Part shown: positions 1-64,000 of the stretch, piece by piece
Layout: the number at the start of each line of letters is the position of its first letter
Position numbering within the stretch: position 1 is the stretch's first letter
From: Papillibacter cinnamivorans DSM 12816
Lineage (GTDB): Bacteria; Bacillota; Clostridia; Oscillospirales; Oscillospiraceae
Length of the DNA stretch: 64,000 nt
Direction: 5' to 3'
NCBI RefSeq assembly: GCF_900176335.1
Contig: NZ_FWXW01000006.1
Location: 62,001-126,000, forward strand
Made by a program: the position numbers and the translations under genes
Notes under the pieces: model-generated
Told to the model about the DNA's origin: nothing
The model's input: only the letters and a program-made list of their open reading frames with translations
The model's database searches: none

Positions 1-2
1 AT

Positions 3-53
3 TATTACGGAGCGGCCGATTTTATATGCCCTGAGCCAGCCGGATGCGCCTGA
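3..53 (+). CDS. Tail of a Tyr-containing leader peptide (partial, cut by window edge)
   Basis: An open frame runs from the left edge to a TGA at 51-53 and reads YYGAADFICPEPAGCA. It lies before an intrinsic terminator and the aroF-tyrA pair. Its end resembles the leader peptide at 38136-38267: tandem YY stands where that one has tandem FF, followed in both by four residues, F, one residue and C (FFDNGWFSC against YYGAADFIC). I infer a tyrosine-sensing attenuation leader. The start codon and ribosome-binding site lie outside the window, so this rests on the alignment and the gene context only. Confidence 0.45.
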   Translation, partial: YYGAADFICPEPAGCA

Positions 54-75
54 AGCGCCTTTCAAAGGCGAACCA

Positions 76-113
76 GCCGCGGCGACTCGTAAAGGGTTGC
101 CGCGGTTTTTATT
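76..113 (+). terminator. Intrinsic terminator or attenuator before aroF1
   Basis: A 12-pair stem (77-88 with 94-105, loop GTAAA) contains CCGCGGC/GCCGCGG and is followed by TTTTTATT. It begins 24 bases after the stop of the putative Tyr leader and ends about 87 bases before aroF1. This fits an attenuator, but it could simply terminate an upstream gene that is not visible. Confidence 0.7.
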
Positions 114-199
114 ATGGCCTTGACCAAACGGCAGAGTAAAAACCGGCGGAACAGATAAGTATAAACCAACGGGGCAGCACCCGGAAAGGACGGATCAGC

Positions 200-1213
200 A
201 TGGTTGTAGTAATGAAGCGGGGCTTTACCGCCCAGGAGCTGGACGGGGTAAAGCAGCAGATGGAGGCCGGGGGCGTCAAGGTCATGGTGAGCCACGGCCA
301 GGACACCACCATCCTCGGCGCGGAGGGAAACGCCGCAGCGGTGGACATGGAAAAGATTTCCCTTATGCCCGGGGTTGAGCGTATTATGCGGGTTACGGAG
401 CCCTATAAGAAGGCCAACCGGAAATATCATCCCGACAACAGCCTTGTACCGGTGGGGAATGCCGTCCTGGGCGGGAAAAAGCTGGGCATCATCGCGGGGC
501 CCTGTTCGGTGGAGAGCCACGAGCAGATCCTGGAGGTCGCAAGGAGCGTTCAGAGCTCCGGCGCCTGCGCCCTCCGCGGCGGGGCGTACAAACCCCGGTC
601 CTCCCCGTACTCCTTCCAGGGGCTGGAGAAGGAAGGAATCCATATGCTCCAGGAGGCCCGGGAAAAGACGGGGCTTCCCATCGTGACGGAAATCATGTCC
701 ACCGACAACGTGGAGATGTTCGAGATGTGCGTGGACGTTATCCAGGTGGGCGCCCGGAACATGCAGAATTTCGACCTGCTCAAGCAGCTGGGAAAGACCT
801 CGAAGCCCATCCTCCTCAAACGGGGGATGTCCTCCACCATCGAGGAGTGGCTCATGAGCGCGGAATATATCATGGCGGGGGGAAACGAAAACGTGATCCT
901 CTGCGAGCGGGGGATCCGAACCTTCGAGACCTTTACCCGGAACACGCTGGACTTAAGCGCCATTCCCGCCGTCAAGTCCCTGAGCCATCTGCCGGTGCTG
1001 GTGGATCCCTCCCACTCCACAGGCAGGGCCTGGATGGTGGAGAGCATGGCCATCGCCGCCATAGCAGCCGGCGCGGACGGCCTTCTCATCGAGGTGCACA
1101 ACGATCCGCCCAACGCACTGTGCGACGGAGCCCAGTCCATTACCCCCGACCAGTTCCAGGCGCTCATGGAGAAGCTCAAGGCAATGGCGGCCCTGGTGGG
1201 CCGGGAACTGTGA
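200..1213 (+). CDS. aroF: 3-deoxy-7-phosphoheptulonate (DAHP) synthase, first copy
   Basis: This enzyme condenses phosphoenolpyruvate with erythrose 4-phosphate, the first step of the shikimate pathway. The 337-residue protein is the short type I-beta form with an N-terminal ferredoxin-like regulatory domain (about 1-70) and a TIM barrel. Visible motifs include GPCSVES (100-106), KPRSSPYSFQG, QVGARNMQNF, LKRGMSST and VDPSHSTGR. It sits 7 bases before tyrA, so the pair probably serves tyrosine synthesis. A second, closely similar copy heads the aro operon at 38356. An AAGGA lies 11 bases before the ATG chosen; an internal ATG at 215 is possible. Confidence 0.96.
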   Translation: MVVVMKRGFTAQELDGVKQQMEAGGVKVMVSHGQDTTILGAEGNAAAVDMEKISLMPGVERIMRVTEPYKKANRKYHPDNSLVPVGNAVLGGKKLGIIAGPCSVESHEQILEVARSVQSSGACALRGGAYKPRSSPYSFQGLEKEGIHMLQEAREKTGLPIVTEIMSTDNVEMFEMCVDVIQVGARNMQNFDLLKQLGKTSKPILLKRGMSSTIEEWLMSAEYIMAGGNENVILCERGIRTFETFTRNTLDLSAIPAVKSLSHLPVLVDPSHSTGRAWMVESMAIAAIAAGADGLLIEVHNDPPNALCDGAQSITPDQFQALMEKLKAMAALVGREL

Positions 1214-1220
1214 GGCGAAA

Positions 1221-2063
1221 ATGGGAAAAACCATCGTTATTATAGGACTGGGACTCATCGGCGGATCCATGGCTATGGCGCTGCGTGGCTTTGAAGACAG
1301 CCGCCTGGTAGGAGTCGACACAGACCCGGAAACCCTCCGGTTCGCTGTGGAGCGGGGCGCCGTGGACGAGGCGGCGGAGAACGCGGAAACGGTGCTGGGA
1401 AGGGCGGATCTGGTATTCCTCTGCCTGCGCCCGGAGGGGATCATCCGGTTTATGGAAAAATACGCCGGGCAGTTCCGCTCCGGCGCCGTGGTGACGGACG
1501 TGGCGGGAATCAAGGGGGCCATAGTTGCGGCCGCCCGCTGCCTTCCGGATACCGTTGAGTTTATCGGCGGACACCCCATGGCCGGGCGCGAAACCAGCGG
1601 GATTCAAAACGCGGACGGGCGGCTTTTCCGGGGGGCGCACTATATCGTTACGCCATCGGAGAAAACCACGCCCTCTGCTCTCGCTCTGATGGAGCGCATC
1701 GCCCGGCATATCGGATGCCGGGACCTGGTACAGACAAAACCGGAGGAGCACGACGAGATCATCGCCTACACCAGCCAGGTGATGCACGTCATGGCCGTGG
1801 CAATCTGCGACGACCCCGTTTTGTTTCGCTGCAGGGGCTTCGAGGGAGGAAGCTTCCGGGACTGCACCCGGGTGGCCGCCCTGGACGTTCCCCTCTGGAC
1901 GGAGCTGTTTTCCCTGAACGCCGGAGCCCTGACCGGAGTGCTTTCCCGGCTGGAGGGTAGCCTTAAGGCATATAGGGAGGCCCTGGAAACGGGCGACAGG
2001 GAAAGCCTTTCGGAAAAGCTCCGCTATTCCTCCGACCGGAAACGGCATATGAACCTGGAATGA
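1221..2063 (+). CDS. tyrA: Prephenate dehydrogenase
   Basis: This enzyme oxidatively decarboxylates prephenate to 4-hydroxyphenylpyruvate, the committed step to tyrosine, using NAD(P). The N-terminus carries the nucleotide-binding motif GLGLIGGS and the middle carries GHPMAGRETSG, typical of the TyrA family. At 280 residues it has the dehydrogenase domains only, with no chorismate mutase fusion and no room for a C-terminal ACT domain. Feedback control of this branch may therefore act through aroF1 or through the leader. It follows aroF1 by 7 bases, so the two are probably cotranscribed. Confidence 0.95.
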   Translation: MGKTIVIIGLGLIGGSMAMALRGFEDSRLVGVDTDPETLRFAVERGAVDEAAENAETVLGRADLVFLCLRPEGIIRFMEKYAGQFRSGAVVTDVAGIKGAIVAAARCLPDTVEFIGGHPMAGRETSGIQNADGRLFRGAHYIVTPSEKTTPSALALMERIARHIGCRDLVQTKPEEHDEIIAYTSQVMHVMAVAICDDPVLFRCRGFEGGSFRDCTRVAALDVPLWTELFSLNAGALTGVLSRLEGSLKAYREALETGDRESLSEKLRYSSDRKRHMNLE

Positions 2064-2076
2064 CGGACGAAGAGGG

Positions 2077-2361
2077 TCAGTTCTGCGCTTCCTTGGCCTC
2101 CAGTTCTTTTTCACGCTTGCGGTTTACGAAGTACAGGGCCGTGTCAACGGCGACCATGACGAAGTTGAGGATATACAGGACAAGCACGATATCCTGGCTG
2201 TAGAGAATCTTGTGAATGATGCCAAAGACATATCCCACTTCGATGATGAGCAGAAACTGCAGGCTTTTTCCTTTGGTGGATTTTGACTTGACCGATTTGT
2301 AGATGTTCGTGGGCCAGGCAAATCCGAAGCAAATCAGCATCCCCGCTTCAAAAAGGCTCAT
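2077..2361 (-). CDS. Small PQ-loop-like membrane protein
   Basis: This 94-residue hydrophobic protein has about three membrane segments. It begins MSLFEAGMLICFGFAWP and contains NIYKSVKSKSTKGKSLQF, which resembles the PQ-loop/SemiSWEET repeat (a W-P-x-N-I-xKS pattern). The chosen ATG has GGAG six bases upstream; a longer frame starting at 2424 lacks such a site. It converges on tyrA with only 13 bases between the stops and ends in a charged tail (RKREKELEAKEAQN). Its substrate is unknown. The family assignment is by resemblance and is moderate. Confidence 0.75.
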   Translation of the reverse strand: MSLFEAGMLICFGFAWPTNIYKSVKSKSTKGKSLQFLLIIEVGYVFGIIHKILYSQDIVLVLYILNFVMVAVDTALYFVNRKREKELEAKEAQN

Positions 2362-2453
2362 ACAAAACTCCGTTCCGCCGATATCCCGGCATAAGATATG
2401 AAAAAGGTCCTTCCGTGAAGACAAACTACAGAAAGATTATAGTATACCGGAGA

Positions 2454-2498
2454 CAAAAAAGCAATGAAGAAGCCGGAGACGGATTCCCGCCTCCGGCT
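2454..2498 (-). terminator. Probable terminator of nrdDG
   Basis: On the minus strand an 8-pair stem, AGCCGGAG/CTCCGGCT (2471-2478 with 2491-2498), stands 7 bases after the nrdG stop. It is followed after a short gap by a run of T (plus-strand A run at 2455-2460). The gap between stem and T run makes it a weak match. Confidence 0.5.
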
Positions 2499-2504
2499 AT
2501 TCAT

Positions 2505-3191
2505 TTAAAAAATCACATTGGGCTGAAAGGCCCGGATTTTTGCGGCCAGGGCCTCCAGTTCCGCACGGGTATAGGGACGGGCCGACACCCGGTCCTCGTC
2601 CTCCGGGAGATACTGTTCCGGGGGACGATAGCGGTTGAGGATGTACTTCGGCAGGGGGGGGAGCTCCCGCGCCATACCGAGAAGATCCTCTTCGGACAAC
2701 TGGGGCGCCACCGTTGTGCGGACCTCAAAGGAAACGCCGTCCTCCAGGAGGAGCTTCACGGTGCGGAGGACCGGCTCCGCCGCCCCTCCGCTGCCGCAGA
2801 TCTCCGGATACCGGCCTTTCGGCGCCTTGTAATCCACCGCAAAGTAATCGCATACCGCTTCCTTCAGAAGGCTTTCCACAATCCCGGGGGAGGAGCCGTT
2901 GGTGTCCAGCTTGACCCGGTAGCCCATAGCCTTGAGCTTTCTCAGGAAGGGAAGAAGGTCCGGCTGAAGAGTGGGTTCCCCTCCGCTGATCACCACTCCT
3001 TCCAAGAGCCCTGCGCGGGACGTAAGAAAAGCGCCGATTTCCCGATCCTCCAGAAGAGGGGCGGAGGGAGAGAGGATTGCCCGGTTGTGGCAGTAAAAGC
3101 AGTTGTAATTGCATCCCCGGACGAAAAGGATACAGGCGGTGCTGCCGGGAAAATCCACCATGGTGGTCTTGACGATCCCAGCGATATTCAT
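2505..3191 (-). CDS. nrdG: Anaerobic ribonucleoside-triphosphate reductase activating protein
   Basis: This radical SAM activase installs the glycyl radical on NrdD. The 228-residue protein carries the cluster motif CNYNCFYC (CxxxCxxC) about 30 residues in, preceded by TTMVDFPG, which is usual in this family. GGEPTLQPDL follows. The start is the ATG at 3191, whose A-T-G overlaps the TGA of nrdD as ATGA, implying translational coupling. A longer frame into nrdD exists but would add residues that do not look like the family. The size and arrangement are those of clostridial NrdG. Confidence 0.95.
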   Translation of the reverse strand: MNIAGIVKTTMVDFPGSTACILFVRGCNYNCFYCHNRAILSPSAPLLEDREIGAFLTSRAGLLEGVVISGGEPTLQPDLLPFLRKLKAMGYRVKLDTNGSSPGIVESLLKEAVCDYFAVDYKAPKGRYPEICGSGGAAEPVLRTVKLLLEDGVSFEVRTTVAPQLSEEDLLGMARELPPLPKYILNRYRPPEQYLPEDEDRVSARPYTRAELEALAAKIRAFQPNVIF

Positions 3192-5287
3192 ACGGGGAGG
3201 GCTTCCTTCATGACAAATTTCACCCGCTGGGCATACTCCTCCTTTTTCCCCTTGTTGAAGTTCTGCACCGGGCGCAGATAGCCCACCACCCGGCTCCATA
3301 CCTCCGCGGGAGCGCCGCACTCCGGGCAGGTGAAGTGCTCGCCGGCAATATAGCCGTGGTCGTTGCAGACGGAGAAGGTGGGGGTAAGGGATACGTAGGG
3401 AAGCTTGTACTTCGTGAATATGGTGCGGATGAGGTGCTTGGAGGCCTCCACGTCCTTTATTTCCTCGCCCAGGTAGAGGTGGAGCACCGTTCCCCCCGTG
3501 TACAAAGACTGAAGCTCGTCCTGAAGGTCCAGGGTCTCGAAAATATCGTCAGAAAAGCCCACGGGAAGCTGGGAGGAGTTGGTGTAATAGGGGACGCTCT
3601 CCCCCGCCGTGATAATATCCGGCCAGCGTTCGCGGTCCAGCTTTGCCAGGCGGTAGCTGGTTCCTTCCGCGGGCGTCGCCTCCAGATTGTAGTAATGCCC
3701 GGTTTCGTCCTGAATCTCCCGGATGATGTCCCGCATATAGGTGAGGGTATCCACGGCGAACCGCTGACCCTCGGGGGTCGTAAGATCGGTGTCCCGCCCG
3801 AAAAGATTCTGGCAGGCCTCGCTCATGCCGATGAGGCCGATGGTGTTGAAATGATTGTACCAATAAGACCCCGTGCGCTCCTTCACATCTTTGAGGTAGT
3901 TGGCGGAGTAAGGGTACAGGCCGTGATCGGTCTGTTCCTCGATCACCTTGCGCTTGATTTCCAGGCTGTCTTTCGCATGTATCATCTGCTGCCACAGACG
4001 AATCCGGAATTCCGACTCGCTTTTGGACAGATAGGCAAGACGGGGCAGATTGACGGTGACGACCCCGATGGAGCCGGTGAGGGGATTGGAGCCGAAGAGG
4101 CCGCCGCCCCGCTTGCGCAGCTCCGCCGTGTTAAGCCGCAGGCGGCAGCACATGGAAAGGGCGTCCTCGGGGGAGAGATCGGAGTTCACATAATTGGAGA
4201 AATAGGGAATTCCGTATTTGCAGGAGATGCGCATAAACTGGTCCACCACGGGGCTGTCCCAGTCGAAATTTTTGGTGACGTTGATGGTGGGGATGGGGAA
4301 GGTGAAGACCCGGCCCTTGGAATCGCCCTCCATCATCACATCGCAGAAGGCCATGTTCAGCATGTCCATTTCCGCCTGGAAGTCGCCGTAGGTCTCCGGC
4401 ATGACCTTCCCGCCCACGACGACGCCCTGGTTTTTCAGCGTGGAGGGAGGAACGATGTCGAAGGTCAGGTTGGAGAAGGGGCACTGGAAGCCCACCCGGG
4501 TGGGCACGTTGAGGTTGAAGACAAATTCCTGCAGCGCCTGCTTTACCGTCTGGTAGTCCAGCTTGTCATAGCGGATAAAGGGAGCGCAGTAAGTGTCGAA
4601 AGAGGACCAGGCCTGAGCACCGGCGGTTTCCCCCTGTGTGGTGAAGGTGGAGTTTACAATCTGGCCCAGGAAGGAACGCAGGTGCTTGGCCGGCTTGGAT
4701 TCCACCTTACCGGGGACTCCGCCGAAGCCTTTTACCAGCACCTGGCGCAGGTCCCATCCCGCGCAGTAGGGCCCGAAGAACCCAAGGTCGTGGATGTGGA
4801 TATCGCCGGACAGATGGGCCTCCCGGATGCTGTCGGGATAGATCTCATGAAGCCAATAATTCTGGGTAAAGGCTTCCCGCACATAGTTGTTCAGACCGTT
4901 GATGGACTTCTGGGTGTTGGCGTTTTCGTTTATTTTCCAGTCCCGGTCGTTCAAATACTCGGTGAACATGTGGATGGTGGCCCCGATGAGGGCGTTGGAC
5001 TCCCGGGCGGAGCGCCTTTTTTCCCGGTAGAGAATGAAGGCTTTTGCGGTTTTGGCATGCCCGTTTTCAATGAGTACCTTTTCCACAATATCCTGGATTC
5101 CCTCCACCTCGGCAACCCCGTCGGCATACCGCGCTTCGGCCAGAAGCACCACCTCGTCCGCCAGGCGCTCGGAAGTGGCAAAATCGTTTCCGCCCACGGC
5201 GGTGGCCGCCTTGAAAATGGCCAGTACGATCTTCTCCTTCTTAAAAGGTACGGTGGAGCGGTCTCTTTTTACAATCTGAGTAAGCAT
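3188..5287 (-). CDS. nrdD: Anaerobic (class III) ribonucleoside-triphosphate reductase
   Basis: This enzyme reduces ribonucleoside triphosphates to deoxyribonucleotides without oxygen. The 699-residue protein opens with an ATP-cone (TQIVKRDRSTVPFKKEKI, allosteric nucleotide binding), then the catalytic barrel. It ends with the cysteine-containing metal site (SVCNDHGY and FTCPECG) and the glycyl-radical segment RVVGYLRPVQN. The ATG at 5287 was chosen because AGGAGG stands seven bases before it; the ATG at 5293 would sit directly against that sequence. It is coupled to nrdG downstream, and two NrdR-type boxes lie 91-138 bases upstream. Confidence 0.97.
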   Translation of the reverse strand: MLTQIVKRDRSTVPFKKEKIVLAIFKAATAVGGNDFATSERLADEVVLLAEARYADGVAEVEGIQDIVEKVLIENGHAKTAKAFILYREKRRSARESNALIGATIHMFTEYLNDRDWKINENANTQKSINGLNNYVREAFTQNYWLHEIYPDSIREAHLSGDIHIHDLGFFGPYCAGWDLRQVLVKGFGGVPGKVESKPAKHLRSFLGQIVNSTFTTQGETAGAQAWSSFDTYCAPFIRYDKLDYQTVKQALQEFVFNLNVPTRVGFQCPFSNLTFDIVPPSTLKNQGVVVGGKVMPETYGDFQAEMDMLNMAFCDVMMEGDSKGRVFTFPIPTINVTKNFDWDSPVVDQFMRISCKYGIPYFSNYVNSDLSPEDALSMCCRLRLNTAELRKRGGGLFGSNPLTGSIGVVTVNLPRLAYLSKSESEFRIRLWQQMIHAKDSLEIKRKVIEEQTDHGLYPYSANYLKDVKERTGSYWYNHFNTIGLIGMSEACQNLFGRDTDLTTPEGQRFAVDTLTYMRDIIREIQDETGHYYNLEATPAEGTSYRLAKLDRERWPDIITAGESVPYYTNSSQLPVGFSDDIFETLDLQDELQSLYTGGTVLHLYLGEEIKDVEASKHLIRTIFTKYKLPYVSLTPTFSVCNDHGYIAGEHFTCPECGAPAEVWSRVVGYLRPVQNFNKGKKEEYAQRVKFVMKEALPV

Positions 5288-5377
5288 GTCCATCCCTCCT
5301 GATGCATCGCGAGGCCCTTCGGCCCCGCGTATTTCCTTTTCCCAACCGCCGCCCGCGGCAGATCCGTTCTGGGAAAA

Positions 5378-5425
5378 ACACAATATATATGATGCGCACA
5401 TTTCGTTAGGTACTATATATATTAA
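5378..5425. promoter_or_regulatory. Pair of NrdR boxes upstream of nrdDG
   Basis: Two AT-rich near-palindromes match the NrdR box (ACACwATATATwGTGT): ACACAATATATATGAT at 5378-5393 (13 of 16) and a weaker GTACTATATATATTAA at 5410-5425 (11 of 16). Their starts are 32 bases apart, about three helical turns, the usual spacing for this ATP-cone repressor. The second box overlaps the -10 element of the minus-strand promoter. NrdR itself is not in the window. Confidence 0.7.
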
Positions 5426-5447
5426 TTTACCTGGAAGGCGTTGTCAA
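5419..5447 (-). promoter_or_regulatory. nrdDG promoter
   Basis: On the minus strand TTGACA (5447-5442) is followed after 17 bases by TAATAT (5424-5419). The -10 lies inside the upstream NrdR box, which suits repression by occlusion. Confidence 0.65.
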
Positions 5448-5606
5448 CAGGTCGACCATAATTTTTTTTATTTTTACCTCCGGATGATGAGCTGAAACAA
5501 GCTCAAAGGCTTGCCGGGGGGACGTTTGAAGGAAGGAATTTTTCGTTTTCAGGACCTTTACAAGAACATATGTTCTATGATATACTCGGGACAAGGAGGC
5601 GAGGCC

Positions 5607-6929
5607 ATGGACCTGTTTGAAAAGCTCAGGATTCTCACGGACGCTGCCAAATTCGACGTGGCGTGCACCTCCAGCGGCGTAGAAAAAACAGCCGCCCCCG
5701 GCGGAATCGGGAGCGCCGCTTCCTGCGGCATCTGCCACACCTTCGCGGCGGACGGCCGATGTGTATCTCTTTTAAAAGTTCTGCTCACCAACAGCTGCGT
5801 TTACGACTGCAAATACTGCGTCAACCGCAGGTCCAACGACACGCCCCGGGCGGTGTTCACCCCCCGGGAGCTGGCGGAACTCACCATCCAGTTTTACCGC
5901 CGGAACTATATCGAGGGGCTTTTTTTAAGCTCCGGGGTATACCGGAATCCGGACTACACCTGCGAGCAGATGATCGAGGTGCTGCGGACGCTCCGGGAGG
6001 AGTACCGGTTTTCCGGGTATATCCACGCCAAGGCCATCCCCGGGGCCGACCCGCGGCTCATCGACCGACTGGGGTGCCTTGCCGACCGGATGAGCATCAA
6101 TATCGAGCTTCCCTCCCGGGAGAGCCTGCGTCTGCTGGCTCCCGACAAATCCCGGCAGTCCATTTTCGCGCCCATGGGGCAGATCCGGGACAGGATCCAG
6201 GACAACTCCACCGAGCTTGTGAGGTACCGGGGCGCGCCCCGCTTCGCCCCGGCGGGGCAGAGCACCCAGATGATCGTGGGGGCCACGCCGGACACGGACT
6301 ACCAGATCCTGAAGCTCACGGAAGGCCTTTACAGGAAATACTCCCTCAAGCGGGTGTTCTTTTCCGCCTACATCCCCATGGCCTCCCACGAGCTGCTGCC
6401 GGCCGCCGGCACAAAGCCGCCCCTTCTCCGGGAGCACCGGCTGTACCAGGCGGACTGGCTGCTGCGGTACTATCAGTTTTCCGCCGGGGAGCTGCTGGAC
6501 GAGGAGCACCAGACCTTCAATCCCTTTGTGGACCCCAAGTGCAACTGGGCCCTCAACCACATGGAGCTCTTCCCCGTGGAGGTAAACCGGGCGGCCTACG
6601 AGACGCTCCTCCGGGTCCCGGGGATCGGGGTGACGGGGGCCAAGCGCATCCTCCGGGCCAGAAGGCAGTCCCGCCTGGATTTTGTCGGGCTCAAGCGGCT
6701 GGGAGTCGTTTTGAAGCGGGCCCAGTATTTCGTGACCTGCGACGGGAAGCGGCTGGAAGGGCTGAAAATCACACAGGATTCCGCGTTGCGCGCCCTGATG
6801 TCGGACAGAGAACTGGAGCTTTATCAGGGGAGCCGACGCCTGTTTCAGGCCCCGGAGCAGCTTTCCCTCTTCGGCGACCGGAATCCGACACAGGAGGATC
6901 TGCAGAAATGCCTCACAGGCCAAATCTGA
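5607..6929 (+). CDS. Putative DNA modification/repair radical SAM protein
   Basis: A 440-residue radical SAM protein of the family found beside DUF4130 proteins (the 'rSAM linked to UDG' group). It has CVYDCKYC (CxxxCxxC), a helix-hairpin-helix-like segment LLRVPGIGVTGAKRIL about 330-345 that suggests DNA contact, and near the C-terminus QLSLF (residues 418-422). QLSLF fits the bacterial sliding-clamp binding consensus. The ATG at 5607 has AAGGAGG seven bases before it; the frame extends upstream without a comparable site. The last 22 bases overlap the next gene. Its exact reaction is not known; the DNA link is from family context and motifs. Confidence 0.9.
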   Translation: MDLFEKLRILTDAAKFDVACTSSGVEKTAAPGGIGSAASCGICHTFAADGRCVSLLKVLLTNSCVYDCKYCVNRRSNDTPRAVFTPRELAELTIQFYRRNYIEGLFLSSGVYRNPDYTCEQMIEVLRTLREEYRFSGYIHAKAIPGADPRLIDRLGCLADRMSINIELPSRESLRLLAPDKSRQSIFAPMGQIRDRIQDNSTELVRYRGAPRFAPAGQSTQMIVGATPDTDYQILKLTEGLYRKYSLKRVFFSAYIPMASHELLPAAGTKPPLLREHRLYQADWLLRYYQFSAGELLDEEHQTFNPFVDPKCNWALNHMELFPVEVNRAAYETLLRVPGIGVTGAKRILRARRQSRLDFVGLKRLGVVLKRAQYFVTCDGKRLEGLKITQDSALRALMSDRELELYQGSRRLFQAPEQLSLFGDRNPTQEDLQKCLTGQI

Positions 6930-7723
6930 ACTATCTTTACGACGGCAGCTTCGAGGGCCTTCTCTGCTGCGTCTTTGAAAGCTATCAAAGAGATGAAATC
7001 CCGGCGGATATCCTTCCACCGGACAGCTCCCAGCTGTCGTTTTTGCCGGGACGCGAGATCGGGACCGATCCGGAGCGGGCCCGGCGGGTGCTCCGATCGA
7101 TCCCGGAGAAAATGGGGCAGGATGCCCTGGGACTTGTAAAATACGCCTTTCTCACCTGCCTTGCGCAAAAGGAACTGCACATCCTCCTGTTTCTGCGCAG
7201 GGGGTACCAGTGCGGCCCGTCCATCTGCCGCAGGCTTACGGATGACGCCGTCTATCCTGTCCAGAAGGCGGTGCAGCACCTGACCCGGGAGGCGCACCTT
7301 CTGAAGGGCTTCATCCGGTTTTCCGCTTACGGGAATCTGCTGGCGGCGGAGATCGGGCCGGAAAATTTCGTCCTGCCCCTGCTCACCGAGCATTTCTGCC
7401 GGCGCTTCCCGGAGGAGCGCTTCCTCATCCACGACACGGCCCACGAAATGGCGCTGCTCTATTGTCCGCACAAAGCGGCCATTCTGGGAACGGAAGGCCT
7501 TACGATGCCCCTGCCGGACCGGGAGGAGCAGGATTTCCGGGAGCTCTGGCGGACGTACTACAACACCATCGAGGTTCCGGGCAGGCACAATCCCAAGTGC
7601 CGCATGAGCCACATGCCAAAGCGCTACTGGGCGTATATGACCGAGCTCGGCCGCGAGGAGAAGGAAACAGGCCGGCTTTCCGCTCCGACCTCCGCGGCTT
7701 TTTCCCTGGAGGAAAAACGCTGA
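6908..7723 (+). CDS. DUF4130 (TIGR03915-type) DNA metabolism protein
   Basis: A 271-residue protein of the family that almost always accompanies the preceding radical SAM protein, in some species fused to a uracil-DNA glycosylase domain. No glycosylase domain is present here. The ending NPKCRMSHMPKRYWAYMTEL is typical of the family. The ATG at 6908 overlaps the radical SAM gene by 22 bases, and AGGAGG stands ten bases upstream, so the two are cotranslated. The function is inferred from the pairing: processing of nucleic acid bases or repair. No catalytic mechanism can be read from the sequence. Confidence 0.88.
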   Translation: MPHRPNLNYLYDGSFEGLLCCVFESYQRDEIPADILPPDSSQLSFLPGREIGTDPERARRVLRSIPEKMGQDALGLVKYAFLTCLAQKELHILLFLRRGYQCGPSICRRLTDDAVYPVQKAVQHLTREAHLLKGFIRFSAYGNLLAAEIGPENFVLPLLTEHFCRRFPEERFLIHDTAHEMALLYCPHKAAILGTEGLTMPLPDREEQDFRELWRTYYNTIEVPGRHNPKCRMSHMPKRYWAYMTELGREEKETGRLSAPTSAAFSLEEKR

Positions 7724-7755
7724 AGACGCAAACGATCATCCTATCCCGAGAGAGA

Positions 7756-7792
7756 GCGGCGGCTTTGAAATTCTTTGTTTCAAAGCCGCCGC
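7756..7792. terminator. Perfect 15-pair hairpin between convergent genes
   Basis: GCGGCGGCTTTGAAA (7756-7770) pairs perfectly with 7778-7792 across a seven-base loop. It lies between the convergent DUF4130 and blaR1 genes. Neither side has a proper T run, so termination is likely but not certain. Confidence 0.5.
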
Positions 7793-7876
7793 CTGCGTAT
7801 GGTATTTCCTGAATCCAGCCCGCCGCCGGGACAGCGTTTTTTTCTGACGGTTGTTTCCGTGAGCAGCGCCGATCTG

Positions 7877-10564
7877 TCAGGAAACAGATGACGTTATTTC
7901 TCCCATATCAAAACCCGTCACAGCCCCATTGCCGTCGTATGTAAAACCGACATCGGCCTCAAAGGGCGGCATATGTTCCAGATAGCACTGAACTCCCGGC
8001 TGCGCCTGCGAATAAAGCGTCGGAACGAAGGATACTTTTACAGAATTGCCGCTGAGGGTATACCAGATCTGGTTTCCAAAGTAGAAGCCGTCCGGCATAA
8101 TATCCGTACCGTCAGGAGTCCCGATGGATACCAGGCTGTCCGCCGCAATTTGCACGCCGTCAGCGCGGACCGTCACCGTCTTGCTCTCCGCGTCATAGGA
8201 CATAGTGATTTTATCGTTGAGAGAGTCGACCATGCTGCCGATATCCAAATGATACGGGACCGCCTGACTGCCGCTCACCTGAAAGACATGCAGGTCGGAT
8301 ATCGATACTCCCGTCCCGCTTCCGGTATGGCAGGCGACGAATATCTCACTCCCATCTTCGCTGGCACTTACCTCCGGAGGCAGAGTCGTGTTAGTCATAT
8401 ACAGATACGGGAAAGCGTAGATATGCTGTTCTTCTCCGATATCCAGGATAAGCCCGTAGTCAGGATGCGCCGTATCGTTATAGCCATAAAGATAGATGTT
8501 CCGCTCCGGAATGGAATTTAGAAAAAACAGGGAACTGTTCTGCCAGCCTTCGTTTTTTGCCCGAATATCCGTTGCCCTTTCTCCCTTTCTGGCATCCGGT
8601 ACGGTCAGCGCCGCTACTGTATCCTGAAAAGAATTTATGAAATCCTCCGGGGCGCCTTCGAATATTTTTCCGTCCGTATACAGATCCTGCGGATTCATGG
8701 CCCGGAGGTCAGACTGCGCGGCGCCGCCATTTCCGTCCGCCTTGGAATAGACCGTCAAAGAGTCTTCCGTAAACCGGAGCCGGAATTCGTGGGTATCGCT
8801 CTCTTCACCGTTCAGGTGGTATGTAAACCGTAAAACCGAAGGGTCATCGGAGCTTGAAAAGTAGTGCCCGGGAAAAGCGATATCCGGGAAGGTGCTCATC
8901 AGCAGATCGTCGAACGCCGTCACATAGATCTGCCCGTTCCGCTCATAGCAGTAAAACGCGTCTCTCGCGCCCGAAACATCGCCCGGATACCCGTGATAGA
9001 ACCAGAGCAGTTCTTTCTTGCCGTCACCGTCCATATCGTTCTCGATGACGAAATTGTCACACCGGACCAGGAGCTTCAGAGTTCCGTCCGCTTCAAAATA
9101 GTAATAGTCTATGGCCGTATAGGCGGCTCCGACCGGAGACTGGATATAAAAGCCGTCATGACTGAAAACGTTCTCGAAAGGCCCGATGTCATATCCTTCT
9201 TCGTACAGACCGGCCTCATAAAACCGCGTTACTCTGCCGTCGGCGGTTTTATAGGCGCAGAATATGCCTCCGGACTGCGCCCGGCAGAAAAACACTTCGG
9301 TTTCGTTTTCACAGGGATAAGATACTATCACGGAGGCAATGTCGGAAGGATCCACCGCGGCCGTCTCCACCTCGGGAGCTTCGTAAGGCTCGGTATCCGC
9401 GAGGGGAACCGCGGCAATCAGCGTATATCCGTCTGCCTTTGCGGTGTCTTCCGCGGATAAACCGCTCTGAGGATCCGTATCGCCGGCGGACTTGGTTACG
9501 ACCACGCCCAACGCCCCGGCGCAGCCCGTGAGCAGAAGGGCCAGCGCAAGGGCCAGCGCCGCCGCCCGGGGTGTTATTTTCCGGTAATGCAGGATGCCGA
9601 CCAGTCTTTCCTTCAGCTGCTTTTTTTCTTCGCACAGGGTTGTGGTGAGGATGCCGGCGGGCAGTCTTCCGCCTGCGGAAAAGGCGAGAAGCGTGTTTCC
9701 GTACCGCTGCCTCTCGGCTTCGGATATTTCACCGATTACCGCCTCGTCGCAGGAAAGCTCGCAAGCGGCGCTGATCTCTTTGCGTATAAAAGGCATCAGA
9801 GGGTTAAACCAGTGCAAGGACGTGACGGCCACGGCCAGCCACTTATAAAGCACGTCCTTTCGTTTGTAGTGAGTCAGCTCATGGCGCAGAATGTCTTTCA
9901 GCTCCCCGCCCAGGCCGCTGCGGACATAGGCGAGGGGAGGAAGGACGATAACCGGGCGGAAAATGCCCACCAGCATGGGCGTGGCGACACCGCCGCTGCA
10001 AACAATGGAAAGGCGGGAGCTGCCGATCAGCTCCTCAAACACCGTAAGATCGTCCCCGTGCGGTGCGGTGCGGGAGCGCCGTATGCGCCGGACAAAATAC
10101 AGATACGCAGTCACGAACCAGCCGAAGCTTACGGCCGAGCCGGCCAGCCAAATCCATATCAGGCTGCTTTTAATAAAGCTCCATAAATCCGGTGTCTGCC
10201 GTGTATTTACAGGCGTTTTCGCGCCGGCGGCTTCAAGGTTCTGCGGCTGCTGCGGGACGGCTGTCGCAGGTGATTTTACGGCGGCGTTCCCATCGGCCCC
10301 GCCCGTTTCACTTTGCGGCGAACGATCGTCCTGCACGGACGGGATCCGGTTCACATCCGTCTGTCCGGCTACAAAGAGAGAACCCATGAGATTCACGGGA
10401 GCTGAAATAGGCAAAACGAGGCGCAGCAGCACCAAAAGCCAGATGTAATAGGAAAAGGCTTTGGGTATCCTGTTTTTCAGAAAGGGTTTTCCGGCAAACA
10501 GGACCAGGGCTAAAAGGGAGCCGGATGCGGAAAGGGACAATATGGTCATCACTATGCTATTCAT
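7877..10564 (-). CDS. BlaR1-type M56 metalloprotease sensor with large extracellular domain
   Basis: An 895-residue membrane sensor. The N-terminal half has several membrane segments and a cytoplasmic zinc protease with HELTHYKRKD (HELTH near residue 230) and the downstream ligand region ELSCDEAV, as in BlaR1/MecR1. A further membrane segment (ALALALALLLTGC) leads to about 540 external residues. These do not look like the penicillin-binding sensor domain; they include a calcium-binding-like DMDGDGKKELLWF stretch. It overlaps the repressor gene by 8 bases; the ATG at 10564 has AGGTG upstream, the GTG at 10573 has nothing. It probably senses an envelope signal and cleaves the partner repressor; the ligand is unknown. 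Confidence 0.88.
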   Translation of the reverse strand: MNSIVMTILSLSASGSLLALVLFAGKPFLKNRIPKAFSYYIWLLVLLRLVLPISAPVNLMGSLFVAGQTDVNRIPSVQDDRSPQSETGGADGNAAVKSPATAVPQQPQNLEAAGAKTPVNTRQTPDLWSFIKSSLIWIWLAGSAVSFGWFVTAYLYFVRRIRRSRTAPHGDDLTVFEELIGSSRLSIVCSGGVATPMLVGIFRPVIVLPPLAYVRSGLGGELKDILRHELTHYKRKDVLYKWLAVAVTSLHWFNPLMPFIRKEISAACELSCDEAVIGEISEAERQRYGNTLLAFSAGGRLPAGILTTTLCEEKKQLKERLVGILHYRKITPRAAALALALALLLTGCAGALGVVVTKSAGDTDPQSGLSAEDTAKADGYTLIAAVPLADTEPYEAPEVETAAVDPSDIASVIVSYPCENETEVFFCRAQSGGIFCAYKTADGRVTRFYEAGLYEEGYDIGPFENVFSHDGFYIQSPVGAAYTAIDYYYFEADGTLKLLVRCDNFVIENDMDGDGKKELLWFYHGYPGDVSGARDAFYCYERNGQIYVTAFDDLLMSTFPDIAFPGHYFSSSDDPSVLRFTYHLNGEESDTHEFRLRFTEDSLTVYSKADGNGGAAQSDLRAMNPQDLYTDGKIFEGAPEDFINSFQDTVAALTVPDARKGERATDIRAKNEGWQNSSLFFLNSIPERNIYLYGYNDTAHPDYGLILDIGEEQHIYAFPYLYMTNTTLPPEVSASEDGSEIFVACHTGSGTGVSISDLHVFQVSGSQAVPYHLDIGSMVDSLNDKITMSYDAESKTVTVRADGVQIAADSLVSIGTPDGTDIMPDGFYFGNQIWYTLSGNSVKVSFVPTLYSQAQPGVQCYLEHMPPFEADVGFTYDGNGAVTGFDMGEITSSVS

Positions 10565-10934
10565 GCTTTTCACCTGCGTTGAACATTGCGGTAAGCTCCG
10601 CTATATCCTTTTCGCCCAGTTGCCCGTCCGAAACCAGCGACGCCACCAGCTTTTTCGCGCTCCCAGCAAATATCTTGTTTACAAATGTACGCGTAGACCA
10701 CCGGCTGTATTCCTCCCGGGTTACCACCGCGCTGTAGACCCCCCGCCTCTCCAGCCTAACGATTCCCTTGGCCTGTAGCCGCCGGAGAAGCGTCTTTATC
10801 GTGGAATCTTCCCATCCGCAGCGCAGGGAAAGCACGCGGCGTACCTCAATGAGCGGCAGGGCCTCTCCCGCACTCCAGAGCACGCGCATCACTTCCAGCT
10901 CCGAATCCTGAATTTTGCCGGACCGTTCGTTCAT
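10557..10934 (-). CDS. BlaI/MecI family repressor
   Basis: A 125-residue penicillinase-repressor-type regulator. The winged helix is visible in DSELEVMRVLWSAGEALPL and WEDSTIKTLLRRLQAKGIV; the C-terminal dimer region contains the usual site for proteolytic inactivation. GGGAGG lies six bases before the ATG. It precedes and overlaps the M56 protease gene, the standard BlaI-BlaR1 order, and two TTAC-N4-GTAA dyads lie just upstream. No beta-lactamase or other obvious target gene is adjacent, so the pair may mainly control itself and unlinked genes. Confidence 0.93.
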   Translation of the reverse strand: MNERSGKIQDSELEVMRVLWSAGEALPLIEVRRVLSLRCGWEDSTIKTLLRRLQAKGIVRLERRGVYSAVVTREEYSRWSTRTFVNKIFAGSAKKLVASLVSDGQLGEKDIAELTAMFNAGEKHE

Positions 10935-10952
10935 GGCAGCCTCCCGTAAGGT

Positions 10953-10990
10953 TTACAAGAGTAATCTTTTCTTAAAGTTTACGACCGTAA
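10953..10990. promoter_or_regulatory. Two TTAC-N4-GTAA dyads, probable BlaI-type operators
   Basis: TTACAAGAGTAA (10953-10964) and TTACGACCGTAA (10979-10990) lie 26 bases apart just upstream of the repressor start. Each is followed by TCTTTT. BlaI/MecI/CopY regulators bind TACA-TGTA type dyads; these are a variant of that form, so autoregulation is likely. Confidence 0.6.
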
Positions 10991-11046
10991 TCTTTTGCTG
11001 TCAAGTACCAGAAAAGAAAAATTTGGATATTTAATATCAGGGGACT

Positions 11047-12717
11047 TTATAAAGGCTTGACAATCCGGAGGGGATACCGGCCGGTAATCGGATCCGCCGC
11101 CCGGTAATCGGCCGCTGCGAGTTTTTCTCCGCCGCCGTACAGGATGGCGAGGCCGGCCCTGCCGCGCTCTTCCGGGTGCTGGCGGAAGTATTCCCCCCGC
11201 AGGTGCTTCAGGCGGAGATCGGGCACCTGGAGGCAGACGGGGAGCCGCCCGTCCCGGCCAGAGGCCAGACGGTCGCAGACCAAATGGTCCCGAAGCAGAA
11301 GAGGATCCGCCCCGGTTAGGGCAGAGCCGATCTTCAGGATCTTTTCCGTGTATTTGTCCAGAGAAATGCCGGTTGTGTCCCCGGCGGCTTCCCCGAGGGC
11401 GAGGAACAGTTCAAAGGGCCGCATTTGGGAGACCTTCAGAAAGTATTCCAGGGTGTCCCGGAAACGTCCGCTGTTGTAAAGCCTTTCCACCGCGTCTTCC
11501 AGCATGTGAAGGCGGGTGAGCTCCCCGGAGGAAAGGCATGGCCCGGAGAGAATCTCGTAGGGAGGATCCGGCGACCAGGCGAGGCCGAGGCGGGGAGCCT
11601 CGGAACGCAGGCGGGAGCCGTGAAGGAGCTTTAAAAAGCCCACCTGCAGCATGTCCGGGCGAAGAGAAAAGGCCCGGTCGAAGGTCCTGCCGAAACTCTC
11701 GAAGCCCTCATACGGGAGGCCTGCGATGAGATCCACGTGGACGTGAATGTTGCGCGGGGCTATCAGGCTGCGCAGGTTACCGTAAAGCTTTTCCGCGTCG
11801 GTCTTCCGGTTCACCGCCGCGAGAGCCGCTTCGCTGAAGCTCTGGATTCCCGCCTCTATCCGTATCAGTCCGGGAGGCGCGGAAGCAAGAAGCCGCAGGG
11901 TTTTTTCGTCGAAGAGATCCGCTCCCACCTCGAAATGGAAGCAGACCCCGGCCGGGATCGCGTCTCCTGCGCTTCGTATGAGAAATTCAAAGAGCGCAAA
12001 GGCCCGGTCCGGATTACAGTTGAAAGTCCGGTCCACCAGCTTGACCGTTTCGGCTCCGGAGTTTGCCAGAAGAAGCATTTCCCGTTTGGCCCGCTCCAGA
12101 TTATAAAAGCGTACGCCGGGGGTGTGCCCCGAGAGGCAGAAAGCGCAGGAAAAGGGGCAGCCCCGGGAGGTCTCCAGATAGGCGATCCGTCCCTTCAGGC
12201 GGCTTACATACTCCGGGCAATAAGGTGAGGGCGGCTCAGCCTCCGGAGAGGCCTCCGGGCTGCACACAATCCCGCCGCCAAGCCGGAAGCAGAGGCCCGG
12301 CACCGCCTGTGCGGGCTTTCCCGAAGCAAGGAAGTCCAAAAACCGGGGAAAGGAGCCCTCGCCTTCCCCCCGGAGAATATAGCCGACAGGAGGCAGAGCC
12401 TTCAAAGTCTCCTCCGGGCAGAAGGAGACCTCCGGTCCGCCCAGGACAATCACAACGCCTGGCAGCGCTCCGGCAAGAAGAAAAACGAGCTTTTTTACCA
12501 CGGAAATATTCCAGATATAACAGCAAAAGCCCACGACGTCGGGGGATTCGGCAGCAACGGCGGCCAGGATCTCCTCCGGCGGCTGGTTGACGGTACCCTC
12601 CACCACGGAAAGGTCCACCGCTTCCCGGCAGTCCCGCCGGACTGCGGCCAGAAGGCACCAGGGAGCGAGGGAAGAGTGCACATATTTCGCGTTCAGGGAA
12701 CAAATGACCGCCTTCAA
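11047..12717 (-). CDS. B12-binding-domain radical SAM protein (DUF4080)
   Basis: A 556-residue protein starting with a cobalamin-binding-like domain (KAVICSLNAKYVHSSLAPW, then VVGFCCYIWN and VLGGPEVSF), then a radical SAM domain with RGCPFSCAFC (CxxxCxxC), then a DUF4080 C-terminal region. It is of the clostridial family of unknown substrate. The start is taken as the TTG at 12715-12717, because AAAGGAG stands eight bases upstream and the family begins exactly here. The frame remains open upstream to an ATG at 13053, but that stretch is unlike the family and runs into the promoter of the next gene. It is transcribed away from the CRP-type regulator. Confidence 0.9.
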   Translation of the reverse strand: MKAVICSLNAKYVHSSLAPWCLLAAVRRDCREAVDLSVVEGTVNQPPEEILAAVAAESPDVVGFCCYIWNISVVKKLVFLLAGALPGVVIVLGGPEVSFCPEETLKALPPVGYILRGEGEGSFPRFLDFLASGKPAQAVPGLCFRLGGGIVCSPEASPEAEPPSPYCPEYVSRLKGRIAYLETSRGCPFSCAFCLSGHTPGVRFYNLERAKREMLLLANSGAETVKLVDRTFNCNPDRAFALFEFLIRSAGDAIPAGVCFHFEVGADLFDEKTLRLLASAPPGLIRIEAGIQSFSEAALAAVNRKTDAEKLYGNLRSLIAPRNIHVHVDLIAGLPYEGFESFGRTFDRAFSLRPDMLQVGFLKLLHGSRLRSEAPRLGLAWSPDPPYEILSGPCLSSGELTRLHMLEDAVERLYNSGRFRDTLEYFLKVSQMRPFELFLALGEAAGDTTGISLDKYTEKILKIGSALTGADPLLLRDHLVCDRLASGRDGRLPVCLQVPDLRLKHLRGEYFRQHPEERGRAGLAILYGGGEKLAAADYRAADPITGRYPLRIVKPL

Positions 12718-12873
12718 ACCGACCGCTCCTTTCCCGGCAGATAGGTTGCAAGTACCCGGCATTACGCCGCTGCAGATTTTGTTTTTCAATACAATAGGAG
12801 GATACCATAAACCGGATGGAAAAGCCAGGGCGGCGGAATGCTCCGCTTCTTCCCTTCTCCGGGCAGGGAACAC

Positions 12874-12902
12874 TTGCGGCGGCGGGAAATCTTTAGTATA
12901 CT
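12874..12902 (+). promoter_or_regulatory. Promoter of the CRP/FNR-type regulator
   Basis: TTGCGG (12874-12879), a 17-base spacer and TATACT (12897-12902) lie in the divergent region of about 300 bases between the DUF4080 gene and the regulator. No copy of the palindrome found before the two downstream operons is present here. Confidence 0.6.
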
Positions 12903-13022
12903 GGAAAAAGCGGACGATTCTTCCGCGAAGTATCCGGAAAGGGATGCGGCGGAGGAACAACTTCCGCCCCGCGCCGGCAGAAATCCGCGGTGACCGGTAT
13001 TTTTCCTTTGGGAGGGATCCGA

Positions 13023-13712
13023 ATGAATCAGCAGGATAGGGAATATCTTGCAAAGCACTTAAGTTTCTGGCGCCATCTTACCGACGCGGAACGCGCCGAC
13101 GCGGAAGGCTGCACCTTTGCGGCGGTGTATCCCAAGGGGAAAAAGCTCTACGGCGGAAATAAGGAATGCCTGGGCCTGGTCCTGGTGGAAAGCGGGCAGC
13201 TCCGGGCCTTTATTACGTCGAAGGAAGGAAAGGAGATCAGCCTTTACAGGCTTTTATCTCTGGACGTGTGCATCCTCTCCGCTTCCTGTATGATCAAGAA
13301 CCTGAACTTCGACGTCAATATAGAAGTGGAAAAAGACAGCCGCTTGTTCGTACTTCCCACGGACTGCTTCAACCGGCTGAGCAATGAGAATATCGCGGTG
13401 AAAAATTTCGCGCTGGAGCTCATGTCCGCCCGGTTTTCCGAGGTCATGTGGGTGTTCGACCAATACGTGTTCGGCACCGCGGCGGGGCGGCTGGCCCGAT
13501 TTCTTCTGGAACACAGCGCGCTGGAGGACTCGGATACCCTGCGCGTCACCCATGAGGCCATCGCAAACGACCTGGGAACGGCCCGGGAAGTGGTAACCCG
13601 CCTTTTAAAGCACTTTGCCACCGACAACGTCGTAGCTCTCGGACGGAGCACCATACAGATCCTCGACAAGGAGAAACTCGAGGAGCTGGGCGTAAGCCAA
13701 AACGAAGTTTAA
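13023..13712 (+). CDS. CRP/FNR family transcriptional regulator
   Basis: A 229-residue regulator: an N-terminal cyclic-nucleotide-binding-like barrel (about 20-130), a long dimer helix and a C-terminal winged helix (DTLRVTHEAIANDLGTAREVVTRLL). The recognition helix TAREVVTR keeps R-E-x-x-x-R in the positions CRP uses to read TGTGA. Two cysteines in LDVCILSASC could serve redox sensing; no N-terminal four-cysteine cluster site of the FNR type is seen. The start has GGGAGGG upstream. It sits directly before a sulfur-metabolism gene whose promoter has a TGTGAC/GTCACA palindrome, and is its likely activator. Confidence 0.92.
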   Translation: MNQQDREYLAKHLSFWRHLTDAERADAEGCTFAAVYPKGKKLYGGNKECLGLVLVESGQLRAFITSKEGKEISLYRLLSLDVCILSASCMIKNLNFDVNIEVEKDSRLFVLPTDCFNRLSNENIAVKNFALELMSARFSEVMWVFDQYVFGTAAGRLARFLLEHSALEDSDTLRVTHEAIANDLGTAREVVTRLLKHFATDNVVALGRSTIQILDKEKLEELGVSQNEV

Positions 13713-13757
13713 ACCGGGGTTTTTATTTGGATCAGGAACCCGCAGGTCAGCTCTGCC

Positions 13758-13806
13758 GCACCCTTTTAGTCTTACACCGCACATGGCCGGTAGACTGAAA
13801 GGGTGC
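13758..13806 (+). terminator. Probable terminator after the regulator gene
   Basis: GCACCCTTTTAGTCT pairs with AGACTGAAAGGGTGC at 13792-13806, leaving an inner region with its own pairing. TTTATG follows rather than a long T run. Confidence 0.55.
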
Positions 13807-13866
13807 TTTATGCTATATAATCCCATTACTAAAAGTAGAATTTTGTCGAATTATAACTAACGGGAT

Positions 13867-13908
13867 TGTGACTTTGTCACAGAAGAAAGCGCGGGGGCGG
13901 CATATACT
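13867..13908 (+). promoter_or_regulatory. CRP/FNR-type operator and promoter of the sulfur oxidoreductase gene
   Basis: The perfect palindrome TGTGAC-TTT-GTCACA (13867-13881) is centred 29 bases before the -10 box TATACT (13903-13908) and takes the place of the -35. This is the geometry of a class II activator site near -41. The same arrangement recurs at 16448-16489. Confidence 0.72.
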
Positions 13909-13958
13909 ACAATCATACCGATTGTCTGAAATTTAACAAAGTGAAAGGCGGCTAAAAT

Positions 13959-16379
13959 ATGAGCAAGATTCTGATTGTGGGCGGAGTCGCCGGCGGCGCC
14001 TCCGCGGCCGCGCGGCTGCGGCGCCTGGACGAACATTCGGAGATCATCATGTTCGAACGGGGAGAGTACATTTCTTTTGCAAACTGCGGGCTGCCATATT
14101 ATATCGGCGGAGAGATCACCGACAAGGAAGCGCTGACCCTTCAAACACCGGAGAGCTTTTATGACCGGTTCCAGGTGGATGTACGGGTGAACCAGGAGGT
14201 CGTCTCCATCGATCCCAAGGGCAAAACTGTTAAGGTGAAAAACGTCAAAACCGGTGCCACCTATCAGGAAAGCTACGATAAGATGATTCTGTCCCCGGGC
14301 GCAGAGCCGGTGAAGCCTCCCATCGAGGGCGCCGATAACCCCCGGGTCTTTTCCCTGCGCAACATTCCCGACACTTACCGGATCAGAGAATACATCGATC
14401 AGAAATCCCCCAAGAGCGCCATAGTGGTGGGCGGGGGATATATTGGCGTGGAAATGGCGGAAAACCTTGCCAATGCGGGTCTTGAGGTCACCATTGTCGA
14501 GTTTGCCGACCATGTGATCGCGCCGCTGGACTACGATATGGCCTGCGATGTGCATAATCATCTGCGCCAAAAGGGCGTAGAACTCATCCTGAAGGACGGG
14601 GTCAAGGCCATTTCCGAGGATGGGGAGCAGCTGAAGATCCAACTGGGGAACCGGGCGATCCGCGCAGATATGGTCCTCATGTCCGTGGGCGTGCGGCCGG
14701 AGAGCGCCATCGCCAAGGACGCGGGACTCGCGGTCAATCCCCGGGGCGCTATCATCGTGGATGAAAAAATGCGTACCTCCGACGAGAACATCTACGCTGT
14801 GGGTGACGCGGTGGAGATCCGCGACGTCGTCACCGGCGAAAAGGGATATATCCCGCTGGCGGGGCCGGCAAACAAGCAGGGCCGGATCGCCGCGGACAAC
14901 ATCTGCGGAATTGAGAGTACCTACGGGGGAACCCTGGGAACCGGTATCCTCAAATGCTTCGATCTCACCATCGCCACCGTGGGGATCACGGAGGCGAGAG
15001 CCAAGGCCCTGGGGCTTGAGTATGAAAAATCCTTTACCTATTCCTCCTCCCACGCCTCTTATTATCCCGGCGCCGTAAATCTCTCCATGAAGCTGATCTT
15101 CGGGAAGGACGGAAAGATCTTGGGAGCCCAGATCGTGGGATTCGACGGAGTGGACAAACGGATCGACGTCATCGCCTCCGCTATGCGCTCCGGCCTGACG
15201 GTTTTCGATCTGACCCGGCTGGAGCTGGCGTACGCGCCGCCCTTTTCCTCGGCCAAGGACCCGGTTAACATGGCGGGTTTCGTCGCCGAAAACATTCTCA
15301 CCGGTAAGGTTAATGTTTTTCATTGGAACGAGGTAAACGATCTGCCCCGGGACGGAAGCGTCACGCTTCTGGACGTCCGGACCCCTCTGGAGTGCGAGAC
15401 CGGCGTGATGGACGGGTTTGTGAACATCCCCCTGGATGAGCTCCGAAAACACCTTGACGAACTGGATAAATCCAAGCCTGTTTACGCCACCTGCCAGATA
15501 GGCCTGCGGGGATATGTCGCCTGCCGCATCCTCACCCAGCACGGGTTTACCTGCCGGAACCTGTCCGGAGGCTACCGCCTGTACGAGAGCATCTACAATC
15601 AGGCGCAGCCCGTGAAGCACGAGACGAAGATAAACAGCGAAACCATGCGGCCCCTTGCCTCCACCATTCAGGTGAACGCCTGCGGCCTGCAGTGCCCCGG
15701 ACCGATTCTCAAGCTGTCCGAGACCATGAAAAACGCGGAAAACGGCGCCGTCATTGAGATTAAAACCAGCGATCCCGCCTTTACCGGCGATGTGGAGGCC
15801 TGGTGCCGGAGAACAGGGAACACCTTTTTGGGCGTATCCTCGGAAAAAGGAATTTTCAAGGCCGTAATCAAAAAGGGCGGGAGTGCGCCCTGCGCAAATT
15901 ATACGGCAAACAACAAGAAGAACATCATCGTCTTTTCCGGCGACCTGGATAAGGCAATCGCGTCCTTTATTATCGCCAATACGGCGGCTTCCATGGGCCG
16001 GAAGGTATCCATGTTCTTCACCTTCTGGGGGCTCAATATCCTCCGGCGGCCGGAGAAGGTGCCCGTGCAAAAAACCTTTATGGGCCGGATGTTCGGCGCC
16101 ATGATGCCCCGGGGAGCCGGGAAGCTCGCTCTGTCCAAACTGAACATGGGCGGGATGGGAGCCAATATGATCCGCGGCGTTATGAAGGAAAAGAACGTGA
16201 ACAGCCTGGAAGAGATGATCCAGATCGCTCTGAAGAACGGCGTGGAGCTGGTGGCCTGTTCCATGAGCATGGACCTCATGGGAATCGCCCAGGAGGAACT
16301 CATCGACGGTGTCAAAATCGGAGGCGCGGCTTCCATGCTTGCCAATGCGGAAGAATCGGATATGTCTCTGTTTATCTAA
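13959..16379 (+). CDS. CoA-disulfide reductase-like flavoprotein fused to rhodanese, TusA and DsrE-like domains
   Basis: An 806-residue protein with four sulfur-handling modules in order. Residues 1-450 form a pyridine nucleotide-disulfide oxidoreductase of the CoADR/Npsr group, with the FAD motif GGVAGGASAA and single catalytic Cys43 in FANCGLPYY. Residues 455-545 form a rhodanese domain with Cys512 (ATCQIGLRG). Residues 565-640 form a TusA/SirA domain with CGLQCPGP (Cys575, Cys579). Residues 645-806 form a DsrE/peroxiredoxin-like domain with Cys767. Members of this family reduce CoA persulfide, polysulfide or disulfide with NAD(P)H; the sulfur is probably passed between domains. A putative activator gene lies upstream. 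Confidence 0.94.
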   Translation: MSKILIVGGVAGGASAAARLRRLDEHSEIIMFERGEYISFANCGLPYYIGGEITDKEALTLQTPESFYDRFQVDVRVNQEVVSIDPKGKTVKVKNVKTGATYQESYDKMILSPGAEPVKPPIEGADNPRVFSLRNIPDTYRIREYIDQKSPKSAIVVGGGYIGVEMAENLANAGLEVTIVEFADHVIAPLDYDMACDVHNHLRQKGVELILKDGVKAISEDGEQLKIQLGNRAIRADMVLMSVGVRPESAIAKDAGLAVNPRGAIIVDEKMRTSDENIYAVGDAVEIRDVVTGEKGYIPLAGPANKQGRIAADNICGIESTYGGTLGTGILKCFDLTIATVGITEARAKALGLEYEKSFTYSSSHASYYPGAVNLSMKLIFGKDGKILGAQIVGFDGVDKRIDVIASAMRSGLTVFDLTRLELAYAPPFSSAKDPVNMAGFVAENILTGKVNVFHWNEVNDLPRDGSVTLLDVRTPLECETGVMDGFVNIPLDELRKHLDELDKSKPVYATCQIGLRGYVACRILTQHGFTCRNLSGGYRLYESIYNQAQPVKHETKINSETMRPLASTIQVNACGLQCPGPILKLSETMKNAENGAVIEIKTSDPAFTGDVEAWCRRTGNTFLGVSSEKGIFKAVIKKGGSAPCANYTANNKKNIIVFSGDLDKAIASFIIANTAASMGRKVSMFFTFWGLNILRRPEKVPVQKTFMGRMFGAMMPRGAGKLALSKLNMGGMGANMIRGVMKEKNVNSLEEMIQIALKNGVELVACSMSMDLMGIAQEELIDGVKIGGAASMLANAEESDMSLFI

Positions 16380-16396
16380 CCGTTTCCCAAAGACAG

Positions 16397-16425
16397 GCGC
16401 CGCCGGTATTACGCCGGCGGCGCTT
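16397..16425 (+). terminator. Hairpin after the sulfur oxidoreductase gene
   Basis: GCGCCGCCGG (16397-16406) pairs with CCGGCGGCGC (16414-16423). Only TT follows, so termination would be weak and readthrough into trxA is possible. Confidence 0.5.
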
Positions 16426-16447
16426 CCTGAATACAATAGAGAGGGAC

Positions 16448-16489
16448 GGTGACTTAGTCACAGAATCATAATATTATTCGCGCTATACT
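16448..16489 (+). promoter_or_regulatory. CRP/FNR-type operator and promoter of trxA-rhodanese
   Basis: GGTGAC-TTA-GTCACA (16448-16462) differs from the palindrome at 13867 only in its outermost left base and one spacer base. Its centre is again exactly 29 bases before a TATACT -10 (16484-16489). Identical geometry at two promoters behind the same regulator gene argues for co-regulation. Confidence 0.72.
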
Positions 16490-16541
16490 GATAACATAAA
16501 AAAGAAAGTCAAAGCGTGACCTGGGAAAGGAGTAAATCAAT

Positions 16542-16853
16542 ATGTCATTGAAAATAACCAAGGAAAACTTCGAGGAGGAAGTACTTAAATCTGATGTTCC
16601 GGTTCTTTTGGATTTCTGGGCGCCCTGGTGCGGTCCCTGCCGGATGGTGGGTCCCGTCGTGGAGGAGCTGGCCGGCGAAGTAAGCGGAACCGCCAAAGTC
16701 GGCAAGATCAACGTGGATGAAGAGAGGGAGCTGGCAGAAACCTTCCGGATCATGAGCATTCCTACCCTCGCAGTCATCAAAAACGGTAAGGTTACAGCCC
16801 TGGAAGTGGGCGCCAGAGACAAGCGGGGGCTGAAAAAGCTGCTGGGAGTATAA
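16542..16853 (+). CDS. trxA: Thioredoxin
   Basis: A 103-residue thioredoxin with the canonical active site WCGPC (Cys30, Cys33) and the cis-proline region SIPTLAV. It reduces disulfides in the cytoplasm, drawing electrons from thioredoxin reductase, which is not in the window. A strong GGAAAGGAG-type site precedes the ATG. It is followed after 3 bases by a rhodanese gene and preceded by the second TGTGAC/GTCACA operator. This thioredoxin is therefore probably part of the persulfide or sulfur response and not necessarily the main housekeeping one. Confidence 0.96.
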   Translation: MSLKITKENFEEEVLKSDVPVLLDFWAPWCGPCRMVGPVVEELAGEVSGTAKVGKINVDEERELAETFRIMSIPTLAVIKNGKVTALEVGARDKRGLKKLLGV

Positions 16854-16856
16854 AAG

Positions 16857-17204
16857 ATGTTCGGATTGTTTGGCTTCAAGACCAACCGCATGCCGATGAA
16901 TCAGGCAAAAGAGGAATGGGAGCGCGACAGGACCGTCCAGATCATAGACGTGAGGACGGAAGAAGAATACCGGTCGGGCCACATTCCGGGAAGCAGAAAC
17001 ATCCCGCTCCATACAATCGGGCCGGACAATAAAAAGCTCAAGGATAAGGATAAAAGGATGTTTATATATTGCTACAGCGGATCCAGAAGCTGGCAGGCCT
17101 GCAGAAGGCTTAAAAAGCTGGGGTTTGCCGACGTGACGAATATCGGCGGGATTACCGCCTGGAACGGTCCTCTCGCAAGGGGAAATAAGGCATATGCAAA
17201 TTAA
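16857..17204 (+). CDS. Single-domain rhodanese
   Basis: A 115-residue rhodanese-like sulfurtransferase with the usual opening QIIDVRTEEEYRSGHIPG and the catalytic loop CYSGSRS (Cys72), which carries a persulfide. It has no signal peptide, so it is cytoplasmic, although the first residues (MFGLFGF) are hydrophobic. It begins 3 bases after trxA, with GGGAG in the end of trxA as binding site. The trxA-rhodanese pair suggests release of sulfane sulfur from the rhodanese by thioredoxin. A strong terminator follows. Confidence 0.93.
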   Translation: MFGLFGFKTNRMPMNQAKEEWERDRTVQIIDVRTEEEYRSGHIPGSRNIPLHTIGPDNKKLKDKDKRMFIYCYSGSRSWQACRRLKKLGFADVTNIGGITAWNGPLARGNKAYAN

Positions 17205-17227
17205 AAGCACTTTCTGATACATAAAAG

Positions 17228-17255
17228 CCGCTCCGGAATATCCGGAGCGGTTTTT
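17228..17255 (+). terminator. Intrinsic terminator of trxA-rhodanese
   Basis: CCGCTCCGGA (17228-17237), loop ATA, TCCGGAGCGG (17241-17250), then TTTTT. Confidence 0.9.
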
Positions 17256-17300
17256 AGTTTGTCGAATAAGGCATTCTGCCTTTTTCGACAAAAGCGCTTG

Positions 17301-17359
17301 CCGTCTGCCGTGCGCCTCGCCGTACGCCTGCGGCGGACGGCGAGGCGCACGGCAGACGG
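17301..17359. repeat. Perfect 23-pair inverted repeat in a hairpin-rich intergenic region
   Basis: Bases 17301-17323 pair perfectly with 17337-17359 around a 13-base loop that is itself CG-rich. It is flanked on the left by GTCGAA...TTCGAC at about 17260-17289 and on the right by TTTTCGGG...CCCGAAAA at about 17366-17397. The region 17256-17480 holds no convincing gene. It looks like a small palindromic element or a cluster of them. Confidence 0.7.
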
Positions 17360-17458
17360 AGAAGTATTTTCGGGCACGTACACGCCGCACCCGAAAATGA
17401 TGCGATTTTATTTCGCCACTCCGGCGGCGAAACTCTGCGAGGCTCTTTCGATAGACTG

Positions 17459-17479
17459 AGCCGCTCCGAAGCGGCTTTT
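17459..17479 (+). terminator. Terminator-like hairpin
   Basis: AGCCGCT (17459-17465), loop CCGA, AGCGGCT (17470-17476), then TTT. It may be the end of the palindromic element or a real terminator; no gene reads into it. Confidence 0.5.
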
Positions 17480-17536
17480 ACATTGAAAGAAAGGCCGCGA
17501 ATGATGGCATATTGACCGAAAACTGGCAAAACGGCG

Positions 17537-17565
17537 TTGAAATACCGTGTATAATATGCTATAAT
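17537..17565 (+). promoter_or_regulatory. Probable promoter of the BKACE gene
   Basis: TTGAAA (17537-17542), 17 bases, TATAAT (17560-17565). The transcript would carry an untranslated leader of about 190 bases with no obvious riboswitch. Confidence 0.6.
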
Positions 17566-17760
17566 ATCAACAGAGAAATCCTGTTTTTTCCTTTAAGCTG
17601 TGAAGTCTGCACTCCTTCAGAGCGCGCTGTTTTTCTTCCGCTGGGCACACCGGGAGGGGGACGGCGCAGTAAGTACGCTTAAATAGACATCGGCAGAACT
17701 CTGTGAAAGCCGCTTTGCCGGTGCCGTGCTTAAGAAATTATAAAAAAGGAGTAATACCAA

Positions 17761-18581
17761 TGGCTGACAAGAGAATTATCACCGCTGCCCTGACCGGAGC
17801 TATGTCCCCGAAAAAAGTGAACCCCAACGTACCCGTCACCCCCGAAGAGATCGCGGAAGACGCATATAAGTGCTGGAAGGCCGGCGCCGCCATGGTCCAC
17901 CTCCACATGAGGGACGAAAACGACAAGCCCACCTGCGACATTGCAAAGTTTGAAGAGACCCAGCACCTTATTCAGAAAAAGTGCAACATCATCATCAACA
18001 TGACCTCCACCGGCGATTCGGACGACGATAAGCGCATGGCACATATCATCAAACTGAAACCCGAGTTCTGCTCATACGACTCCGGTACCTTCAACTGGAT
18101 GGCCAACCCTCCCTGGGTTTTCTACAACACCCCGGAATTTCTGACAAAGCTCAATAAGGTTTGCCTCGATTATAACATCCGGCCGGAAATCGAGATCTTC
18201 AACGGCGGCATGATCAGCGTTGCCGAGTATTACATTGAGCGCGGCGAACTCAAGACCCCCTGCCACTTCCAGTTCGTGCTGGGCGTCAAGGGCGGCCTCG
18301 CTCCCACGGTTGAGAACCTGGTTCATCTGAGGAACCTTCTGCCGCCGGGTTCCACCTGGTCGGCGTTCGGCATCTCCGCCGCCAGCATGCCCATGATGTA
18401 CGCCATCCTGGCCCTGGGCGGACATGTCCGCGTAGGCCTGGAGGATTCCGGATTCTATACCAAGGGCGTTATGGCCAACAACGAGATGCTGGTAACCAGA
18501 GCCGCCCGCGTCATCCGCGAAATGGGCGCAGAGGTTGCAACTCCCGACGAGGCCCGCAAGATGCTCAGCATCACCCGGTAA
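17761..18581 (+). CDS. Beta-keto acid cleavage enzyme (BKACE, DUF849)
   Basis: A 273-residue zinc enzyme of the family that includes 3-keto-5-aminohexanoate cleavage enzyme (Kce). It condenses a beta-keto acid with acetyl-CoA to give acetoacetate and a new CoA ester. The N-terminal ITAALTGA and the metal-binding MVHLHMRDE are visible, as is GLEDSGFYTKGVMANN near the end. AAAAGGAG precedes the ATG at 17761. No other lysine-fermentation gene (kdd, kal, kamA) is nearby and the gene is flanked by terminators. The actual substrate therefore cannot be fixed; the family has many specificities. Confidence 0.9.
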
Positions 18582-18603
18582 ACGAAGCATTTCATACGGA
18601 TTT

Positions 18604-18650
18604 AAAGCCGCAGGAGCCCGGACGGTACGCCCGGTCTCCTGCGGCTTTCC
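18604..18650 (+). terminator. Intrinsic terminator of the BKACE gene
   Basis: AAAGCCGCAGGAG (18604-18616) pairs with CTCCTGCGGCTTT (18636-18648), with an inner CCGG/CCGG pairing. Confidence 0.8.
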
Positions 18651-18733
18651 GCTTATCCGGGACGGCATGTGCCTGACCCGATACACCTGTACCGGACAAG
18701 AAATGAACAGGCATTTTTATTTTATGCCTATAC

Positions 18734-18760
18734 ATTAGCGCGCTATTATGCTAATATACT
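18734..18760 (+). promoter_or_regulatory. Dyad overlapping a -10 element before the ABC transporter operon
   Basis: ATTAGC (18734-18739) and GCTAAT (18750-18755) form a dyad that runs into TATACT (18755-18760). This could be an operator over the operon promoter. No -35 is convincing, so the call is tentative. Confidence 0.4.
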
Positions 18761-18812
18761 AATTGGTTAAGGAAGATGGGATTCCCCAATTCAAATCATG
18801 GGAGGATATGAA

Positions 18813-19637
18813 ATGAAACAGAGAAGATGGCTTATTTTAGCTCTTGCAGCGGCTTTATGCATGGCCCTGGCGGCCTGCGGCACTACCTCCAGCCAGGCAA
18901 CGCCCACCCCAACGGCAACTCCGGAACCTTCACCTGTGCGCACCAGCCTGATTCTGGGACTGGACGACTCCTTCCCGCCCATGGGGTATGTGGAAAACGG
19001 CGAAATCGTGGGTTTTGACATCGACGTCGCCAAGGCCGTGTGCGAACTGAAAGGCTGGGAGCTCAAGCTGCAGCCCATCGACTGGTCCGCCAACGAAATG
19101 GAGCTCAATTCCGGCAATATCGACTGTATCTGGAACGGCATGACCCTTACCGACGCGCGTCTGGAGACCATGAGCTGCTCCGACCCGTATATGAATAACA
19201 ACCAGGTGGTCGTGGTCATGGCGGATTCCGACTATGAAACCCTCGCGGATCTCGCCGGAAAGAAGCTGGCACTGCAGACCGGCTCCTCCGCGGAGGAGGC
19301 CCTCAACAACAACGCCGATTTCAAGAACAGCCTGGGAAAGGTCAACACCTTTGAAAACAACATGCTGGCCATGATGGACCTGGAAAGCGGATCCTCAGAC
19401 GCAGTCCTCATGGATGAGATCGTGGCAAACTATTACATAGCAAACGAGGGAAGCCCATTTAAAGTGATCGGCGAGTCCCTTGCATCCGAGGAATATGGTA
19501 TCGGTTTCCGTAAAGCGGACACGGAACTGCGGGACGAGGTAAACGCCGCCCTGAAGGAACTGGCCAAAAACGGCAAGCTGGCCGAGATCTCCACCAAGTG
19601 GTTCGGCAAGGACGTGACCACCATAAAGGCTGACTAA
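18813..19637 (+). CDS. Amino acid ABC transporter, substrate-binding lipoprotein
   Basis: A 274-residue solute-binding protein of family 3. The signal peptide ends in the lipobox LAAC, so the mature protein is lipid-anchored outside the membrane. A Thr/Pro linker (TPTPTATPEPSP) is followed by the binding fold with FDIDVAKAV and the characteristic DSDYETLADLAGKKLALQTGS. The ATG at 18813 has GGGAGG upstream. It heads a binding protein-permease-ATPase operon. The ligand is a polar amino acid by family, with no firm clue as to which. Confidence 0.93.
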   Translation: MKQRRWLILALAAALCMALAACGTTSSQATPTPTATPEPSPVRTSLILGLDDSFPPMGYVENGEIVGFDIDVAKAVCELKGWELKLQPIDWSANEMELNSGNIDCIWNGMTLTDARLETMSCSDPYMNNNQVVVVMADSDYETLADLAGKKLALQTGSSAEEALNNNADFKNSLGKVNTFENNMLAMMDLESGSSDAVLMDEIVANYYIANEGSPFKVIGESLASEEYGIGFRKADTELRDEVNAALKELAKNGKLAEISTKWFGKDVTTIKAD

Positions 19638-19651
19638 ACCTTAAATGCCGG

Positions 19652-19677
19652 GGCGGGCGGCTTTCGTGCCGCCCGCC
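19652..19677 (+). terminator. Intra-operon hairpin after the binding protein gene
   Basis: GGCGGGCGG (19652-19660) pairs with CCGCCCGCC (19669-19677), with no T run. Such a hairpin often stabilises the upstream message so that the binding protein is made in excess of the permease. Confidence 0.5.
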
Positions 19678-19705
19678 TATTCCTGCCGGGATGGAGTGAA
19701 GAGCG

Positions 19706-20365
19706 GTGCACGCGGCTGAAATCAACTATGCCATATTGCTCTCCGACATGATGGAGGGTCTTTTATCATCCCTTCAGATCTTTGCCCTGACTCTTCTGAT
19801 CGGGCTGCCGCTGGGACTTGTTCTGGCGGGAGGACGCATGTCGCGGCACCGGGTGATCTCCCTGCCCGTGCAGGCCTACCTGCTGGTCATGCGGGGTACG
19901 CCCCTGATGCTGCAGCTGTTCTTTTTCATGTACGGTCCGTACTACATACTGGGTTATACCGGAATCTCCCGGTTCGGCGCCGTGATCGTAGCTTTTTCCC
20001 TGAACTACGCGGCCTATTTCGCCGAGATCTACCGGGGCGGCCTGGAGTCCATCCCCGTGGGACAGTACGAGGCCGCGGCCACTTTGGGATTTACGAAGGG
20101 CCAGACCTTTTTCAAGATCATTCTGCCTCAGGTGGTCAAGCGTGTGATCCCTCCCATGGGAAACGAGTTCATGACGCTGGTTAAGGACACGGCCCTGGCC
20201 CGGGTGATTGCTTTCAGTGAGATGTTCGACGTGGCCCAGAAGGCGGCTTCAGGGCACAATTCGGTAATACCGTTTATTGTGGCGGGCGCGTTTTACCTTG
20301 CCATGAACGCAATCGTGGGCCAATGCTTCGTGGCGGCGGAAAAGAAACTGGATTATTACAGATAG
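19706..20365 (+). CDS. Amino acid ABC transporter, permease
   Basis: A 219-residue inner membrane permease of the HisM/GlnP group, with about five membrane segments and the coupling loop EAAATLGFTKGQTFFKIILPQ that contacts the ATPase. The start is a GTG with GGAGTG upstream. It lies between the binding protein and ATPase genes and is followed 15 bases later by the ATPase. One permease gene implies a homodimeric channel. Confidence 0.94.
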   Translation: MHAAEINYAILLSDMMEGLLSSLQIFALTLLIGLPLGLVLAGGRMSRHRVISLPVQAYLLVMRGTPLMLQLFFFMYGPYYILGYTGISRFGAVIVAFSLNYAAYFAEIYRGGLESIPVGQYEAAATLGFTKGQTFFKIILPQVVKRVIPPMGNEFMTLVKDTALARVIAFSEMFDVAQKAASGHNSVIPFIVAGAFYLAMNAIVGQCFVAAEKKLDYYR

Positions 20366-20380
20366 AAGGAGACGGGGCGC

Positions 20381-21157
20381 ATGCGGATGCTGTCGGCCAG
20401 AAATATATGCAAACGTTTCGGGGACGCCGAGGTCCTGCGGGACATCTCGCTGGAAGTGGACCAGGGACAGGTGGTGGCGGTCATCGGCCCCTCCGGCTCC
20501 GGAAAGAGCACGCTTCTGCGCTGCATCAACCAGTTTGAAACCATCGATTCCGGAGAAATCACCGTCTGCGGCAAAAAAATGGTGAGCTTCGACGAGCGCC
20601 TGCAGCGGACGGTATACGCGGATAAAGACACCCTGCGGAAGATCCGCCTGGATTTGGGAATGGTGTTTCAAAACTACAATCTGTTTCCGCATTTCTCCGT
20701 CCTGCGGAACATCACGGAGGCGCCCGTGAGCGTTCTGGGCAAGCCCCGTCGGGAAGCGGAGGCGGAGGCAAAGGTTCTTCTTTCAAAAATGGGCCTGTCG
20801 GACAAGGCCGAACAGTATCCCTACCAGCTTTCCGGCGGGCAGCAGCAGCGGGTTTCCATCGCCCGGGCCATGGCTCTGAGCCCCAAAATCCTGTTTTTCG
20901 ACGAGCCCACCAGCGCCCTGGATCCGGAGCTTACCGGCGCCATCCTGCGGGTGATCCGCGCTTTGGCACAGGAACACATGACCATGGTGATCGTGACCCA
21001 TGAGATGGCTTTCGCCCGGGACGTGGCGGATCATATCGTGTTTATGGACGAAGGAGTAGTGGTGGAATCCGGCACGCCGGAGGAAGTGTTCTTTCGTCCG
21101 AAGGAGGAGCGGACCCAGCGGTTTCTGCAGCGGTATTTCGAGGACCGGGCGGGCTGA
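20381..21157 (+). CDS. Amino acid ABC transporter, ATP-binding protein
   Basis: A 258-residue GlnQ-type ATPase with Walker [10 protein letters not shown], signature LSGGQQQR, Walker [13 protein letters not shown] and the switch histidine in VIVTHEM. It powers uptake through the permease encoded just upstream. The region after the Walker A ([21 protein letters not shown]) is slightly longer than in the shortest GlnQ proteins. AAGGAG lies nine bases before the ATG; an ATG two codons later is possible. A terminator follows. Confidence 0.95.
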
Positions 21158-21214
21158 CGGTAAGGCTGCGGTTTGCCGGGGAGAGGCGCCCCGCCGCAGC
21201 TATACAATGAGGAC

Positions 21215-21255
21215 AGCCGGAGATTGGTTAAAAGGCCAACCTCCGGCTGCTTTTA
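21215..21255 (+). terminator. Intrinsic terminator of the ABC transporter operon
   Basis: AGCCGGAG-ATTGG pairs with CCAAC-CTCCGGCT (ending at 21248), followed by GCTTTTATCC. Confidence 0.8.
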
Positions 21256-21283
21256 TCCGTCTTTCGGAGGAAGGGCAAAGCCA

Positions 21284-21312
21284 TTGTAAAAAGCGCGCCG
21301 TTACGGTATAAT
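21284..21312 (+). promoter_or_regulatory. Candidate promoter upstream of the repeats and ppa
   Basis: TTGTAA (21284-21289), 17 bases, TATAAT (21307-21312). If active, it would transcribe both repeat units before reaching ppa, giving a highly structured leader of about 410 bases. Confidence 0.45.
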
Positions 21313-21327
21313 GGCCGTAAAGCAGCC

Positions 21328-21423
21328 ATCATACCGGGCCGTACGGCGCGGTTTGCTCCCGCCCTTGGGGCGGAACCGCAAACGATGCCATTATACCACG
21401 AAACGCTTCGCGTTTGTGGTATA
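21328..21423 (+). repeat. Dispersed palindromic repeat, family B, copy 1
   Basis: The core CGGTTTGCTCCCGCC...GGCGGAACCGCAAACGATGCC folds into an imperfect hairpin. It is followed by a second hairpin with arms ATACCAC and GTGGTAT. An almost identical unit begins 112 bases later, and two relatives lie at 58138-58339. Confidence 0.85.
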
Positions 21424-21440
21424 GAAGCCGCAAAGCGGCT

Positions 21441-21536
21441 ACTATACCGGTTTGACGGCGCGGTTTGCTCCCGCCCTTGGGGCGGAACCGCAAACGATGC
21501 CATATACCACGAAATGCTTCGCGTTTGTGGTATAAT
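21441..21536 (+). repeat. Dispersed palindromic repeat, family B, copy 2
   Basis: Tandem neighbour of the unit at 21328. The core from CGGCGCGGTTTGC to GATGCCA is identical in both, and the terminal GTGGTATAAT is retained. The remaining stretch to ppa (21537-21730) holds no gene that I can support. Confidence 0.85.
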
Positions 21537-21730
21537 AACCTCAACCTCAAGAACGTCAAAAACCGCAGGGCGGCTGTTGAGACCGTCGAAAAACTCGGTT
21601 ATCCCATGGAACGGGGAAGGACCGCGCCTTTGCGAAGGCACGCGAGACACAAATACGCGCAAGTGCCTTCCATGAGGGCGCGCGCAGAAATCAAGCCGCG
21701 GCGCGAGATGCGCCCCGGGAGGAGCCTCTT

Positions 21731-22264
21731 ATGAAAAACATTTGGCACGATGTTAACCCATCCCGTATTTCTCCGGAGGATTTTCTGGCCGTGATTGAAA
21801 TCAGCAAGGGGAGCAAGAAAAAATACGAGCTGGATAAGGAAACGGGAATGCTGATTTTAGACCGGATCCTCTATACCTCCACCCATTATCCGGCCAATTA
21901 CGGCTTTATCCCCCGCACGTATGCCGACGACATGGATCCGCTGGACGTGCTGGTGCTGTGTTCGGAGCAGATCGACCCCATGACTTTAGTGCGCTGTTAT
22001 CCCATCGGGGTCATATCCATGGTGGACAACGGGAGGCAGGATGAGAAAATTCTGGCCATTCCTTTTTCCGATCCCAGTTATCATTCCTATACGGATATCA
22101 GCCAGCTTCCCAACCATATATTCGCGGAAATGTCCCATTTTTTCACGGTCTATAAAGAACTGGAAAACAAGCAGACCGCCGTGAAGGAGACCAGCGGACG
22201 GGAGGATGCGGTGAAGATCATCCGCTCCGCAATTGAAAACTACCGGGGAAAATACTGCCGCTGA
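21731..22264 (+). CDS. ppa: Inorganic pyrophosphatase (family I)
   Basis: A 177-residue soluble pyrophosphatase that hydrolyses PPi to phosphate and pulls biosynthetic reactions forward. It shows the family I residues in KKKYELDKETG, the YPANYGFIPRT segment and the metal-binding DDMDPLDVLVLC. Its length is typical of the bacterial hexameric type. GGGAGGAG lies seven to eight bases before the ATG. It is a lone gene behind the tandem repeats. Confidence 0.95.
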   Translation: MKNIWHDVNPSRISPEDFLAVIEISKGSKKKYELDKETGMLILDRILYTSTHYPANYGFIPRTYADDMDPLDVLVLCSEQIDPMTLVRCYPIGVISMVDNGRQDEKILAIPFSDPSYHSYTDISQLPNHIFAEMSHFFTVYKELENKQTAVKETSGREDAVKIIRSAIENYRGKYCR

Positions 22265-22339
22265 AGATCAGGGCGAAAACCGGAGACAATGATACAAAAC
22301 AGGCTCTGTTCCCGATCCGATTTACCGGAAGGAGAAATT

Positions 22340-22981
22340 ATGAAACGAAGCTATGCCGTTATTTTAACCGCCATACTGCTGGCCGGAATCGCAGCCGGCT
22401 GCGGCGGAACCACACAGCCCACCGCGACCCCTTCGCCGACCCTTCCGCCGACCGCCAGTCCCACCGAAACTGTTTCTCCCACCATGCGCACGGAACGGCC
22501 GGAGACGACAGAGCAGGTATTTCGGGTGGAAGGCCTGGACGAAACTGTTGAAACCGAGCTGTACGTCAGCCCGCTTCTCTATTCTATGTACGTGGATACC
22601 TCGCGCTATCAGGCAGAATACTCGGACGGCGCCGACAGGATCACGCCCTCTGGCCAGTCTGTGGCAAACGTGTCCATGGAGGTGAGGTACCTGGCGGGAG
22701 CCGACGCGCAGACCCTGGAACCGAAGTATATGAACGATTACCCCGAATATACGGATATTTCCTATCTGGGAGAGATTGAGATCGGAGACAGCGGCCTCAT
22801 GGCGACGGCAATCAGCGCCAGCACCGGGGATAAGGCGGATTCTCTCGTGATGCAGGCGTACCTGATCAACGACGGGGACGGGGTTTTCGTCCTGAAAATC
22901 ACCTGCCCGGCGGAAGCACAGGAGGGACACGGGTCCCGGCTGGGGCAGATGCTGGAGACCTTTCTCCCGTTTTCCCATTGA
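22340..22981 (+). CDS. Lipoprotein of unknown function
   Basis: A 213-residue lipoprotein: signal peptide, lipobox IAAGC (Cys21), then a Thr/Pro-rich linker of about 25 residues similar to the one in the binding protein at 18813. The folded part (about 55-213) has no family I recognise. GGAAGGAG precedes the ATG at 22340. It is probably a surface-exposed envelope protein. It follows ppa by 75 bases with no clear terminator between them, but no functional link is evident. Confidence 0.8.
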   Translation: MKRSYAVILTAILLAGIAAGCGGTTQPTATPSPTLPPTASPTETVSPTMRTERPETTEQVFRVEGLDETVETELYVSPLLYSMYVDTSRYQAEYSDGADRITPSGQSVANVSMEVRYLAGADAQTLEPKYMNDYPEYTDISYLGEIEIGDSGLMATAISASTGDKADSLVMQAYLINDGDGVFVLKITCPAEAQEGHGSRLGQMLETFLPFSH

Positions 22982-23128
22982 GGCGGCTCCGAGGAAAATT
23001 AATCAAATATTAAGGCGGCGCGCAGTATCTTTTCCTATCAACCTATGTTAGAATAAGACTGGCAGCGGCCCGGAGGTCAATCCGACGGGCGGCGGTTTAT
23101 CCAATTCACGTTTTACCCGGAGGAGCCT

Positions 23129-24310
23129 ATGACGAAAACCATGGATGCCGAATGCCTTGTAATAGGATGCGGTTTTGCAGGCGGAATCATCGCCCGGGAA
23201 CTGGCGGAGCGGGGCGGCAGGCGGGTTTTACTGCTGGAAAAGCGGGACCATATCGGCGGCAACGCTTATGACTGCATCGATCAGGCGGGCGTTCTGATTC
23301 ATCGGTACGGCCCGCATATTTTTCACTCAAACAGCCGGAGAGTATACGAATATCTGTCACGATTCACCGCCTGGAGACCCTATGAACACAAGGTGGTATG
23401 CAGCGTTTACGGGAAGTATCTGCCCGTTCCGTTTAACCTCAATTCCCTGGATCTGGCTTTCGAGGCGGAAAAGGCGTCCCGAATCGAAGGAAAGCTGACG
23501 GAGACTTACGGCAGAGAGCGCAAGGTGCCGATTTTGGAGCTGCGGAGATCCGCGGATCCGGAACTCACGGAACTTGCCGATTATGTCTATCGGAACGTAT
23601 TTTTATATTACACGCAGAAACAGTGGGGAACCACTCCCGAGGAGACCGACCCCGAGGTGACGGCGCGGGTACCCATTTTCATCTCCCGGGACGACCGGTA
23701 TTTTCAGGATCGCTATCAGGGGATTCCCGCGGAGGGATATACCGCCCTGTTCGAGAGGCTGCTGGATCACCCCAATATCGAGCTGAGGCTGAAAACCGAC
23801 GCGCTGGATCTGCTTCGGATCGACGGCGGAAGGATCTTTTTCGATGGCAAACCTTTTTCCGGCACGGTGGTTTACACCGGCCCCGCCGACGAGCTTTTGG
23901 GCTGCCGGTTCGGAAGGCTGCCGTACCGCACGCTGGATTTCCAGTTTGAAACCTATCCGGAAACCTGGTTCCAGACTTACGGCACGGTAAATTACACGGT
24001 GGACGAGGCGTATACCCGCATTACGGAATTCAAGTACCTGACGGGGCAGAAGCTTAACGAGCGCACCACCATCGTCAAGGAGTTTTCCAGGGCTTACACC
24101 GGAGCGCCGGGGGAGACGCCTTATTACGCCGTGAACAATCCGGATTCGGCAAGCCAATATGAGAAATATTCCTCTGAGGCCTCCGGCCTGCCGGATTTTT
24201 ATCTTTTAGGCAGGCTCGCGGAATACAAATACTACAATATGGATGCCATTGCCGAGAAAGCTCTGCTGCTGGGCGACAGGCTGATCGCGCAGGGAGGGAT
24301 AAGAAAGTGA
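23129..24310 (+). CDS. glf: UDP-galactopyranose mutase
   Basis: A 393-residue flavoenzyme that interconverts UDP-galactopyranose and UDP-galactofuranose for cell surface glycans. The N-terminal dinucleotide motif GCGFAGGIIA is followed by LEKRDHIGGNAYD. RYGPHIFHSN, KQWGTTPEE and a late YYNMDA are typical of Glf. GGAGG precedes the ATG. Its stop overlaps the start of the next glycosyltransferase (GTGA), so the two probably act together on a galactofuranose-containing polymer. Confidence 0.94.
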   Translation: MTKTMDAECLVIGCGFAGGIIARELAERGGRRVLLLEKRDHIGGNAYDCIDQAGVLIHRYGPHIFHSNSRRVYEYLSRFTAWRPYEHKVVCSVYGKYLPVPFNLNSLDLAFEAEKASRIEGKLTETYGRERKVPILELRRSADPELTELADYVYRNVFLYYTQKQWGTTPEETDPEVTARVPIFISRDDRYFQDRYQGIPAEGYTALFERLLDHPNIELRLKTDALDLLRIDGGRIFFDGKPFSGTVVYTGPADELLGCRFGRLPYRTLDFQFETYPETWFQTYGTVNYTVDEAYTRITEFKYLTGQKLNERTTIVKEFSRAYTGAPGETPYYAVNNPDSASQYEKYSSEASGLPDFYLLGRLAEYKYYNMDAIAEKALLLGDRLIAQGGIRK

Positions 24311-25332
24311 AGGTCATCACGTTCGCAGTTCCCTGCTATAACTCTGAGGCGTATATGGAGCACTGTATCCATACACTGCTCACCGGGGGAGACGAGGTGG
24401 AGATCCTTCTCATCGACGACGGATCTACTGACAGGACCGGAGAAATCGCGGACGAGTACCAGCGGCGATACCCATCCATCGTGCGGGCGATCCATCAGGA
24501 AAACGGCGGACACGGCGAGGGCGTCAATACCGGGCTTCGAAACGCCGTGGGGGTCTATTACAAGGTGGTGGATTCCGACGACTGGGCGGATACGGAAAGC
24601 CTGAAAGAGGTCGTGGAGACCCTGCGACGGCTGATCGCCCAGGGCAGGGGACCGGATCTTTTTATCTGCAATTACGTTTACGAGCACGCGGAAGACAACA
24701 GCGAGCATGCCGTTCGCTACACCAATGTTCTGCCTCAGGACAGGATCTTCACCTGGGAGGATATCGGACGCTTTCGGCCGTCCCAGTATTTGCTGATGCA
24801 CTCCGTGTTTTACAGAACGCAGCTTCTCCGGGACTGCGGACTGGTGCTTCCCAAGCATACGTTCTACGTGGACAATATCTTCGTATACCAACCCCTCCCC
24901 TGGGTAAAAACCATGTACTACATGGACCTGGATTTCTACCGGTATTTCATCGGGCGCTCGGACCAATCCGTCAACGAACAGGTGATGGTTCGCAGGGTCG
25001 ACCAGCAGGTACGGGTGACCCGCATCATGATCGATTCCCATGATTTGAGGGAAGTGGCGCTGAAGGCGGGGAACAGACTGGCCCGCTATATGTTCAGCTA
25101 CCTGTGCATGATGATGGTGATCTCCTCCATTTTTCTCACCATATCCGGGACACCGGAGAGCCTGGGGAAAAAAACCGAGCTGTGGGAGTATCTGCGCACC
25201 AAGGACTCCGCCCTGTATCACCATATGAAGTACCGTTCCATCGGCCTCGTCGCCCATCTTCCGGGCTACGGCGGCAGGAAGGCTTCCGTTTCCCTGTACC
25301 GGGTGGCGCGAAAGATCTATAAATTCAACTGA
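24307..25332 (+). CDS. Family 2 glycosyltransferase
   Basis: A 341-residue GT-A fold transferase. The opening ITFAVPCYNSEAYMEHCI, LLIDDGSTDRTGEIADEY and the DXD-like VVDSDDWAD define the nucleotide-sugar site. The C-terminal 140 residues include a hydrophobic stretch (YMFSYLCMMMVISSIFL) that may attach it to the membrane. The start is a GTG overlapping the glf stop, indicating translational coupling. The donor could be UDP-Galf, but this is inference from the neighbour. Confidence 0.9.
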   Translation: MKVITFAVPCYNSEAYMEHCIHTLLTGGDEVEILLIDDGSTDRTGEIADEYQRRYPSIVRAIHQENGGHGEGVNTGLRNAVGVYYKVVDSDDWADTESLKEVVETLRRLIAQGRGPDLFICNYVYEHAEDNSEHAVRYTNVLPQDRIFTWEDIGRFRPSQYLLMHSVFYRTQLLRDCGLVLPKHTFYVDNIFVYQPLPWVKTMYYMDLDFYRYFIGRSDQSVNEQVMVRRVDQQVRVTRIMIDSHDLREVALKAGNRLARYMFSYLCMMMVISSIFLTISGTPESLGKKTELWEYLRTKDSALYHHMKYRSIGLVAHLPGYGGRKASVSLYRVARKIYKFN

Positions 25333-25361
25333 TAGAAATTTGAATCAAAGCCGGTAATCAG

Positions 25362-25395
25362 AAAGCGCTGCGGATGTGATCCGCAGCGCTTTTTA
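25362..25395 (+). terminator. Intrinsic terminator of glf-glycosyltransferase
   Basis: AAAGCGCTGCGGAT pairs with ATCCGCAGCGCTTTT across GTG, followed by TTATTG. Confidence 0.9.
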
Positions 25396-25407
25396 TTGAC
25401 TTGTCGT

Positions 25408-26106
25408 TCAGTTCCAGTGAATGGTGCTTCCCTGCTTGATGGAAATGGGTTCTTCCTCTTCCTTAAGAGGAACAAAGCGCTTCCATTCGACCCGATAAGC
25501 CAGCAGGTACAGAGGAATGCTCAGGAGAATGGCGCAGATGACGTCGATTACGGAATGCTGCTTCAAGAATACCGTGGACATGCAGATCAGGATCATCAGC
25601 ACCGTTGAAGACCTCCGCAGCTTCCGCCGGTTTCGGAACACTTCCGATTTTTGCACGGCGATGTTGATGCCGATGGAATTGAGCACGTGGATGCTGGGAC
25701 AGACGTTGGTAGGAGTGTCATGGGCGTAAATATACCTGACCATATCCACAAGGAAATTGTCCCGGGGGAATACATGGGGACGCAGGTACTGCCCGTTGGG
25801 AAAGAGCGCGTAAAAAACGAGGCACAGGCTCATTCCCGTAAAGAGAAACATGCAGGCCCTGTAAAAATCCCGTTTCGATTTCAGCATCAGATAGACAATA
25901 ACCGAGCCCACATAGAAGAACCACATGAAGTAGGGTATGATAAAGGCTTCCTGAAACGGTATGTAAGCGTCCAGCCAGGAGCGCATGACGTATTTTACCC
26001 GTACGTTCTCCTCCAGCATCATGAAGAAACCGATATAAACGAGGAAGTAACTCAATATAACTCCGTGCCTGTATTGGTACAGAATTTTTTTCACTTTTTC
26101 AGCCAT
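25408..26106 (-). CDS. PAP2 superfamily membrane phosphatase
   Basis: A 232-residue protein with five to six membrane segments. The phosphatase signature is present in altered form as CPSIHVLNS and, further on, FLKQHSVIDV, which supply the catalytic histidines. Members dephosphorylate lipid phosphates such as undecaprenyl pyrophosphate or phosphatidate at the membrane. The acidic tail (LKEEEEPISI) is cytoplasmic by the positive-inside pattern. GGAGG lies five bases before the ATG. It converges on the glf operon terminator, and a link to surface glycan synthesis is plausible. Confidence 0.88.
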   Translation of the reverse strand: MAEKVKKILYQYRHGVILSYFLVYIGFFMMLEENVRVKYVMRSWLDAYIPFQEAFIIPYFMWFFYVGSVIVYLMLKSKRDFYRACMFLFTGMSLCLVFYALFPNGQYLRPHVFPRDNFLVDMVRYIYAHDTPTNVCPSIHVLNSIGINIAVQKSEVFRNRRKLRRSSTVLMILICMSTVFLKQHSVIDVICAILLSIPLYLLAYRVEWKRFVPLKEEEEPISIKQGSTIHWN

Positions 26107-26310
26107 GATTTCCTCCGCCCGTGTCCTGCGGGTTTTTCATTAGTCATTATTATAGCACTCAGATTTTAAGATACCAGAAGAAAATTGTTAAAAGATTATT
26201 AAGATTAGGCGGCGTTTTAGCGACAAAATAACAGCTAAAAGCCGAATTTTAAATAAAATATCACGGCTGCCGCGTTTCTGCCCTCCCGGATGTAAATGCG
26301 GGAAGGCCCG

Positions 26311-27744
26311 TCAGTCCGCGCTCAGATAGTTCAGGATCCCGCCGGCGATCCCCGAGGCCAGACTGTCTCGATACCCGTCGTCCATCAGACAGGAAAGCTC
26401 TGCGGGCGTACTCATGAAGCCCATTTCAATGAGGACGGCGGGCATCTTGGTATAGCGCAGCACCACATAATCCGGGTGGCACTGAAGGCCGCGGTCAAAT
26501 GCGCCGGTGGAGGATATCACAGCGGTCTGAAGGGTTTCGGCGAGATCGCAGCCGGGCGTCGCGTCGGCATAGTAGCAGGTATATATCCCCTGGACCGTGT
26601 TGCTGGTGCTGCTGGCGTTGCTGTGAATACTGACGAATATGTCCGCCTGGGCGTCGTTGGCAAGGGGAGCCCGGGTATAAAGCCCCACCGTCACATCCTC
26701 GTCGCGGGTCATAATGACATTCACCCTGGCCTGTTCCAGAAGCGAGCGGACCTTCAGGGCGACCGCGAGATTGATGTCCTTTTCGTTTACTCCCTCGTAG
26801 ATGGCGCCGCAGTCCGCTCCCCCGTGTCCGGGATCGAGGACGACGGTGAATTGGCTATAGTCCACCGAGGGGTCCGGCGTTACCACCGGAGGCGCTTCTC
26901 CGCTCTCGGCGGGGCGGATCAGGAGCCCGGTATCCCCGGTTTCAAAGGAAAAATCCGAATAGGAGGCGGTATCCGTGAGGTCCAGCACCACCCGGACGAC
27001 GCGGGCATGATCCTTATAGTACTGATCATACTGGGAGTAGCGAACCGCCTTTACCAGACTGCCGTTTACGGCGACAGAGCCCGGCATTCCGGAGGTCAGC
27101 ACTGCGTCCAGTATGTCGATGACGACCCGGTTCCCGAAATCCTTGATATTGCAGTCCGGCCGGGAAGAAGTGGCGATGGTGACCAGACACGAGGCCGGAT
27201 CCGCGGCAATATCCGTGACGGAATATACCGCCGAGGGCGCCGGCGAGGTGACGGACGCCGTGTAAGTGTCGTTATCCCACGTAACTTCCGCGCCCAGCTG
27301 TTCGGATACGAACCGCAGGGGCACCAAAGTGCGCTCCACCCCGTCATACTTTGCAAGCCCTACGGAAACCCCGTCGGGAAGGGTGGTGTCCACCCCGTCA
27401 ACCTGGGCGACAGGGGAGCCGATGGTGAGGACGATGGTGTTTTTTTCACTGAGAATGATGACCTGCTGGTTGTCCGGAACCCACAGGACCTCGGCGCTCA
27501 GCCGTTCGGCAAGAATCCGTACGGGGACCATGGTGCGGGAATTGAGGATAAAGGAGGGCATGTCGCTTTGAATCGGCTCTCCGTCAAAGATGAGCTGCGC
27601 CGTTTGCACCTGGGTCTGCCGATACTGGCCGGTGTCCGGATGGAAAATGCCCAGCGCAACCGTGCCGGAAGCCGCGGCCGCGGGAACTCCCAATAGGTTA
27701 GAAAGAAGCAACACAACCGAAAGAAACCACGCAATCCGCTTCAT
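26311..27744 (-). CDS. N-acetylmuramoyl-L-alanine amidase with copper-amine-oxidase-like N-terminal domains
   Basis: A 477-residue exported cell wall hydrolase. A signal peptide (ending about AAAASG) is followed by a stalk of the copper amine oxidase N-terminal type (SFILNSRTMVPVRILAERL, then RTLVPLRFVSEQLGAEV). Next comes an AMIN-like beta region and, from about residue 285, a zinc amidase_3 domain with VLDPGHGGAD, SIHSNAS and the catalytic VLIEMGFMS. AGGAGG stands seven bases before the ATG at 27744; a TTG two codons earlier is less likely. It cleaves the amide between MurNAc and the stem peptide during growth, division or sporulation. Confidence 0.94.
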   Translation of the reverse strand: MKRIAWFLSVVLLLSNLLGVPAAAASGTVALGIFHPDTGQYRQTQVQTAQLIFDGEPIQSDMPSFILNSRTMVPVRILAERLSAEVLWVPDNQQVIILSEKNTIVLTIGSPVAQVDGVDTTLPDGVSVGLAKYDGVERTLVPLRFVSEQLGAEVTWDNDTYTASVTSPAPSAVYSVTDIAADPASCLVTIATSSRPDCNIKDFGNRVVIDILDAVLTSGMPGSVAVNGSLVKAVRYSQYDQYYKDHARVVRVVLDLTDTASYSDFSFETGDTGLLIRPAESGEAPPVVTPDPSVDYSQFTVVLDPGHGGADCGAIYEGVNEKDINLAVALKVRSLLEQARVNVIMTRDEDVTVGLYTRAPLANDAQADIFVSIHSNASSTSNTVQGIYTCYYADATPGCDLAETLQTAVISSTGAFDRGLQCHPDYVVLRYTKMPAVLIEMGFMSTPAELSCLMDDGYRDSLASGIAGGILNYLSAD

Positions 27745-28197
27745 CTCCAAGCCTCCTGTCCCGCATCGGCATAAATTCCCTATTATTTTACATAATAAAA
27801 GGTTTTATGTCAAGTGCTGACAGAAAACCATTCCCATTTCGGCTAAAACCGGACAAACTGCCGATTCCCGTTCTGTTTGAATCATCTTTTTCCCTGTCCT
27901 GCAATTTCACCTGTCAAATGAAACGGCACCGCCAGGATAGACGGATTTTCCAGAGACAAGTTCCCTTAAAAAACGACGCTTTTCCGCCATGGATTGAGGA
28001 ATGAAAAGAAGAAAGCCCGCAGAACCGCGCAGCTGCAGGCGGCCGAAACGGTTATACCGGCGGTACGCCGGTCTTTCCGATTCCCATGAACGGAGAGCCA
28101 TTCCTTACAAACCGGCGGTTATAAAAATCTTCTATATCCATTTTTCCTGTAGTCTGATATAATTAAGGCCATGCGGGATTCTGCAGGAGGGGATGCC
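27745..28197. other. Intergenic region without a supported gene
   Basis: About 450 bases between the divergent amidase and molybdoenzyme genes. A 65-codon open frame at 27807 lacks a binding site and composition support. A short palindrome around 28050 (ACCGGCGGTACGCCGGT) and TATAAT near 28156, close to the molybdoenzyme start, are the only signals seen. Confidence 0.5.
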
Positions 28198-30333
28198 ATG
28201 TCAATGCAGGAAACAGCCAGCGGATTGAAAATTGCCGGTGCGGATACGGGAATTGAAGTGAAGCGCGCCGTATGTGATATTTGCAATGCGGGATGTTGGG
28301 CGGATGCATATGTGAAGAACGGTGTGGTTGTCAAGGTGGAGGGGTGCAAGGCCCCGGGCTTTGGCAGCGGGTATCTTTGCGCCAAGGGTCACGCCAGCCG
28401 CCAGTATATCTACCATGAGGACAGGCTTACGGTTCCGCTGCGCAGGTCGGGAGCGCGGGGAGGCGGGAAGTTCGTTCCCGTCTCCTGGGAAGAGGCGCTT
28501 TCCGAAACCGCCGAGCGGCTGGACGGGATACGAAAGCTCTACGGGGGGGACTCCGTGGCCTTTTATTCCGGTGCCGGCGGCTGGCATCAGGTATTTCTGG
28601 AAAGGTTTGCCCATTCCTTCGGATCGGTAAATTTCGGGAGCGAAGGGAGCATGTCTGGCCAGGCGGCTGTGATTGCGGGAAAGATTTCAGCGGGCACCGG
28701 GGCCGAACCGGATCTGGAAAACGCCGGGGTGCTTCTGATGTGGGGATGCAACCAATACAGCGGCGACGTGGTGACGGAGCCTCCGGCGCTTGCCCAGAAA
28801 CGGCGGGGTATGAAAATCATCGTTGTCGATCCCAGGACCACGGTTAGTACCTATAAGCTGGGAGACCAGCACCTGCACATCCGGCCGGGCACCGATGCTG
28901 CCCTGGCCCACGGCCTAGCCAGGATTTTTATCCATTCCAGGTGGATCGATACGCAGTTTATCCAGGAGCATGTTTACGGCTTCCCGGAATACGCATCCTA
29001 TGTGGAGCGCTTCGATCTCAAAACCGTGTCGGAGATCACCGGCCTTCCGGAGCGAAAAATCCGGAACGCAGCCCGTCTCATCATGGGCAACGGGCCCCTT
29101 GCCGTCTGGAAGTCGGACGGCGGCATCACCCAGCAGAAAAACGGGATGCAGACCTGCCGCGCCATCGACGCACTCTGCGCCATCACGGGAAATTTCGACC
29201 GTAAGGGAGGAATGCTCCCGGTGGGATGGGGGAGCAATCTCAATAGCGGAGCCGCGGAACTCGACACGGAAGGTTTTGTCCTGGAAACCAGCCCCCGGGG
29301 AGCCCGGCCCCGAATCGGCAGCCGGCGGTTTCCTCTCTGGGCCAAATACGCCCGCGAGTTTCAGACCATGGATCTGCCCCGGCAGATTCTCTCTTCGGAG
29401 CCGTATCCTGTCCGCGCTCTCTGCGCCTTCGGAATGAATGCCGGAAGATTCCCCAACAACCGGGAAATGTATCAGGCCCTCGGCGATCTGGACTTTTTTG
29501 TCACCGCCGATTTATTTTCAACTCCCACCACCCGCTACGCGGATATCGTATTTCCCGCCTGCTCTTCCTTTGAACGGGGAGAGCTTCGAAGAGTGGGAAA
29601 CTCGTTGTACTACACAAAACCGGTGATTTTTCCTCCGGGGGAGGCCAGACCGGATACGGATATCATCTGTTCTCTGGCGGAAACGCTGAAGCTGGGGGAC
29701 GACGTGCTGCGGGGGGGCACCGACGCGTGCTGGGCCCGGATGATGCGGCGGCTGCCTTACGGCATCGAGGCAGTGAAGCGGTCGGACGAACCAATCCTTC
29801 TGCCGCGCCTTCGCAGACCGGAGCCGGGGGAGTATACCTCAGGCGGATTTTCCACGCCCACCGGAAAATACGAGCTGAAATCCACCGTGATCGAGTCCTG
29901 CGGCGTCAGAGGTCTTCTGCCGCTGCCGGAATATGTGTCTTCCCTGGACAAGGCGGATTCCAAGGAATACCCCTTCATTCTGTCGGTAGGAAACCGGATG
30001 CCCTTCGCGTTCCACTCCAGGATGCACCGTGTCAACTGGCTGCGGGCTCTGCGGCCGGACGCAATGGCCGATATGAATCCGTCGGACGCCGAGGCCCTGG
30101 ACCTCAGGCAGGGGGACGATATGGAGATCTCCACCCCCGGCGGGAGCATACGCATCAAGGCTAACCTCAGTATTTCCATTCTCCCCGGAACGGTCCACAT
30201 GCTGCCGGATTACGAGGAGGCGGACGTGAGTTCCATCATCGTTTCCAACCATCTGGACCCGTATACCGGATATCCCGCGTTCCGGGCCATGCGCTGCGCC
30301 GTCAGGAGGATAAGCAATGGGAATACACTGTGA
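28198..30333 (+). CDS. Molybdopterin-dependent oxidoreductase, catalytic subunit (DMSO reductase superfamily)
   Basis: A 711-residue protein binding one [4Fe-4S] cluster (CDICNAGC, then GYLCAKG) and a bis-molybdopterin guanine dinucleotide cofactor. No twin-arginine signal is present, so it is cytoplasmic. At the position where many relatives have the metal-ligand cysteine (SEGS-x-C), this protein reads SEGSMSGQA, so a serine may be the ligand. AGGAGGGG lies before the ATG at 28198. It overlaps a ferredoxin subunit gene by 17 bases. No chaperone, membrane anchor or cofactor-synthesis gene is adjacent, and the substrate cannot be named. Confidence 0.92.
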   Translation: MSMQETASGLKIAGADTGIEVKRAVCDICNAGCWADAYVKNGVVVKVEGCKAPGFGSGYLCAKGHASRQYIYHEDRLTVPLRRSGARGGGKFVPVSWEEALSETAERLDGIRKLYGGDSVAFYSGAGGWHQVFLERFAHSFGSVNFGSEGSMSGQAAVIAGKISAGTGAEPDLENAGVLLMWGCNQYSGDVVTEPPALAQKRRGMKIIVVDPRTTVSTYKLGDQHLHIRPGTDAALAHGLARIFIHSRWIDTQFIQEHVYGFPEYASYVERFDLKTVSEITGLPERKIRNAARLIMGNGPLAVWKSDGGITQQKNGMQTCRAIDALCAITGNFDRKGGMLPVGWGSNLNSGAAELDTEGFVLETSPRGARPRIGSRRFPLWAKYAREFQTMDLPRQILSSEPYPVRALCAFGMNAGRFPNNREMYQALGDLDFFVTADLFSTPTTRYADIVFPACSSFERGELRRVGNSLYYTKPVIFPPGEARPDTDIICSLAETLKLGDDVLRGGTDACWARMMRRLPYGIEAVKRSDEPILLPRLRRPEPGEYTSGGFSTPTGKYELKSTVIESCGVRGLLPLPEYVSSLDKADSKEYPFILSVGNRMPFAFHSRMHRVNWLRALRPDAMADMNPSDAEALDLRQGDDMEISTPGGSIRIKANLSISILPGTVHMLPDYEEADVSSIIVSNHLDPYTGYPAFRAMRCAVRRISNGNTL

Positions 30334-30739
30334 CACGACCAGGTGCACCGGCTGCGGCGTCTGCGTGGTGGCCTGCATGGACGAGAGGGACCGCACTTCT
30401 CCCCTTCGGAGGATAGTCCGCCGGGAAAGGGTGGAGGCGGGAGAGGTCCAGATCGCCTTCGACTCCAGAGGGTGCCTCCACTGTGTGACCACAAAATGCG
30501 CTCCGGCCTGTCCCAACGGCTGCATTGTAAAGGACCCGGAGACCGGCCTTGTGGTACATAACCGGGCGCCCTGCATCGGATGCGGAAAATGCGCCGAGGC
30601 CTGCCCGTTCGGCGCGATTTCCTTTGACGAGAATCACATAATTCAGAAATGCGACGGGTGCATCGAGCGGGTGCGAAGGGGGCTGCTTCCCGCCTGCGTG
30701 GCGGCATGCCCCCAACAGGCGCTTCAGTTTGACCGATAG
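30317..30739 (+). CDS. Four-cluster ferredoxin subunit of the molybdoenzyme
   Basis: A 140-residue electron-transfer protein with cysteine groups for four [4Fe-4S] clusters: CTGCGVCVVAC, CLHCVTTKCAPACPNGC, CIGCGKCAEACP and CDGC...CVAACP. This is the DmsB/HycB/NrfC pattern. The ATG lies inside the end of the catalytic subunit gene (17-base overlap), so the two are coupled and form a soluble heterodimer. The electron partner is unknown. No membrane subunit follows. Confidence 0.94.
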   Translation: MGIHCDTTRCTGCGVCVVACMDERDRTSPLRRIVRRERVEAGEVQIAFDSRGCLHCVTTKCAPACPNGCIVKDPETGLVVHNRAPCIGCGKCAEACPFGAISFDENHIIQKCDGCIERVRRGLLPACVAACPQQALQFDR

Positions 30740-30951
30740 TCCCGCCGTTTGTTAAACGCGGATGCGGACCCGAAACAGACTTTTCCCGATGGATTTTCCC
30801 CGGGAAAGGAAACGCGGCTTCCGCCTGTATGCAATATACTGCGGGAGCATGGCAGTGCCGGAAACCGGCGTAAAAGCGGACGGGGCATAAATACAGGGCA
30901 AATTCCCCAATCCGGGGAGCACTATTAATTTGCAATTCGGCATCGTTTATA

Positions 30952-30980
30952 TTGCAAAAATCTTTTACATATCGTATAAT
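30952..30980 (+). promoter_or_regulatory. Promoter of pyruvate carboxylase
   Basis: TTGCAA (30952-30957), 17 bases, TATAAT (30975-30980). The transcript would start near 30987 and carry about 180 untranslated bases. Confidence 0.65.
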
Positions 30981-31059
30981 AAAATCGAAAGACAAAGGAA
31001 GGAATCCCCCTGGTTTCTTTTCACCATTCCGATTGGCCGGGGCGGAGCACTTCACCCAT

Positions 31060-31081
31060 CGGCAGCCTTATACGGCTGCCG
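31060..31081 (+). other. Hairpin in the pyc leader
   Basis: CGGCAGCC (31060-31067) pairs with GGCTGCCG (31074-31081). It lacks a T run, and I recognise no known riboswitch in the 425 bases between the ferredoxin and pyc genes. Confidence 0.4.
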
Positions 31082-31164
31082 TAAATAACGAAGGTCGCGT
31101 ATCAAAGGGGATCACGCCTCCAGCGCTGCTGTACCCATTGATGCTCTAGACCCGGACGGAAGGA

Positions 31165-34100
31165 TTGATTGGTAAAGTGGCACAGACTGAGGTAAAGGAT
31201 TTCAAGAAGGTACTTGTGGCCAACCGGGGCGAGATTGCAATCCGAATTTTTCGCGCCTGCTATGACCTGGGGCTCAACACGGTTGCAATCTATTCCAAGG
31301 AGGACGTTTATAATTTATTCCGGACCAAGGCGGACGAATCGTATCAGGTAGACGAGAGCCACAGCCCCCTGGGCGCGTATCTGGACATCGACTGGATCAT
31401 CGCCGAGGCCAAGCGCAGAGGGGCGGACGCCATCCATCCGGGATACGGATTTTTATCGGAAAACCCGAATTTTGCCAAAGCCTGCGAAGACAACGGAATC
31501 AAGTTCATCGGGCCCCCCTCCAGCGTTCTTGCCCAGATGGGCGACAAGCTCAACGCCAAGGCGATTGCAATCCGGTGCGGCGTTCCCATCATTCCGGGCA
31601 GCACCGTGCCCCTGAAGGACGGACAGGACGCGCTGGAAAAGGCCGTAAACTACGGATTTCCCGTCATCCTCAAGGCGGCGGCCGGCGGCGGCGGCCGGGG
31701 CATGCGCCGGTGCAGCAAACCGGAGGAGGTAATCCCCGCATTCGACCTGGTGCGCAGCGAGGCGAAAAAGGCCTTTGGAAACGACGATATTTTTATTGAA
31801 AAATTCATAGAAGAGCCCAAACACGTGGAAGTCCAGATTCTGGCGGACGAACACGGCAACGTGGTGCATCTGTATGAGCGCGACTGCTCTCTCCAGCGGC
31901 GCTATCAGAAGGTGGTGGAGTTTACCCCCGCCTTTGCCGTACCGGAGGAGACCAGGAAAAAGCTCTACGCGGACGCCGTGAAGATCGCAAAGGAAGTCGG
32001 GTACATCAACGCCGGAACCGTAGAGTTTCTGGTGGATAAAAGCGGGAACCACTTCTTCATCGAGATGAACCCCCGGATCCAGGTGGAGCACACCGTAACC
32101 GAGATGGTGACGGGCATCGATCTGGTCCGGGCCCAGATACTCATCGCGGAAGGCAAGCCTCTGAGCACTCCCGAGATCGGCATTAAAAGCCAGAACGACG
32201 TCAAGGCCCGGGGCTATTCCATCCAGTGCCGGATCACCACGGAGGATCCCCAGAACAATTTCGCTCCCGACACCGGGAAGATCACGGCCTATCGTTCCGG
32301 CGGCGGCTACGGCGTGCGGCTGGACGCGGGCAACGCTTACTCGGGCGCCGAAATTTCCCCGTATTACGACAGCCTGCTGGTGAAGATCACCACGATCGAC
32401 AACACCTTCGAGGGCGCCTGCCGGAAAGCTCTTCGTTCCATCAGCGAGACCCGGGTGCGGGGCGTCAAGACCAATATGGCCTTTATCAGCAATATCCTCA
32501 GCAACCCCACCTTCCGGGCCGGCAAGTGCCACACCAAGTTCATAGACGAAACGCCCGAACTGTTCAAGATCGAGGATTCCCAGGACCGGGCGACAAAGAT
32601 GCTCAAGTACATCGCAAATATCGTGGTCAACGACCCCACGGCGGGCCGGAAGCTCTACGAGACGCCCCGGTTCCCCAAGGTCACGGAGCAGCCCAGGCCC
32701 GGCCTGAAGCAGATGCTGGACAAAGAGGGCCCGGAAGCCGTGCAGAAATGGGTCCTTGCCCAGAAAAAGCTCCTGGTCTGCGACACCACCATGCGTGATG
32801 CGCATCAGTCGCTGCTGGCCACCCGGGTGCGTACCCGGGACATGGTGAAGGGAGCCGAGGGAATGGCGGACGCTTTGGCAGATGCCTTCTCCCTGGAGAT
32901 GTGGGGCGGCGCGACCTTCGACGTGGCCTACCGTTTCCTGCACGAGGATCCCTGGGAGCGGATCGACCTGCTGCGGGAGAAAATCCCCAACATCCTCTTC
33001 CAGATGCTCCTGCGGGGCGCCAACGCCGTGGGCTACACCAACTATCCGGACAATCTGATCCGGGAGTTCATCCGGGAGGCTGCAAAAAGCGGCATCGACG
33101 TGTTCCGCATTTTCGACTCTCTTAACTGGATCCCCGGCATGGAGATCGCCATCGACGAGGTTCTCAAGTGCGGAAAGATCGCCGAGGCCAGCATCTGCTA
33201 CACCGGCGACATCCTGGATCCGTCCAGGGACAAGTACACCGTAAAATACTACGTGGACATGGCCAAGGAGCTGGAAAAGCGGGGAGCTCATACTCTCTGC
33301 ATCAAGGACATGTCCGGCCTCATAAAGCCTTATGCGGCCAAAAAACTGGTGACGGCGCTGAAAAACGAAATCGGCATCCCGGTGCACCTGCACACCCACG
33401 ACACCAGCGGAAACCAGGTGGCGGCCCTGCTGATGGCGGCGGAGGCGGGAGTGGACATCGTGGACGTGGCCATTTCCAGCATGTCCTCCCTCACCAGTCA
33501 GCCCTCCATGAACGCCGTGGTGGCCGCCCTGGAGCGGCAGGAGCGGGATACCGGCCTGGATCTCCAGAAGCTCCAAGGGCTCACCGACTACTGGAGCGAC
33601 ATCCGGGAGCGGTACGACGTGTTTGAAGCCGGCATCAAGAGCCCGGCCACGGACATCTACCGGTACGAGATCCCCGGCGGCCAGTACACAAACCTCAAGC
33701 CCCAGGTGGAGAGCCTGGGCCTGGGCCACCGGTTCGACGAGGTAAAGGAAAAATACAAGACGGTCAACGACATGCTGGGAGACATCGTAAAGGTCACCCC
33801 CTCCTCCAAGATGGTGGGAGACCTGGCGATCTTCATGGTGCAGAATGACCTGACGCCGGAAAACATCGTTTCCAAGGGCGAGAACCTGACCTTCCCGGAC
33901 TCCGTCGTGAGCTATTTCAAGGGAATGATGGGCCAGCCCGCATGGGGCTTCCCGGAGGATCTGCAGCGGGTGGTTCTCAAGGGCGTAGAGCCCATCAGAG
34001 GACGGCCCGGCGAGCTTCTTCCCCCCGTGGACTTCGAGGCCGCGCGGAAGACGATCGAAAAGTTCCAGCACAATCCCACCTGGCGGGATATCCTCAGCTG

Positions 34101-34608
34101 GTGCCTGTATCCCAAGGTGCTGGAGGACTATTTTAAGACCTATCGGGAGCACGGTTACATCATGCGGCTGGGCAGCCACGTGTATTTCCACGGGCTGGCC
34201 GTGGGCGAGACCAACAAGGTGAACATCGAGGACGGCAAGACTTTGGTAATCAAGTACCTGGGCCTGGGCGACCTGAATCCGGACGGCACGCGCAACGTGC
34301 AGTTTGAGCTCAACGGCGCCCGCAGGGAGGTGGCCGTGCCGGACAACACGGCTCCCGTTTCCGCCCAGGCGGTGACCATAGCCGATCCCGAGGACAAGAG
34401 CCAGATCGGAGCCAGCATCCCGGGCGCCGTGAGCAAGGTCATGGTAAAGGCCGGGGACGCGGTGAAGGAGAACCAGGTGCTGGCCGTAATCGAGGCCATG
34501 AAGATGGAGACCAGCGTGGTCGCCCGCATGGACGGGGTCATCAAGGAAGTCTTCATCAAGCCGGGCCAGTCGGTGAAGGCCGGAGAGCTTCTCATTGTAA
34601 TGAAATAA
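31165..34608 (+). CDS. pyc: Pyruvate carboxylase
   Basis: An 1147-residue biotin enzyme that carboxylates pyruvate to oxaloacetate with ATP and bicarbonate. In order: biotin carboxylase/ATP-grasp (KVLVANRGEIAIRIFRA, GGGGRGMR, about 10-460), carboxyltransferase barrel (DTTMRDAHQSLLATR, about 540-820), a PYC tetramerisation region and the biotinyl domain with EAMKMET (biotin Lys near residue 1113). The frame opens at a TTG (31165); a GTG at 31177 (MAQTEVKDF) is an equally plausible start. Single-chain type, full length. It has its own promoter and refills the TCA branch that feeds aspartate and glutamate families. Confidence 0.97.
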   Translation: MIGKVAQTEVKDFKKVLVANRGEIAIRIFRACYDLGLNTVAIYSKEDVYNLFRTKADESYQVDESHSPLGAYLDIDWIIAEAKRRGADAIHPGYGFLSENPNFAKACEDNGIKFIGPPSSVLAQMGDKLNAKAIAIRCGVPIIPGSTVPLKDGQDALEKAVNYGFPVILKAAAGGGGRGMRRCSKPEEVIPAFDLVRSEAKKAFGNDDIFIEKFIEEPKHVEVQILADEHGNVVHLYERDCSLQRRYQKVVEFTPAFAVPEETRKKLYADAVKIAKEVGYINAGTVEFLVDKSGNHFFIEMNPRIQVEHTVTEMVTGIDLVRAQILIAEGKPLSTPEIGIKSQNDVKARGYSIQCRITTEDPQNNFAPDTGKITAYRSGGGYGVRLDAGNAYSGAEISPYYDSLLVKITTIDNTFEGACRKALRSISETRVRGVKTNMAFISNILSNPTFRAGKCHTKFIDETPELFKIEDSQDRATKMLKYIANIVVNDPTAGRKLYETPRFPKVTEQPRPGLKQMLDKEGPEAVQKWVLAQKKLLVCDTTMRDAHQSLLATRVRTRDMVKGAEGMADALADAFSLEMWGGATFDVAYRFLHEDPWERIDLLREKIPNILFQMLLRGANAVGYTNYPDNLIREFIREAAKSGIDVFRIFDSLNWIPGMEIAIDEVLKCGKIAEASICYTGDILDPSRDKYTVKYYVDMAKELEKRGAHTLCIKDMSGLIKPYAAKKLVTALKNEIGIPVHLHTHDTSGNQVAALLMAAEAGVDIVDVAISSMSSLTSQPSMNAVVAALERQERDTGLDLQKLQGLTDYWSDIRERYDVFEAGIKSPATDIYRYEIPGGQYTNLKPQVESLGLGHRFDEVKEKYKTVNDMLGDIVKVTPSSKMVGDLAIFMVQNDLTPENIVSKGENLTFPDSVVSYFKGMMGQPAWGFPEDLQRVVLKGVEPIRGRPGELLPPVDFEAARKTIEKFQHNPTWRDILSWCLYPKVLEDYFKTYREHGYIMRLGSHVYFHGLAVGETNKVNIEDGKTLVIKYLGLGDLNPDGTRNVQFELNGARREVAVPDNTAPVSAQAVTIADPEDKSQIGASIPGAVSKVMVKAGDAVKENQVLAVIEAMKMETSVVARMDGVIKEVFIKPGQSVKAGELLIVMK

Positions 34609-34621
34609 GACGAAATACGAT

Positions 34622-34660
34622 GGAGGCCCCTCAGCCGCTCGGCCAGAGGGGCCTCCGCTT
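34622..34660 (+). terminator. Hairpin after pyc
   Basis: GGAGGCCCCTC (34622-34632) pairs with GAGGGGCCTCC (34646-34656), followed by GCTTT. The T run is short. Confidence 0.65.
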
Positions 34661-34675
34661 TGGGAGAGATGCGGC

Positions 34676-35161
34676 ATGTCAAGAGAATTGGTATTTGAAA
34701 CCCTGGACCGTATGGGGATTTCATATGAAACCGTGAACCATCCGCCGGTTTATACGATCGAGGAGATGGACAAGCTGGGCCTGTTTACGGGCGGCGCCGT
34801 CTGCAAGAACCTGTTTCTGCGGGACGCCAAGGGACGGCGGCATTTTCTCGTGTCGCTGCAGAAGGACAAGCAGGCGGATCTGCGGAAGCTGTCCGAGGCA
34901 CTGGAGACTTCACGGCTGAGCTTTGCCTCAGAGGAGCGGCTCATGCGGTATCTGAAGCTGTCCAAGGGGGCCGTCACGCCCTTCGGGATTCTCAACGACG
35001 AAGGGCGTGAGGTGGAGGTGGTCTTTGACGAGGCGCTTTCCGGCGAAAAGCGTCTGGGGGTGCACCCCAACGTCAACACGGAGACTGTCTGGATTGCCTG
35101 TGAGGATCTCCGCCGGGTGATCGAGGCCCACGGAAATCCCTTCCGTACCGTTCCAATATAA
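34676..35161 (+). CDS. Prolyl-tRNA editing protein (YbaK/ProX family)
   Basis: A 161-residue trans-editing deacylase that hydrolyses mischarged aminoacyl-tRNA(Pro), typically Ala- or Cys-tRNA(Pro). The YbaK fold is shown by the N-terminal NHPPVYTIEEM, KNLFLRDAKGRRHFLV and SKGAVTPFGILND, all typical of the bacterial ProXp/PrdX group. GGGAGAG precedes the ATG. It begins within 20 bases of the pyc hairpin and ends before its own terminator. Which misacylated tRNA it prefers cannot be told from the sequence. Confidence 0.93.
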   Translation: MSRELVFETLDRMGISYETVNHPPVYTIEEMDKLGLFTGGAVCKNLFLRDAKGRRHFLVSLQKDKQADLRKLSEALETSRLSFASEERLMRYLKLSKGAVTPFGILNDEGREVEVVFDEALSGEKRLGVHPNVNTETVWIACEDLRRVIEAHGNPFRTVPI

Positions 35162-35172
35162 ATACAGAAGCA

Positions 35173-35215
35173 AAAGGCGCCCCTCCGGAAAACCGGACGG
35201 GCGCCTTTCTCTTTT
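35173..35215 (+). terminator. Intrinsic terminator of the YbaK gene
   Basis: AAAGGCGCCC (35173-35182) pairs with GGGCGCCTTT (35199-35208), with CCGG inside, then CTCTTTTC. Confidence 0.85.
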
Positions 35216-35242
35216 CCTGTTTCGGAAGACAAAGGGAGTTTC

Positions 35243-35397
35243 ATACAAATCTTCGATGAAACGAATGACAAAAATTGAGTATGCTTTATCCTGCGTTGTT
35301 ATCCTCCCTGACGGGCGGAAGCCCGCATGCGTTCTCTGCCTTGCAGGACAAAGCATACTCAATTTTTGTATTCATCATGTCCATCGAAGATTAGTAT
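35243..35397. repeat. 155-bp palindromic (MITE-like) element, family D
   Basis: Two arms of about 52-55 bases match as inverted repeats with few mismatches. The ends are ATACAAATCTTCGATG and CATCGAAGATTAGTAT. The inner part of each arm includes AAAAATTGAGTATGCTTT on the left and its complement on the right. The 48-base centre contains GGGCGGAAGCCC. No coding potential is seen. It resembles a non-autonomous miniature transposable element; no second copy is in the window. Confidence 0.75.
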
Positions 35398-35527
35398 AAA
35401 TCAAAATCTCCGGTCATAGATTGTACCGTCGGCAAAGCGGCCGCGGAGACAACCGGGGGAAAGCGGGGGCCGGGTTTCTGAAAGGAAAGTTTGATTCCTC
35501 ACGGAACAGAGGGGAAGGGAGAACGGT

Positions 35528-36283
35528 ATGAAGATTTTGCTGCTGAAACGGAAACGCTTTACGATCCTCGCGGGGATCCTTGTGGCCCTGGGGATGATTT
35601 ATGCGGTGAACTATCCCGCCGTCGCGGGGGTTTCCGGAACTGCGCGGCAGCTGCCCATCTACAGCGTACAGCGGGACCAGAAGCTGGTTTCTCTGACCTT
35701 CGACGCGGCCTGGGGAAACGAGGACACCCAGAAGCTTATCGATATTCTGGGAAAATACAACGTCAAAGCGACGTTTTTTGTGGTGGGGGACTGGGTGGAA
35801 AAGTACCCGGAATCGGTAAAGGCTCTCCACGACGCGGGGCATGAGGTAATGAACCACTCCGACACCCACGCCCATATGACCAAGCTCTCCCGGGACCAGA
35901 TCCTGGCGGATGTGGAGGCCTGCAACGATAAAATCGAGAAGGTCACCGGCGTAAGGCCCACCCTGTTCCGCCCTCCTTACGGGGAATACGACGACAAGGT
36001 GATTGCCGCCATCCGTTCCCTGGGGATGGAGCCTATTCAATGGGACGTTGACAGCTTGGACTGGAAGGAGCTGGCTGCGGATGAGATCACCCGGAGGGTG
36101 ACGAACAAGGTCCAATCGGGATCCATCATTCTGTTTCACAACGCGGCACTCCACACGCCGGAGGCTCTTCCCGGCATTATCGAAAAGCTCATTCAGGACG
36201 GATACCAGATGGTCCCGGTGTCGGAGCTCATCATACACGGCGATTATACCATCGACCACACCGGACGGCAGATCGCAGGATAA
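35528..36283 (+). CDS. Polysaccharide deacetylase, PdaB-like sporulation type
   Basis: A 251-residue exported or membrane-anchored NodB-family deacetylase. An N-terminal hydrophobic segment (FTILAGILVALGMIYAVNYP) is followed by the catalytic domain with SLTFDAAWGNEDT, the metal histidines in HSDTHAHM, and RPPYGEYD. The sequence DAAWGN is characteristic of PdaB proteins, which are needed to maintain spores or their cortex. AGGGAGAA precedes the ATG. It supports the view that the organism forms spores. The gene stands alone between a MITE-like element and a terminator. Confidence 0.92.
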   Translation: MKILLLKRKRFTILAGILVALGMIYAVNYPAVAGVSGTARQLPIYSVQRDQKLVSLTFDAAWGNEDTQKLIDILGKYNVKATFFVVGDWVEKYPESVKALHDAGHEVMNHSDTHAHMTKLSRDQILADVEACNDKIEKVTGVRPTLFRPPYGEYDDKVIAAIRSLGMEPIQWDVDSLDWKELAADEITRRVTNKVQSGSIILFHNAALHTPEALPGIIEKLIQDGYQMVPVSELIIHGDYTIDHTGRQIAG

Positions 36284-36300
36284 AAAGCTATATGCATGCA

Positions 36301-36335
36301 AAAAAGGCGCGGGTAAAAACAGCCCGGGCCTTTTT
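36301..36335 (+). terminator. Intrinsic terminator after the deacetylase gene
   Basis: AAAAAGGC-GCGGG pairs with CCCGG-GCCTTTTT, followed by ATATC. Confidence 0.85.
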
Positions 36336-36513
36336 ATATCAGTAACCGTCAACATGAAGCTTGCATTTTAGAAGCCGCTACTTATATACGCTGGAATTCA
36401 TAATAAATTTAGTAAGACTTGTATTAATTTTCCTAATACGATATAATTTGCTTGATGATTTGCATAAAGCTGCTCAGCCCGCGGAAAAACCAGAAAAAAT
36501 GGAGGAGAAATAT

Positions 36514-36924
36514 ATGCCAGAAAGCGTTCTTGATCAAGATGAATTTGTTATTCTGGAGAGCCAGACGAACCTTATGACAAGCACCTGGACCGGCAAGGTT
36601 GGGGTATTGAAGCTGACAAACAAAAGAATTGTGTTTTTTCAAAAAAATGTTGCTTTAAAAGTACTTGCGGGCGCCTTGTCAAATTTGTCAAAAGGCAAAG
36701 CGATTCTGGATATACCTCTGAGTTCAATTTCCGGTGTCTCCAGGCGGAAAATCCAGTTCGATAATAATATTTTGTGCGTTCATACAAAAGATGGAAATGA
36801 GTACTTATTTACGCTGAGATTTGAAAAATGGCTTGATGCCATAAAGAATAGTATGGGCAGATATAGTAATGCTGAAATCATTCAGAAATCAGCAACGGAT
36901 TGGGCTGTCGTTAAAAAGGCCTGA
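36514..36924 (+). CDS. Small GRAM/PH-like domain protein
   Basis: A 136-residue protein, starting at the ATG with GGAGGAG six to seven bases upstream. The core WTGKVGVLKLTNKRIVFFQKN followed by IPLSSISGVSRRK and LFTLRFEKWLDAIK is the pattern of GRAM/bacterial PH-like domains, which often bind lipids or regulate other proteins. It is clearly richer in A and T than its neighbours, which suggests recent acquisition. The open frame extends upstream for 51 codons with a hydrophobic stretch, but there is no binding site there. Its role is unknown. Confidence 0.72.
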   Translation: MPESVLDQDEFVILESQTNLMTSTWTGKVGVLKLTNKRIVFFQKNVALKVLAGALSNLSKGKAILDIPLSSISGVSRRKIQFDNNILCVHTKDGNEYLFTLRFEKWLDAIKNSMGRYSNAEIIQKSATDWAVVKKA

Positions 36925-37230
36925 GGGCTGCCCACAGCATATACAGTTAAAACGAAAAAATGGGTCTTCCTATTTTATTTTTAGGTATGGCGTGATGAAT
37001 ATGCAGTACCAAAAACCGTTGGCGTTCACACCGAATACCGGAATTGCAGCGTCAAGGCAGTTATTATAGAGATTTAATTATAGCATTTTATCAGAAGGTT
37101 TTCATTTTCGGAGAAATGTTGTATAATCAGGCTATGGCATCCTGTCTTCACTTAATGAAGGGTGGCTTATCAAAAGGAGCCGCGGATGCGAAGATCAAAG
37201 CGTCCTCACAGAAGAAAGGGTGGCAACTGC
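36925..37230. other. AT-rich intergenic region before the stress protein
   Basis: No supported gene. TATAAT at 37122-37127 with TTTTCA 17 bases upstream could be the promoter of the next gene. AAAGGAG before an ATG at 37186 offers an alternative, 15-codon-longer start for that gene. Confidence 0.45.
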
Positions 37231-37728
37231 ATGAAACTGCTTATACCGGTAGACGGCTCCCGGGCTTCCGTCAACGCGGCTAAGAAAGCGGCCGAAATCG
37301 CAAAAAAAGACGGCTATACCATTAAAATAATCTCTGTTATCAAGCCCGACGATCTGCAGGCATATAAAAGGAACGCAAAGGCGTGGCAGCAGCTGGACGG
37401 GTCTTTGATTCGCGGCACCATTTCACCCATGGACGATGACGCGGTATACGCCAGGCTGCGCCGCCGGGCCAGCGAAATGATCGACTCCATCTGTACCCAG
37501 GCCGGTTGTGACGGGCTGCCCACTGAAAAAGAAGTGCTGATGGGTGAGCCGTACGAAGTCATTCTTAAGACCGCAAAAGAAGAAGGCGCCGACCTGATCG
37601 TCATGGGGAATCGGGGTTTTTCTAAAATCAAGCGCTTTTTTGTGGGGTCCGTTACCCAAAGAGTCATCTCCGAAGCCCCGTGTCCGGTGCTGGTGGTGCA
37701 TACCAACGCGGAGGACGAGGCCGACTGA
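37231..37728 (+). CDS. Universal stress protein (UspA family)
   Basis: A 165-residue single-domain Usp. The family start is MKLLIPVDGS and the ATP-binding loop G-x2-G-x9-GS is intact (GNRGFSKIKRFFVGS), so it is of the nucleotide-binding kind. The start at 37231 was chosen because Usp proteins begin here; an in-frame ATG at 37186 has a better binding site and would add a basic 15-residue extension (MRRSKRPHRRKGGNC). A strong terminator follows. Usp proteins help survival in stationary phase or stress; nothing nearby narrows its role. Confidence 0.9.
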   Translation: MKLLIPVDGSRASVNAAKKAAEIAKKDGYTIKIISVIKPDDLQAYKRNAKAWQQLDGSLIRGTISPMDDDAVYARLRRRASEMIDSICTQAGCDGLPTEKEVLMGEPYEVILKTAKEEGADLIVMGNRGFSKIKRFFVGSVTQRVISEAPCPVLVVHTNAEDEAD

Positions 37729-37750
37729 TTCAGACATTGGATATACGTTC

Positions 37751-37790
37751 AAAAAGCCGCCGTATTTGAAGATTCGGCGGCTTTTTATTG
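37751..37790 (+). terminator. Intrinsic terminator of the Usp gene
   Basis: AAAAAGCCGCCG (37751-37762) pairs with CGGCGGCTTTTT (37775-37786), then ATTG. Confidence 0.92.
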
Positions 37791-38056
37791 TTCAGTTAAT
37801 CTATTATCCGTTTCTGCGGCGTTTTCGCCGCAAAGTAGACACATCCGGCACAGGAACCTCCGACCGATTTCCCGCATACAGGTGTGGTACCATGGTTTTT
37901 AAAGCGGGAACCTGCTCTGATCAAGGGTGCGGGGGAGACAAATTTGCCCGCGCAGAACTGCGCGGTACCCGTCATTTCTGCGCGGTGCGGGGCATACTGC
38001 ACAGCGCCGTCGGAAGGATAAGGTTTTTATTTTACCGCATTTGCCGGAATTCACGA
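37791..38056. other. Intergenic region without a supported gene
   Basis: About 265 bases with several short palindromes (for example GCGGCG-TTTT-CGCCGC near 37815 and a CGCGCAG/CTGCGCG pair near 37950). I see no coding frame with a binding site and no recognised RNA family. Confidence 0.45.
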
Positions 38057-38085
38057 TTGCTTTTTTCCCCGGAAGCATGTATAAT
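38057..38085 (+). promoter_or_regulatory. Promoter of the aro operon
   Basis: TTGCTT (38057-38062), 17 bases, TATAAT (38080-38085). Transcription would begin near 38092, giving a leader of about 264 bases that contains the Phe-rich leader peptide and the attenuator. Confidence 0.75.
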
Positions 38086-38135
38086 GCTTTTAATTCCCCG
38101 CAAAAAGATGAAACCTGACAGCATGAGGTAATGGT

Positions 38136-38267
38136 ATGGATTACAGCCGCTCCACAATGAAATTTTTCGCCTTTACCAGCAGCTGCTATCGATTTTTCGA
38201 TAACGGCTGGTTTAGTTGCGGAAAACTGAATTGTGAAAGCGATGGGTGCTGTCCTGCTTCCGCATAG
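38136..38267 (+). CDS. Phe-rich leader peptide of the aro operon
   Basis: A 43-codon frame between the promoter and the terminator before aroF2. GAGG lies seven bases before the ATG, so it should be translated. The peptide begins MDYSRSTM and continues KFFAFTSSCYRFFDNGWF, placing six Phe, one Tyr and one Trp in 18 residues, and ends in a Cys-rich tail. An inner ATG at 38157 (MKFFAF) is an alternative start. This is the layout of a translated attenuator such as pheL: shortage of Phe-tRNA would stall the ribosome on the FF codons and favour readthrough. I infer Phe sensing; no leader of this exact sequence is known to me. Confidence 0.75.
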   Translation: MDYSRSTMKFFAFTSSCYRFFDNGWFSCGKLNCESDGCCPASA

Positions 38268-38302
38268 ACGGGAAACGGGACTTCGGTAAGAGTATACTTT
38301 AC

Positions 38303-38339
38303 GGGACTCATTGAATTTCAATGGGTCCCATTTTATTTT
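38303..38339 (+). terminator. Attenuator terminator between the leader peptide and aroF2
   Basis: GGGACTCATTG (38303-38313) pairs with CAATGGGTCCC (38319-38329), loop AATTT, then ATTTTATTTT. It starts 36 bases after the leader stop codon and ends 16 bases before the aroF2 start, so it can only act as an attenuator. A competing stem involving 38250-38285 is possible but was not folded. Confidence 0.82.
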
Positions 38340-38355
38340 ACAAGGAGAGATTCAA

Positions 38356-39375
38356 ATGGTAGTGGTTTTAAAGCCGGGTACGGCGCGAAGTGACATCGAG
38401 GCCCTTGTGGAAAGTCTGCGGGAGCTGAACGTGGAAGCCAGCGTCACCAACGGGATCGGTTGTTCCATTCTGGGGCTGGTGGGAGACACCGCCAGCATCG
38501 ACATGGACAAGATTACCCTCAACGAGCATGTGGACCGGGTGATGCGTATCCAGGAGCCCTATAAAAAGGCAAACCGAAAATTTCACCCCGAGCCCACCGT
38601 AGTACAGGTGGGAAGCGCCAAGGTGGGGGGAGGCAATTTCTCCGTGATCGCCGGCCCCTGCTCGGTGGAAAGCGAGGCCCAAATCGTAAGTGTGGCCGAG
38701 TCGGTGAAGGCGGCGGGTGCCGCCATGCTCCGGGGGGGAGCCTTCAAGCCCAGGACCTCCCCCTATTCCTTCCAGGGTCTGGAGGCGGAAGGGCTGGACC
38801 TGCTGCTGGAGGCCAAGGCGATCACGGGTCTTCCCATCGTGAGCGAAATCATGTCGCCTAAGCTCTGCCAGGTTTTCGAGGAAAAGGTGGACGTGGTGCA
38901 GATCGGGGCCCGGAACATGCAGAACTTCGACCTTCTCAAGGAGGTGGGGCATATGTCCAAGCCGGTGCTTCTCAAACGGGGCCTTTCCAGCACCTATGAG
39001 GAGTGGATCATGTCGGCGGAGTATATCCTCGCGGGGGGAAACCCCAACGTGATTCTCTGCGAGCGGGGCATCCGCACCTTTGAGACCTACACCCGGAACA
39101 CCCTGGACGTGAGCGCCATCCCCTGCATCAAGCGGATGAGCCACCTGCCCGTCATCGTGGACCCCTCCCATTCCGGGGGAGCCAGCTGGCTGGTGGAGTC
39201 TTTGGCCCTGGCGGCCATCGCCGCGGGGGCCGACGGGGTCATCGTGGAAGTGCACAACGACCCGAAGCACGCCCTGTGCGACGGGGCCCAGTCTCTGACG
39301 CCGGAGCAGTTTGGGAGCCTCATGGGGAAAATGGGCGGAATGGTTGACCTCATGGGCAAAAGAATTGTACAATAA
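38356..39375 (+). CDS. aroF: 3-deoxy-7-phosphoheptulonate (DAHP) synthase, second copy
   Basis: A 339-residue type I-beta DAHP synthase with the same N-terminal ferredoxin-like domain and motifs as the copy at 200 (GPCSVES, KPRTSPYSFQG, QIGARNMQNFDLLK, VDPSHSGG). It heads an eight-gene operon that completes the pathway to phenylpyruvate. AAGGAGAG precedes the ATG at 38356. Control appears to be by the Phe-rich leader and attenuator upstream, possibly also by amino acid binding to the N-terminal domain. The two copies are close paralogues, differing mostly in the N-terminal domain and in helices. Confidence 0.96.
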   Translation: MVVVLKPGTARSDIEALVESLRELNVEASVTNGIGCSILGLVGDTASIDMDKITLNEHVDRVMRIQEPYKKANRKFHPEPTVVQVGSAKVGGGNFSVIAGPCSVESEAQIVSVAESVKAAGAAMLRGGAFKPRTSPYSFQGLEAEGLDLLLEAKAITGLPIVSEIMSPKLCQVFEEKVDVVQIGARNMQNFDLLKEVGHMSKPVLLKRGLSSTYEEWIMSAEYILAGGNPNVILCERGIRTFETYTRNTLDVSAIPCIKRMSHLPVIVDPSHSGGASWLVESLALAAIAAGADGVIVEVHNDPKHALCDGAQSLTPEQFGSLMGKMGGMVDLMGKRIVQ

Positions 39376-39423
39376 ACCTGTACAGCCAGGGCATATGGAA
39401 ACGAACCCACACGGAGGCGGGAT

Positions 39424-40500
39424 ATGAAGAAGCTGAAGGTGTCCATTCCCGGAAGAGAATATGAGATCCTGACGGACGGGGGGATCCTGGACCGGGCGGG
39501 GGAAATGGTCCGAAAGACCGTCCGGGGAGGGAGGATCGCCCTGGTGACGGATGAGAACGTCATGCCCCTGTACGGGGACCGGGTACGGGGAGCCTTGGAA
39601 AAAGCCGGGTTTTCGGTCCGGCCCGTTGTGATCCCCGCGGGAGAGACCAGCAAGTCCATGGCCATGCTGGAGCGTCTTTACGACGAATTCATGTCCTTTG
39701 AGCTTACCCGGGCGGACGCGGTGCTGGCCCTGGGGGGCGGCGTCGTGGGGGACCTTGCCGGATTTGCCGCCGCCACCATCCTGCGGGGCGTGGATTTCAT
39801 CCAGGTTCCCACCACCCTTCTTGCCCAGGTGGACAGTTCCGTGGGGGGCAAGGTGGCAATTGACCTGAAGGCGGGGAAGAATCTGGCGGGAGCTTTTTAT
39901 CAGCCCCGGCTGGTGCTTATCGATACCGATTGCCTCCATACGCTTCCCCCCCGGGAACTTTCCGGCGGGATGGCGGAGGTCATCAAATACGGGGCAATCC
40001 GGGACGCGGCGCTCTTCCGGCGGCTGGAGGAAGCCGAGATCCGGGAAGGGCTTCCCGCCGGGACCGAGGAGATCGTCTGTCGGTGCTGCGACATCAAGCG
40101 GGAGATTGTAGAGCGGGACGAGCGGGACACTGGGGAGAGAATGGTCCTCAATTTCGGCCATACCCTGGCTCACGCCTATGAAAGCGCTTACAACTTCGAG
40201 AAATATACCCACGGCGAGGCGGTGGCCGCCGGTATGTGCCGGATCGCCCTGTTGGGAGAAGAGCTTGGGATCACCGAACCCGGAACGGCAAAGCGCCTGC
40301 GGGCGCTGGTGCGGAAATGGGGGCTTCCCGACGCCATCGAGTGTACCCCGGAGCAATACGGAAGGGCTCTCCGACTGGACAAAAAGGGCGAGGGCGGCAG
40401 CATCCGGCTGGTTGCGCTGAAAGCCCCGGGAGAGGCCGTTCTCTATCAGATAAAGAAAGAGGCGCTTCTGGAGCTTCTTTCGAGAGAGGTGAGGGAATGA
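39424..40500 (+). CDS. aroB: 3-dehydroquinate synthase
   Basis: A 358-residue NAD- and metal-dependent enzyme that cyclises DAHP to 3-dehydroquinate. The family segments ALGGGVVGDLAGFAAAT, VPTTLLAQVDSSVGGKVAID and NFGHTLAHAYE (metal-binding histidine) are present. GGAGG precedes the ATG. It lies 48 bases after aroF2 without a terminator, and its TGA overlaps the aroA start as ATGA. Full length for the family. Confidence 0.97.
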   Translation: MKKLKVSIPGREYEILTDGGILDRAGEMVRKTVRGGRIALVTDENVMPLYGDRVRGALEKAGFSVRPVVIPAGETSKSMAMLERLYDEFMSFELTRADAVLALGGGVVGDLAGFAAATILRGVDFIQVPTTLLAQVDSSVGGKVAIDLKAGKNLAGAFYQPRLVLIDTDCLHTLPPRELSGGMAEVIKYGAIRDAALFRRLEEAEIREGLPAGTEEIVCRCCDIKREIVERDERDTGERMVLNFGHTLAHAYESAYNFEKYTHGEAVAAGMCRIALLGEELGITEPGTAKRLRALVRKWGLPDAIECTPEQYGRALRLDKKGEGGSIRLVALKAPGEAVLYQIKKEALLELLSREVRE

Positions 40501-41708
40501 CGGTATTCATCACTCCCGCAAGGCTTCACGGTACAGTGAAGCCTCCGCCCTCCAAGAGCCAGGCCCACCGGGCGCTTCTGGCTGCGGCGCTGGCCCGGGG
40601 GACAAGCCGCATTCAAAACGTGGATCCGTCGGAAGACATTCTTGCCACCATGGGCGCGGTACAAAGCCTGGGGATTTCCTGCCGGAAAGACGGGAAGACG
40701 GTCACGGTGGGCGAGCTGCGGATGAAACGGGACCTTGCAGCCCCTATAGACTGCGGGGAATCGGGCTCCACCCTCCGGTTTCTGATTCCCATTGCCCTCG
40801 CCCTTTTTGGAGCTGGACGCTTCACCGGCCGGGGCCGCCTGATGCGGCGGCCGCAGGAGCCGTATTTTGAAATTTTCCGGGAACGGGGGATTCGTTACGA
40901 TTTGCAGGGAGATCTTCTCTGGGCTGAGGGGGAACTGAAATCCGGCGTATTCCGGCTGCCGGGGGATGTGAGCTCCCAGTTTGTCACGGGACTTCTCTTT
41001 GCTCTTCCCCTTCTGAAGGGAGACTCGGTCATCGAGGTCACCTCGCCTCTGGAATCCCGGGGCTATGTGGACATGACTCTGGATACCCTTGCGGGATTCG
41101 GCATCCGGGCGGATAACCGGGGGTACGAAAGCTTTTTCATCCCGGGCGGACAGAGCTACCGTCCCCGGGAGATGACGGTGGAGAGCGACTATTCCCAGGC
41201 CGCCTTTTTCCTGGCGGCAAATGTTATGGGAAACCGGATCGAGGTTTCCGGGCTCAATCCAGACTCCATTCAGGGAGACAGGGTGATTCTGGAGCTTGCC
41301 GGGAGGATGACGACACCGGGGGATCTGGAGATCGACGTCAGCCAGTGCCCCGACCTGGTGCCGGCGCTGGCCGCTGCTGCGGCGCTGCGGCGGGGATGGA
41401 CAACGAGCCTCACGGGGGCCGGACGCCTGCGGCTCAAGGAGAGCGACAGGCTGGAGGCCGTGAGCGCGGAGCTTAGCGCCCTGGGGGCGGAAATTGAGGC
41501 GGGAGAAGACTTTTTAAAGATACACGGCGTGGAAAACCTCCGTGGAGGTTCTACCGACAGCCGGGGGGACCACCGGATCGCCATGGCCCTGGCGGTGGCC
41601 GCCACCCGGGCATCCGGGGAAGTGACCGTCACGGGAGCGGAAGCGGTGCGGAAATCCTATCCGGACTTCTGGGAAGACTATCGCATGCTGGGAGGAAACA
41701 TCCGATGA
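40497..41708 (+). CDS. aroA: 3-phosphoshikimate 1-carboxyvinyltransferase (EPSP synthase)
   Basis: A 403-residue transferase that joins PEP to shikimate 3-phosphate. Shikimate-phosphate-binding PPPSKSQAHRALLAA, the CGESGSTLRFLIP loop and RLKESDRLEAV are visible. The first loop sequence (CGESGSTLRF) differs from the class I NAGTAMRPL form, so it belongs with the divergent class II type. The ATG at 40497 overlaps the aroB stop (ATGA). It ends in another ATGA overlap with aroC. Confidence 0.96.
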   Translation: MTVFITPARLHGTVKPPPSKSQAHRALLAAALARGTSRIQNVDPSEDILATMGAVQSLGISCRKDGKTVTVGELRMKRDLAAPIDCGESGSTLRFLIPIALALFGAGRFTGRGRLMRRPQEPYFEIFRERGIRYDLQGDLLWAEGELKSGVFRLPGDVSSQFVTGLLFALPLLKGDSVIEVTSPLESRGYVDMTLDTLAGFGIRADNRGYESFFIPGGQSYRPREMTVESDYSQAAFFLAANVMGNRIEVSGLNPDSIQGDRVILELAGRMTTPGDLEIDVSQCPDLVPALAAAAALRRGWTTSLTGAGRLRLKESDRLEAVSAELSALGAEIEAGEDFLKIHGVENLRGGSTDSRGDHRIAMALAVAATRASGEVTVTGAEAVRKSYPDFWEDYRMLGGNIR

Positions 41709-42775
41709 AATACATGCTTTTCGGGGAATCCCACGGTCCGGCCGTGGGCGTGGTGCTGGAGGGAGTGCCTCCGGGAATTCCCCTGGAGGAGGGCCTCATC
41801 CGGCGGGAACTGGAGCGGCGGGCTCCGGGGAAAAACCGTTTTTCAACCCCCCGCCGGGAGGAGGACGCCTTTGAAATTCTCAGCGGCGTCTTTGAGGGAA
41901 AAACCACGGGGACCCCTCTGTGCGCCCTGATCCGGAACACTGACGTCAAGTCCGGGGACTACGAAAAAACGCGGTACCTGGCTAGGCCGGGACACGCGGA
42001 TTATACGGGGCACGTGAAGTACCGCGGCTTTGAGGATTACCGGGGCGGAGGCCATTTTTCCGGGAGGCTCACGGCCCCCCTGGTCTTCGCCGGCTCCGTG
42101 GCAAGACAGGTTCTCGCCGGGCGCTCAATTGCCGTGGGCGCGCACATCCTGGAGATCCACGGCAAAGAGGACGCGTCTTTCGACCCCGTGAATATTCTTC
42201 CGGAGCAGCTGGCCGTGGTGGCGGGGAAGGCCTTCCCCGTTCTGGACGATAAGTGCGGGACGGATATGATGCTGGAAATCGATCAGGCCCGGGAAGCGAG
42301 GGACTCTGTGGGCGGCGTTGTGGAATGCGCGGTGCTGGGGCTGCCGGCCGGCGCGGGAGCGCCGGGGCAGGACAGCGCCGAGAGCATTTTATCCCGGCAC
42401 CTTTTCGCCGTTCCCGCCGTCAAGGGGGTTTCCTTCGGCGCGGGATTCCGGTTTTCCCGGATGCTGGGGAGCGAGGCCAACGACCCCATCCGGCAAGGCG
42501 AGGCGGGCATTATCCTGGAGACTAACCACAGCGGCGGGATCAACGGCGGAATCACCAACGCTATGCCGCTAGTTTTCTCGGTTGTTATCCGGCCTACGCC
42601 TTCCATCGGATTGCCCCAGCGCACGGTGAACCTGGAGACGGGGGAGAACGCCGAACTCATCATCGAGGGCAGACACGATCCCTGCATCGTGCCCCGGGCG
42701 GTCCCGGTCATCGAGGCGGCGGCAGCGCTGGCGGTCTGGGAAATTCTAGAACAATCCGGCGAGGGAGCGGTATGA
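41705..42775 (+). CDS. aroC: Chorismate synthase
   Basis: A 356-residue FMN-dependent enzyme that removes phosphate from EPSP to give chorismate, the branch point for Phe, Tyr, Trp and folate. Signature elements are GESHGPAVGVVLEGVPPG near the start, YRGGGHFSGRLTAPLV and NHSGGINGGITNAMPLVF. No flavin reductase domain is present, so reduced flavin must be supplied. Its ATG overlaps the aroA stop and its TGA overlaps the pheA start, both by four bases. Confidence 0.97.
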   Translation: MKYMLFGESHGPAVGVVLEGVPPGIPLEEGLIRRELERRAPGKNRFSTPRREEDAFEILSGVFEGKTTGTPLCALIRNTDVKSGDYEKTRYLARPGHADYTGHVKYRGFEDYRGGGHFSGRLTAPLVFAGSVARQVLAGRSIAVGAHILEIHGKEDASFDPVNILPEQLAVVAGKAFPVLDDKCGTDMMLEIDQAREARDSVGGVVECAVLGLPAGAGAPGQDSAESILSRHLFAVPAVKGVSFGAGFRFSRMLGSEANDPIRQGEAGIILETNHSGGINGGITNAMPLVFSVVIRPTPSIGLPQRTVNLETGENAELIIEGRHDPCIVPRAVPVIEAAAALAVWEILEQSGEGAV

Positions 42776-43941
42776 TGGACAAGCTTGATTGCCTGCGGGG
42801 AGAGATCGACGCGGTGGACGCTGCCCTGACGGAGCTCTACGAGCGCCGCCGGGAGCTGACGGCGCAGGTGGGGGAATACAAGCGCGGCAAGGGGCTTGGA
42901 GTGACCGATCCCAAACGGGAAGCGGAAGCTCTGGCGGCCCGGCGCGCCCTGCTGCGGGACAGGTCGCTGGGAGCCGACCTCACGGCCCTGTTCGAGCTCA
43001 TCATGAGCCAGAGCAGGAGGCAGCAGAGACTGCTGCAGGACCGTGCCGGGAACGGTGCGACGGAACCGTCCGGTTCTCCGGTGTGGAGGGAAATCCGGCG
43101 CCCCCTGGAGCGCCCCACCGTGGCTTACCAGGGGCTTCCGGGAGCATACGGCGAAGAGGCGGCGGCGCTTTTTTTCGGTAAAGAGGCCTCTTATATCCAT
43201 ACGGAGAGCTTTGAAGGGGTGTTTACGGTCCTTTCGCAGGGAAGGGCGGATTACGGCGTGGTGCCCATCGAAAACAGCTCCACCGGAGCCATCAACGCGG
43301 TGTACGACCTTCTGGGGAAATACGGATTTTATATCGTCGGAGAGCAGAGCGTCCGGGTCTGCCACTGCCTGCTGGCTCCCCGGGGCGCGGTGCTGGACGG
43401 TATCCGGCAGGTGTATTCTCACGAGCAGGGCTTTTTTCAATCGGAGGAGTATTTAAGGCGGTATCCCCAATGGCAGCGGATCCCGCTTCTCAACACAGCG
43501 GAAGCGGCCCGTTTTGTGGCGGAGTCCGGGGACCCCGCCAGGGCGGCCATCGCCAGTTCCCGGGCCGCCGACATCTACAGCCTGACGGTGCTGGCGGAGG
43601 GGATCAATTTCAGCGACAAGAACAGCACCCGCTTCGTGGTGGTCTCTCCCGGTATGGAAATCCGGGAGGGGGCGGACAAGATCAGCGCTCTTTTCACCCT
43701 GGAGCACGAGAGCGGAAGCCTTTACCGGGCCCTGTCCATTTTTGCCGTGAGCGGGCTGAACCTTTTAAAGATCGAGTCCCGCCCCATTCCGGACAGAAGC
43801 TGGGAGTACCGGTTCTTCGTGGACTTTTCCGGAAGGCTTGGAGAAGGCGGCATGGACAACGTCATCCGGGAACTGCGGGAAAACAGCCGGTCGTTTCAGA
43901 TTTTAGGCAACTACAGGTCCAACATGGGGGAAGCGATGTGA
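42772..43941 (+). CDS. pheA: Bifunctional chorismate mutase / prephenate dehydratase (P-protein)
   Basis: A 389-residue fusion. Residues 1-90 form an AroQ-type chorismate mutase (LDCLRGEIDAVDAALTELYERR). Residues 115-290 form prephenate dehydratase (VAYQGLPGAYGEEAA, later DKNSTRFVVV). From about 300 there is a C-terminal ACT domain with the Phe-binding ESRPIPDRSWEYRFFVDF. It converts chorismate through prephenate to phenylpyruvate and should be feedback-inhibited by Phe. Its presence in this operon matches the Phe-rich leader. The start is the first of two adjacent ATGs, overlapping aroC. Confidence 0.97.
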   Translation: MMDKLDCLRGEIDAVDAALTELYERRRELTAQVGEYKRGKGLGVTDPKREAEALAARRALLRDRSLGADLTALFELIMSQSRRQQRLLQDRAGNGATEPSGSPVWREIRRPLERPTVAYQGLPGAYGEEAAALFFGKEASYIHTESFEGVFTVLSQGRADYGVVPIENSSTGAINAVYDLLGKYGFYIVGEQSVRVCHCLLAPRGAVLDGIRQVYSHEQGFFQSEEYLRRYPQWQRIPLLNTAEAARFVAESGDPARAAIASSRAADIYSLTVLAEGINFSDKNSTRFVVVSPGMEIREGADKISALFTLEHESGSLYRALSIFAVSGLNLLKIESRPIPDRSWEYRFFVDFSGRLGEGGMDNVIRELRENSRSFQILGNYRSNMGEAM

Positions 43942-44447
43942 AAAACCTGGTGCTCATCGGGATGCCCGGCAGCGGGAAAAGCAGCCTGGGAAGACTGCTG
44001 GCGGATCGGCTTGGGATGAAATTCGCGGATACCGACCAGATGATCGAGGCCGCGGAGGGGAAAACCATCTCCGAGATTTTTGCCCAAAAGGGCGAGGAAT
44101 GCTTTCGGGATCTGGAGTCTTATTGGATCGCCGAAGCCGCAGGGGCAGAAAATACCATAATTGCCACGGGAGGCGGCGCGATCCTCCGGGAGGAGAACCG
44201 GCGGACCCTCCGGGAAAACGGCGTGGTGTTTTTTATCGACCGGCCGCCGGAGCTGATTTTAAAAAGCGCCGATTTAAGCGACCGGCCGCTGCTGGCGGAG
44301 GACTGGGAGAGGATCTACCGGCTGTACGATCAGAGGATCGGGCTGTATCTTGCCTGCGCGGACTGCCGGGTTTTGAACGTAGGGACCCCGGAGCAGGCGG
44401 CAGAACGGATTTACTCATTTTATAAAGAAGGCGGGGAACCCAAATGA
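43938..44447 (+). CDS. aroK: Shikimate kinase
   Basis: A 169-residue kinase that phosphorylates shikimate at the 3-hydroxyl. Walker A GMPGSGKSS lies at residues 8-16; the shikimate-binding DTDQMIE, GEECFRDLE and TGGGAIL follow, then the lid RPLL. The start is the GTG at 43938, overlapping the pheA stop (GTGA), because the family begins KNLVLIGMPGSGKS. Without recognising this GTG start the gene would appear as a much longer, mistaken frame. It also overlaps aroQ by four bases. Confidence 0.95.
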   Translation: MKNLVLIGMPGSGKSSLGRLLADRLGMKFADTDQMIEAAEGKTISEIFAQKGEECFRDLESYWIAEAAGAENTIIATGGGAILREENRRTLRENGVVFFIDRPPELILKSADLSDRPLLAEDWERIYRLYDQRIGLYLACADCRVLNVGTPEQAAERIYSFYKEGGEPK

Positions 44448-44881
44448 AATTTCTCATTCTCAACGGGCCGAATCTGAACCTCCTGGGAAGCCGGGAACCG
44501 GATATCTACGGAAAGAGCAGCTATGCCGCCCTTTGCGAGGAGCTTACGCTCTTTGCCACGCGGATCGGCTGCGAGGCGGTCTGCTTCCAGAGCAATCACG
44601 AGGGGGAGCTCATCGACAAAATCCACTCCGCCCGGGAGGAATTCGACGCCATCGTCATCAATCCCGGAGCCTTCACCCATTACAGCTACGCCATTTACGA
44701 CGCGATTCTGGCGGCGGGCCTGCCCGCCGTGGAGGTCCACCTGTCCAACGTGCACAGGCGGGAGGAATTCCGGAGGAAATCGGTGATCGCGCCCGCCTGC
44801 GTAGGGCAGATCTGCGGGCTGGGCATCTACGGGTACGAGGCCGCCATGGTCTACTTCCTGGACAGAAAAAACGAAGCATGA
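44444..44881 (+). CDS. aroQ: Type II 3-dehydroquinate dehydratase
   Basis: A 145-residue dodecamer-forming dehydratase that turns 3-dehydroquinate into 3-dehydroshikimate. The opening ILNGPNLNLLGSREPDIYG, the flexible catalytic loop around Tyr22, NPGAFTHYSYAIYDAI and EVHLSNVHRREEFR are all present. The start overlaps the aroK stop and the stop overlaps the aroE start. The length is normal for the family. Confidence 0.97.
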   Translation: MKFLILNGPNLNLLGSREPDIYGKSSYAALCEELTLFATRIGCEAVCFQSNHEGELIDKIHSAREEFDAIVINPGAFTHYSYAIYDAILAAGLPAVEVHLSNVHRREEFRRKSVIAPACVGQICGLGIYGYEAAMVYFLDRKNEA

Positions 44882-45744
44882 GGGTGGAGCTGAACAACGA
44901 AACCAGGCTTCTGGCCGTAATCGGGGATCCGGTGGGGCACAGCCTTTCACCGCTGATCCATAACACCATGCTGGGACGGCTGGGACTCAACTATATCTAT
45001 TTTCCCGTGCGCGTTCCCCGGGGCGAGACGGGAGAATGGCTGAAGGCCGCTCGTCGGGTCGGCTTTGCCGGGTTCAACGCCACCATGCCCCACAAGACGG
45101 AGCTTCTCCGCCTTGTGGACGAACGGTCGCCGGACGCCGAGAGAATCGGAGCGGTGAACACCGTCGTTCTCCGGGACGGAAGGACCGTGGGACACAATAC
45201 GGACGGAGCCGGGTTTTTAGCGTCTCTCGCCGACGCCGGAATCTCCGTGAAGGGAAGGCGCGTCGCGGTTCTGGGGGCCGGAGGAGCGGCCGGCGCGGTG
45301 GTATTGTCCATGGCCGCGGCGGGCGCGGAGCGGATTACCGTCTTCTCCCGCTCGGAAGGACAGGCCCGGCCGCTTGTGGATGCCGCCCCGGAGATCATCG
45401 GGCACGCGGCCTTTTCCTACGACGGTATATCCGCCGGTGCTTCAAACTGCGACCTTCTTGTAAACGCAACCCCCCTGGGCATGTCCGGGGTTTCGGATCG
45501 GTTTGAGCGGCTGGACTTTGTCGACAGACTTCCCAAGGACGCCGCCGTATGCGATCTCATTTACAGTCCGGGGAAGACCGAGCTTCTGCGCCGGGCGGAA
45601 ACCGGGGGGCTCCGAACCGTCGGGGGCCTTGGTATGCTGATACACCAGGCGATTTTTGCCCTGGAGCTGTTTACGGAAACGACAGTCGATCACAAAGCGG
45701 CGGCGAAGCTGCTTCACGAGGTCCTTGAACAGCGGGGGCAATAA
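44878..45744 (+). CDS. aroE: Shikimate dehydrogenase
   Basis: A 288-residue NADPH enzyme that reduces 3-dehydroshikimate to shikimate. VIGDPVGHSLSPLIHN binds shikimate, MPHK contains the catalytic lysine, GHNTDGAGF is typical, and VLGAGGAAGAVVLSMAAAGAERITVFSRS is the cofactor site. NATPLGM and GLGMLIHQAIFALELF are near the end. The ATG at 44878 overlaps aroQ. It is the last gene of the operon and is followed by a strong terminator. Confidence 0.97.
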   Translation: MRVELNNETRLLAVIGDPVGHSLSPLIHNTMLGRLGLNYIYFPVRVPRGETGEWLKAARRVGFAGFNATMPHKTELLRLVDERSPDAERIGAVNTVVLRDGRTVGHNTDGAGFLASLADAGISVKGRRVAVLGAGGAAGAVVLSMAAAGAERITVFSRSEGQARPLVDAAPEIIGHAAFSYDGISAGASNCDLLVNATPLGMSGVSDRFERLDFVDRLPKDAAVCDLIYSPGKTELLRRAETGGLRTVGGLGMLIHQAIFALELFTETTVDHKAAAKLLHEVLEQRGQ

Positions 45745-45763
45745 AAAATAAATGAATTATATC

Positions 45764-45797
45764 AAAAGCGAAGCGGATTCTCCCGTTTCGCTTTTTT
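45764..45797 (+). terminator. Intrinsic terminator of the aro operon
   Basis: AAAAGCGAA-CGG pairs with CCG-TTCGCTTTTTT, with a short loop. Confidence 0.9.
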
Positions 45798-45825
45798 GTT
45801 ACCGGAGCTGGCCGGGGGTTTATAC

Positions 45826-45955
45826 TGATACTATTATCCAATAAAAAGATTAAACAAGACAGTACGGTTGTCCCCCCGCCTCCGGCGGGGGGACAACCGT
45901 ACTGTCTTGTTTGTTATATCAACATTTTTATTTCCATCGCATAGCAGTATTATAC
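45826..45955 (+). repeat. Dispersed palindromic element, family A, copy 1
   Basis: A perfect 29-pair stem (45852-45880 with 45884-45912, loop TCC) is embedded in about 130 bases. The flanks (TGATACTATTATCCAATAAA on the left, CATTTTTATT on the right) recur, inverted, at 57003-57131. In the stem, the two copies differ at paired positions in a compensatory way. Confidence 0.85.
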
Positions 45956-46025
45956 AATCTGTCAAGAAAATCAAAAAAGGTATAAACGGGCCAAAAGTGA
46001 TCAAACTGTATCCGAGGTGGGCGGT

Positions 46026-46541
46026 GTGCGTTGTTTTGCCGTGGCGCAGCTTGAGTGTGAGGCGTTGTCCGAGGTAATCCGGGCGTATCTGGAGAACTGC
46101 CCGGTGGTTTCCGAAAAAAAATCCGGCGGAATCTGCATGGCGGCGGGACGGGAACTGGGCCTTCTTCTCCGGCAAAACCCGGAGCTGGTTATCTTTTCCC
46201 GGCACTGGGGAGACAAAACCAATTCAGAAACCGGGGATCCGATCCACTGCGGCGCGGCTCTTATCCCTGGAGTTCACGCATCCTCCGTGGGGGCGCGGAT
46301 CCGCACGAAAAGCGCCGTGAGTTACGGCATGTCCCCCCGGGATACCATCACCCTGTCCAGCATCAACGACACGCAGACGGTAGTTGCCCTGCAGCGGGAG
46401 CTGGTGACTTTGGACGGAGCGGTTCTGGAGCGGCAGGAGCTGCCCCTTAAGCGGCCGCTGCCCGGCTCCGCCGACGATCTGATGGCCGCCGTGGGGGGAC
46501 TTCTGCTTTTAGGGGTTTCCCCGGAGAGGCTCACCGGCTGA
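46026..46541 (+). CDS. Conserved-looking protein of unknown function
   Basis: A 171-residue protein that I do not recognise. It has no signal peptide or membrane segment. Notable stretches are KKSGGICMAAGRELGLLLRQ, VIFSRHWGDKTNSETGDPIHCGAALIPGVHASSVGARIRTK and SSINDTQTVVALQRELVTL. Cys and His in these could bind a metal or act in catalysis. The GTG at 46026 was chosen because GAGG lies eight bases upstream; a GTG nine bases earlier is possible. It lies between a family A repeat and an SSB-like gene, and codon use resembles the neighbours. Confidence 0.72.
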   Translation: MRCFAVAQLECEALSEVIRAYLENCPVVSEKKSGGICMAAGRELGLLLRQNPELVIFSRHWGDKTNSETGDPIHCGAALIPGVHASSVGARIRTKSAVSYGMSPRDTITLSSINDTQTVVALQRELVTLDGAVLERQELPLKRPLPGSADDLMAAVGGLLLLGVSPERLTG

Positions 46542-46669
46542 TTTTAAAAACCGGAGAAGCGGTGTCGCCGTGCGTTCCGGCAGGAATAAGAGAGGACAAA
46601 CCCGAATATACATTCCACAGAATGGGCAATCGGCGCGGGGCGCCGAAAGGCACAGAAGGAGTGGAGGGT

Positions 46670-47290
46670 ATGGAATCCAACCGGAACGAAAACAGCGCCC
46701 GGCTTCGCGGAATTGCAGGAGGTCAGCCGGTTTTTTCCCACGAAACCCACGGAGAGCGGTTTTATACATTTCCCCTGGAGGTGAAACGCCTTTCCGGGAT
46801 CGCGGACAGGCTGAACGTGGTGGCGCCGGGGCCGCTGGCGGAACCGGACACCGTCCGTCCGGGCGGGATGCTGGAGATTACCGGGGAGCTGAGATCCTTC
46901 AACAACAAGAGCGGCAAAGGAAACCGGCTGGTTATCACCGTTTTTGCCAAAGAGGTAAAAAAAACAGACGAGCTATTTTATAATTACATACTTCTTTCCG
47001 GCTCTCTGTGCAAAGCGCCCGTCTTCCGGCGCACACCCCTGGGAAGGGACATCTGCGACCTGATGCTGGCCGTCAACCGAAAATACGGGAGAGCGGATTA
47101 TCTGCCCTGTATCGCCTGGGGACAGCTGGCGGCGGAAACAAAGGACCTGGACGTGGGTGCGATGCTCCGCCTGGAGGGAAGAGTGCAGAGCAGAAGCTAT
47201 GTCAAGACGGAAAACGGGGCGAGCCAGGAGCGTACGGCTTACGAAGTCTCCGTTATGAAGCTGCTGGGGCCGGAGGAGGAACAGAATTAA
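46670..47290 (+). CDS. Single-stranded DNA-binding protein-like protein with two OB-fold regions
   Basis: A 206-residue protein. The C-terminal half (YILLSGSLCKAPVFRRTPLGRDICDLMLAVNR to SYEVSVMKL-like end) is an SSB/OB-fold. The N-terminal half looks like a second, more divergent OB-fold (LEVKRLSGIADRLNVVAP, GGMLEITGELRSF). It lacks the acidic C-terminal tail of the replicative SSB, so it is probably an accessory SSB. GGAGTGGAGGGT precedes the ATG. Its last sense codon and stop codon lie in the terminal repeat of the MITE-like element that follows, so the present C-terminus may result from that insertion. Confidence 0.82.
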   Translation: MESNRNENSARLRGIAGGQPVFSHETHGERFYTFPLEVKRLSGIADRLNVVAPGPLAEPDTVRPGGMLEITGELRSFNNKSGKGNRLVITVFAKEVKKTDELFYNYILLSGSLCKAPVFRRTPLGRDICDLMLAVNRKYGRADYLPCIAWGQLAAETKDLDVGAMLRLEGRVQSRSYVKTENGASQERTAYEVSVMKLLGPEEEQN

Positions 47291-47469
47291 GGCAGCACCG
47301 CACAATTCGCGGCTCACGCCTCAAACGTCCGTCTGCCTGCATATTTTCCGCCATATTTCACAAAAATGCTCAGGAATACACATAGAATTTCCTCTGCTCT
47401 TTGCTTCATCTGACGAAAAATCCGACGGCGCATCCGGGCATTTGGAATTGCGCGGTGTTGCCTTAATTC
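47284..47469. repeat. 186-bp MITE-like element with 25-bp terminal inverted repeats, family C
   Basis: The left end (47284-47308, beginning GAATTAAGGCAGCACCGC) matches the complement of the right end (47445-47469, ending GGTGTTGCCTTAATTC) at 23 of 25 bases. The interior has no gene. The left repeat contributes the stop codon of the SSB-like gene. It is probably a non-autonomous transposable element. Confidence 0.78.
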
Positions 47470-47582
47470 CAGATTTTCTGTGAATTTGCATTATTTTAAC
47501 TGAGAGCAGAATGCATATAAAGTATTTGTGGGGTAAAGCTATGAACGCGATACCCAATCTATTATTAAAGGAGATCAACACA

Positions 47583-47771
47583 ATGGCAAACAAGAGCGTT
47601 GTTCCTCAGGCCCGTGAAGCTCTGAACAAGTTCAAGATGGAATCTGCCAGCGAAGTTGGCGTGAACCTGAAACAGGGGTACAATGGCGACCTGACTTCCA
47701 AGCAGGCCGGTTCTGTCGGCGGCCAGATGGTCAAAAAGATGATCCAGAGCTACGAGAACGGCATGAAGTAA
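47583..47771 (+). CDS. Alpha/beta-type small acid-soluble spore protein
   Basis: A 62-residue SASP that coats and protects spore DNA. The two conserved motifs are seen: NKFKMESASEVGV, which contains the E-S germination protease (GPR) site, and LTSKQAGSVGGQMVKKMI, for DNA binding. AAAGGAG lies before the ATG at 47583. The gene would be under forespore control (sigma G); I could not identify that promoter with confidence. It shows that the organism is a spore former. Confidence 0.94.
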   Translation: MANKSVVPQAREALNKFKMESASEVGVNLKQGYNGDLTSKQAGSVGGQMVKKMIQSYENGMK

Positions 47772-47794
47772 CGAAGGACCCATTTTTTACAATA

Positions 47795-47828
47795 CAAAGC
47801 CGCCCGGCGTTTTCGCCGGGCGGCTTTG
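47795..47828. terminator. Bidirectional terminator between the spore protein and obgE
   Basis: CAAAGCCGCCCGGCG (47795-47809), loop TTTT, and its exact complement at 47814-47828. The genes converge here. Confidence 0.75.
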
Positions 47829-47966
47829 TCTGCCTTAAATGTGAAACCGGCTTTTGCCCGATTTCGAGATTTTCCGCCGCCTTTGCAGGGCGAAGGCGGC
47901 TGCGGTCCAACGGCCGCAGGTATCGAGATGTACTCTACGGGCGGATAAGATTCTGCCTGGTTCCTT

Positions 47967-49238
47967 TTATTTTTTATATTCGAATTCCAGATTGTACATG
48001 CTGACGGGGTCGCCGTCCCGGATTCCCATTTCCTCCAGACGGCTGAAAATGCCAGACTCCCGGAGCATGCGGTCGAAATACATGCGGGATTCGTAATCAC
48101 CGAAATTAATGTTTGCCATCAGCCGCTGCAGCCAGGGACCCTCCACGATGTAGGTCCCGTCCACCACCTGGACGGAAAGCTCTTCCGCGGTGCCGGCACG
48201 GGGCGGGGCGGCGACATAGTCCGGCTCGAAAATCCGGATGGCGGGGAGCCGCTGCAGCTCCGAAGCGATTTTTTTGACCAGATCCTCCGTTCCCCGGTGC
48301 AGGGCGGCGGAAATGGGGAGGAAGGGATACCCCAGGGCTTCCGCGCGGCGGCGGAGGGGGTCCATGGCGGAGGGGTCCTCCAGGAGGTCGCATTTGTTGG
48401 CCGCCACGATCTGGGGCCGGGAAGCGAGCTCCGGGCTGTACCGGGCAAGCTCCAGGTTGATGGCGTCGAAATCGGCCACCGGGTCCCGCCCCTCGCTGCC
48501 GGAGACGTCCACCATGTGGACCAGAAGCCGACACCTGTCGATATGACGAAGAAAGTCGTGTCCCAGGCCCACTCCTTCGGAAGCTCCCTCGATGATCCCG
48601 GGGATGTCCGCAATCACAAAGGAAACTCCCTCGTCCACATAGACGACTCCCAGATTGGGAAAGAGGGTGGTAAAGGGATAATCGGCGATTTTCGGCCTGG
48701 CGTTTGAAACCACGGACAGCAAGGTGGATTTTCCCGCGTTGGGAAATCCCACTAGGCCCACGTCGGCCAGAAGCTTAAGCTCCAGCCGGATCTCCCGGTT
48801 CTCTCCGGGCAGTCCCGCCTTGGCAAAATGGGGGACCTGCCGTGTGGGGGTTGCAAAGTGCTGGTTTCCCCAGCCGCCCTTTCCTCCTCTGGCAACGACA
48901 TAAGGCTCGTCATCCCAAAGGTCCTTAATCAGTCCGCCGGATTCCGCGTCCCGGACCAAAGTGCCCCTGGGGACCCGGATGGTAAGAGATGCGCCGTCCT
49001 TTCCGGAGCAGCGCTTTCCCCGTCCGTTTTCCCCGTTTTCCGCCACATATTTCGTTTTGTAGCGGAAGTCCATGAGAGTGGACAGGCTGTCGCTCACCTG
49101 GAGAACGACGTCGCCGCCCCGCCCTCCGTCTCCGCCGTCCGGCCCGCCGGCGGCGATATATTTTTCCCGGTGGAAAGAAACGGCGCCGTTCCCGCCGTTT
49201 CCGGCCCGCACCAGGATTTTTGCCGTATCAATAAACAT
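47967..49238 (-). CDS. obgE: GTPase ObgE/CgtA
   Basis: A 423-residue ribosome-assembly GTPase. The glycine-rich Obg domain covers 1-158 (GGNGGNGAVSFHREKYIAAGGPDGGDGG). The G domain carries GFPNAGKSTLL, DIPG and NKCDLL. A C-terminal OCT domain (about 345-423) is typical of Gram-positive Obg. GGAGG precedes the ATG. It lies downstream of rplU-prp-rpmA on the same strand, the standard order, but a terminator separates it from rpmA. In spore formers Obg is also needed for sporulation initiation. Confidence 0.97.
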   Translation of the reverse strand: MFIDTAKILVRAGNGGNGAVSFHREKYIAAGGPDGGDGGRGGDVVLQVSDSLSTLMDFRYKTKYVAENGENGRGKRCSGKDGASLTIRVPRGTLVRDAESGGLIKDLWDDEPYVVARGGKGGWGNQHFATPTRQVPHFAKAGLPGENREIRLELKLLADVGLVGFPNAGKSTLLSVVSNARPKIADYPFTTLFPNLGVVYVDEGVSFVIADIPGIIEGASEGVGLGHDFLRHIDRCRLLVHMVDVSGSEGRDPVADFDAINLELARYSPELASRPQIVAANKCDLLEDPSAMDPLRRRAEALGYPFLPISAALHRGTEDLVKKIASELQRLPAIRIFEPDYVAAPPRAGTAEELSVQVVDGTYIVEGPWLQRLMANINFGDYESRMYFDRMLRESGIFSRLEEMGIRDGDPVSMYNLEFEYKK

Positions 49239-49320
49239 TTCCGGCCTCCTTTTCTTCTAAGCCATACCTTACCCCGTTTTGCGCCTCATATGCCGTTCCC
49301 GGGACAGAGGCTCCGACGAT

Positions 49321-49351
49321 AAAAAAATCCCGAACCAAAGGCCCGGGATTT
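49321..49351 (-). terminator. Terminator after rpmA
   Basis: On the minus strand AAATCCCG pairs with CGGGATTT (49344-49351 with 49325-49332) and is followed by a run of seven T. Confidence 0.85.
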
Positions 49352-49364
49352 TCAGGGTGTCCTC

Positions 49365-49649
49365 TTATTGCGCCGGCTCGATGATGGAGACCTGCTTGCG
49401 GTCCTTGCCCAGCCGCTGGAAGCTGACGCGGCCGGTTTTCAGAGCAAAGAGGGTGTCGTCGCTGCCGATGCCCACGTTGGTGCCCGGATGAATTTTGGTT
49501 CCCCGCTGCCGGACCAGGATATTGCCCGCCAGGACCAACTGCCCGTCGGCCCGCTTGACGCCCAGCCGCTTGGACTCGGAGTCGCGTCCGTTTCTGGTGG
49601 AGCCTACGCCCTTTTTATGTGCAAAAAACTGAAGACCTATCTTTAACAT
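49365..49649 (-). CDS. rpmA: 50S ribosomal protein bL27
   Basis: A 94-residue ribosomal protein near the peptidyl transferase centre. It carries the Firmicutes N-terminal extension MLKIGLQFF before [15 protein letters not shown]. The extension is cut by the cysteine protease Prp, whose gene lies directly upstream. GGAGGT precedes the ATG. Full length; the third gene of the rplU-prp-rpmA operon. Confidence 0.98.
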
Positions 49650-49652
49650 GGA

Positions 49653-49982
49653 TTACACCTCCAAAACGTCAATGTTGTCCGGGTATTCCTCCCGGAGCCC
49701 TGCCAGATACACCATCAGCGCCGACAGCAGAGTCTGGCTGGTTTCCTCTTCCTCGGGGGCGAGCCCGCCGGGAAGGCGAAGGGAAATGAGAGCCTGTTCC
49801 GCGTCCGTTTTCACATGCACCTTCAGGCCCATCACATCGCCAAGGGCGCATTCCACGAGACGGACCGCGCTGGTGACCGCCGCGCAGACAATGTCCTGTC
49901 CCTCGCAGCCGAAACCGCTGTGTCCCCGGCACTCAAAGCCGGTGATCCGCCCGTTTTCCGTGCGGAAGGATATGGTGGTCAT
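49653..49982 (-). CDS. prp: Ribosomal-processing cysteine protease Prp
   Basis: A 109-residue protease that removes the N-terminal extension of L27. The catalytic His and Cys are in [21 protein letters not shown] (His near residue 21, Cys near 33). It lies between rplU and rpmA as in other Firmicutes. Its ATG overlaps the rplU stop (ATGA), and its stop is only 3 bases from the rpmA start. Together with the L27 extension this shows an intact processing pair. Confidence 0.96.
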
Positions 49983-50293
49983 GCCAGGGTGATTTTGCCG
50001 ACGGTGACCTTGGTATAGGGCTGCCTGTGACCCTGACGCTTGCGGTAGCCCTTCTTGGAGTTGTACTTGAAGATCAGGATCTTCTTCTGCTTGCCGTTTT
50101 TCTCCGCCGTGGCTTCCACCTTGGCGCCGGCCAGCAGGGGAGAGCCAAAGGTTGCCTTGTCCCCGTCGATGACGGCAAGAACGCGGTCGAAGACTACCGG
50201 GTCTCCTGCGTTAACGTCCAGCTTTTCGATATACAGGACGTCCCCTTCGGCGACTTTGTATTGCTTGCCGCCGGTTTCAATAATAGCGTGCAT
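49979..50293 (-). CDS. rplU: 50S ribosomal protein bL21
   Basis: A 104-residue ribosomal protein with the usual start [18 protein letters not shown] and the basic [16 protein letters not shown] near the end. The frame continues upstream to 50368, but the family starts at the ATG at 50293. First gene of rplU-prp-rpmA with a good promoter and a leader of about 80 bases. Confidence 0.98.
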
Positions 50294-50374
50294 CCAGTTG
50301 TGCACCTTCCTCTTACAGAGTCTCGCTTTCGGGGGCGGAGGCGGAGCCTCGCTTTCAGACCCATTCAAAGCGGC
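50294..50374 (-). ncRNA. Probable L21 leader RNA
   Basis: The untranslated leader between the promoter and rplU contains a G+C-rich stretch with pairing between GAGGCTCC and GGAGGCGGAG-like sequences. L21 leaders are known autogenous control elements in Firmicutes. I assign this by position and length and not by a match to the consensus. Confidence 0.4.
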
Positions 50375-50380
50375 TTTATT

Positions 50381-50409
50381 AGTATATCAGCACGATTTGG
50401 CGTTGTCAA
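50381..50409 (-). promoter_or_regulatory. Promoter of rplU-prp-rpmA
   Basis: On the minus strand TTGACA (50409-50404), 17 bases, TATACT (50386-50381): a near-consensus vegetative promoter. Confidence 0.82.
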
Positions 50410-50604
50410 CAGCAATATCGGGAACTTTCCGCAAAGAGAAACCGCCCTTAATTATAAGTTACCCTTTTGAAAATAGAGGCGGTAAATATTTTTCAAATCA
50501 GAGGAGTGGAATCAAATCTGCCAAATCCTTTTCCTGAATCAGCGTCAAAAGCCTTTTCTTGCTTGCGTATTTAGCAGAAATATGCTATGGTATCATATAA
50601 TAAT

Positions 50605-50668
50605 TTATCGGGTTATCGGGTGAGCACCTACCGTATGCAAGGCTAATCTTGCATACGGTTTTTATTTT
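50605..50668 (+). promoter_or_regulatory. Leader with intrinsic terminator before the EamA transporter
   Basis: CCGTATGCAAG (50631-50641) pairs with CTTGCATACGG (50648-50658), followed by TTTTTATTTT. It lies 30 bases before the transporter start, so it is a premature terminator. It is preceded by GGGTTATCGGGTGAGCACC, which could be a ligand-binding or alternative-pairing part. I do not recognise the RNA class. Confidence 0.6.
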
Positions 50669-50697
50669 AAATCGTTATAAGTAAGAGAGGAAATCTT

Positions 50698-51660
50698 ATG
50701 ATGAAAAAAACTCGGGGTACGTTTTTGCTGTTTTTGGCGGCGTTAGTATGGGGCATGGCATTTGTGGCACAATCGTCTGCGGCAGACAGAATCGGAGCGT
50801 TTACCTTCAATGCGGCGCGCTCCTTTCTTGCCGCTGTCTTTTTACTTATTGTCATCGGTGTCAGAAACTTTATCAGCATACCCTCAGAAAAATCGGAGAA
50901 AAAGGAGATTCCGGGCAGTTCGTTAATTGGCGGTATACTGTGTGGAATCCTGCTATTTTTAGCAGTGAACCTACAACAATTCGGTATTACAGCTTATCCT
51001 GAGAACACCGCGGCTTCCGGAAGGGCAGGATTTCTTACCGCTACCTATGTCGTTATGGTCGCCCTGTTTGTGTGGATTACAGGTAAAAAACTGCGCCCGG
51101 CGGTATTAATCGCAACAGCGGGCTGTGTCGTGGGCGTGTATCTGCTCTGTTTATCCGATGGTTTTTCCGGCTTTTATCTGGGGGATGCTCTGGTGCTTGC
51201 CGGTGCAGCGGGCTTTGCAGGATACATATTAATAATTGATTATTTTTCAAAGCTTGACAGTCTCAAAATATCCTGTATACAGTTCTTTGTTTGCGGAACA
51301 CTTTCACTCATTGCCATGTTTATCCTTGAAAAACCGAATGCGCATATGCTGCTTGCCGCATGGCTTCCGATTCTCTACACGGGGATACTTTCCAGCGGTG
51401 TGGGCTATACCTTGCAAATAATCGGTCAGAAATATACGGAACCTGCGGTTGCATCCATCGTGATGAGCCTTGAATCTGTGTTTGCAGCTCTTGCCGGATG
51501 GGTCATCTTAAATGAACATTTGAGCGGTAACGAGTTAATCGGATGTGGGCTTGTGTTTATTTCGGTGATTCTGGTACAAATTCCGGATTTCATCAAACCA
51601 GAAACTGAAAAACAAGAGGATTATTCCGGAAAACAGAGGGATATTCCCACCAATAAATAA
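50698..51660 (+). CDS. EamA/DMT family transporter
   Basis: A 320-residue inner membrane protein with ten predicted membrane segments in two EamA repeats. The first begins LLFLAALVWGMAFVAQSSAADRIGAF; the second includes GVGYTLQIIGQKYTEPAVASIVMSLESVFAALAGWVILNEHL, a strongly conserved segment. It is probably an exporter of amino acids, nucleobases or other metabolites; the family does not define the substrate. Its codons are richer in A and T than those of the neighbours, suggesting acquisition. A terminator-type leader upstream implies regulation by a ligand or by attenuation. Confidence 0.93.
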   Translation: MMKKTRGTFLLFLAALVWGMAFVAQSSAADRIGAFTFNAARSFLAAVFLLIVIGVRNFISIPSEKSEKKEIPGSSLIGGILCGILLFLAVNLQQFGITAYPENTAASGRAGFLTATYVVMVALFVWITGKKLRPAVLIATAGCVVGVYLLCLSDGFSGFYLGDALVLAGAAGFAGYILIIDYFSKLDSLKISCIQFFVCGTLSLIAMFILEKPNAHMLLAAWLPILYTGILSSGVGYTLQIIGQKYTEPAVASIVMSLESVFAALAGWVILNEHLSGNELIGCGLVFISVILVQIPDFIKPETEKQEDYSGKQRDIPTNK

Positions 51661-51757
51661 ATTATTTTATCAGAGAATTGCATACCCCGTTACTCTTGCA
51701 AACAGGAATTTACTCTTTCGATTCCGCAATGAGAAACCGGATGAATCCGGCGGGCAG

Positions 51758-51781
51758 AAAAAGACCGCTCCGTGGGAGCGG
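51758..51781 (-). terminator. Terminator of the XRE / small protein pair
   Basis: On the minus strand CCGCTCC-CAC-GGAGCGG (51781-51765) followed by TCTTTTT. Confidence 0.7.
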
Positions 51782-51826
51782 CCTTAGCCATAAAATTTTG
51801 ACTGCTGGATGGATTGACCATTTTTT

Positions 51827-52066
51827 CTATTTTATCTCCGCCGGGGCGGCGCCGGCGCTGCCTTCTTCTTTGAAAAGCCTTCCGAAACTCTTTAAAAGCG
51901 AACCCGCCTTTGAAAAAAGCGTCGGAGCCGCTTTCTTCTCCAGAGCGGCATATTCCCGGCAGAAACCGTCGCACTGATCATAGTTTTCGTACCGGACCCA
52001 GTCGGGATACAGCGGCGCACAGCCGCCGCTCTCACAGCGGGTCGTATTGATGCTATATAATATCAT
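51827..52066 (-). CDS. Small Cys-containing protein of unknown function
   Basis: A 79-residue protein with four clustered cysteines in its first half (TRCESGGCAPLY and DQCDGFCREY), then a lysine-rich helix (TLFSKAGSLLKSFGRLFKEE). GGGAGGAG lies six bases before the ATG at 52066. It overlaps the end of the XRE regulator by 14 bases and is followed by a terminator, so it is a real gene of that operon. The cysteines could bind zinc. I recognise no family. Confidence 0.7.
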   Translation of the reverse strand: MILYSINTTRCESGGCAPLYPDWVRYENYDQCDGFCREYAALEKKAAPTLFSKAGSLLKSFGRLFKEEGSAGAAPAEIK

Positions 52067-52346
52067 GAGAATCTCCTCCCAATCCATAGTGTTCGGCACA
52101 CTCTGAAACGGCCGTGTGAGAACTGCCGCTCTCCTCAGAAAACCCCGCCTCCGACAACAAATCGTCCAGGGTGATGCTCAGCAGTTTTGCAAGCCGGGGC
52201 AGCAAAAATATATCGGGATACGAGTGATCGTTTTCCCATTTTGAAACAGCCTGCTTGGATACGCACAGCCGGAGGGCGACCGCGTTCTGCGTATACCCGT
52301 TTTTAATCCTCAGGGTGCGGATTTTTTCCCCCAGGGTGACGGACAT
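52053..52346 (-). CDS. XRE family helix-turn-helix regulator
   Basis: A 97-residue DNA-binding protein. Residues 5-63 are the classical Cro/CI-type domain (LGEKIRTLRIKNGYTQNAVALRLCVSKQAVSKWENDHSYPD), followed by a short acidic and His-containing tail. The ATG at 52346 has GGAG nine bases upstream; an ATG five codons earlier is possible. It overlaps the following small Cys-rich gene and probably controls this little operon and possibly the upstream 49-residue gene. Confidence 0.88.
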   Translation of the reverse strand: MSVTLGEKIRTLRIKNGYTQNAVALRLCVSKQAVSKWENDHSYPDIFLLPRLAKLLSITLDDLLSEAGFSEESGSSHTAVSECAEHYGLGGDSHDII

Positions 52347-52392
52347 GACAATACACTCCATTTCTGTCTGTATATGCCACCGTTTTAAAGAC

Positions 52393-52429
52393 AAAAAAGC
52401 GGCGGTATGAATCTCGATCATACCGCCGC
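52393..52429 (-). terminator. Terminator of the 49-residue gene
   Basis: On the minus strand GCGGCGGTATGA (52429-52418) pairs with TCATACCGCCGC (52410-52399) and is followed by TTTTTT. It separates the small gene from the XRE operon. Confidence 0.88.
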
Positions 52430-52449
52430 CTGTATACAGCAGAAAATGG

Positions 52450-52599
52450 CTATGCCATCCCACCGGACGAAGGTACAATCCATGCTTTTTCGGTTTTCTG
52501 CGCAGACATGTCGAACACAACTGCGATGCCATAGCCGGCAGCGCTGCATTCAATGACGCCATATCCAACAGTGGGGACAAATGTCTTTGTATGAAGCAT
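52450..52599 (-). CDS. Small 49-residue protein of unknown function
   Basis: A short frame with an ideal ribosome-binding site (AAGGAGGT seven bases before the ATG), its own promoter 34 bases upstream and its own terminator 20 bases downstream. The peptide begins MLHTKTFVPTVGYGVIEC and ends WIVPSSGGMA. It has no membrane segment or signal; Gly, Ala and Val are frequent. I recognise no family, and such short genes are easily missed. The complete transcription unit makes it likely to be real. Confidence 0.7.
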   Translation of the reverse strand: MLHTKTFVPTVGYGVIECSAAGYGIAVVFDMSAQKTEKAWIVPSSGGMA

Positions 52600-52632
52600 A
52601 GTTGCACCTCCTTTTTTCCTTGATCTGGAGAC

Positions 52633-52661
52633 ATCATACCATAGGCCCTATGGAAATGCAA
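52633..52661 (-). promoter_or_regulatory. Promoter of the 49-residue gene
   Basis: On the minus strand TTGCAT (52661-52656), 17 bases, TATGAT (52638-52633). The spacer contains the palindrome CCATAGGGCCTATGG, a possible operator. Confidence 0.65.
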
Positions 52662-52812
52662 GAGATTTTTCAAAAAGTAAACGGTTGGTTGTCATGTGTT
52701 CAGGGGTATCCCACAGCGGCCCGGACGCGTCCTGAAAAGGCCGGGTTGTCTATTGACGGGACGGATTCAAAAGAATAAAATACAAAATATAGAAATTAAA
52801 GGGATGATCACA

Positions 52813-54252
52813 ATGAGGAAACTGACTGCTGTTGTTCTTCTCCTGTTGGGAATACAGATCTTCAGCATACAGATATTCGCGGAATCTGCCTATATCGGCG
52901 GCACAAGTCAGATACAGGAATCCAACGAGCCCGTTATACGGCATATTTCAGGGACAATCCGGCTGCCCGGAAATGAAATCGCCGAGAACCCGATCCAGTG
53001 CAGGATTCTATTGCTTGACAGAGAGCAAATCACAGAGGATGGGGTCGTCGATTCCGTGCCGACAGAAATCACCGCCATACTGCCCCAAGGCGCCAATCAG
53101 GTAGAGTACCGGTTCGATTACTCCTGCGGCGCCTATCAGGACCCGGTTCTCATCGACTGCCGCATTTCGGGAGACGACGGCTATACCGAGGACAATTTCT
53201 ATGCCGGAGATTCCACCACGCCGTATTGGTACCGTGCCGTGCCGCAGGAGGTTTCCGGGAAGGACAGCGAAGGAGTGAATTTCACAGTATCGGCGGCCGT
53301 GCAGATCCGCGGCGAATTCAAATTGCCGGAGGCGCCTGAACAATCGGGCCCGACCCTGGCTGTCACAATGCGTGCATTTTCGGATATGGGAACACCGGAG
53401 AAGGACGACGACTTCACCATCGAAAAGGACATGGTTTTTTTCTATGGAGCGTCGAACGAATATACGCTGGCCGTACCGGACGAACCTTCCGGCTATATTG
53501 TAAGCTACCGCCTGCATAGCTTTTATGATTCACACCCGTATGTGTACAACGGGATTCCGACCAGCGGCTATTATGACAGCACGGGGATTAAGCAGCTGAA
53601 GACATACTCCGAAAAAATATCCCCGCAGTCCGGCTGCGCAGACGAAATCGACTTTGCGCCGCCGGCGTACGATTACGAAGGACTTACGGATGTCAAAACG
53701 CACTGGGCCAAATCATATATCTATGAAATGACCGCAAGGGGGATTCTGAGTACAAAAGACGCTTCGGATACGTTCCGGCCGGACGACTGCGTAACCAGAG
53801 GAGAGTGCGTCGAAGCGGCCATTGGGCTGTTCGGCCTGAATGAAACGGCTTCCGAACCGATTTTCAATGACGTAACGTCCGATACCCCTTATTACAAGGC
53901 CGTTACAACGGCGTATCACTGCGGACTTATAAAAGGCTGCCCCGACGGGAATTTTTATCCCAACGATCCGATCACGCGCCAGGATATGGAGGTCATACTT
54001 TACAGAGGGATTGTAGGCCGGTTTCAACTGGAACCCGATCAAATCAACATTATGGCCGTGGGTGATCCCTCGCTGATCAGCGACAAGGACGAGATAGCTC
54101 CGTACGCATACGACGCGGTTGCGCTGTGCTTTCAGTACTATATCGACATGTTCAAGACCGACAACCGTTCCAATCCCCGGGCCACACTGACCCGAGGGGA
54201 GCTGGCGTCGGAATTTTACCGCTGCCTGAAATTTCTCGACCGCAATCTGTAG
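52813..54252 (+). CDS. SLH-domain surface protein
   Basis: A 479-residue secreted protein. The signal peptide (KLTAVVLLLLGIQIFSIQIFAESA) is followed by about 300 residues of unknown beta-rich sequence. Then come two clear S-layer homology repeats (LTDVKTHWAKSYIYEMTARGIL... and FNDVTSDTPYYKAVTTAYHCGLIKG) and a weaker third up to the C-terminus. SLH repeats bind pyruvylated wall polymers, so the protein is attached to the cell surface. The ATG at 52813 is preceded by AAAGGG; an ATG three codons earlier is possible. The function of the large middle part is unknown. Confidence 0.88.
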   Translation: MRKLTAVVLLLLGIQIFSIQIFAESAYIGGTSQIQESNEPVIRHISGTIRLPGNEIAENPIQCRILLLDREQITEDGVVDSVPTEITAILPQGANQVEYRFDYSCGAYQDPVLIDCRISGDDGYTEDNFYAGDSTTPYWYRAVPQEVSGKDSEGVNFTVSAAVQIRGEFKLPEAPEQSGPTLAVTMRAFSDMGTPEKDDDFTIEKDMVFFYGASNEYTLAVPDEPSGYIVSYRLHSFYDSHPYVYNGIPTSGYYDSTGIKQLKTYSEKISPQSGCADEIDFAPPAYDYEGLTDVKTHWAKSYIYEMTARGILSTKDASDTFRPDDCVTRGECVEAAIGLFGLNETASEPIFNDVTSDTPYYKAVTTAYHCGLIKGCPDGNFYPNDPITRQDMEVILYRGIVGRFQLEPDQINIMAVGDPSLISDKDEIAPYAYDAVALCFQYYIDMFKTDNRSNPRATLTRGELASEFYRCLKFLDRNL

Positions 54253-54285
54253 GAAGCGTTCCCACACCGCCGCCTGAAAAACGCC

Positions 54286-54320
54286 GGGCCTGAAGAATAT
54301 CTCCTCAGGCCCTGTGTTTT
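54286..54320. terminator. Terminator between the SLH gene and ackA
   Basis: GGGCCTGA (54286-54293) pairs with TCAGGCCC (54305-54312), followed by TGTGTTTTA. The genes converge. Confidence 0.75.
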
Positions 54321-54341
54321 ATGTCTTATATTGTATTTGCC

Positions 54342-55544
54342 TTATTTTTTAAGCCCTTTGACGATTTCCGCGGTGTCCATGGCAATGACCAGTTCTTCGT
54401 TGGTGGGGATCACCATGATCTTGACGGGGGAGTCGTCGGTGGAAATGATGGTTTCCTTGCATCTAACCTTGTTTTTCTCTTTGTCCAGGTAAAGACCCAT
54501 AAATTCCAGACCTTCCAGGATCTTTTCCCGCAGGTCGATGCTGTTTTCACCCACGCCGGCAGTGAAGATGACGCCGTCAATGCCGCCCATGGCCGCGGAG
54601 GCGGAGCCGATGCGTTTGGTCACCTTGTAGCAGAAGACGTCTATCGCCAGCTGAGCCCTGGCGTTTCCCTTGGCAGCCGCTTCGTCCAGATCGCGGAAGT
54701 CGGAGGAGATGCCGGAAATGCCCAGTACGCCGGACTGCTTGTTGAGGATGTTGAGCATCTGGTGAATGTCGATGTGCTCCAGGTTCATGATATATTCCAG
54801 AATGCCGGAGTCCACGGAACCGGAGCGGGTGCCCATGGGAAGCCCGTCCAGGGGCGTGAAGCCCATGGAGGTTTCCACCGATTTGCCGTATTTGATGGCG
54901 GATACCGAGGAACCGTTGCCCAGATGGCAGGTGACCAGCTTGAGCTCCTCGATGGGGCGGCCCATCAGCACGGCGGCACGCTGGGAAACGTACCGGTGGG
55001 AAGTGCCGTGGAAGCCGTAGCGGCGGATCTTGTCCTCCGTGTAATATTTATAAGGCAGGGCATAAATAAAGGCCTTGGGAGGCAGAGTCTGATGGAAGGC
55101 GGTGTCGAACACGGCCACCTGGGGAACGTCTCCCATGACTGCCTTGCAGGCGTTGATGCCGGTGATATTGGCCGGATTGTGAAGAGGAGCGAGGGGAATG
55201 CACTCTTTCAGTGCGTTCATGACCGCGTCGTCAATTAAAACCGAGCTTGCGAAAAATTCTGCTCCGTGGACCACCCGGTGCCCGACGGCATTGATTTCCG
55301 ATGTGTCCTTGATGACGCCGTATTTCGGGTGCACGAGCATTTTCAGGACGGTCCCGATGGCGGCGGAGTGGTCAGGCATGGTAATATCGGCTTTGTAATC
55401 GTCCTTCCCCGAAGCGGAGTGTTTGATTGAGCCGTCGATACCGATGCGTTCGCAAAGGCCCTTTGCCAGGAGCTCCTTCGTATCGGTCTCCATCAGCTGA
55501 TACTTCAGGGAAGAACTGCCTGCGTTGATTACTAATACTTTCAT
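54342..55544 (-). CDS. ackA: Acetate kinase
   Basis: A 400-residue kinase that makes ATP from acetyl phosphate during fermentation, or activates acetate in reverse. Signatures: NAGSSSLKYQL at the start, GHRVVHGAEFF, VFDTAFHQTLP, FHGTSHRYVS and GGIDGVIFTAGVGENS. AAGGAG precedes the ATG. No phosphotransacetylase gene is adjacent. The divergent neighbour is tmcAL, which consumes acetate and ATP. Full length. Confidence 0.97.
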   Translation of the reverse strand: MKVLVINAGSSSLKYQLMETDTKELLAKGLCERIGIDGSIKHSASGKDDYKADITMPDHSAAIGTVLKMLVHPKYGVIKDTSEINAVGHRVVHGAEFFASSVLIDDAVMNALKECIPLAPLHNPANITGINACKAVMGDVPQVAVFDTAFHQTLPPKAFIYALPYKYYTEDKIRRYGFHGTSHRYVSQRAAVLMGRPIEELKLVTCHLGNGSSVSAIKYGKSVETSMGFTPLDGLPMGTRSGSVDSGILEYIMNLEHIDIHQMLNILNKQSGVLGISGISSDFRDLDEAAAKGNARAQLAIDVFCYKVTKRIGSASAAMGGIDGVIFTAGVGENSIDLREKILEGLEFMGLYLDKEKNKVRCKETIISTDDSPVKIMVIPTNEELVIAMDTAEIVKGLKK

Positions 55545-55734
55545 TTCTGATCTCCTTCTTTATTACAACATTGAATATATTAAGAAATTGATTCGCTTGA
55601 AAATGTACGGATCCGGAAGTAAGATACATACAGGGAGAAGGTTTCTCCGTGCATATTGTAGACCATTTGAAGCTAAACGACAACTATTTTTGCAAAATAA
55701 TCGTCAAAAACCTTCTGACAGACGGGAGAAAGCG

Positions 55735-56940
55735 ATGGAAGCGGCCGGAATTATCTGCGAATACAATCCTCTTCACCTGGGCCATTGCCGGCATATGGAA
55801 GAAACCCGAGCCCTCCTGGGCGGGGAAACCCCCATTGTATGCGCCATGAGCGGCAATTTCGTACAGCGGGGAGACTTCGCCGTACTTAACAAGCTCAGCC
55901 GGGCGGAGGCCGCCGTGAAAAGCGGGGCCGACCTGGTGCTGGAGCTGCCGCTTCCCTATGCCCTTTCCTCGGCGGAGGGATTTGCTCTGGGCGGAATCAA
56001 AGTGCTTTCCGCCACCGGAATGGTCACGCACCTGTCCTTCGGAAGCGAGTCGGGAAACCTGGAGGAACTGGAACGGGCCGCCCGGTGCCTACTGTCAGAG
56101 GAGTTTCCGCCGGTTTTGAAAGAAGAGCTGTCGAAGGGCGCAGCCTTCGGTGCGGCGCGGCAGCGGGCGGCGGAGCGCCTTATGGGGAAGGGGGCCGAGG
56201 TGCTGCGAAGTCCGAACAACATCCTGGCTGTGGAATACCTGAAAGCGCTGTATCGGGTTGGGGCGTCCATCCGCCCCATGACGATTTGCAGGGAAGGCGC
56301 GGATCACGACGCGGGAGAGCCGGAGAACGGCTTATTTTCCGCGTCGGGACTTCGGGAGCTTCTTCTGCGGGGAGATGAGGAAGCGGCGGCTCGGTATATG
56401 CCGGAGGCGATGCGGGATATTCTGCGCCGGGAGACGGAAGCCGGCAGGGCGCCGGCGCGGGTATCAAACTGCGAAAGGGCAATCCTGGCCAGGCTCAGGA
56501 CTCTGACGGCGGAAGATTTCCTGTCCATTCCGGACGTGGGGGAAGGGCTGGAACGGCGCCTTTTCCGTGCGGCTTTGCGGGAAACCTCCTTTGCCCGGAC
56601 GGCGGACGCCGTCAAAACCAAGCGGTACGCCCACTCGAGAATCCGCAGAATCCTTCTCTGCGCCTATCTGGGAATCACAAAGGACGATTTTCCGGAAGTT
56701 CCGCCGTATCTCAGGGTTCTGGCGTTCAACGAGCGGGGGAGGGGACTTCTCCGCGAGATGAAAAAACGCTCCAAGGTCCCGATTGTCACACGGCCGGCCC
56801 GGATCAAGACCCTCCCGGAGGAGGGACGCACACTCTTCCAGCTGGAGCGCCGGGCGACGGATCTGTACGTTCTGGCCTACCCGGACCTTCAAAACAGCTG
56901 GGGAGGGCAGGAATGGAGCGCCGGCGCCGTGCGGATATAA
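55735..56940 (+). CDS. tmcAL: tRNA(Met) cytidine acetate ligase
   Basis: A 401-residue nucleotidyltransferase-like protein (formerly YlbM) that forms acetyl-AMP from acetate and ATP and acetylates the wobble cytidine of elongator tRNA(Met). The nucleotide-binding IICEYNPLHLGHCRHM (HxGH) is at the start; GNFVQRGDFA, ADLVLELPLPYALSSAEGFA and SPNNILAVEYL follow. GGGAG lies before the ATG at 55735; the frame is open upstream without a binding site. It is divergent from ackA in many Firmicutes as here, an arrangement that fits shared use of acetate. Confidence 0.92.
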   Translation: MEAAGIICEYNPLHLGHCRHMEETRALLGGETPIVCAMSGNFVQRGDFAVLNKLSRAEAAVKSGADLVLELPLPYALSSAEGFALGGIKVLSATGMVTHLSFGSESGNLEELERAARCLLSEEFPPVLKEELSKGAAFGAARQRAAERLMGKGAEVLRSPNNILAVEYLKALYRVGASIRPMTICREGADHDAGEPENGLFSASGLRELLLRGDEEAAARYMPEAMRDILRRETEAGRAPARVSNCERAILARLRTLTAEDFLSIPDVGEGLERRLFRAALRETSFARTADAVKTKRYAHSRIRRILLCAYLGITKDDFPEVPPYLRVLAFNERGRGLLREMKKRSKVPIVTRPARIKTLPEEGRTLFQLERRATDLYVLAYPDLQNSWGGQEWSAGAVRI

Positions 56941-56962
56941 CACCAACCAATATATGCCAAAC

Positions 56963-57003
56963 AAAACCGCCGCATGGGGCCAAAGGCTCCGCGCGGCGGT
57001 TTT
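56963..57003 (+). terminator. Intrinsic terminator of tmcAL
   Basis: AAAACCGCCGC (56963-56973) pairs with GCGGCGGTTTT (56993-57003), followed by ATATATC. Confidence 0.8.
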
Positions 57004-57131
57004 ATATATCATACTGGACTTCAATAAAAATGCCCATACGACAAATGAGACGGTACGGTTGCCCCCCCCGCCGGAGGCGGGGGGGGCAACCGTACCGTCT
57101 TGTTTCATCTTTTTATTGGATAATAGTATCA
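57003..57131 (-). repeat. Dispersed palindromic element, family A, copy 2 (inverted)
   Basis: A stem of at least 24 pairs (57049-57072 with 57076-57099, loop GGA) with the same flanks as the copy at 45826, in opposite orientation. Relative to that copy the stem has A-to-G and T-to-C changes that are matched on the other arm, keeping perfect pairing. It lies directly after the tmcAL terminator. Confidence 0.85.
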
Positions 57132-57145
57132 GCGGGTAAATTTTA

Positions 57146-57991
57146 TTATTTAATGTGCACATGGCTGTTGATATGGTCCTCGCAGTAGCAGTAATATCCG
57201 TTGCATTTGGAGCAGTACCGGAATTCCATATCGGGATAGTCGGTGTCGGTTTTCCCGCAGACCGCGCACTTATGGTGGTAGCCCTTCTGCTGCTGCTGCG
57301 CTTTCGTTGCCTTTTGAAAATTGATGGTGCGTTTGGAATACCGGCTCCTGAGCCGCTGCGCCGTACCGATAATCGTGGAATGGAAAAAGACGAAATAGTT
57401 GAGAAGAGCCAGCAGCGGCAGAAGGTTCAACGGGAAGGACAGGGTTATGACCTCCCATAGGAAAAGCGCGGCGCTCAGCCAGCCCAGCCATTTCATTTTG
57501 ATGGGAAGTATAAAGAAAAGCAACACGGTAAAATCGGGATACAGCGTGGCAAAGGCGAAAAATAGGGACAGATTGATGTAATATGCGCTGGCCAGAGAAT
57601 ACGCTCCGTATCCGAAGGCAAGCCCCACCACCAGGGCGGCAACGGCGGTGATTACCATACCGCCGATATAATAGAGAGTAAACTTCGCAGAACCCCATTC
57701 CCGCTCCAGGGCGTTTCCAATGATGTAGTAAAAATACATGGAAATGGCGAAAAAGAAAATATTCTGGTTTCCCACAGGCACAAAAATAAAGGTCACGAGG
57801 CGCCAAATCTGTCCCTGCAGAATTGCGTAGGGGACAAAAGTGAGCCAGGACGTAAAGGTACCTGTGGTATTCATCGCGGAAAGGAGATAGACAATCACGT
57901 TTCCGGCGATGATGTATTTCATCAGATTGGGGATGCCGAACCGGCTGTGTTTGTAGCAAAACCGGTCGATCGCCCTGTCGAGAGAACTCAC
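57146..57991 (-). CDS. Rhomboid-like membrane protein with C-terminal zinc ribbon
   Basis: A 281-residue protein with six or so membrane segments in the rhomboid arrangement (NLMKYIIAGNVIVYLL, GQIWRLVTFIFVPVG, NALEREWGSAKFTLYYIGGM). It ends in a soluble metal-binding region with CAVCGK and YCSKCNGYYCYCEDH. The GxSG motif of active rhomboid proteases is not seen, so it may be a pseudoprotease. The start is a GTG at 57991 with GGAGGG six bases upstream. Longer frames into the repeat region lack support. The zinc ribbon suggests interaction with another protein or nucleic acid. Confidence 0.82.
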   Translation of the reverse strand: MSSLDRAIDRFCYKHSRFGIPNLMKYIIAGNVIVYLLSAMNTTGTFTSWLTFVPYAILQGQIWRLVTFIFVPVGNQNIFFFAISMYFYYIIGNALEREWGSAKFTLYYIGGMVITAVAALVVGLAFGYGAYSLASAYYINLSLFFAFATLYPDFTVLLFFILPIKMKWLGWLSAALFLWEVITLSFPLNLLPLLALLNYFVFFHSTIIGTAQRLRSRYSKRTINFQKATKAQQQQKGYHHKCAVCGKTDTDYPDMEFRYCSKCNGYYCYCEDHINSHVHIK

Positions 57992-58137
57992 GGAAAACCC
58001 TCCATGTCGATTGATGGTTTCTATTTTACTCTGTATCGGAAGCAAAGTCCATAAAAAAACTGTGAACAATAGGGAACCGGGATGAACACTCCGGGCGTTT
58101 TGTCTATTGGTATTGTTGGCTGCATGTGGTATAATAC

Positions 58138-58339
58138 CGCCGTAGTCGGTATTATACCACGCTTGACGGCACGATTTGCTCCCGCCCTTCAGGCGGAACC
58201 GCAAACGATGCCACATATCGCGAATTTGCGGTATACACCGCCGTAGCCGGTATTATACCACGCTTGACGGCACGATTTGCTCCCGCTCTTCAGGCGGAAC
58301 CGCAAACGATGCCGCATATCGCGAATTTGCGGTATACAC
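58138..58339 (+). repeat. Tandem palindromic repeats, family B, copies 3 and 4
   Basis: Two units of 101 bases (58138-58238, 58239-58339) with the core CGATTTGCTCCCGC...GGCGGAACCGCAAACGATGCC shared with the units at 21328-21536. Just before them GTGGTATAATACCG (about 58128) is complementary to CGGTATTATACCAC inside the first unit. The gap 57992-58137 between the rhomboid-like gene and the repeats holds no supported gene. Confidence 0.85.
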
Positions 58340-58375
58340 CACGAAGTCTGCATTCAATACGCTTCAGGAGGCAGC

Positions 58376-59623
58376 ATGAGTATACTGAGAGACCCCTCGC
58401 TGGCCGCGGAGGGGCGGCGGAAAATCGAATGGGTGCGCTCCTTTATGCCAGTATTATCCGGAATCGAGGAGCGGTTTATACGGGAACAGCCGTTTCGCGG
58501 TATGCGCGTCACGGTTTCGGTCCATCTGGAGGCCAAAACGGCGAATCTCGCCTACGTTCTCAGCCGGGGAGGCGCCGAGGTCCGGGCCACGGGCAGCAAT
58601 CCCCTGTCCACCCAGGACGATGTGGCAGCGGGCCTTGCTTCCCTGGGGGTGGAAACTTTCGCGTTTCACGGGGCAAGCCCCGAAGAGTATAAAAGCCATC
58701 TGACCGCCGCCCTGGGACATCATCCGGAACTCGTCGTGGACGACGGGGGAGACCTGGTGGACCTGCTGGGGAGTTCCTGCGCCGGATTGGGCGACCGCCT
58801 GGTGGGCGGCTGCGAGGAGACCACCACGGGGATCCTACGCCTGAAGGCCCGGGAGCGGGAAGGAATTCTGCCCTGCGCCATGATGGCGGTGAACGACGCG
58901 AAAAGCAAGCGGTATTACGACAATAAATACGGCACCGGCCAGTCGGTCTGGGACGCATTCATGCACACCACCAACCTGCTGGTGGCGGGAAAGACCGTGG
59001 TGGTGGCCGGATACGGCTGGTGCGGTCGGGGGATCGCCCTGCGAGCCAACGGCCTGGGGGCGGACGTCGTGGTGACGGAGGTGGATCCCTTCAAGGCCCT
59101 GGAGGCCGCCATGGACAGCTTTCGGGTGATGACCATGGCGGAGGCTTCGCCTCTGGGGGATATCTTCATAACCGCCACGGGCTGCCGGGACGTAATAACG
59201 GCGGAACATTTCCGGAGGATGAAAGACAACGCATTTCTGGCAAACGCCGGACACTTCAACTGCGAGGTGGACGTCAGGGGCCTTACTGAAGCGGCGGTTT
59301 CCCTCCGGGAGAGGCGGCAGAACATCACAGGATACGAGATGCCGGACGGGCGGACGCTCAACCTCCTGGCCGAGGGGCGGCTGGTGAACCTGGCGGCCGG
59401 GAACGGACACCCGGCGGAAATCATGGACTTGAGCTTCGCCGTGCAGGCCCTGTCTCTGGAGTGGCTGTCCAAACACGAGAAAGATCTCTCCCGGCGGCTT
59501 TACAGCGTACCGGAGGAGATCGACGGGGAGATCGCCGGGCTGAAGCTTCAGTCCATGGGGATGAAAATCGACTCGCTGACGAAGGAACAGAAAGAATACC
59601 TGCGCGGATGGCAGGTAGACTGA
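58376..59623 (+). CDS. ahcY: Adenosylhomocysteinase
   Basis: A 415-residue NAD-dependent enzyme that splits S-adenosylhomocysteine into adenosine and homocysteine, removing the product of methylation reactions. ATGSNPLSTQDDV, CEETTTGILRL and the NAD site VVVAGYGWCGRGIALRANGLGADVVVTEVDP are clear. The absence of the long insertion puts it with the shorter bacterial/archaeal type. AGGAGG lies five bases before the ATG at 58376, directly after the family B repeats. It is followed 42 bases later by metK, linking both ends of the methyl cycle. Confidence 0.95.
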   Translation: MSILRDPSLAAEGRRKIEWVRSFMPVLSGIEERFIREQPFRGMRVTVSVHLEAKTANLAYVLSRGGAEVRATGSNPLSTQDDVAAGLASLGVETFAFHGASPEEYKSHLTAALGHHPELVVDDGGDLVDLLGSSCAGLGDRLVGGCEETTTGILRLKAREREGILPCAMMAVNDAKSKRYYDNKYGTGQSVWDAFMHTTNLLVAGKTVVVAGYGWCGRGIALRANGLGADVVVTEVDPFKALEAAMDSFRVMTMAEASPLGDIFITATGCRDVITAEHFRRMKDNAFLANAGHFNCEVDVRGLTEAAVSLRERRQNITGYEMPDGRTLNLLAEGRLVNLAAGNGHPAEIMDLSFAVQALSLEWLSKHEKDLSRRLYSVPEEIDGEIAGLKLQSMGMKIDSLTKEQKEYLRGWQVD

Positions 59624-59665
59624 CTAAAAATATAGAGTTTAAAATCAAGACAAGGGGATAGAGTT

Positions 59666-60850
59666 ATGAGCAATCGAGTATTTACTTCCGAATCGGTAAC
59701 CGAGGGACACCCGGACAAACTATGCGACCAGATTTCCGACGCGGTGCTGGACGCCATTCTGGCCCAGGACAAGAACGCCAGGGTGGCCTGCGAGACCATC
59801 GCCACCACCGGTATGGCCCTGGTGATGGGCGAGATTTCCACCAACTGTTATGTGGACATCCCCCATATCGTTCGCAACACCATGAAAAATATCGGATACA
59901 CCAACCCGGCTTACGGGTTCGACTGTAATTCCTGCGCGGTGCTCACCGCCATCGACGAGCAAAGCCCGGATATCGCCCTGGGCGTGGACAAATCCTTTGA
60001 ATACAAGGAAAGCGGGACGGACGAGGCCGATCTCATCGGCGCGGGAGATCAGGGCATGATGTTCGGCTTCGCCTGCGACGAGACGCCGGAGCTCATGCCG
60101 GCGCCCATCTCCATGGCCCACCAGCTTTCGGCGAAACTGGCCGCCGTGCGCAAGAGCGGGGAGCTTCCCTGGCTCCGGCCGGACGGAAAAAGTCAGGTCT
60201 CCGTGGAGTACGGAGACGACGGGCAGATCCTGCGCTGCGGCACCGTGGTGGTCTCCGCCCAGCACGACCCGGACGTTTCTCTGAAGGATCTCCGGGAGGC
60301 GATCGTCGAGCTGGTGATCCGGCCCGTCATTCCTGAAAAATACCTGGATAAGAAAACCCAGATCTTCGTCAATCCCACAGGCCGTTTCGTAGTGGGCGGC
60401 CCCGTAGGGGACTCGGGCCTCACCGGGCGGAAGATCATCGTGGATACCTACGGCGGTTACGCCGCCCACGGCGGCGGATGCTTCTCCGGCAAGGACCCCA
60501 CCAAGGTGGACCGGAGCGCCGCGTATATGGCAAGGCACGTCGCCAAGAACATCGTGGCCGCGGGGCTGGCCAGACGCTGCGACATCCAGGTGGCTTACGC
60601 CATCGGCGTTGCGCACCCCGTGTCCGTCATGATCGATACCAAGGGGACCGGCCTTCTGCCGGACGAAAAAATCGCGGAGATCGTGAACCGCTGCTTCGAC
60701 CTGCGCCCGGCCAAGATCATCTCCTATCTGGACCTGCGGCGCCCGATTTACCTCCAGACGGCGGCTTACGGGCACTTCGGACGTCCCGAGCTTAACCTGC
60801 CCTGGGAGAGCACTCACCGGGCGGAGGAACTGAGATCCTACCTGAAATAA
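59666..60850 (+). CDS. metK: S-adenosylmethionine synthetase
   Basis: A 394-residue enzyme that makes SAM from methionine and ATP. It has [37 protein letters not shown] and [19 protein letters not shown] (phosphate loop), all standard. It follows ahcY closely without a terminator. No SAM riboswitch is seen in the 42-base gap. A long G+C hairpin follows. Confidence 0.98.
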
Positions 60851-60861
60851 CAGGCCCGTCA

Positions 60862-60908
60862 GGCGGGCAGGGGGCCGGAAGACTATCGTTTCCGGTGCCC
60901 TGCCCGCC
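60862..60908 (+). terminator. Long hairpin after metK
   Basis: GGCGGGCAGGG (60862-60872) pairs with CCCTGCCCGCC (60898-60908), with CCGGAA/TTCCGG inside. There is no T run, so it may stabilise the message and not end it. Confidence 0.5.
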
Positions 60909-60953
60909 GCGGCGCGGTCGGGGCGGAATACTCGCGGGAGGACGGAGATCGGA

Positions 60954-62069
60954 TTGCTGAAGGTATTATATCTGCTCAATTATGCGGGCAAAGCGGGAAC
61001 TGAGCGTTATGTCCAGACTCTGGTGCGGTATCTGAAAGATGAAAAAATCGATGCCTACTTTGCTTACAACGAAGAGGGCCTCCTGGTGGAGCGGATGCGG
61101 GGCATGGGGGTTCCCGTTTTTCGGATCGAAATGCGCAGCCGGTTTGATTTCCGGGCGGCAAAAGAGCTGGCGGAGCTGTGCAAACGGCTGGGGATCGATC
61201 TGATCCACTGCCACTACCTTCGGGAAAACTATATCGCCATGCTCTCCAAACGCCGCAATCCGGGCGTCCGCGTGGTGTACACCAGCCATTTCATCCTGGC
61301 AAACGATTTTATGACCCGGCTTTCCAACCGCATTCTCAGCCCGAAGCAGGACCGGGTCATCGCGGTGTGCACACGGGGGAAGGAACAGCTGATCCGAAAC
61401 GGGCTGGATCCTAAAAAGATCCGGGTGATCTTCAACGCCGTGGATCCCACGGTATGGAGTTCCCCGGAAAAGTCCACCCTCCGGGAGGAATTCGGCATCG
61501 GGAAAGACGAATTCGTCATGCTCTGCGCCTCCCGGTTTGCCGGCGACAAGGGGCATAAATACCTGGTGGATTCCCTGGGACTTCTGAAAACACTTACCGA
61601 CCGGCCGTTTCGCATGGTCCTGGCGGGCGACGGGCCGCTGCTGGAGGAAACGAAGGAACAGGTTCAAAGGCTGGGGCTTCAGGGAAATGTGGTTTTCGCC
61701 GGTTTCCGCCAGGATATCAAGAACCTTTTCGACGGCAGCGATCTCTACGTCAATTCCTCGCAGCACGAGGCGCTGAGTTTTCTGATCCTGGAGGCGCTGG
61801 CTTCGGGCCTGCCCGCCGTCGTCACGGACATGGGGGGCAACAACGACATTGTGAACCAGGAGGCCGGCTGCGGCATTCTGGTGGAATACGACAATCCCGA
61901 GTCCATGGCGGGGGCCATGAAAACGCTCATGGAGGACAAGGAGCTCCTGGCCCGGTACCGAAAGGGAGCCAGAAGGATTGTGGAGGAGAAATTCCACGTC
62001 CGGACCATGATCGAAAAGACATATGAAGTGTATGAAGCCGCCATGGCCGGAGGGCCGGCGGAAGCGTAG
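60954..62069 (+). CDS. GT4-type glycosyltransferase
   Basis: A 371-residue GT-B fold transferase. The N-terminal acceptor domain begins VLYLLNYAGKAGTERYVQTLV. The C-terminal donor domain contains VIFNAVDPTVW, CASRFAGDKGHKYLVDSL and the E-x7-E-type motif SQHEALSFLILEALASGLPAVV. The start is a TTG at 60954 with GGAG seven bases upstream. It is followed 16 bases later by an O-antigen-ligase-like gene, so the two probably act on the same surface polysaccharide. The sugar is unknown. Confidence 0.92.
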   Translation: MLKVLYLLNYAGKAGTERYVQTLVRYLKDEKIDAYFAYNEEGLLVERMRGMGVPVFRIEMRSRFDFRAAKELAELCKRLGIDLIHCHYLRENYIAMLSKRRNPGVRVVYTSHFILANDFMTRLSNRILSPKQDRVIAVCTRGKEQLIRNGLDPKKIRVIFNAVDPTVWSSPEKSTLREEFGIGKDEFVMLCASRFAGDKGHKYLVDSLGLLKTLTDRPFRMVLAGDGPLLEETKEQVQRLGLQGNVVFAGFRQDIKNLFDGSDLYVNSSQHEALSFLILEALASGLPAVVTDMGGNNDIVNQEAGCGILVEYDNPESMAGAMKTLMEDKELLARYRKGARRIVEEKFHVRTMIEKTYEVYEAAMAGGPAEA

Positions 62070-62084
62070 AAAGGCGGAGAGCGG

Positions 62085-63680
62085 ATGGAAATCGCTCAAA
62101 ACAGCGTTCTGCTCCGGCAGGGAGGACAGTTTGTCGACCGGTATCTCGCGTTGTACGCGGAAAGCGGCAGCAGGCGGTTTTTCGCGGCGGCGGGCCGCGG
62201 CTTCCGGGAGGATATTTCCCGCAGCCGGGTCTGCGAGGCCGCGCGCAGGGAGGGGACTTTTTCGCGGTCCTGGGAGAAGAGCGGATTTTTCCGCTTTCTG
62301 GAGGTCGTACTCAATCTTCCGCCTCTGGTCCTGCAGTGGATTTATGCAAAGACCGGAGGCGCCCTGGAGGGAAGCACCGTATTCCGGGGGCTCAATTTCC
62401 TGGGCGACCGGCTGGATCTTCTCATGGGGCTTTTTTTCTTCGCCATGCTGGTAGCGCCTCACGCCGTGTGGAACAATCTGTACGGGCTGATAGGGATTCT
62501 CGCGCTCATCTGCTTGTTTCTCATCTGGCTCATGCGCAGGCCGAAGGCCCGGGTGCACGTGAAATATTTCACCGTATACCTGGCTCTGTACGGAATCTGG
62601 ATTATCTACGGATTTGCAAGCTCGCTAAGCAGATCCCTGAGCCTTCGCTTTTTCCTGTTCCATATCACCTGTTTTCTCATCGTATTTTTGGTCGTCAGCC
62701 GCATCGGAAGCTACCGGCAGCTGAAACGGCTGATCGGCTTTGCTCTGGCGGGACTGACTTTGAGCGGGCTCTACGGATGCTATCAGGGAGTCGTGGGAGT
62801 GGCCGTGGTGGCCTCCCAGGCGGACCTGGCCCTCAACGCGGGCATGCCCGGACGAATCTACTCGTTTTTCGACAACCCCAACAATTTTGCGGAAATTCTC
62901 GTGATGCTGATTCCGTTTTACCTGGCGTTTATTCTAAACGCCAAAAGCTTCCGGGCGAGGGCGCTGATTATCGCGGCGGGATTGCCGCCTCTGGCCTCCA
63001 TCGCCCTGACCTATTCCCGTTCGGGCTGGATCGGACTCGCCCTGGCCGTTTTGATCTTTCTCGCCTTCCAGAACTGGAGGTTCGTCCCGCTGTTTGTATT
63101 ACTGGGGCTTGCCTCCCTCCCGTTTCTGCCCAAGACGATCATCAACCGGATCCTCACCATCGGCAATACGGAGGACACCTCCACTATGTACCGCTTTGCC
63201 ATCTATAAGGCGGTATTCCGGCTCCTCCGGGATTTCTGGGCCACGGGCGTTGGCCTGGGCAGCGACATCATGAAGCGGATATTCCAGAATTACCCCCCCA
63301 TGTTCGACGGGAACTACCCCATCCACAGTCATGACAATTATCTGCAGATCTGGGGCGAGACCGGGATCCTGGGGATTGTCGCCTACATTGCCGTTCTCCT
63401 GGCCCAGCTGAAGGCGGGAATCCTCCGGATTTCCCGCAGGACCTGTCCCCGGGAGGTGAGGAACGTAACCCTCGCGGCCGTTTCCGGGCTGTGCGGGATC
63501 TTGGTGGTGGGCATCGCGGAGTACACCTGGTTTTATCCGCGGAACATGTTCCTCTTCTGGTTTCTTTTCGCCGTCATCGGAGCCGGCGTCAAGCTGGCGG
63601 ACAAAAGCGCCAGAGAGGGCGCGGCGGAGGCCGTCGGAGAAAACCCGGCGGGAAAGCCCTCCGATGCGCAGGCTCGCTGA
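62085..63680 (+). CDS. O-antigen ligase/polymerase-like membrane protein
   Basis: A 531-residue integral membrane protein of the Wzy/WaaL superfamily. About 110 N-terminal residues precede the first membrane segment, which is longer than usual. Ten or so segments follow, with the characteristic large periplasmic loop and the HSHDNYLQIWGETGILG motif near residue 415 (the H-N-x-L type seen in Wzy_C domains). A disordered charged tail ends the protein. It probably ligates or polymerises a surface glycan built by the preceding glycosyltransferase. It has a good binding site and a terminator follows. Confidence 0.9.
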   Translation: MEIAQNSVLLRQGGQFVDRYLALYAESGSRRFFAAAGRGFREDISRSRVCEAARREGTFSRSWEKSGFFRFLEVVLNLPPLVLQWIYAKTGGALEGSTVFRGLNFLGDRLDLLMGLFFFAMLVAPHAVWNNLYGLIGILALICLFLIWLMRRPKARVHVKYFTVYLALYGIWIIYGFASSLSRSLSLRFFLFHITCFLIVFLVVSRIGSYRQLKRLIGFALAGLTLSGLYGCYQGVVGVAVVASQADLALNAGMPGRIYSFFDNPNNFAEILVMLIPFYLAFILNAKSFRARALIIAAGLPPLASIALTYSRSGWIGLALAVLIFLAFQNWRFVPLFVLLGLASLPFLPKTIINRILTIGNTEDTSTMYRFAIYKAVFRLLRDFWATGVGLGSDIMKRIFQNYPPMFDGNYPIHSHDNYLQIWGETGILGIVAYIAVLLAQLKAGILRISRRTCPREVRNVTLAAVSGLCGILVVGIAEYTWFYPRNMFLFWFLFAVIGAGVKLADKSAREGAAEAVGENPAGKPSDAQAR

Positions 63681-63706
63681 TACGGTATACGTTGGACGAA
63701 ATCAAG

Positions 63707-63742
63707 AATCCCCGCCCTTTCCGAAGAGAAAGGGCGGGGATT
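63707..63742. terminator. Bidirectional terminator
   Basis: AATCCCCGCCCTTT (63707-63720) pairs with AAAGGGCGGGGATT (63729-63742). It lies between the ligase-like gene and the convergent gene at the right edge. Confidence 0.75.
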
Positions 63743-63766
63743 TACTATGCTGTGGGGTAGAGCGGC

Positions 63767-64000
63767 TTAATCCTGGGATTCCGGCGGCTGTTTCTCCCCG
63801 GCGTTTTTTCCGGGTTCCGTTTCCTCATGCCCGGCCTCTTTGTTTGATGCATCCTTTTCCGGATCCATTTCCAAAGGAGTTTCTTCCTCCGCCGAAGCGG
63901 CGGCGGGAGCCTCCTCCGGCTTTTCGGCGTCCGCTTCGGGAGCGGGGGAGGCGGGCCGGGAGCTTCCTTTCGTCCCGCTCTTTTTGGGCCGGGTACCGAT
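63767..64000 (-). CDS. C-terminal tail of an unknown protein (partial, cut by window edge)
   Basis: An open minus-strand frame of 77 codons enters from the right edge and stops at 63767. The sequence is low complexity and acidic: it begins GTRPKKSGTKGSSRP and continues with many Glu, Ala and Pro (EEAPAAASAEEETPLEMDPEK), ending PPESQD. Codon third positions are G+C-rich like real genes here. This looks like the disordered tail of a larger protein; the identity cannot be known from this part. Confidence 0.55.
   Translation of the reverse strand: MGTRPKKSGTKGSSRPASPAPEADAEKPEEAPAAASAEEETPLEMDPEKDASNKEAGHEETEPGKNAGEKQPPESQD

Follow-up and report, generated by a model that had tools for sequence, protein, structure and literature searches.

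The window, that is, the whole 64,000-nucleotide stretch of Papillibacter cinnamivorans DSM 12816 DNA analyzed here, begins inside a short open reading frame (the Tyr leader) that precedes an intrinsic terminator and the genes aroF1 and tyrA. A second leader, rich in Phe codons, lies further downstream in front of aroF2. The DNA left of the window was taken from the flanking sequence L003, in which position 6001 corresponds to window position 1. The aroF1 locus is composed of the following features:

1–53, + strand: 3′ part of the Tyr leader ORF (whole ORF: L003 5958–6053)
L003 5979–5984 and 5991–5993: further Tyr codons of the leader, read from the flanking sequence
1–8, + strand: regulatory Tyr codons TAT TAT TAC, the first T lying just left of the window
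1–16, + strand: hairpin 1:2 enclosing YYY, made up of GCCGCT (L003 5995–6000), the loop ATTATTACGG and AGCGGC (window 11–16)
28–52, + strand: predicted antiterminator 5′ half, GCCCTGAGCC..GCGCCTG, encoded by the last leader codons
55–70, + strand: inner hairpin of the antiterminator, GCGCCTTTCAAAGGCG
74–97, + strand: predicted antiterminator 3′ half, overlapping the terminator 5′ arm and the start of the 3′ arm
75–112, + strand: intrinsic terminator and T tract of the Tyr leader, with a 14-pair stem at 75–107 (L003 6075–6107) of −26.5 kcal/mol
200–1213, + strand: aroF1, DAHP synthase
1221–2063, + strand: tyrA, prephenate dehydrogenase

Positions 3 to 53 of the window are open in frame and translate into YYGAADFICPEPAGCA followed by a stop codon. 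The initial annotation had read this frame as the end of a Tyr leader in front of a strong terminator and had suggested looking for a start codon, a ribosome binding site and a promoter to its left. The flanking DNA contains a start codon and candidates for the other two. The complete ORF, MKFVSAFYYQGYRRYYYGAADFICPEPAGCA, consists of 31 codons and a TGA stop. Its ATG (L003 5958–5960) is located 42–43 bases left of the window edge downstream of GAGGTG, a candidate ribosome binding site read from the sequence, and a promoter-like site with TG preceding the −10 region (TTGACT-17-TAAAGT, L003 5911–5939) ends 18 bases 5′ of the ATG. The leader contains six Tyr codons arranged as YY, Y and YYY as well as three Phe codons, and the peptide continues beyond C-P. 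The window edge falls inside the first codon of the YYY triplet, with YY and Y further upstream. Upstream, the closest gene is a large ORF that begins near L003 5763 and runs divergently on the minus strand. Hence no gene ends in the leader frame, and the flanking sequence rules out the reading, raised with the initial annotation, that 3–53 is the tail of an ordinary gene or is not open.

Searches of the leader peptides against NCBIfam gave no matches. Rfam returned no hits in the window and none at gathering level in the L003 flank; matches to RNAI, Pistol and sR35 scored far under gathering level and were dismissed. Short ORFs are common, and it might be argued that an unrelated short frame happens to lie before an ordinary terminator. 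Of 3000 shuffles, 146 matched the Phe leader with its five Phe in 16 codons, and this composition is on its own a weaker argument than that of the Tyr leader. Six Tyr in 16 codons, on the other hand, did not occur in any of 3000 dinucleotide shuffles of the Tyr leader upstream region, and position, composition and hairpin are conserved in dozens of relatives. Coincidence is thus hardly conceivable and is already refuted by the conservation in relatives.

In the Tyr leaders, the arms of hairpin 1:2 are spelled by TAC-CGC-T.. and ..AGC-GGC with the regulatory codons inside. Arms and loop lengths co-vary among relatives (CCGCTAT/ATAGCGG, CCGCTGC/GCAGCGG and CCGTTGCTA/TAGCAGCGG). In relative L056 the arms read ACCGcTACCG/CGGTAaCGGT and even the SG residues are replaced. 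In some other relatives the aromatic codons themselves represent the 5′ arm, while KVKV or GKA codons provide the 3′ arm. Four leaders from other Clostridia (L038, L040, L142 and L146) contain FYF codons that pair with AAA-GTA-AAA; the KVKV tail of these peptides is merely the other hairpin arm. Leader folds exceeded those of synonymous recodings on average, with a mean z of −1.3 for recoding by codon usage and −1.7 for permutation of the leader's own codons (107 leaders). For the window Tyr leader alone the synonymous-codon test gave p values of 0.12 and 0.03.

When a ribosome is placed on the last Tyr codons, GCCCTGAG..GCGCC is predicted to pair with the terminator 5′ arm and then with AGGGT. 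The energy of this antiterminator amounts to −22.3 kcal/mol before the terminator 3′ arm is made and to −29.1 kcal/mol once AGGGT is out. The full-length minimum-energy fold of the Tyr leader includes the terminator. Antitermination is therefore a kinetic claim, and the folding calculations ignore kinetics. On stalling, the terminator arm was sequestered to 0.68 in the Tyr group compared with 0.57 for shuffled spacers, and to 0.66 compared with 0.51 in the pheA-linked group; at the stop codon, sequestration was lower (0.41 and 0.43, respectively). The effect is moderate, with the window Tyr leader at rank 0.10 and many single leaders short of significance. In the Tyr relatives, the base following TGCCC was complementary to the base preceding the terminator GGGC in 40 of 49 cases (G-T counted), a covariation that on the tree comprises three to four independent changes, all in the right direction and too few for significance.

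The locus displays a translated-looking leader ORF with start codon and ribosome binding site, a run of codons for the end product, a terminator and hairpin 1:2. This attenuator anatomy is conserved in relatives, together with a predicted pairing that could compete with the terminator. Judged from the sequence, transcription of aroF1-tyrA is very probably controlled by ribosome-mediated attenuation that senses charged tRNA-Tyr, and the operon would in this way respond to tyrosine. If Tyr-tRNA is sufficient, the ribosome would reach the stop codon and cover the 5′ half of the antiterminator, which would allow the terminator to form and stop transcription. If Tyr-tRNA is scarce, the ribosome would stall on the Tyr codons and open hairpin 1:2, so that the antiterminator (window 28–97) could form and aroF1-tyrA would be transcribed. 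The Phe leader starting at 38136 is proposed to act in the same manner on aroF2..pheA.

Many Tyr leaders end with S-G-x-x-(A/S)-C-P-stop, and a C-terminus of the type S-G-x-x-x-C-P-stop might act as a TnaC-like nascent-peptide arrest sensor, which holds the ribosome on free tyrosine instead of responding to codon starvation. We consider such an arrest peptide highly improbable and rejected it, as there is no peptide-level conservation beyond the needs of RNA pairing. R..SG tracks the hairpin pairing and is replaced along with the hairpin in L056. TGCCC, which spells C-P, persists downstream of the stop codon in several relatives (L066, L069, L082, L083, L089 and L092), which favors a role of the RNA and disfavors an arrest peptide. 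Moreover, the window leader extends past C-P, and a biosynthetic operon would have to be wired the other way round for arrest at excess tyrosine.

The second leader and its operon show the following features:

38136–38267, + strand: Phe leader ORF (..MKFFAFTSSCYRFFDNGWFSCGKLNCESDGCCPASA), preceding a terminator and aroF2-aroB-aroA-aroC-pheA
38180–38209, + strand: hairpin enclosing the FF codons, containing TATCGA-TTTT-TCGATA
38303–38339, + strand: terminator of the Phe leader, 12-pair stem at 38303–38329
38356–43941, + strand: aroF2-aroB-aroA-aroC-pheA, behind the Phe leader

Its antiterminator ranked 0.00 against shuffles. The values obtained in the antiterminator analysis, 0.82 compared with 0.46 and 0.46, were counted in favor of attenuation; the pairing at the stop codon was not less open than in shuffles, which was counted against it. 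The FF hairpin, the antiterminator rank and the Phe-rich leaders of relatives together make the Phe leader convincing. The terminator 5′ arm core (G/A)CTCATT(GA) is kept among distant aroF leaders, namely in the window (38303–38329), in Phe-type leaders and in Clostridium, and these cores resemble each other more than the leader peptides do. The core may be a mark of common descent of these attenuators.

The initial annotation had aligned the two leader peptides residue by residue. What is retained of this alignment is the surroundings of the regulatory codons: the feature shared by both leaders is the predicted RNA hairpin around these codons. Given the conservation of the hairpin, the likeness of the two peptides, which have an R in front of YY or FF, reflects a constraint on the RNA, and F-x-C lies outside it. 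F-x-C and the terminal GC..A, thought to be kept between the leaders, are not found in Phe-type relatives (GFFGMGK and similar) and are taken as chance likeness. The same applies to the MKF start common to both leaders, as the Shine-Dalgarno sequence of the Phe leader, GAGGT at 38124–38128, suits the earlier ATG at 38136 and not the ATG at 38157.

AroF loci for comparison were collected from whole genomes of the family and from named genome contigs, and second paralogues were fetched by place. Most of the sample comes from a single family, supplemented by some Clostridium loci and others, and the nearest relatives among the named contigs belong to Flavonifractor, Intestinimonas and Pseudoflavonifractor. 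An ORF with a ribosome binding site and at least seven F/Y/W in 16 codons was present in 71 of 140 distinct aroF upstream regions compared with 4 of 1400 shuffles; the binding site rule overlooks some leaders, so that a region scored without a leader does not necessarily lack one. Nearly all scored leaders were followed by a strong hairpin and a T run.

Leader type was assigned by a cut-off of 0.45 for Y/(Y+F). Among the scored leaders, all 59 aroF-tyrA operons without aroB/pheA carried Tyr-rich leaders and all 23 aroF-aroB..(pheA) operons without tyrA carried Phe-rich leaders, an association whose statistical weight is that of two events, because two context changes and two leader-type changes on the tree suffice to account for these rows. 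The prediction of YY with tyrA and FF with pheA was thus borne out. Combined operons containing tyrA and aroB.. had mixed leaders. Median Y/(Y+F) was 0.85 for aroF1-tyrA, 0.17 for aroF2-aroB.. and 0.44 for combined operons; the corresponding pooled values were 0.81 (n = 58), 0.18 (n = 13) and 0.47 (n = 24). The best explanation is that the aromatic codons of the aroF leader set correspond to the end products of the respective operon.

The AroF tree places the aroF1 clade (SH-aLRT 100) and the aroF2 clade (99) apart from each other, without a sister relationship, and mixed leaders predominate in the rest of the tree. The initial proposal that the sensed amino acid was changed by swapping one codon pair is therefore too simple; it is the whole aromatic cluster that differs. 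Direct switching between Tyr and Phe is no more likely than specialization of mixed leaders. We infer that a divergence of whole aromatic clusters, perhaps from mixed ancestors, fits better.

The upstream regions of the two paralogues also differ at the promoter. The aroF1 promoters share TTGACTTTnGCACCAAAAAGTGCTAAAGT, which is absent from aroF2 promoters, and some relatives exhibit a perfect inverted repeat, ACTTTAGCAC-N6-GTGCTAAAGT, over the −35/−10 spacer. The element occurs once in the genome of P. cinnamivorans, at aroF1 (L003 5911–5939), and one further match was detected in relative L173 before an indolepyruvate ferredoxin oxidoreductase-like gene. The TTGACTTTnGCACCAAAAAGTGCTAAAGT element is a possible operator of an aromatic regulator. 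If so, a DNA-binding protein at the promoter might exert the main tyrosine control and the leader might be minor or a relic. This is very unlikely: in P. cinnamivorans and in one clade the left arm has a degenerate sequence, the element may be just an extended −10 promoter, and a promoter regulator leaves leader composition, hairpin and terminator unexplained. Apart from that, promoter regulation and the favored leader attenuation are compatible layers.

No T-box (RF00230) was found before aroF1 in the window or the flank. The genome contains 14 T-box matches (L004–L017), none of them before either aroF. Several lie in front of tryptophan and branched-chain genes; the genes concerned, as named from Pfam domains, encode anthranilate synthase (trpE), isopropylmalate synthase, tryptophan-synthase-like PLP enzymes and an acetolactate synthase-type TPP enzyme, and T-boxes were also seen before aminoacyl-tRNA synthetases. 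According to these matches the Trp branch is under putative T-box control, and the Tyr and Phe branches carry predicted leader peptides. The T-boxes of the Trp genes fit the scarcity of Trp codons in the aroF leaders.

On balance, we are inclined to assume that one leader-peptide attenuator family resides on Clostridia DAHP synthase genes, and that its members, built on a common hairpin architecture, have been retuned to sense different amino acids. Leaders of this family would be mixed Phe/Tyr(/Trp) in combined operons, Tyr-dedicated with tyrA and Phe-dedicated on the pheA-side paralogue, with the Trp genes of the same genome on T-boxes. If true, a single retuned family would provide a regulatory division of labor between enzyme paralogues via codon replacement. 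One gene equipped with leaders reading Tyr, Phe or both represents a natural experiment on how attenuation specificity is set and changed, and it yields immediate predictions on how gut Oscillospiraceae control aromatic amino acids. The set also illustrates that RNA pairing can make a leader peptide seem conserved (KVKV, SG) even if its amino acids are of no consequence. Tyr-dedicated leader peptides are hardly described in the searchable literature, and Firmicutes usually use T-boxes. Within the open-access literature, with most subscription papers outside this scope, we found no account of the Clostridia set or of sibling leaders dedicated to Tyr and to Phe, respectively.

The type of mechanism is already known from trpL, pheL, Corynebacterium AroR and uORFC-13-1. 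In pheL-pheA and trpL-trpE of Escherichia coli, the regulatory codons are located within hairpin 1:2, and an antiterminator competes with the terminator. The leaders described here share this arrangement of codons in hairpin 1:2 with a terminator and a predicted competing antiterminator. They differ from pheL and trpL (summarized in PMC11802643) in sensed amino acid, gene and phylum, and the likeness is one of architecture only. In Corynebacterium glutamicum, the DAHP synthase gene aroF is likewise preceded by a leader peptide containing aromatic codons, AroR (Neshat et al. 2014). According to PMC11802643 and PMC4046766, it contains Phe-Tyr-Phe codons and responds to Phe but not Tyr limitation, and ribosome stalling raises transcription. 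Unlike the present leaders, AroR belongs to an Actinobacterium and is described there without a Tyr-dedicated sibling; the two are likened by description, not homology. The uORFC-13-1 candidate, with 24 examples from Acholeplasma and environmental sequences, is an upstream ORF before aroF that includes Phe codon(s) and is accompanied by a promoter, a ribosome binding site, an additional stem and a neighboring terminator (PMC8632094). It is described as Phe-coding only and lacks the tyrA/pheA specialization, and the comparison covers only the gene and the overall arrangement. Another example of leader-peptide attenuators from Firmicutes, in which T-boxes are the common solution, is provided by the His leaders of the Bacillus hisS/hisZ paralogues (PMC2965389). 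These are tied to gene duplicates as well, but concern histidine, aminoacyl-tRNA synthetase genes and Bacilli. Finally, a Tyr-tRNA attenuator for E. coli aroF-tyrA was proposed in a 1980 paper, cited as a proposal in PMC2659441. The accessible text of the latter mentions no conserved Tyr leader peptide family, but gene pair and signal are identical to those of the present case.
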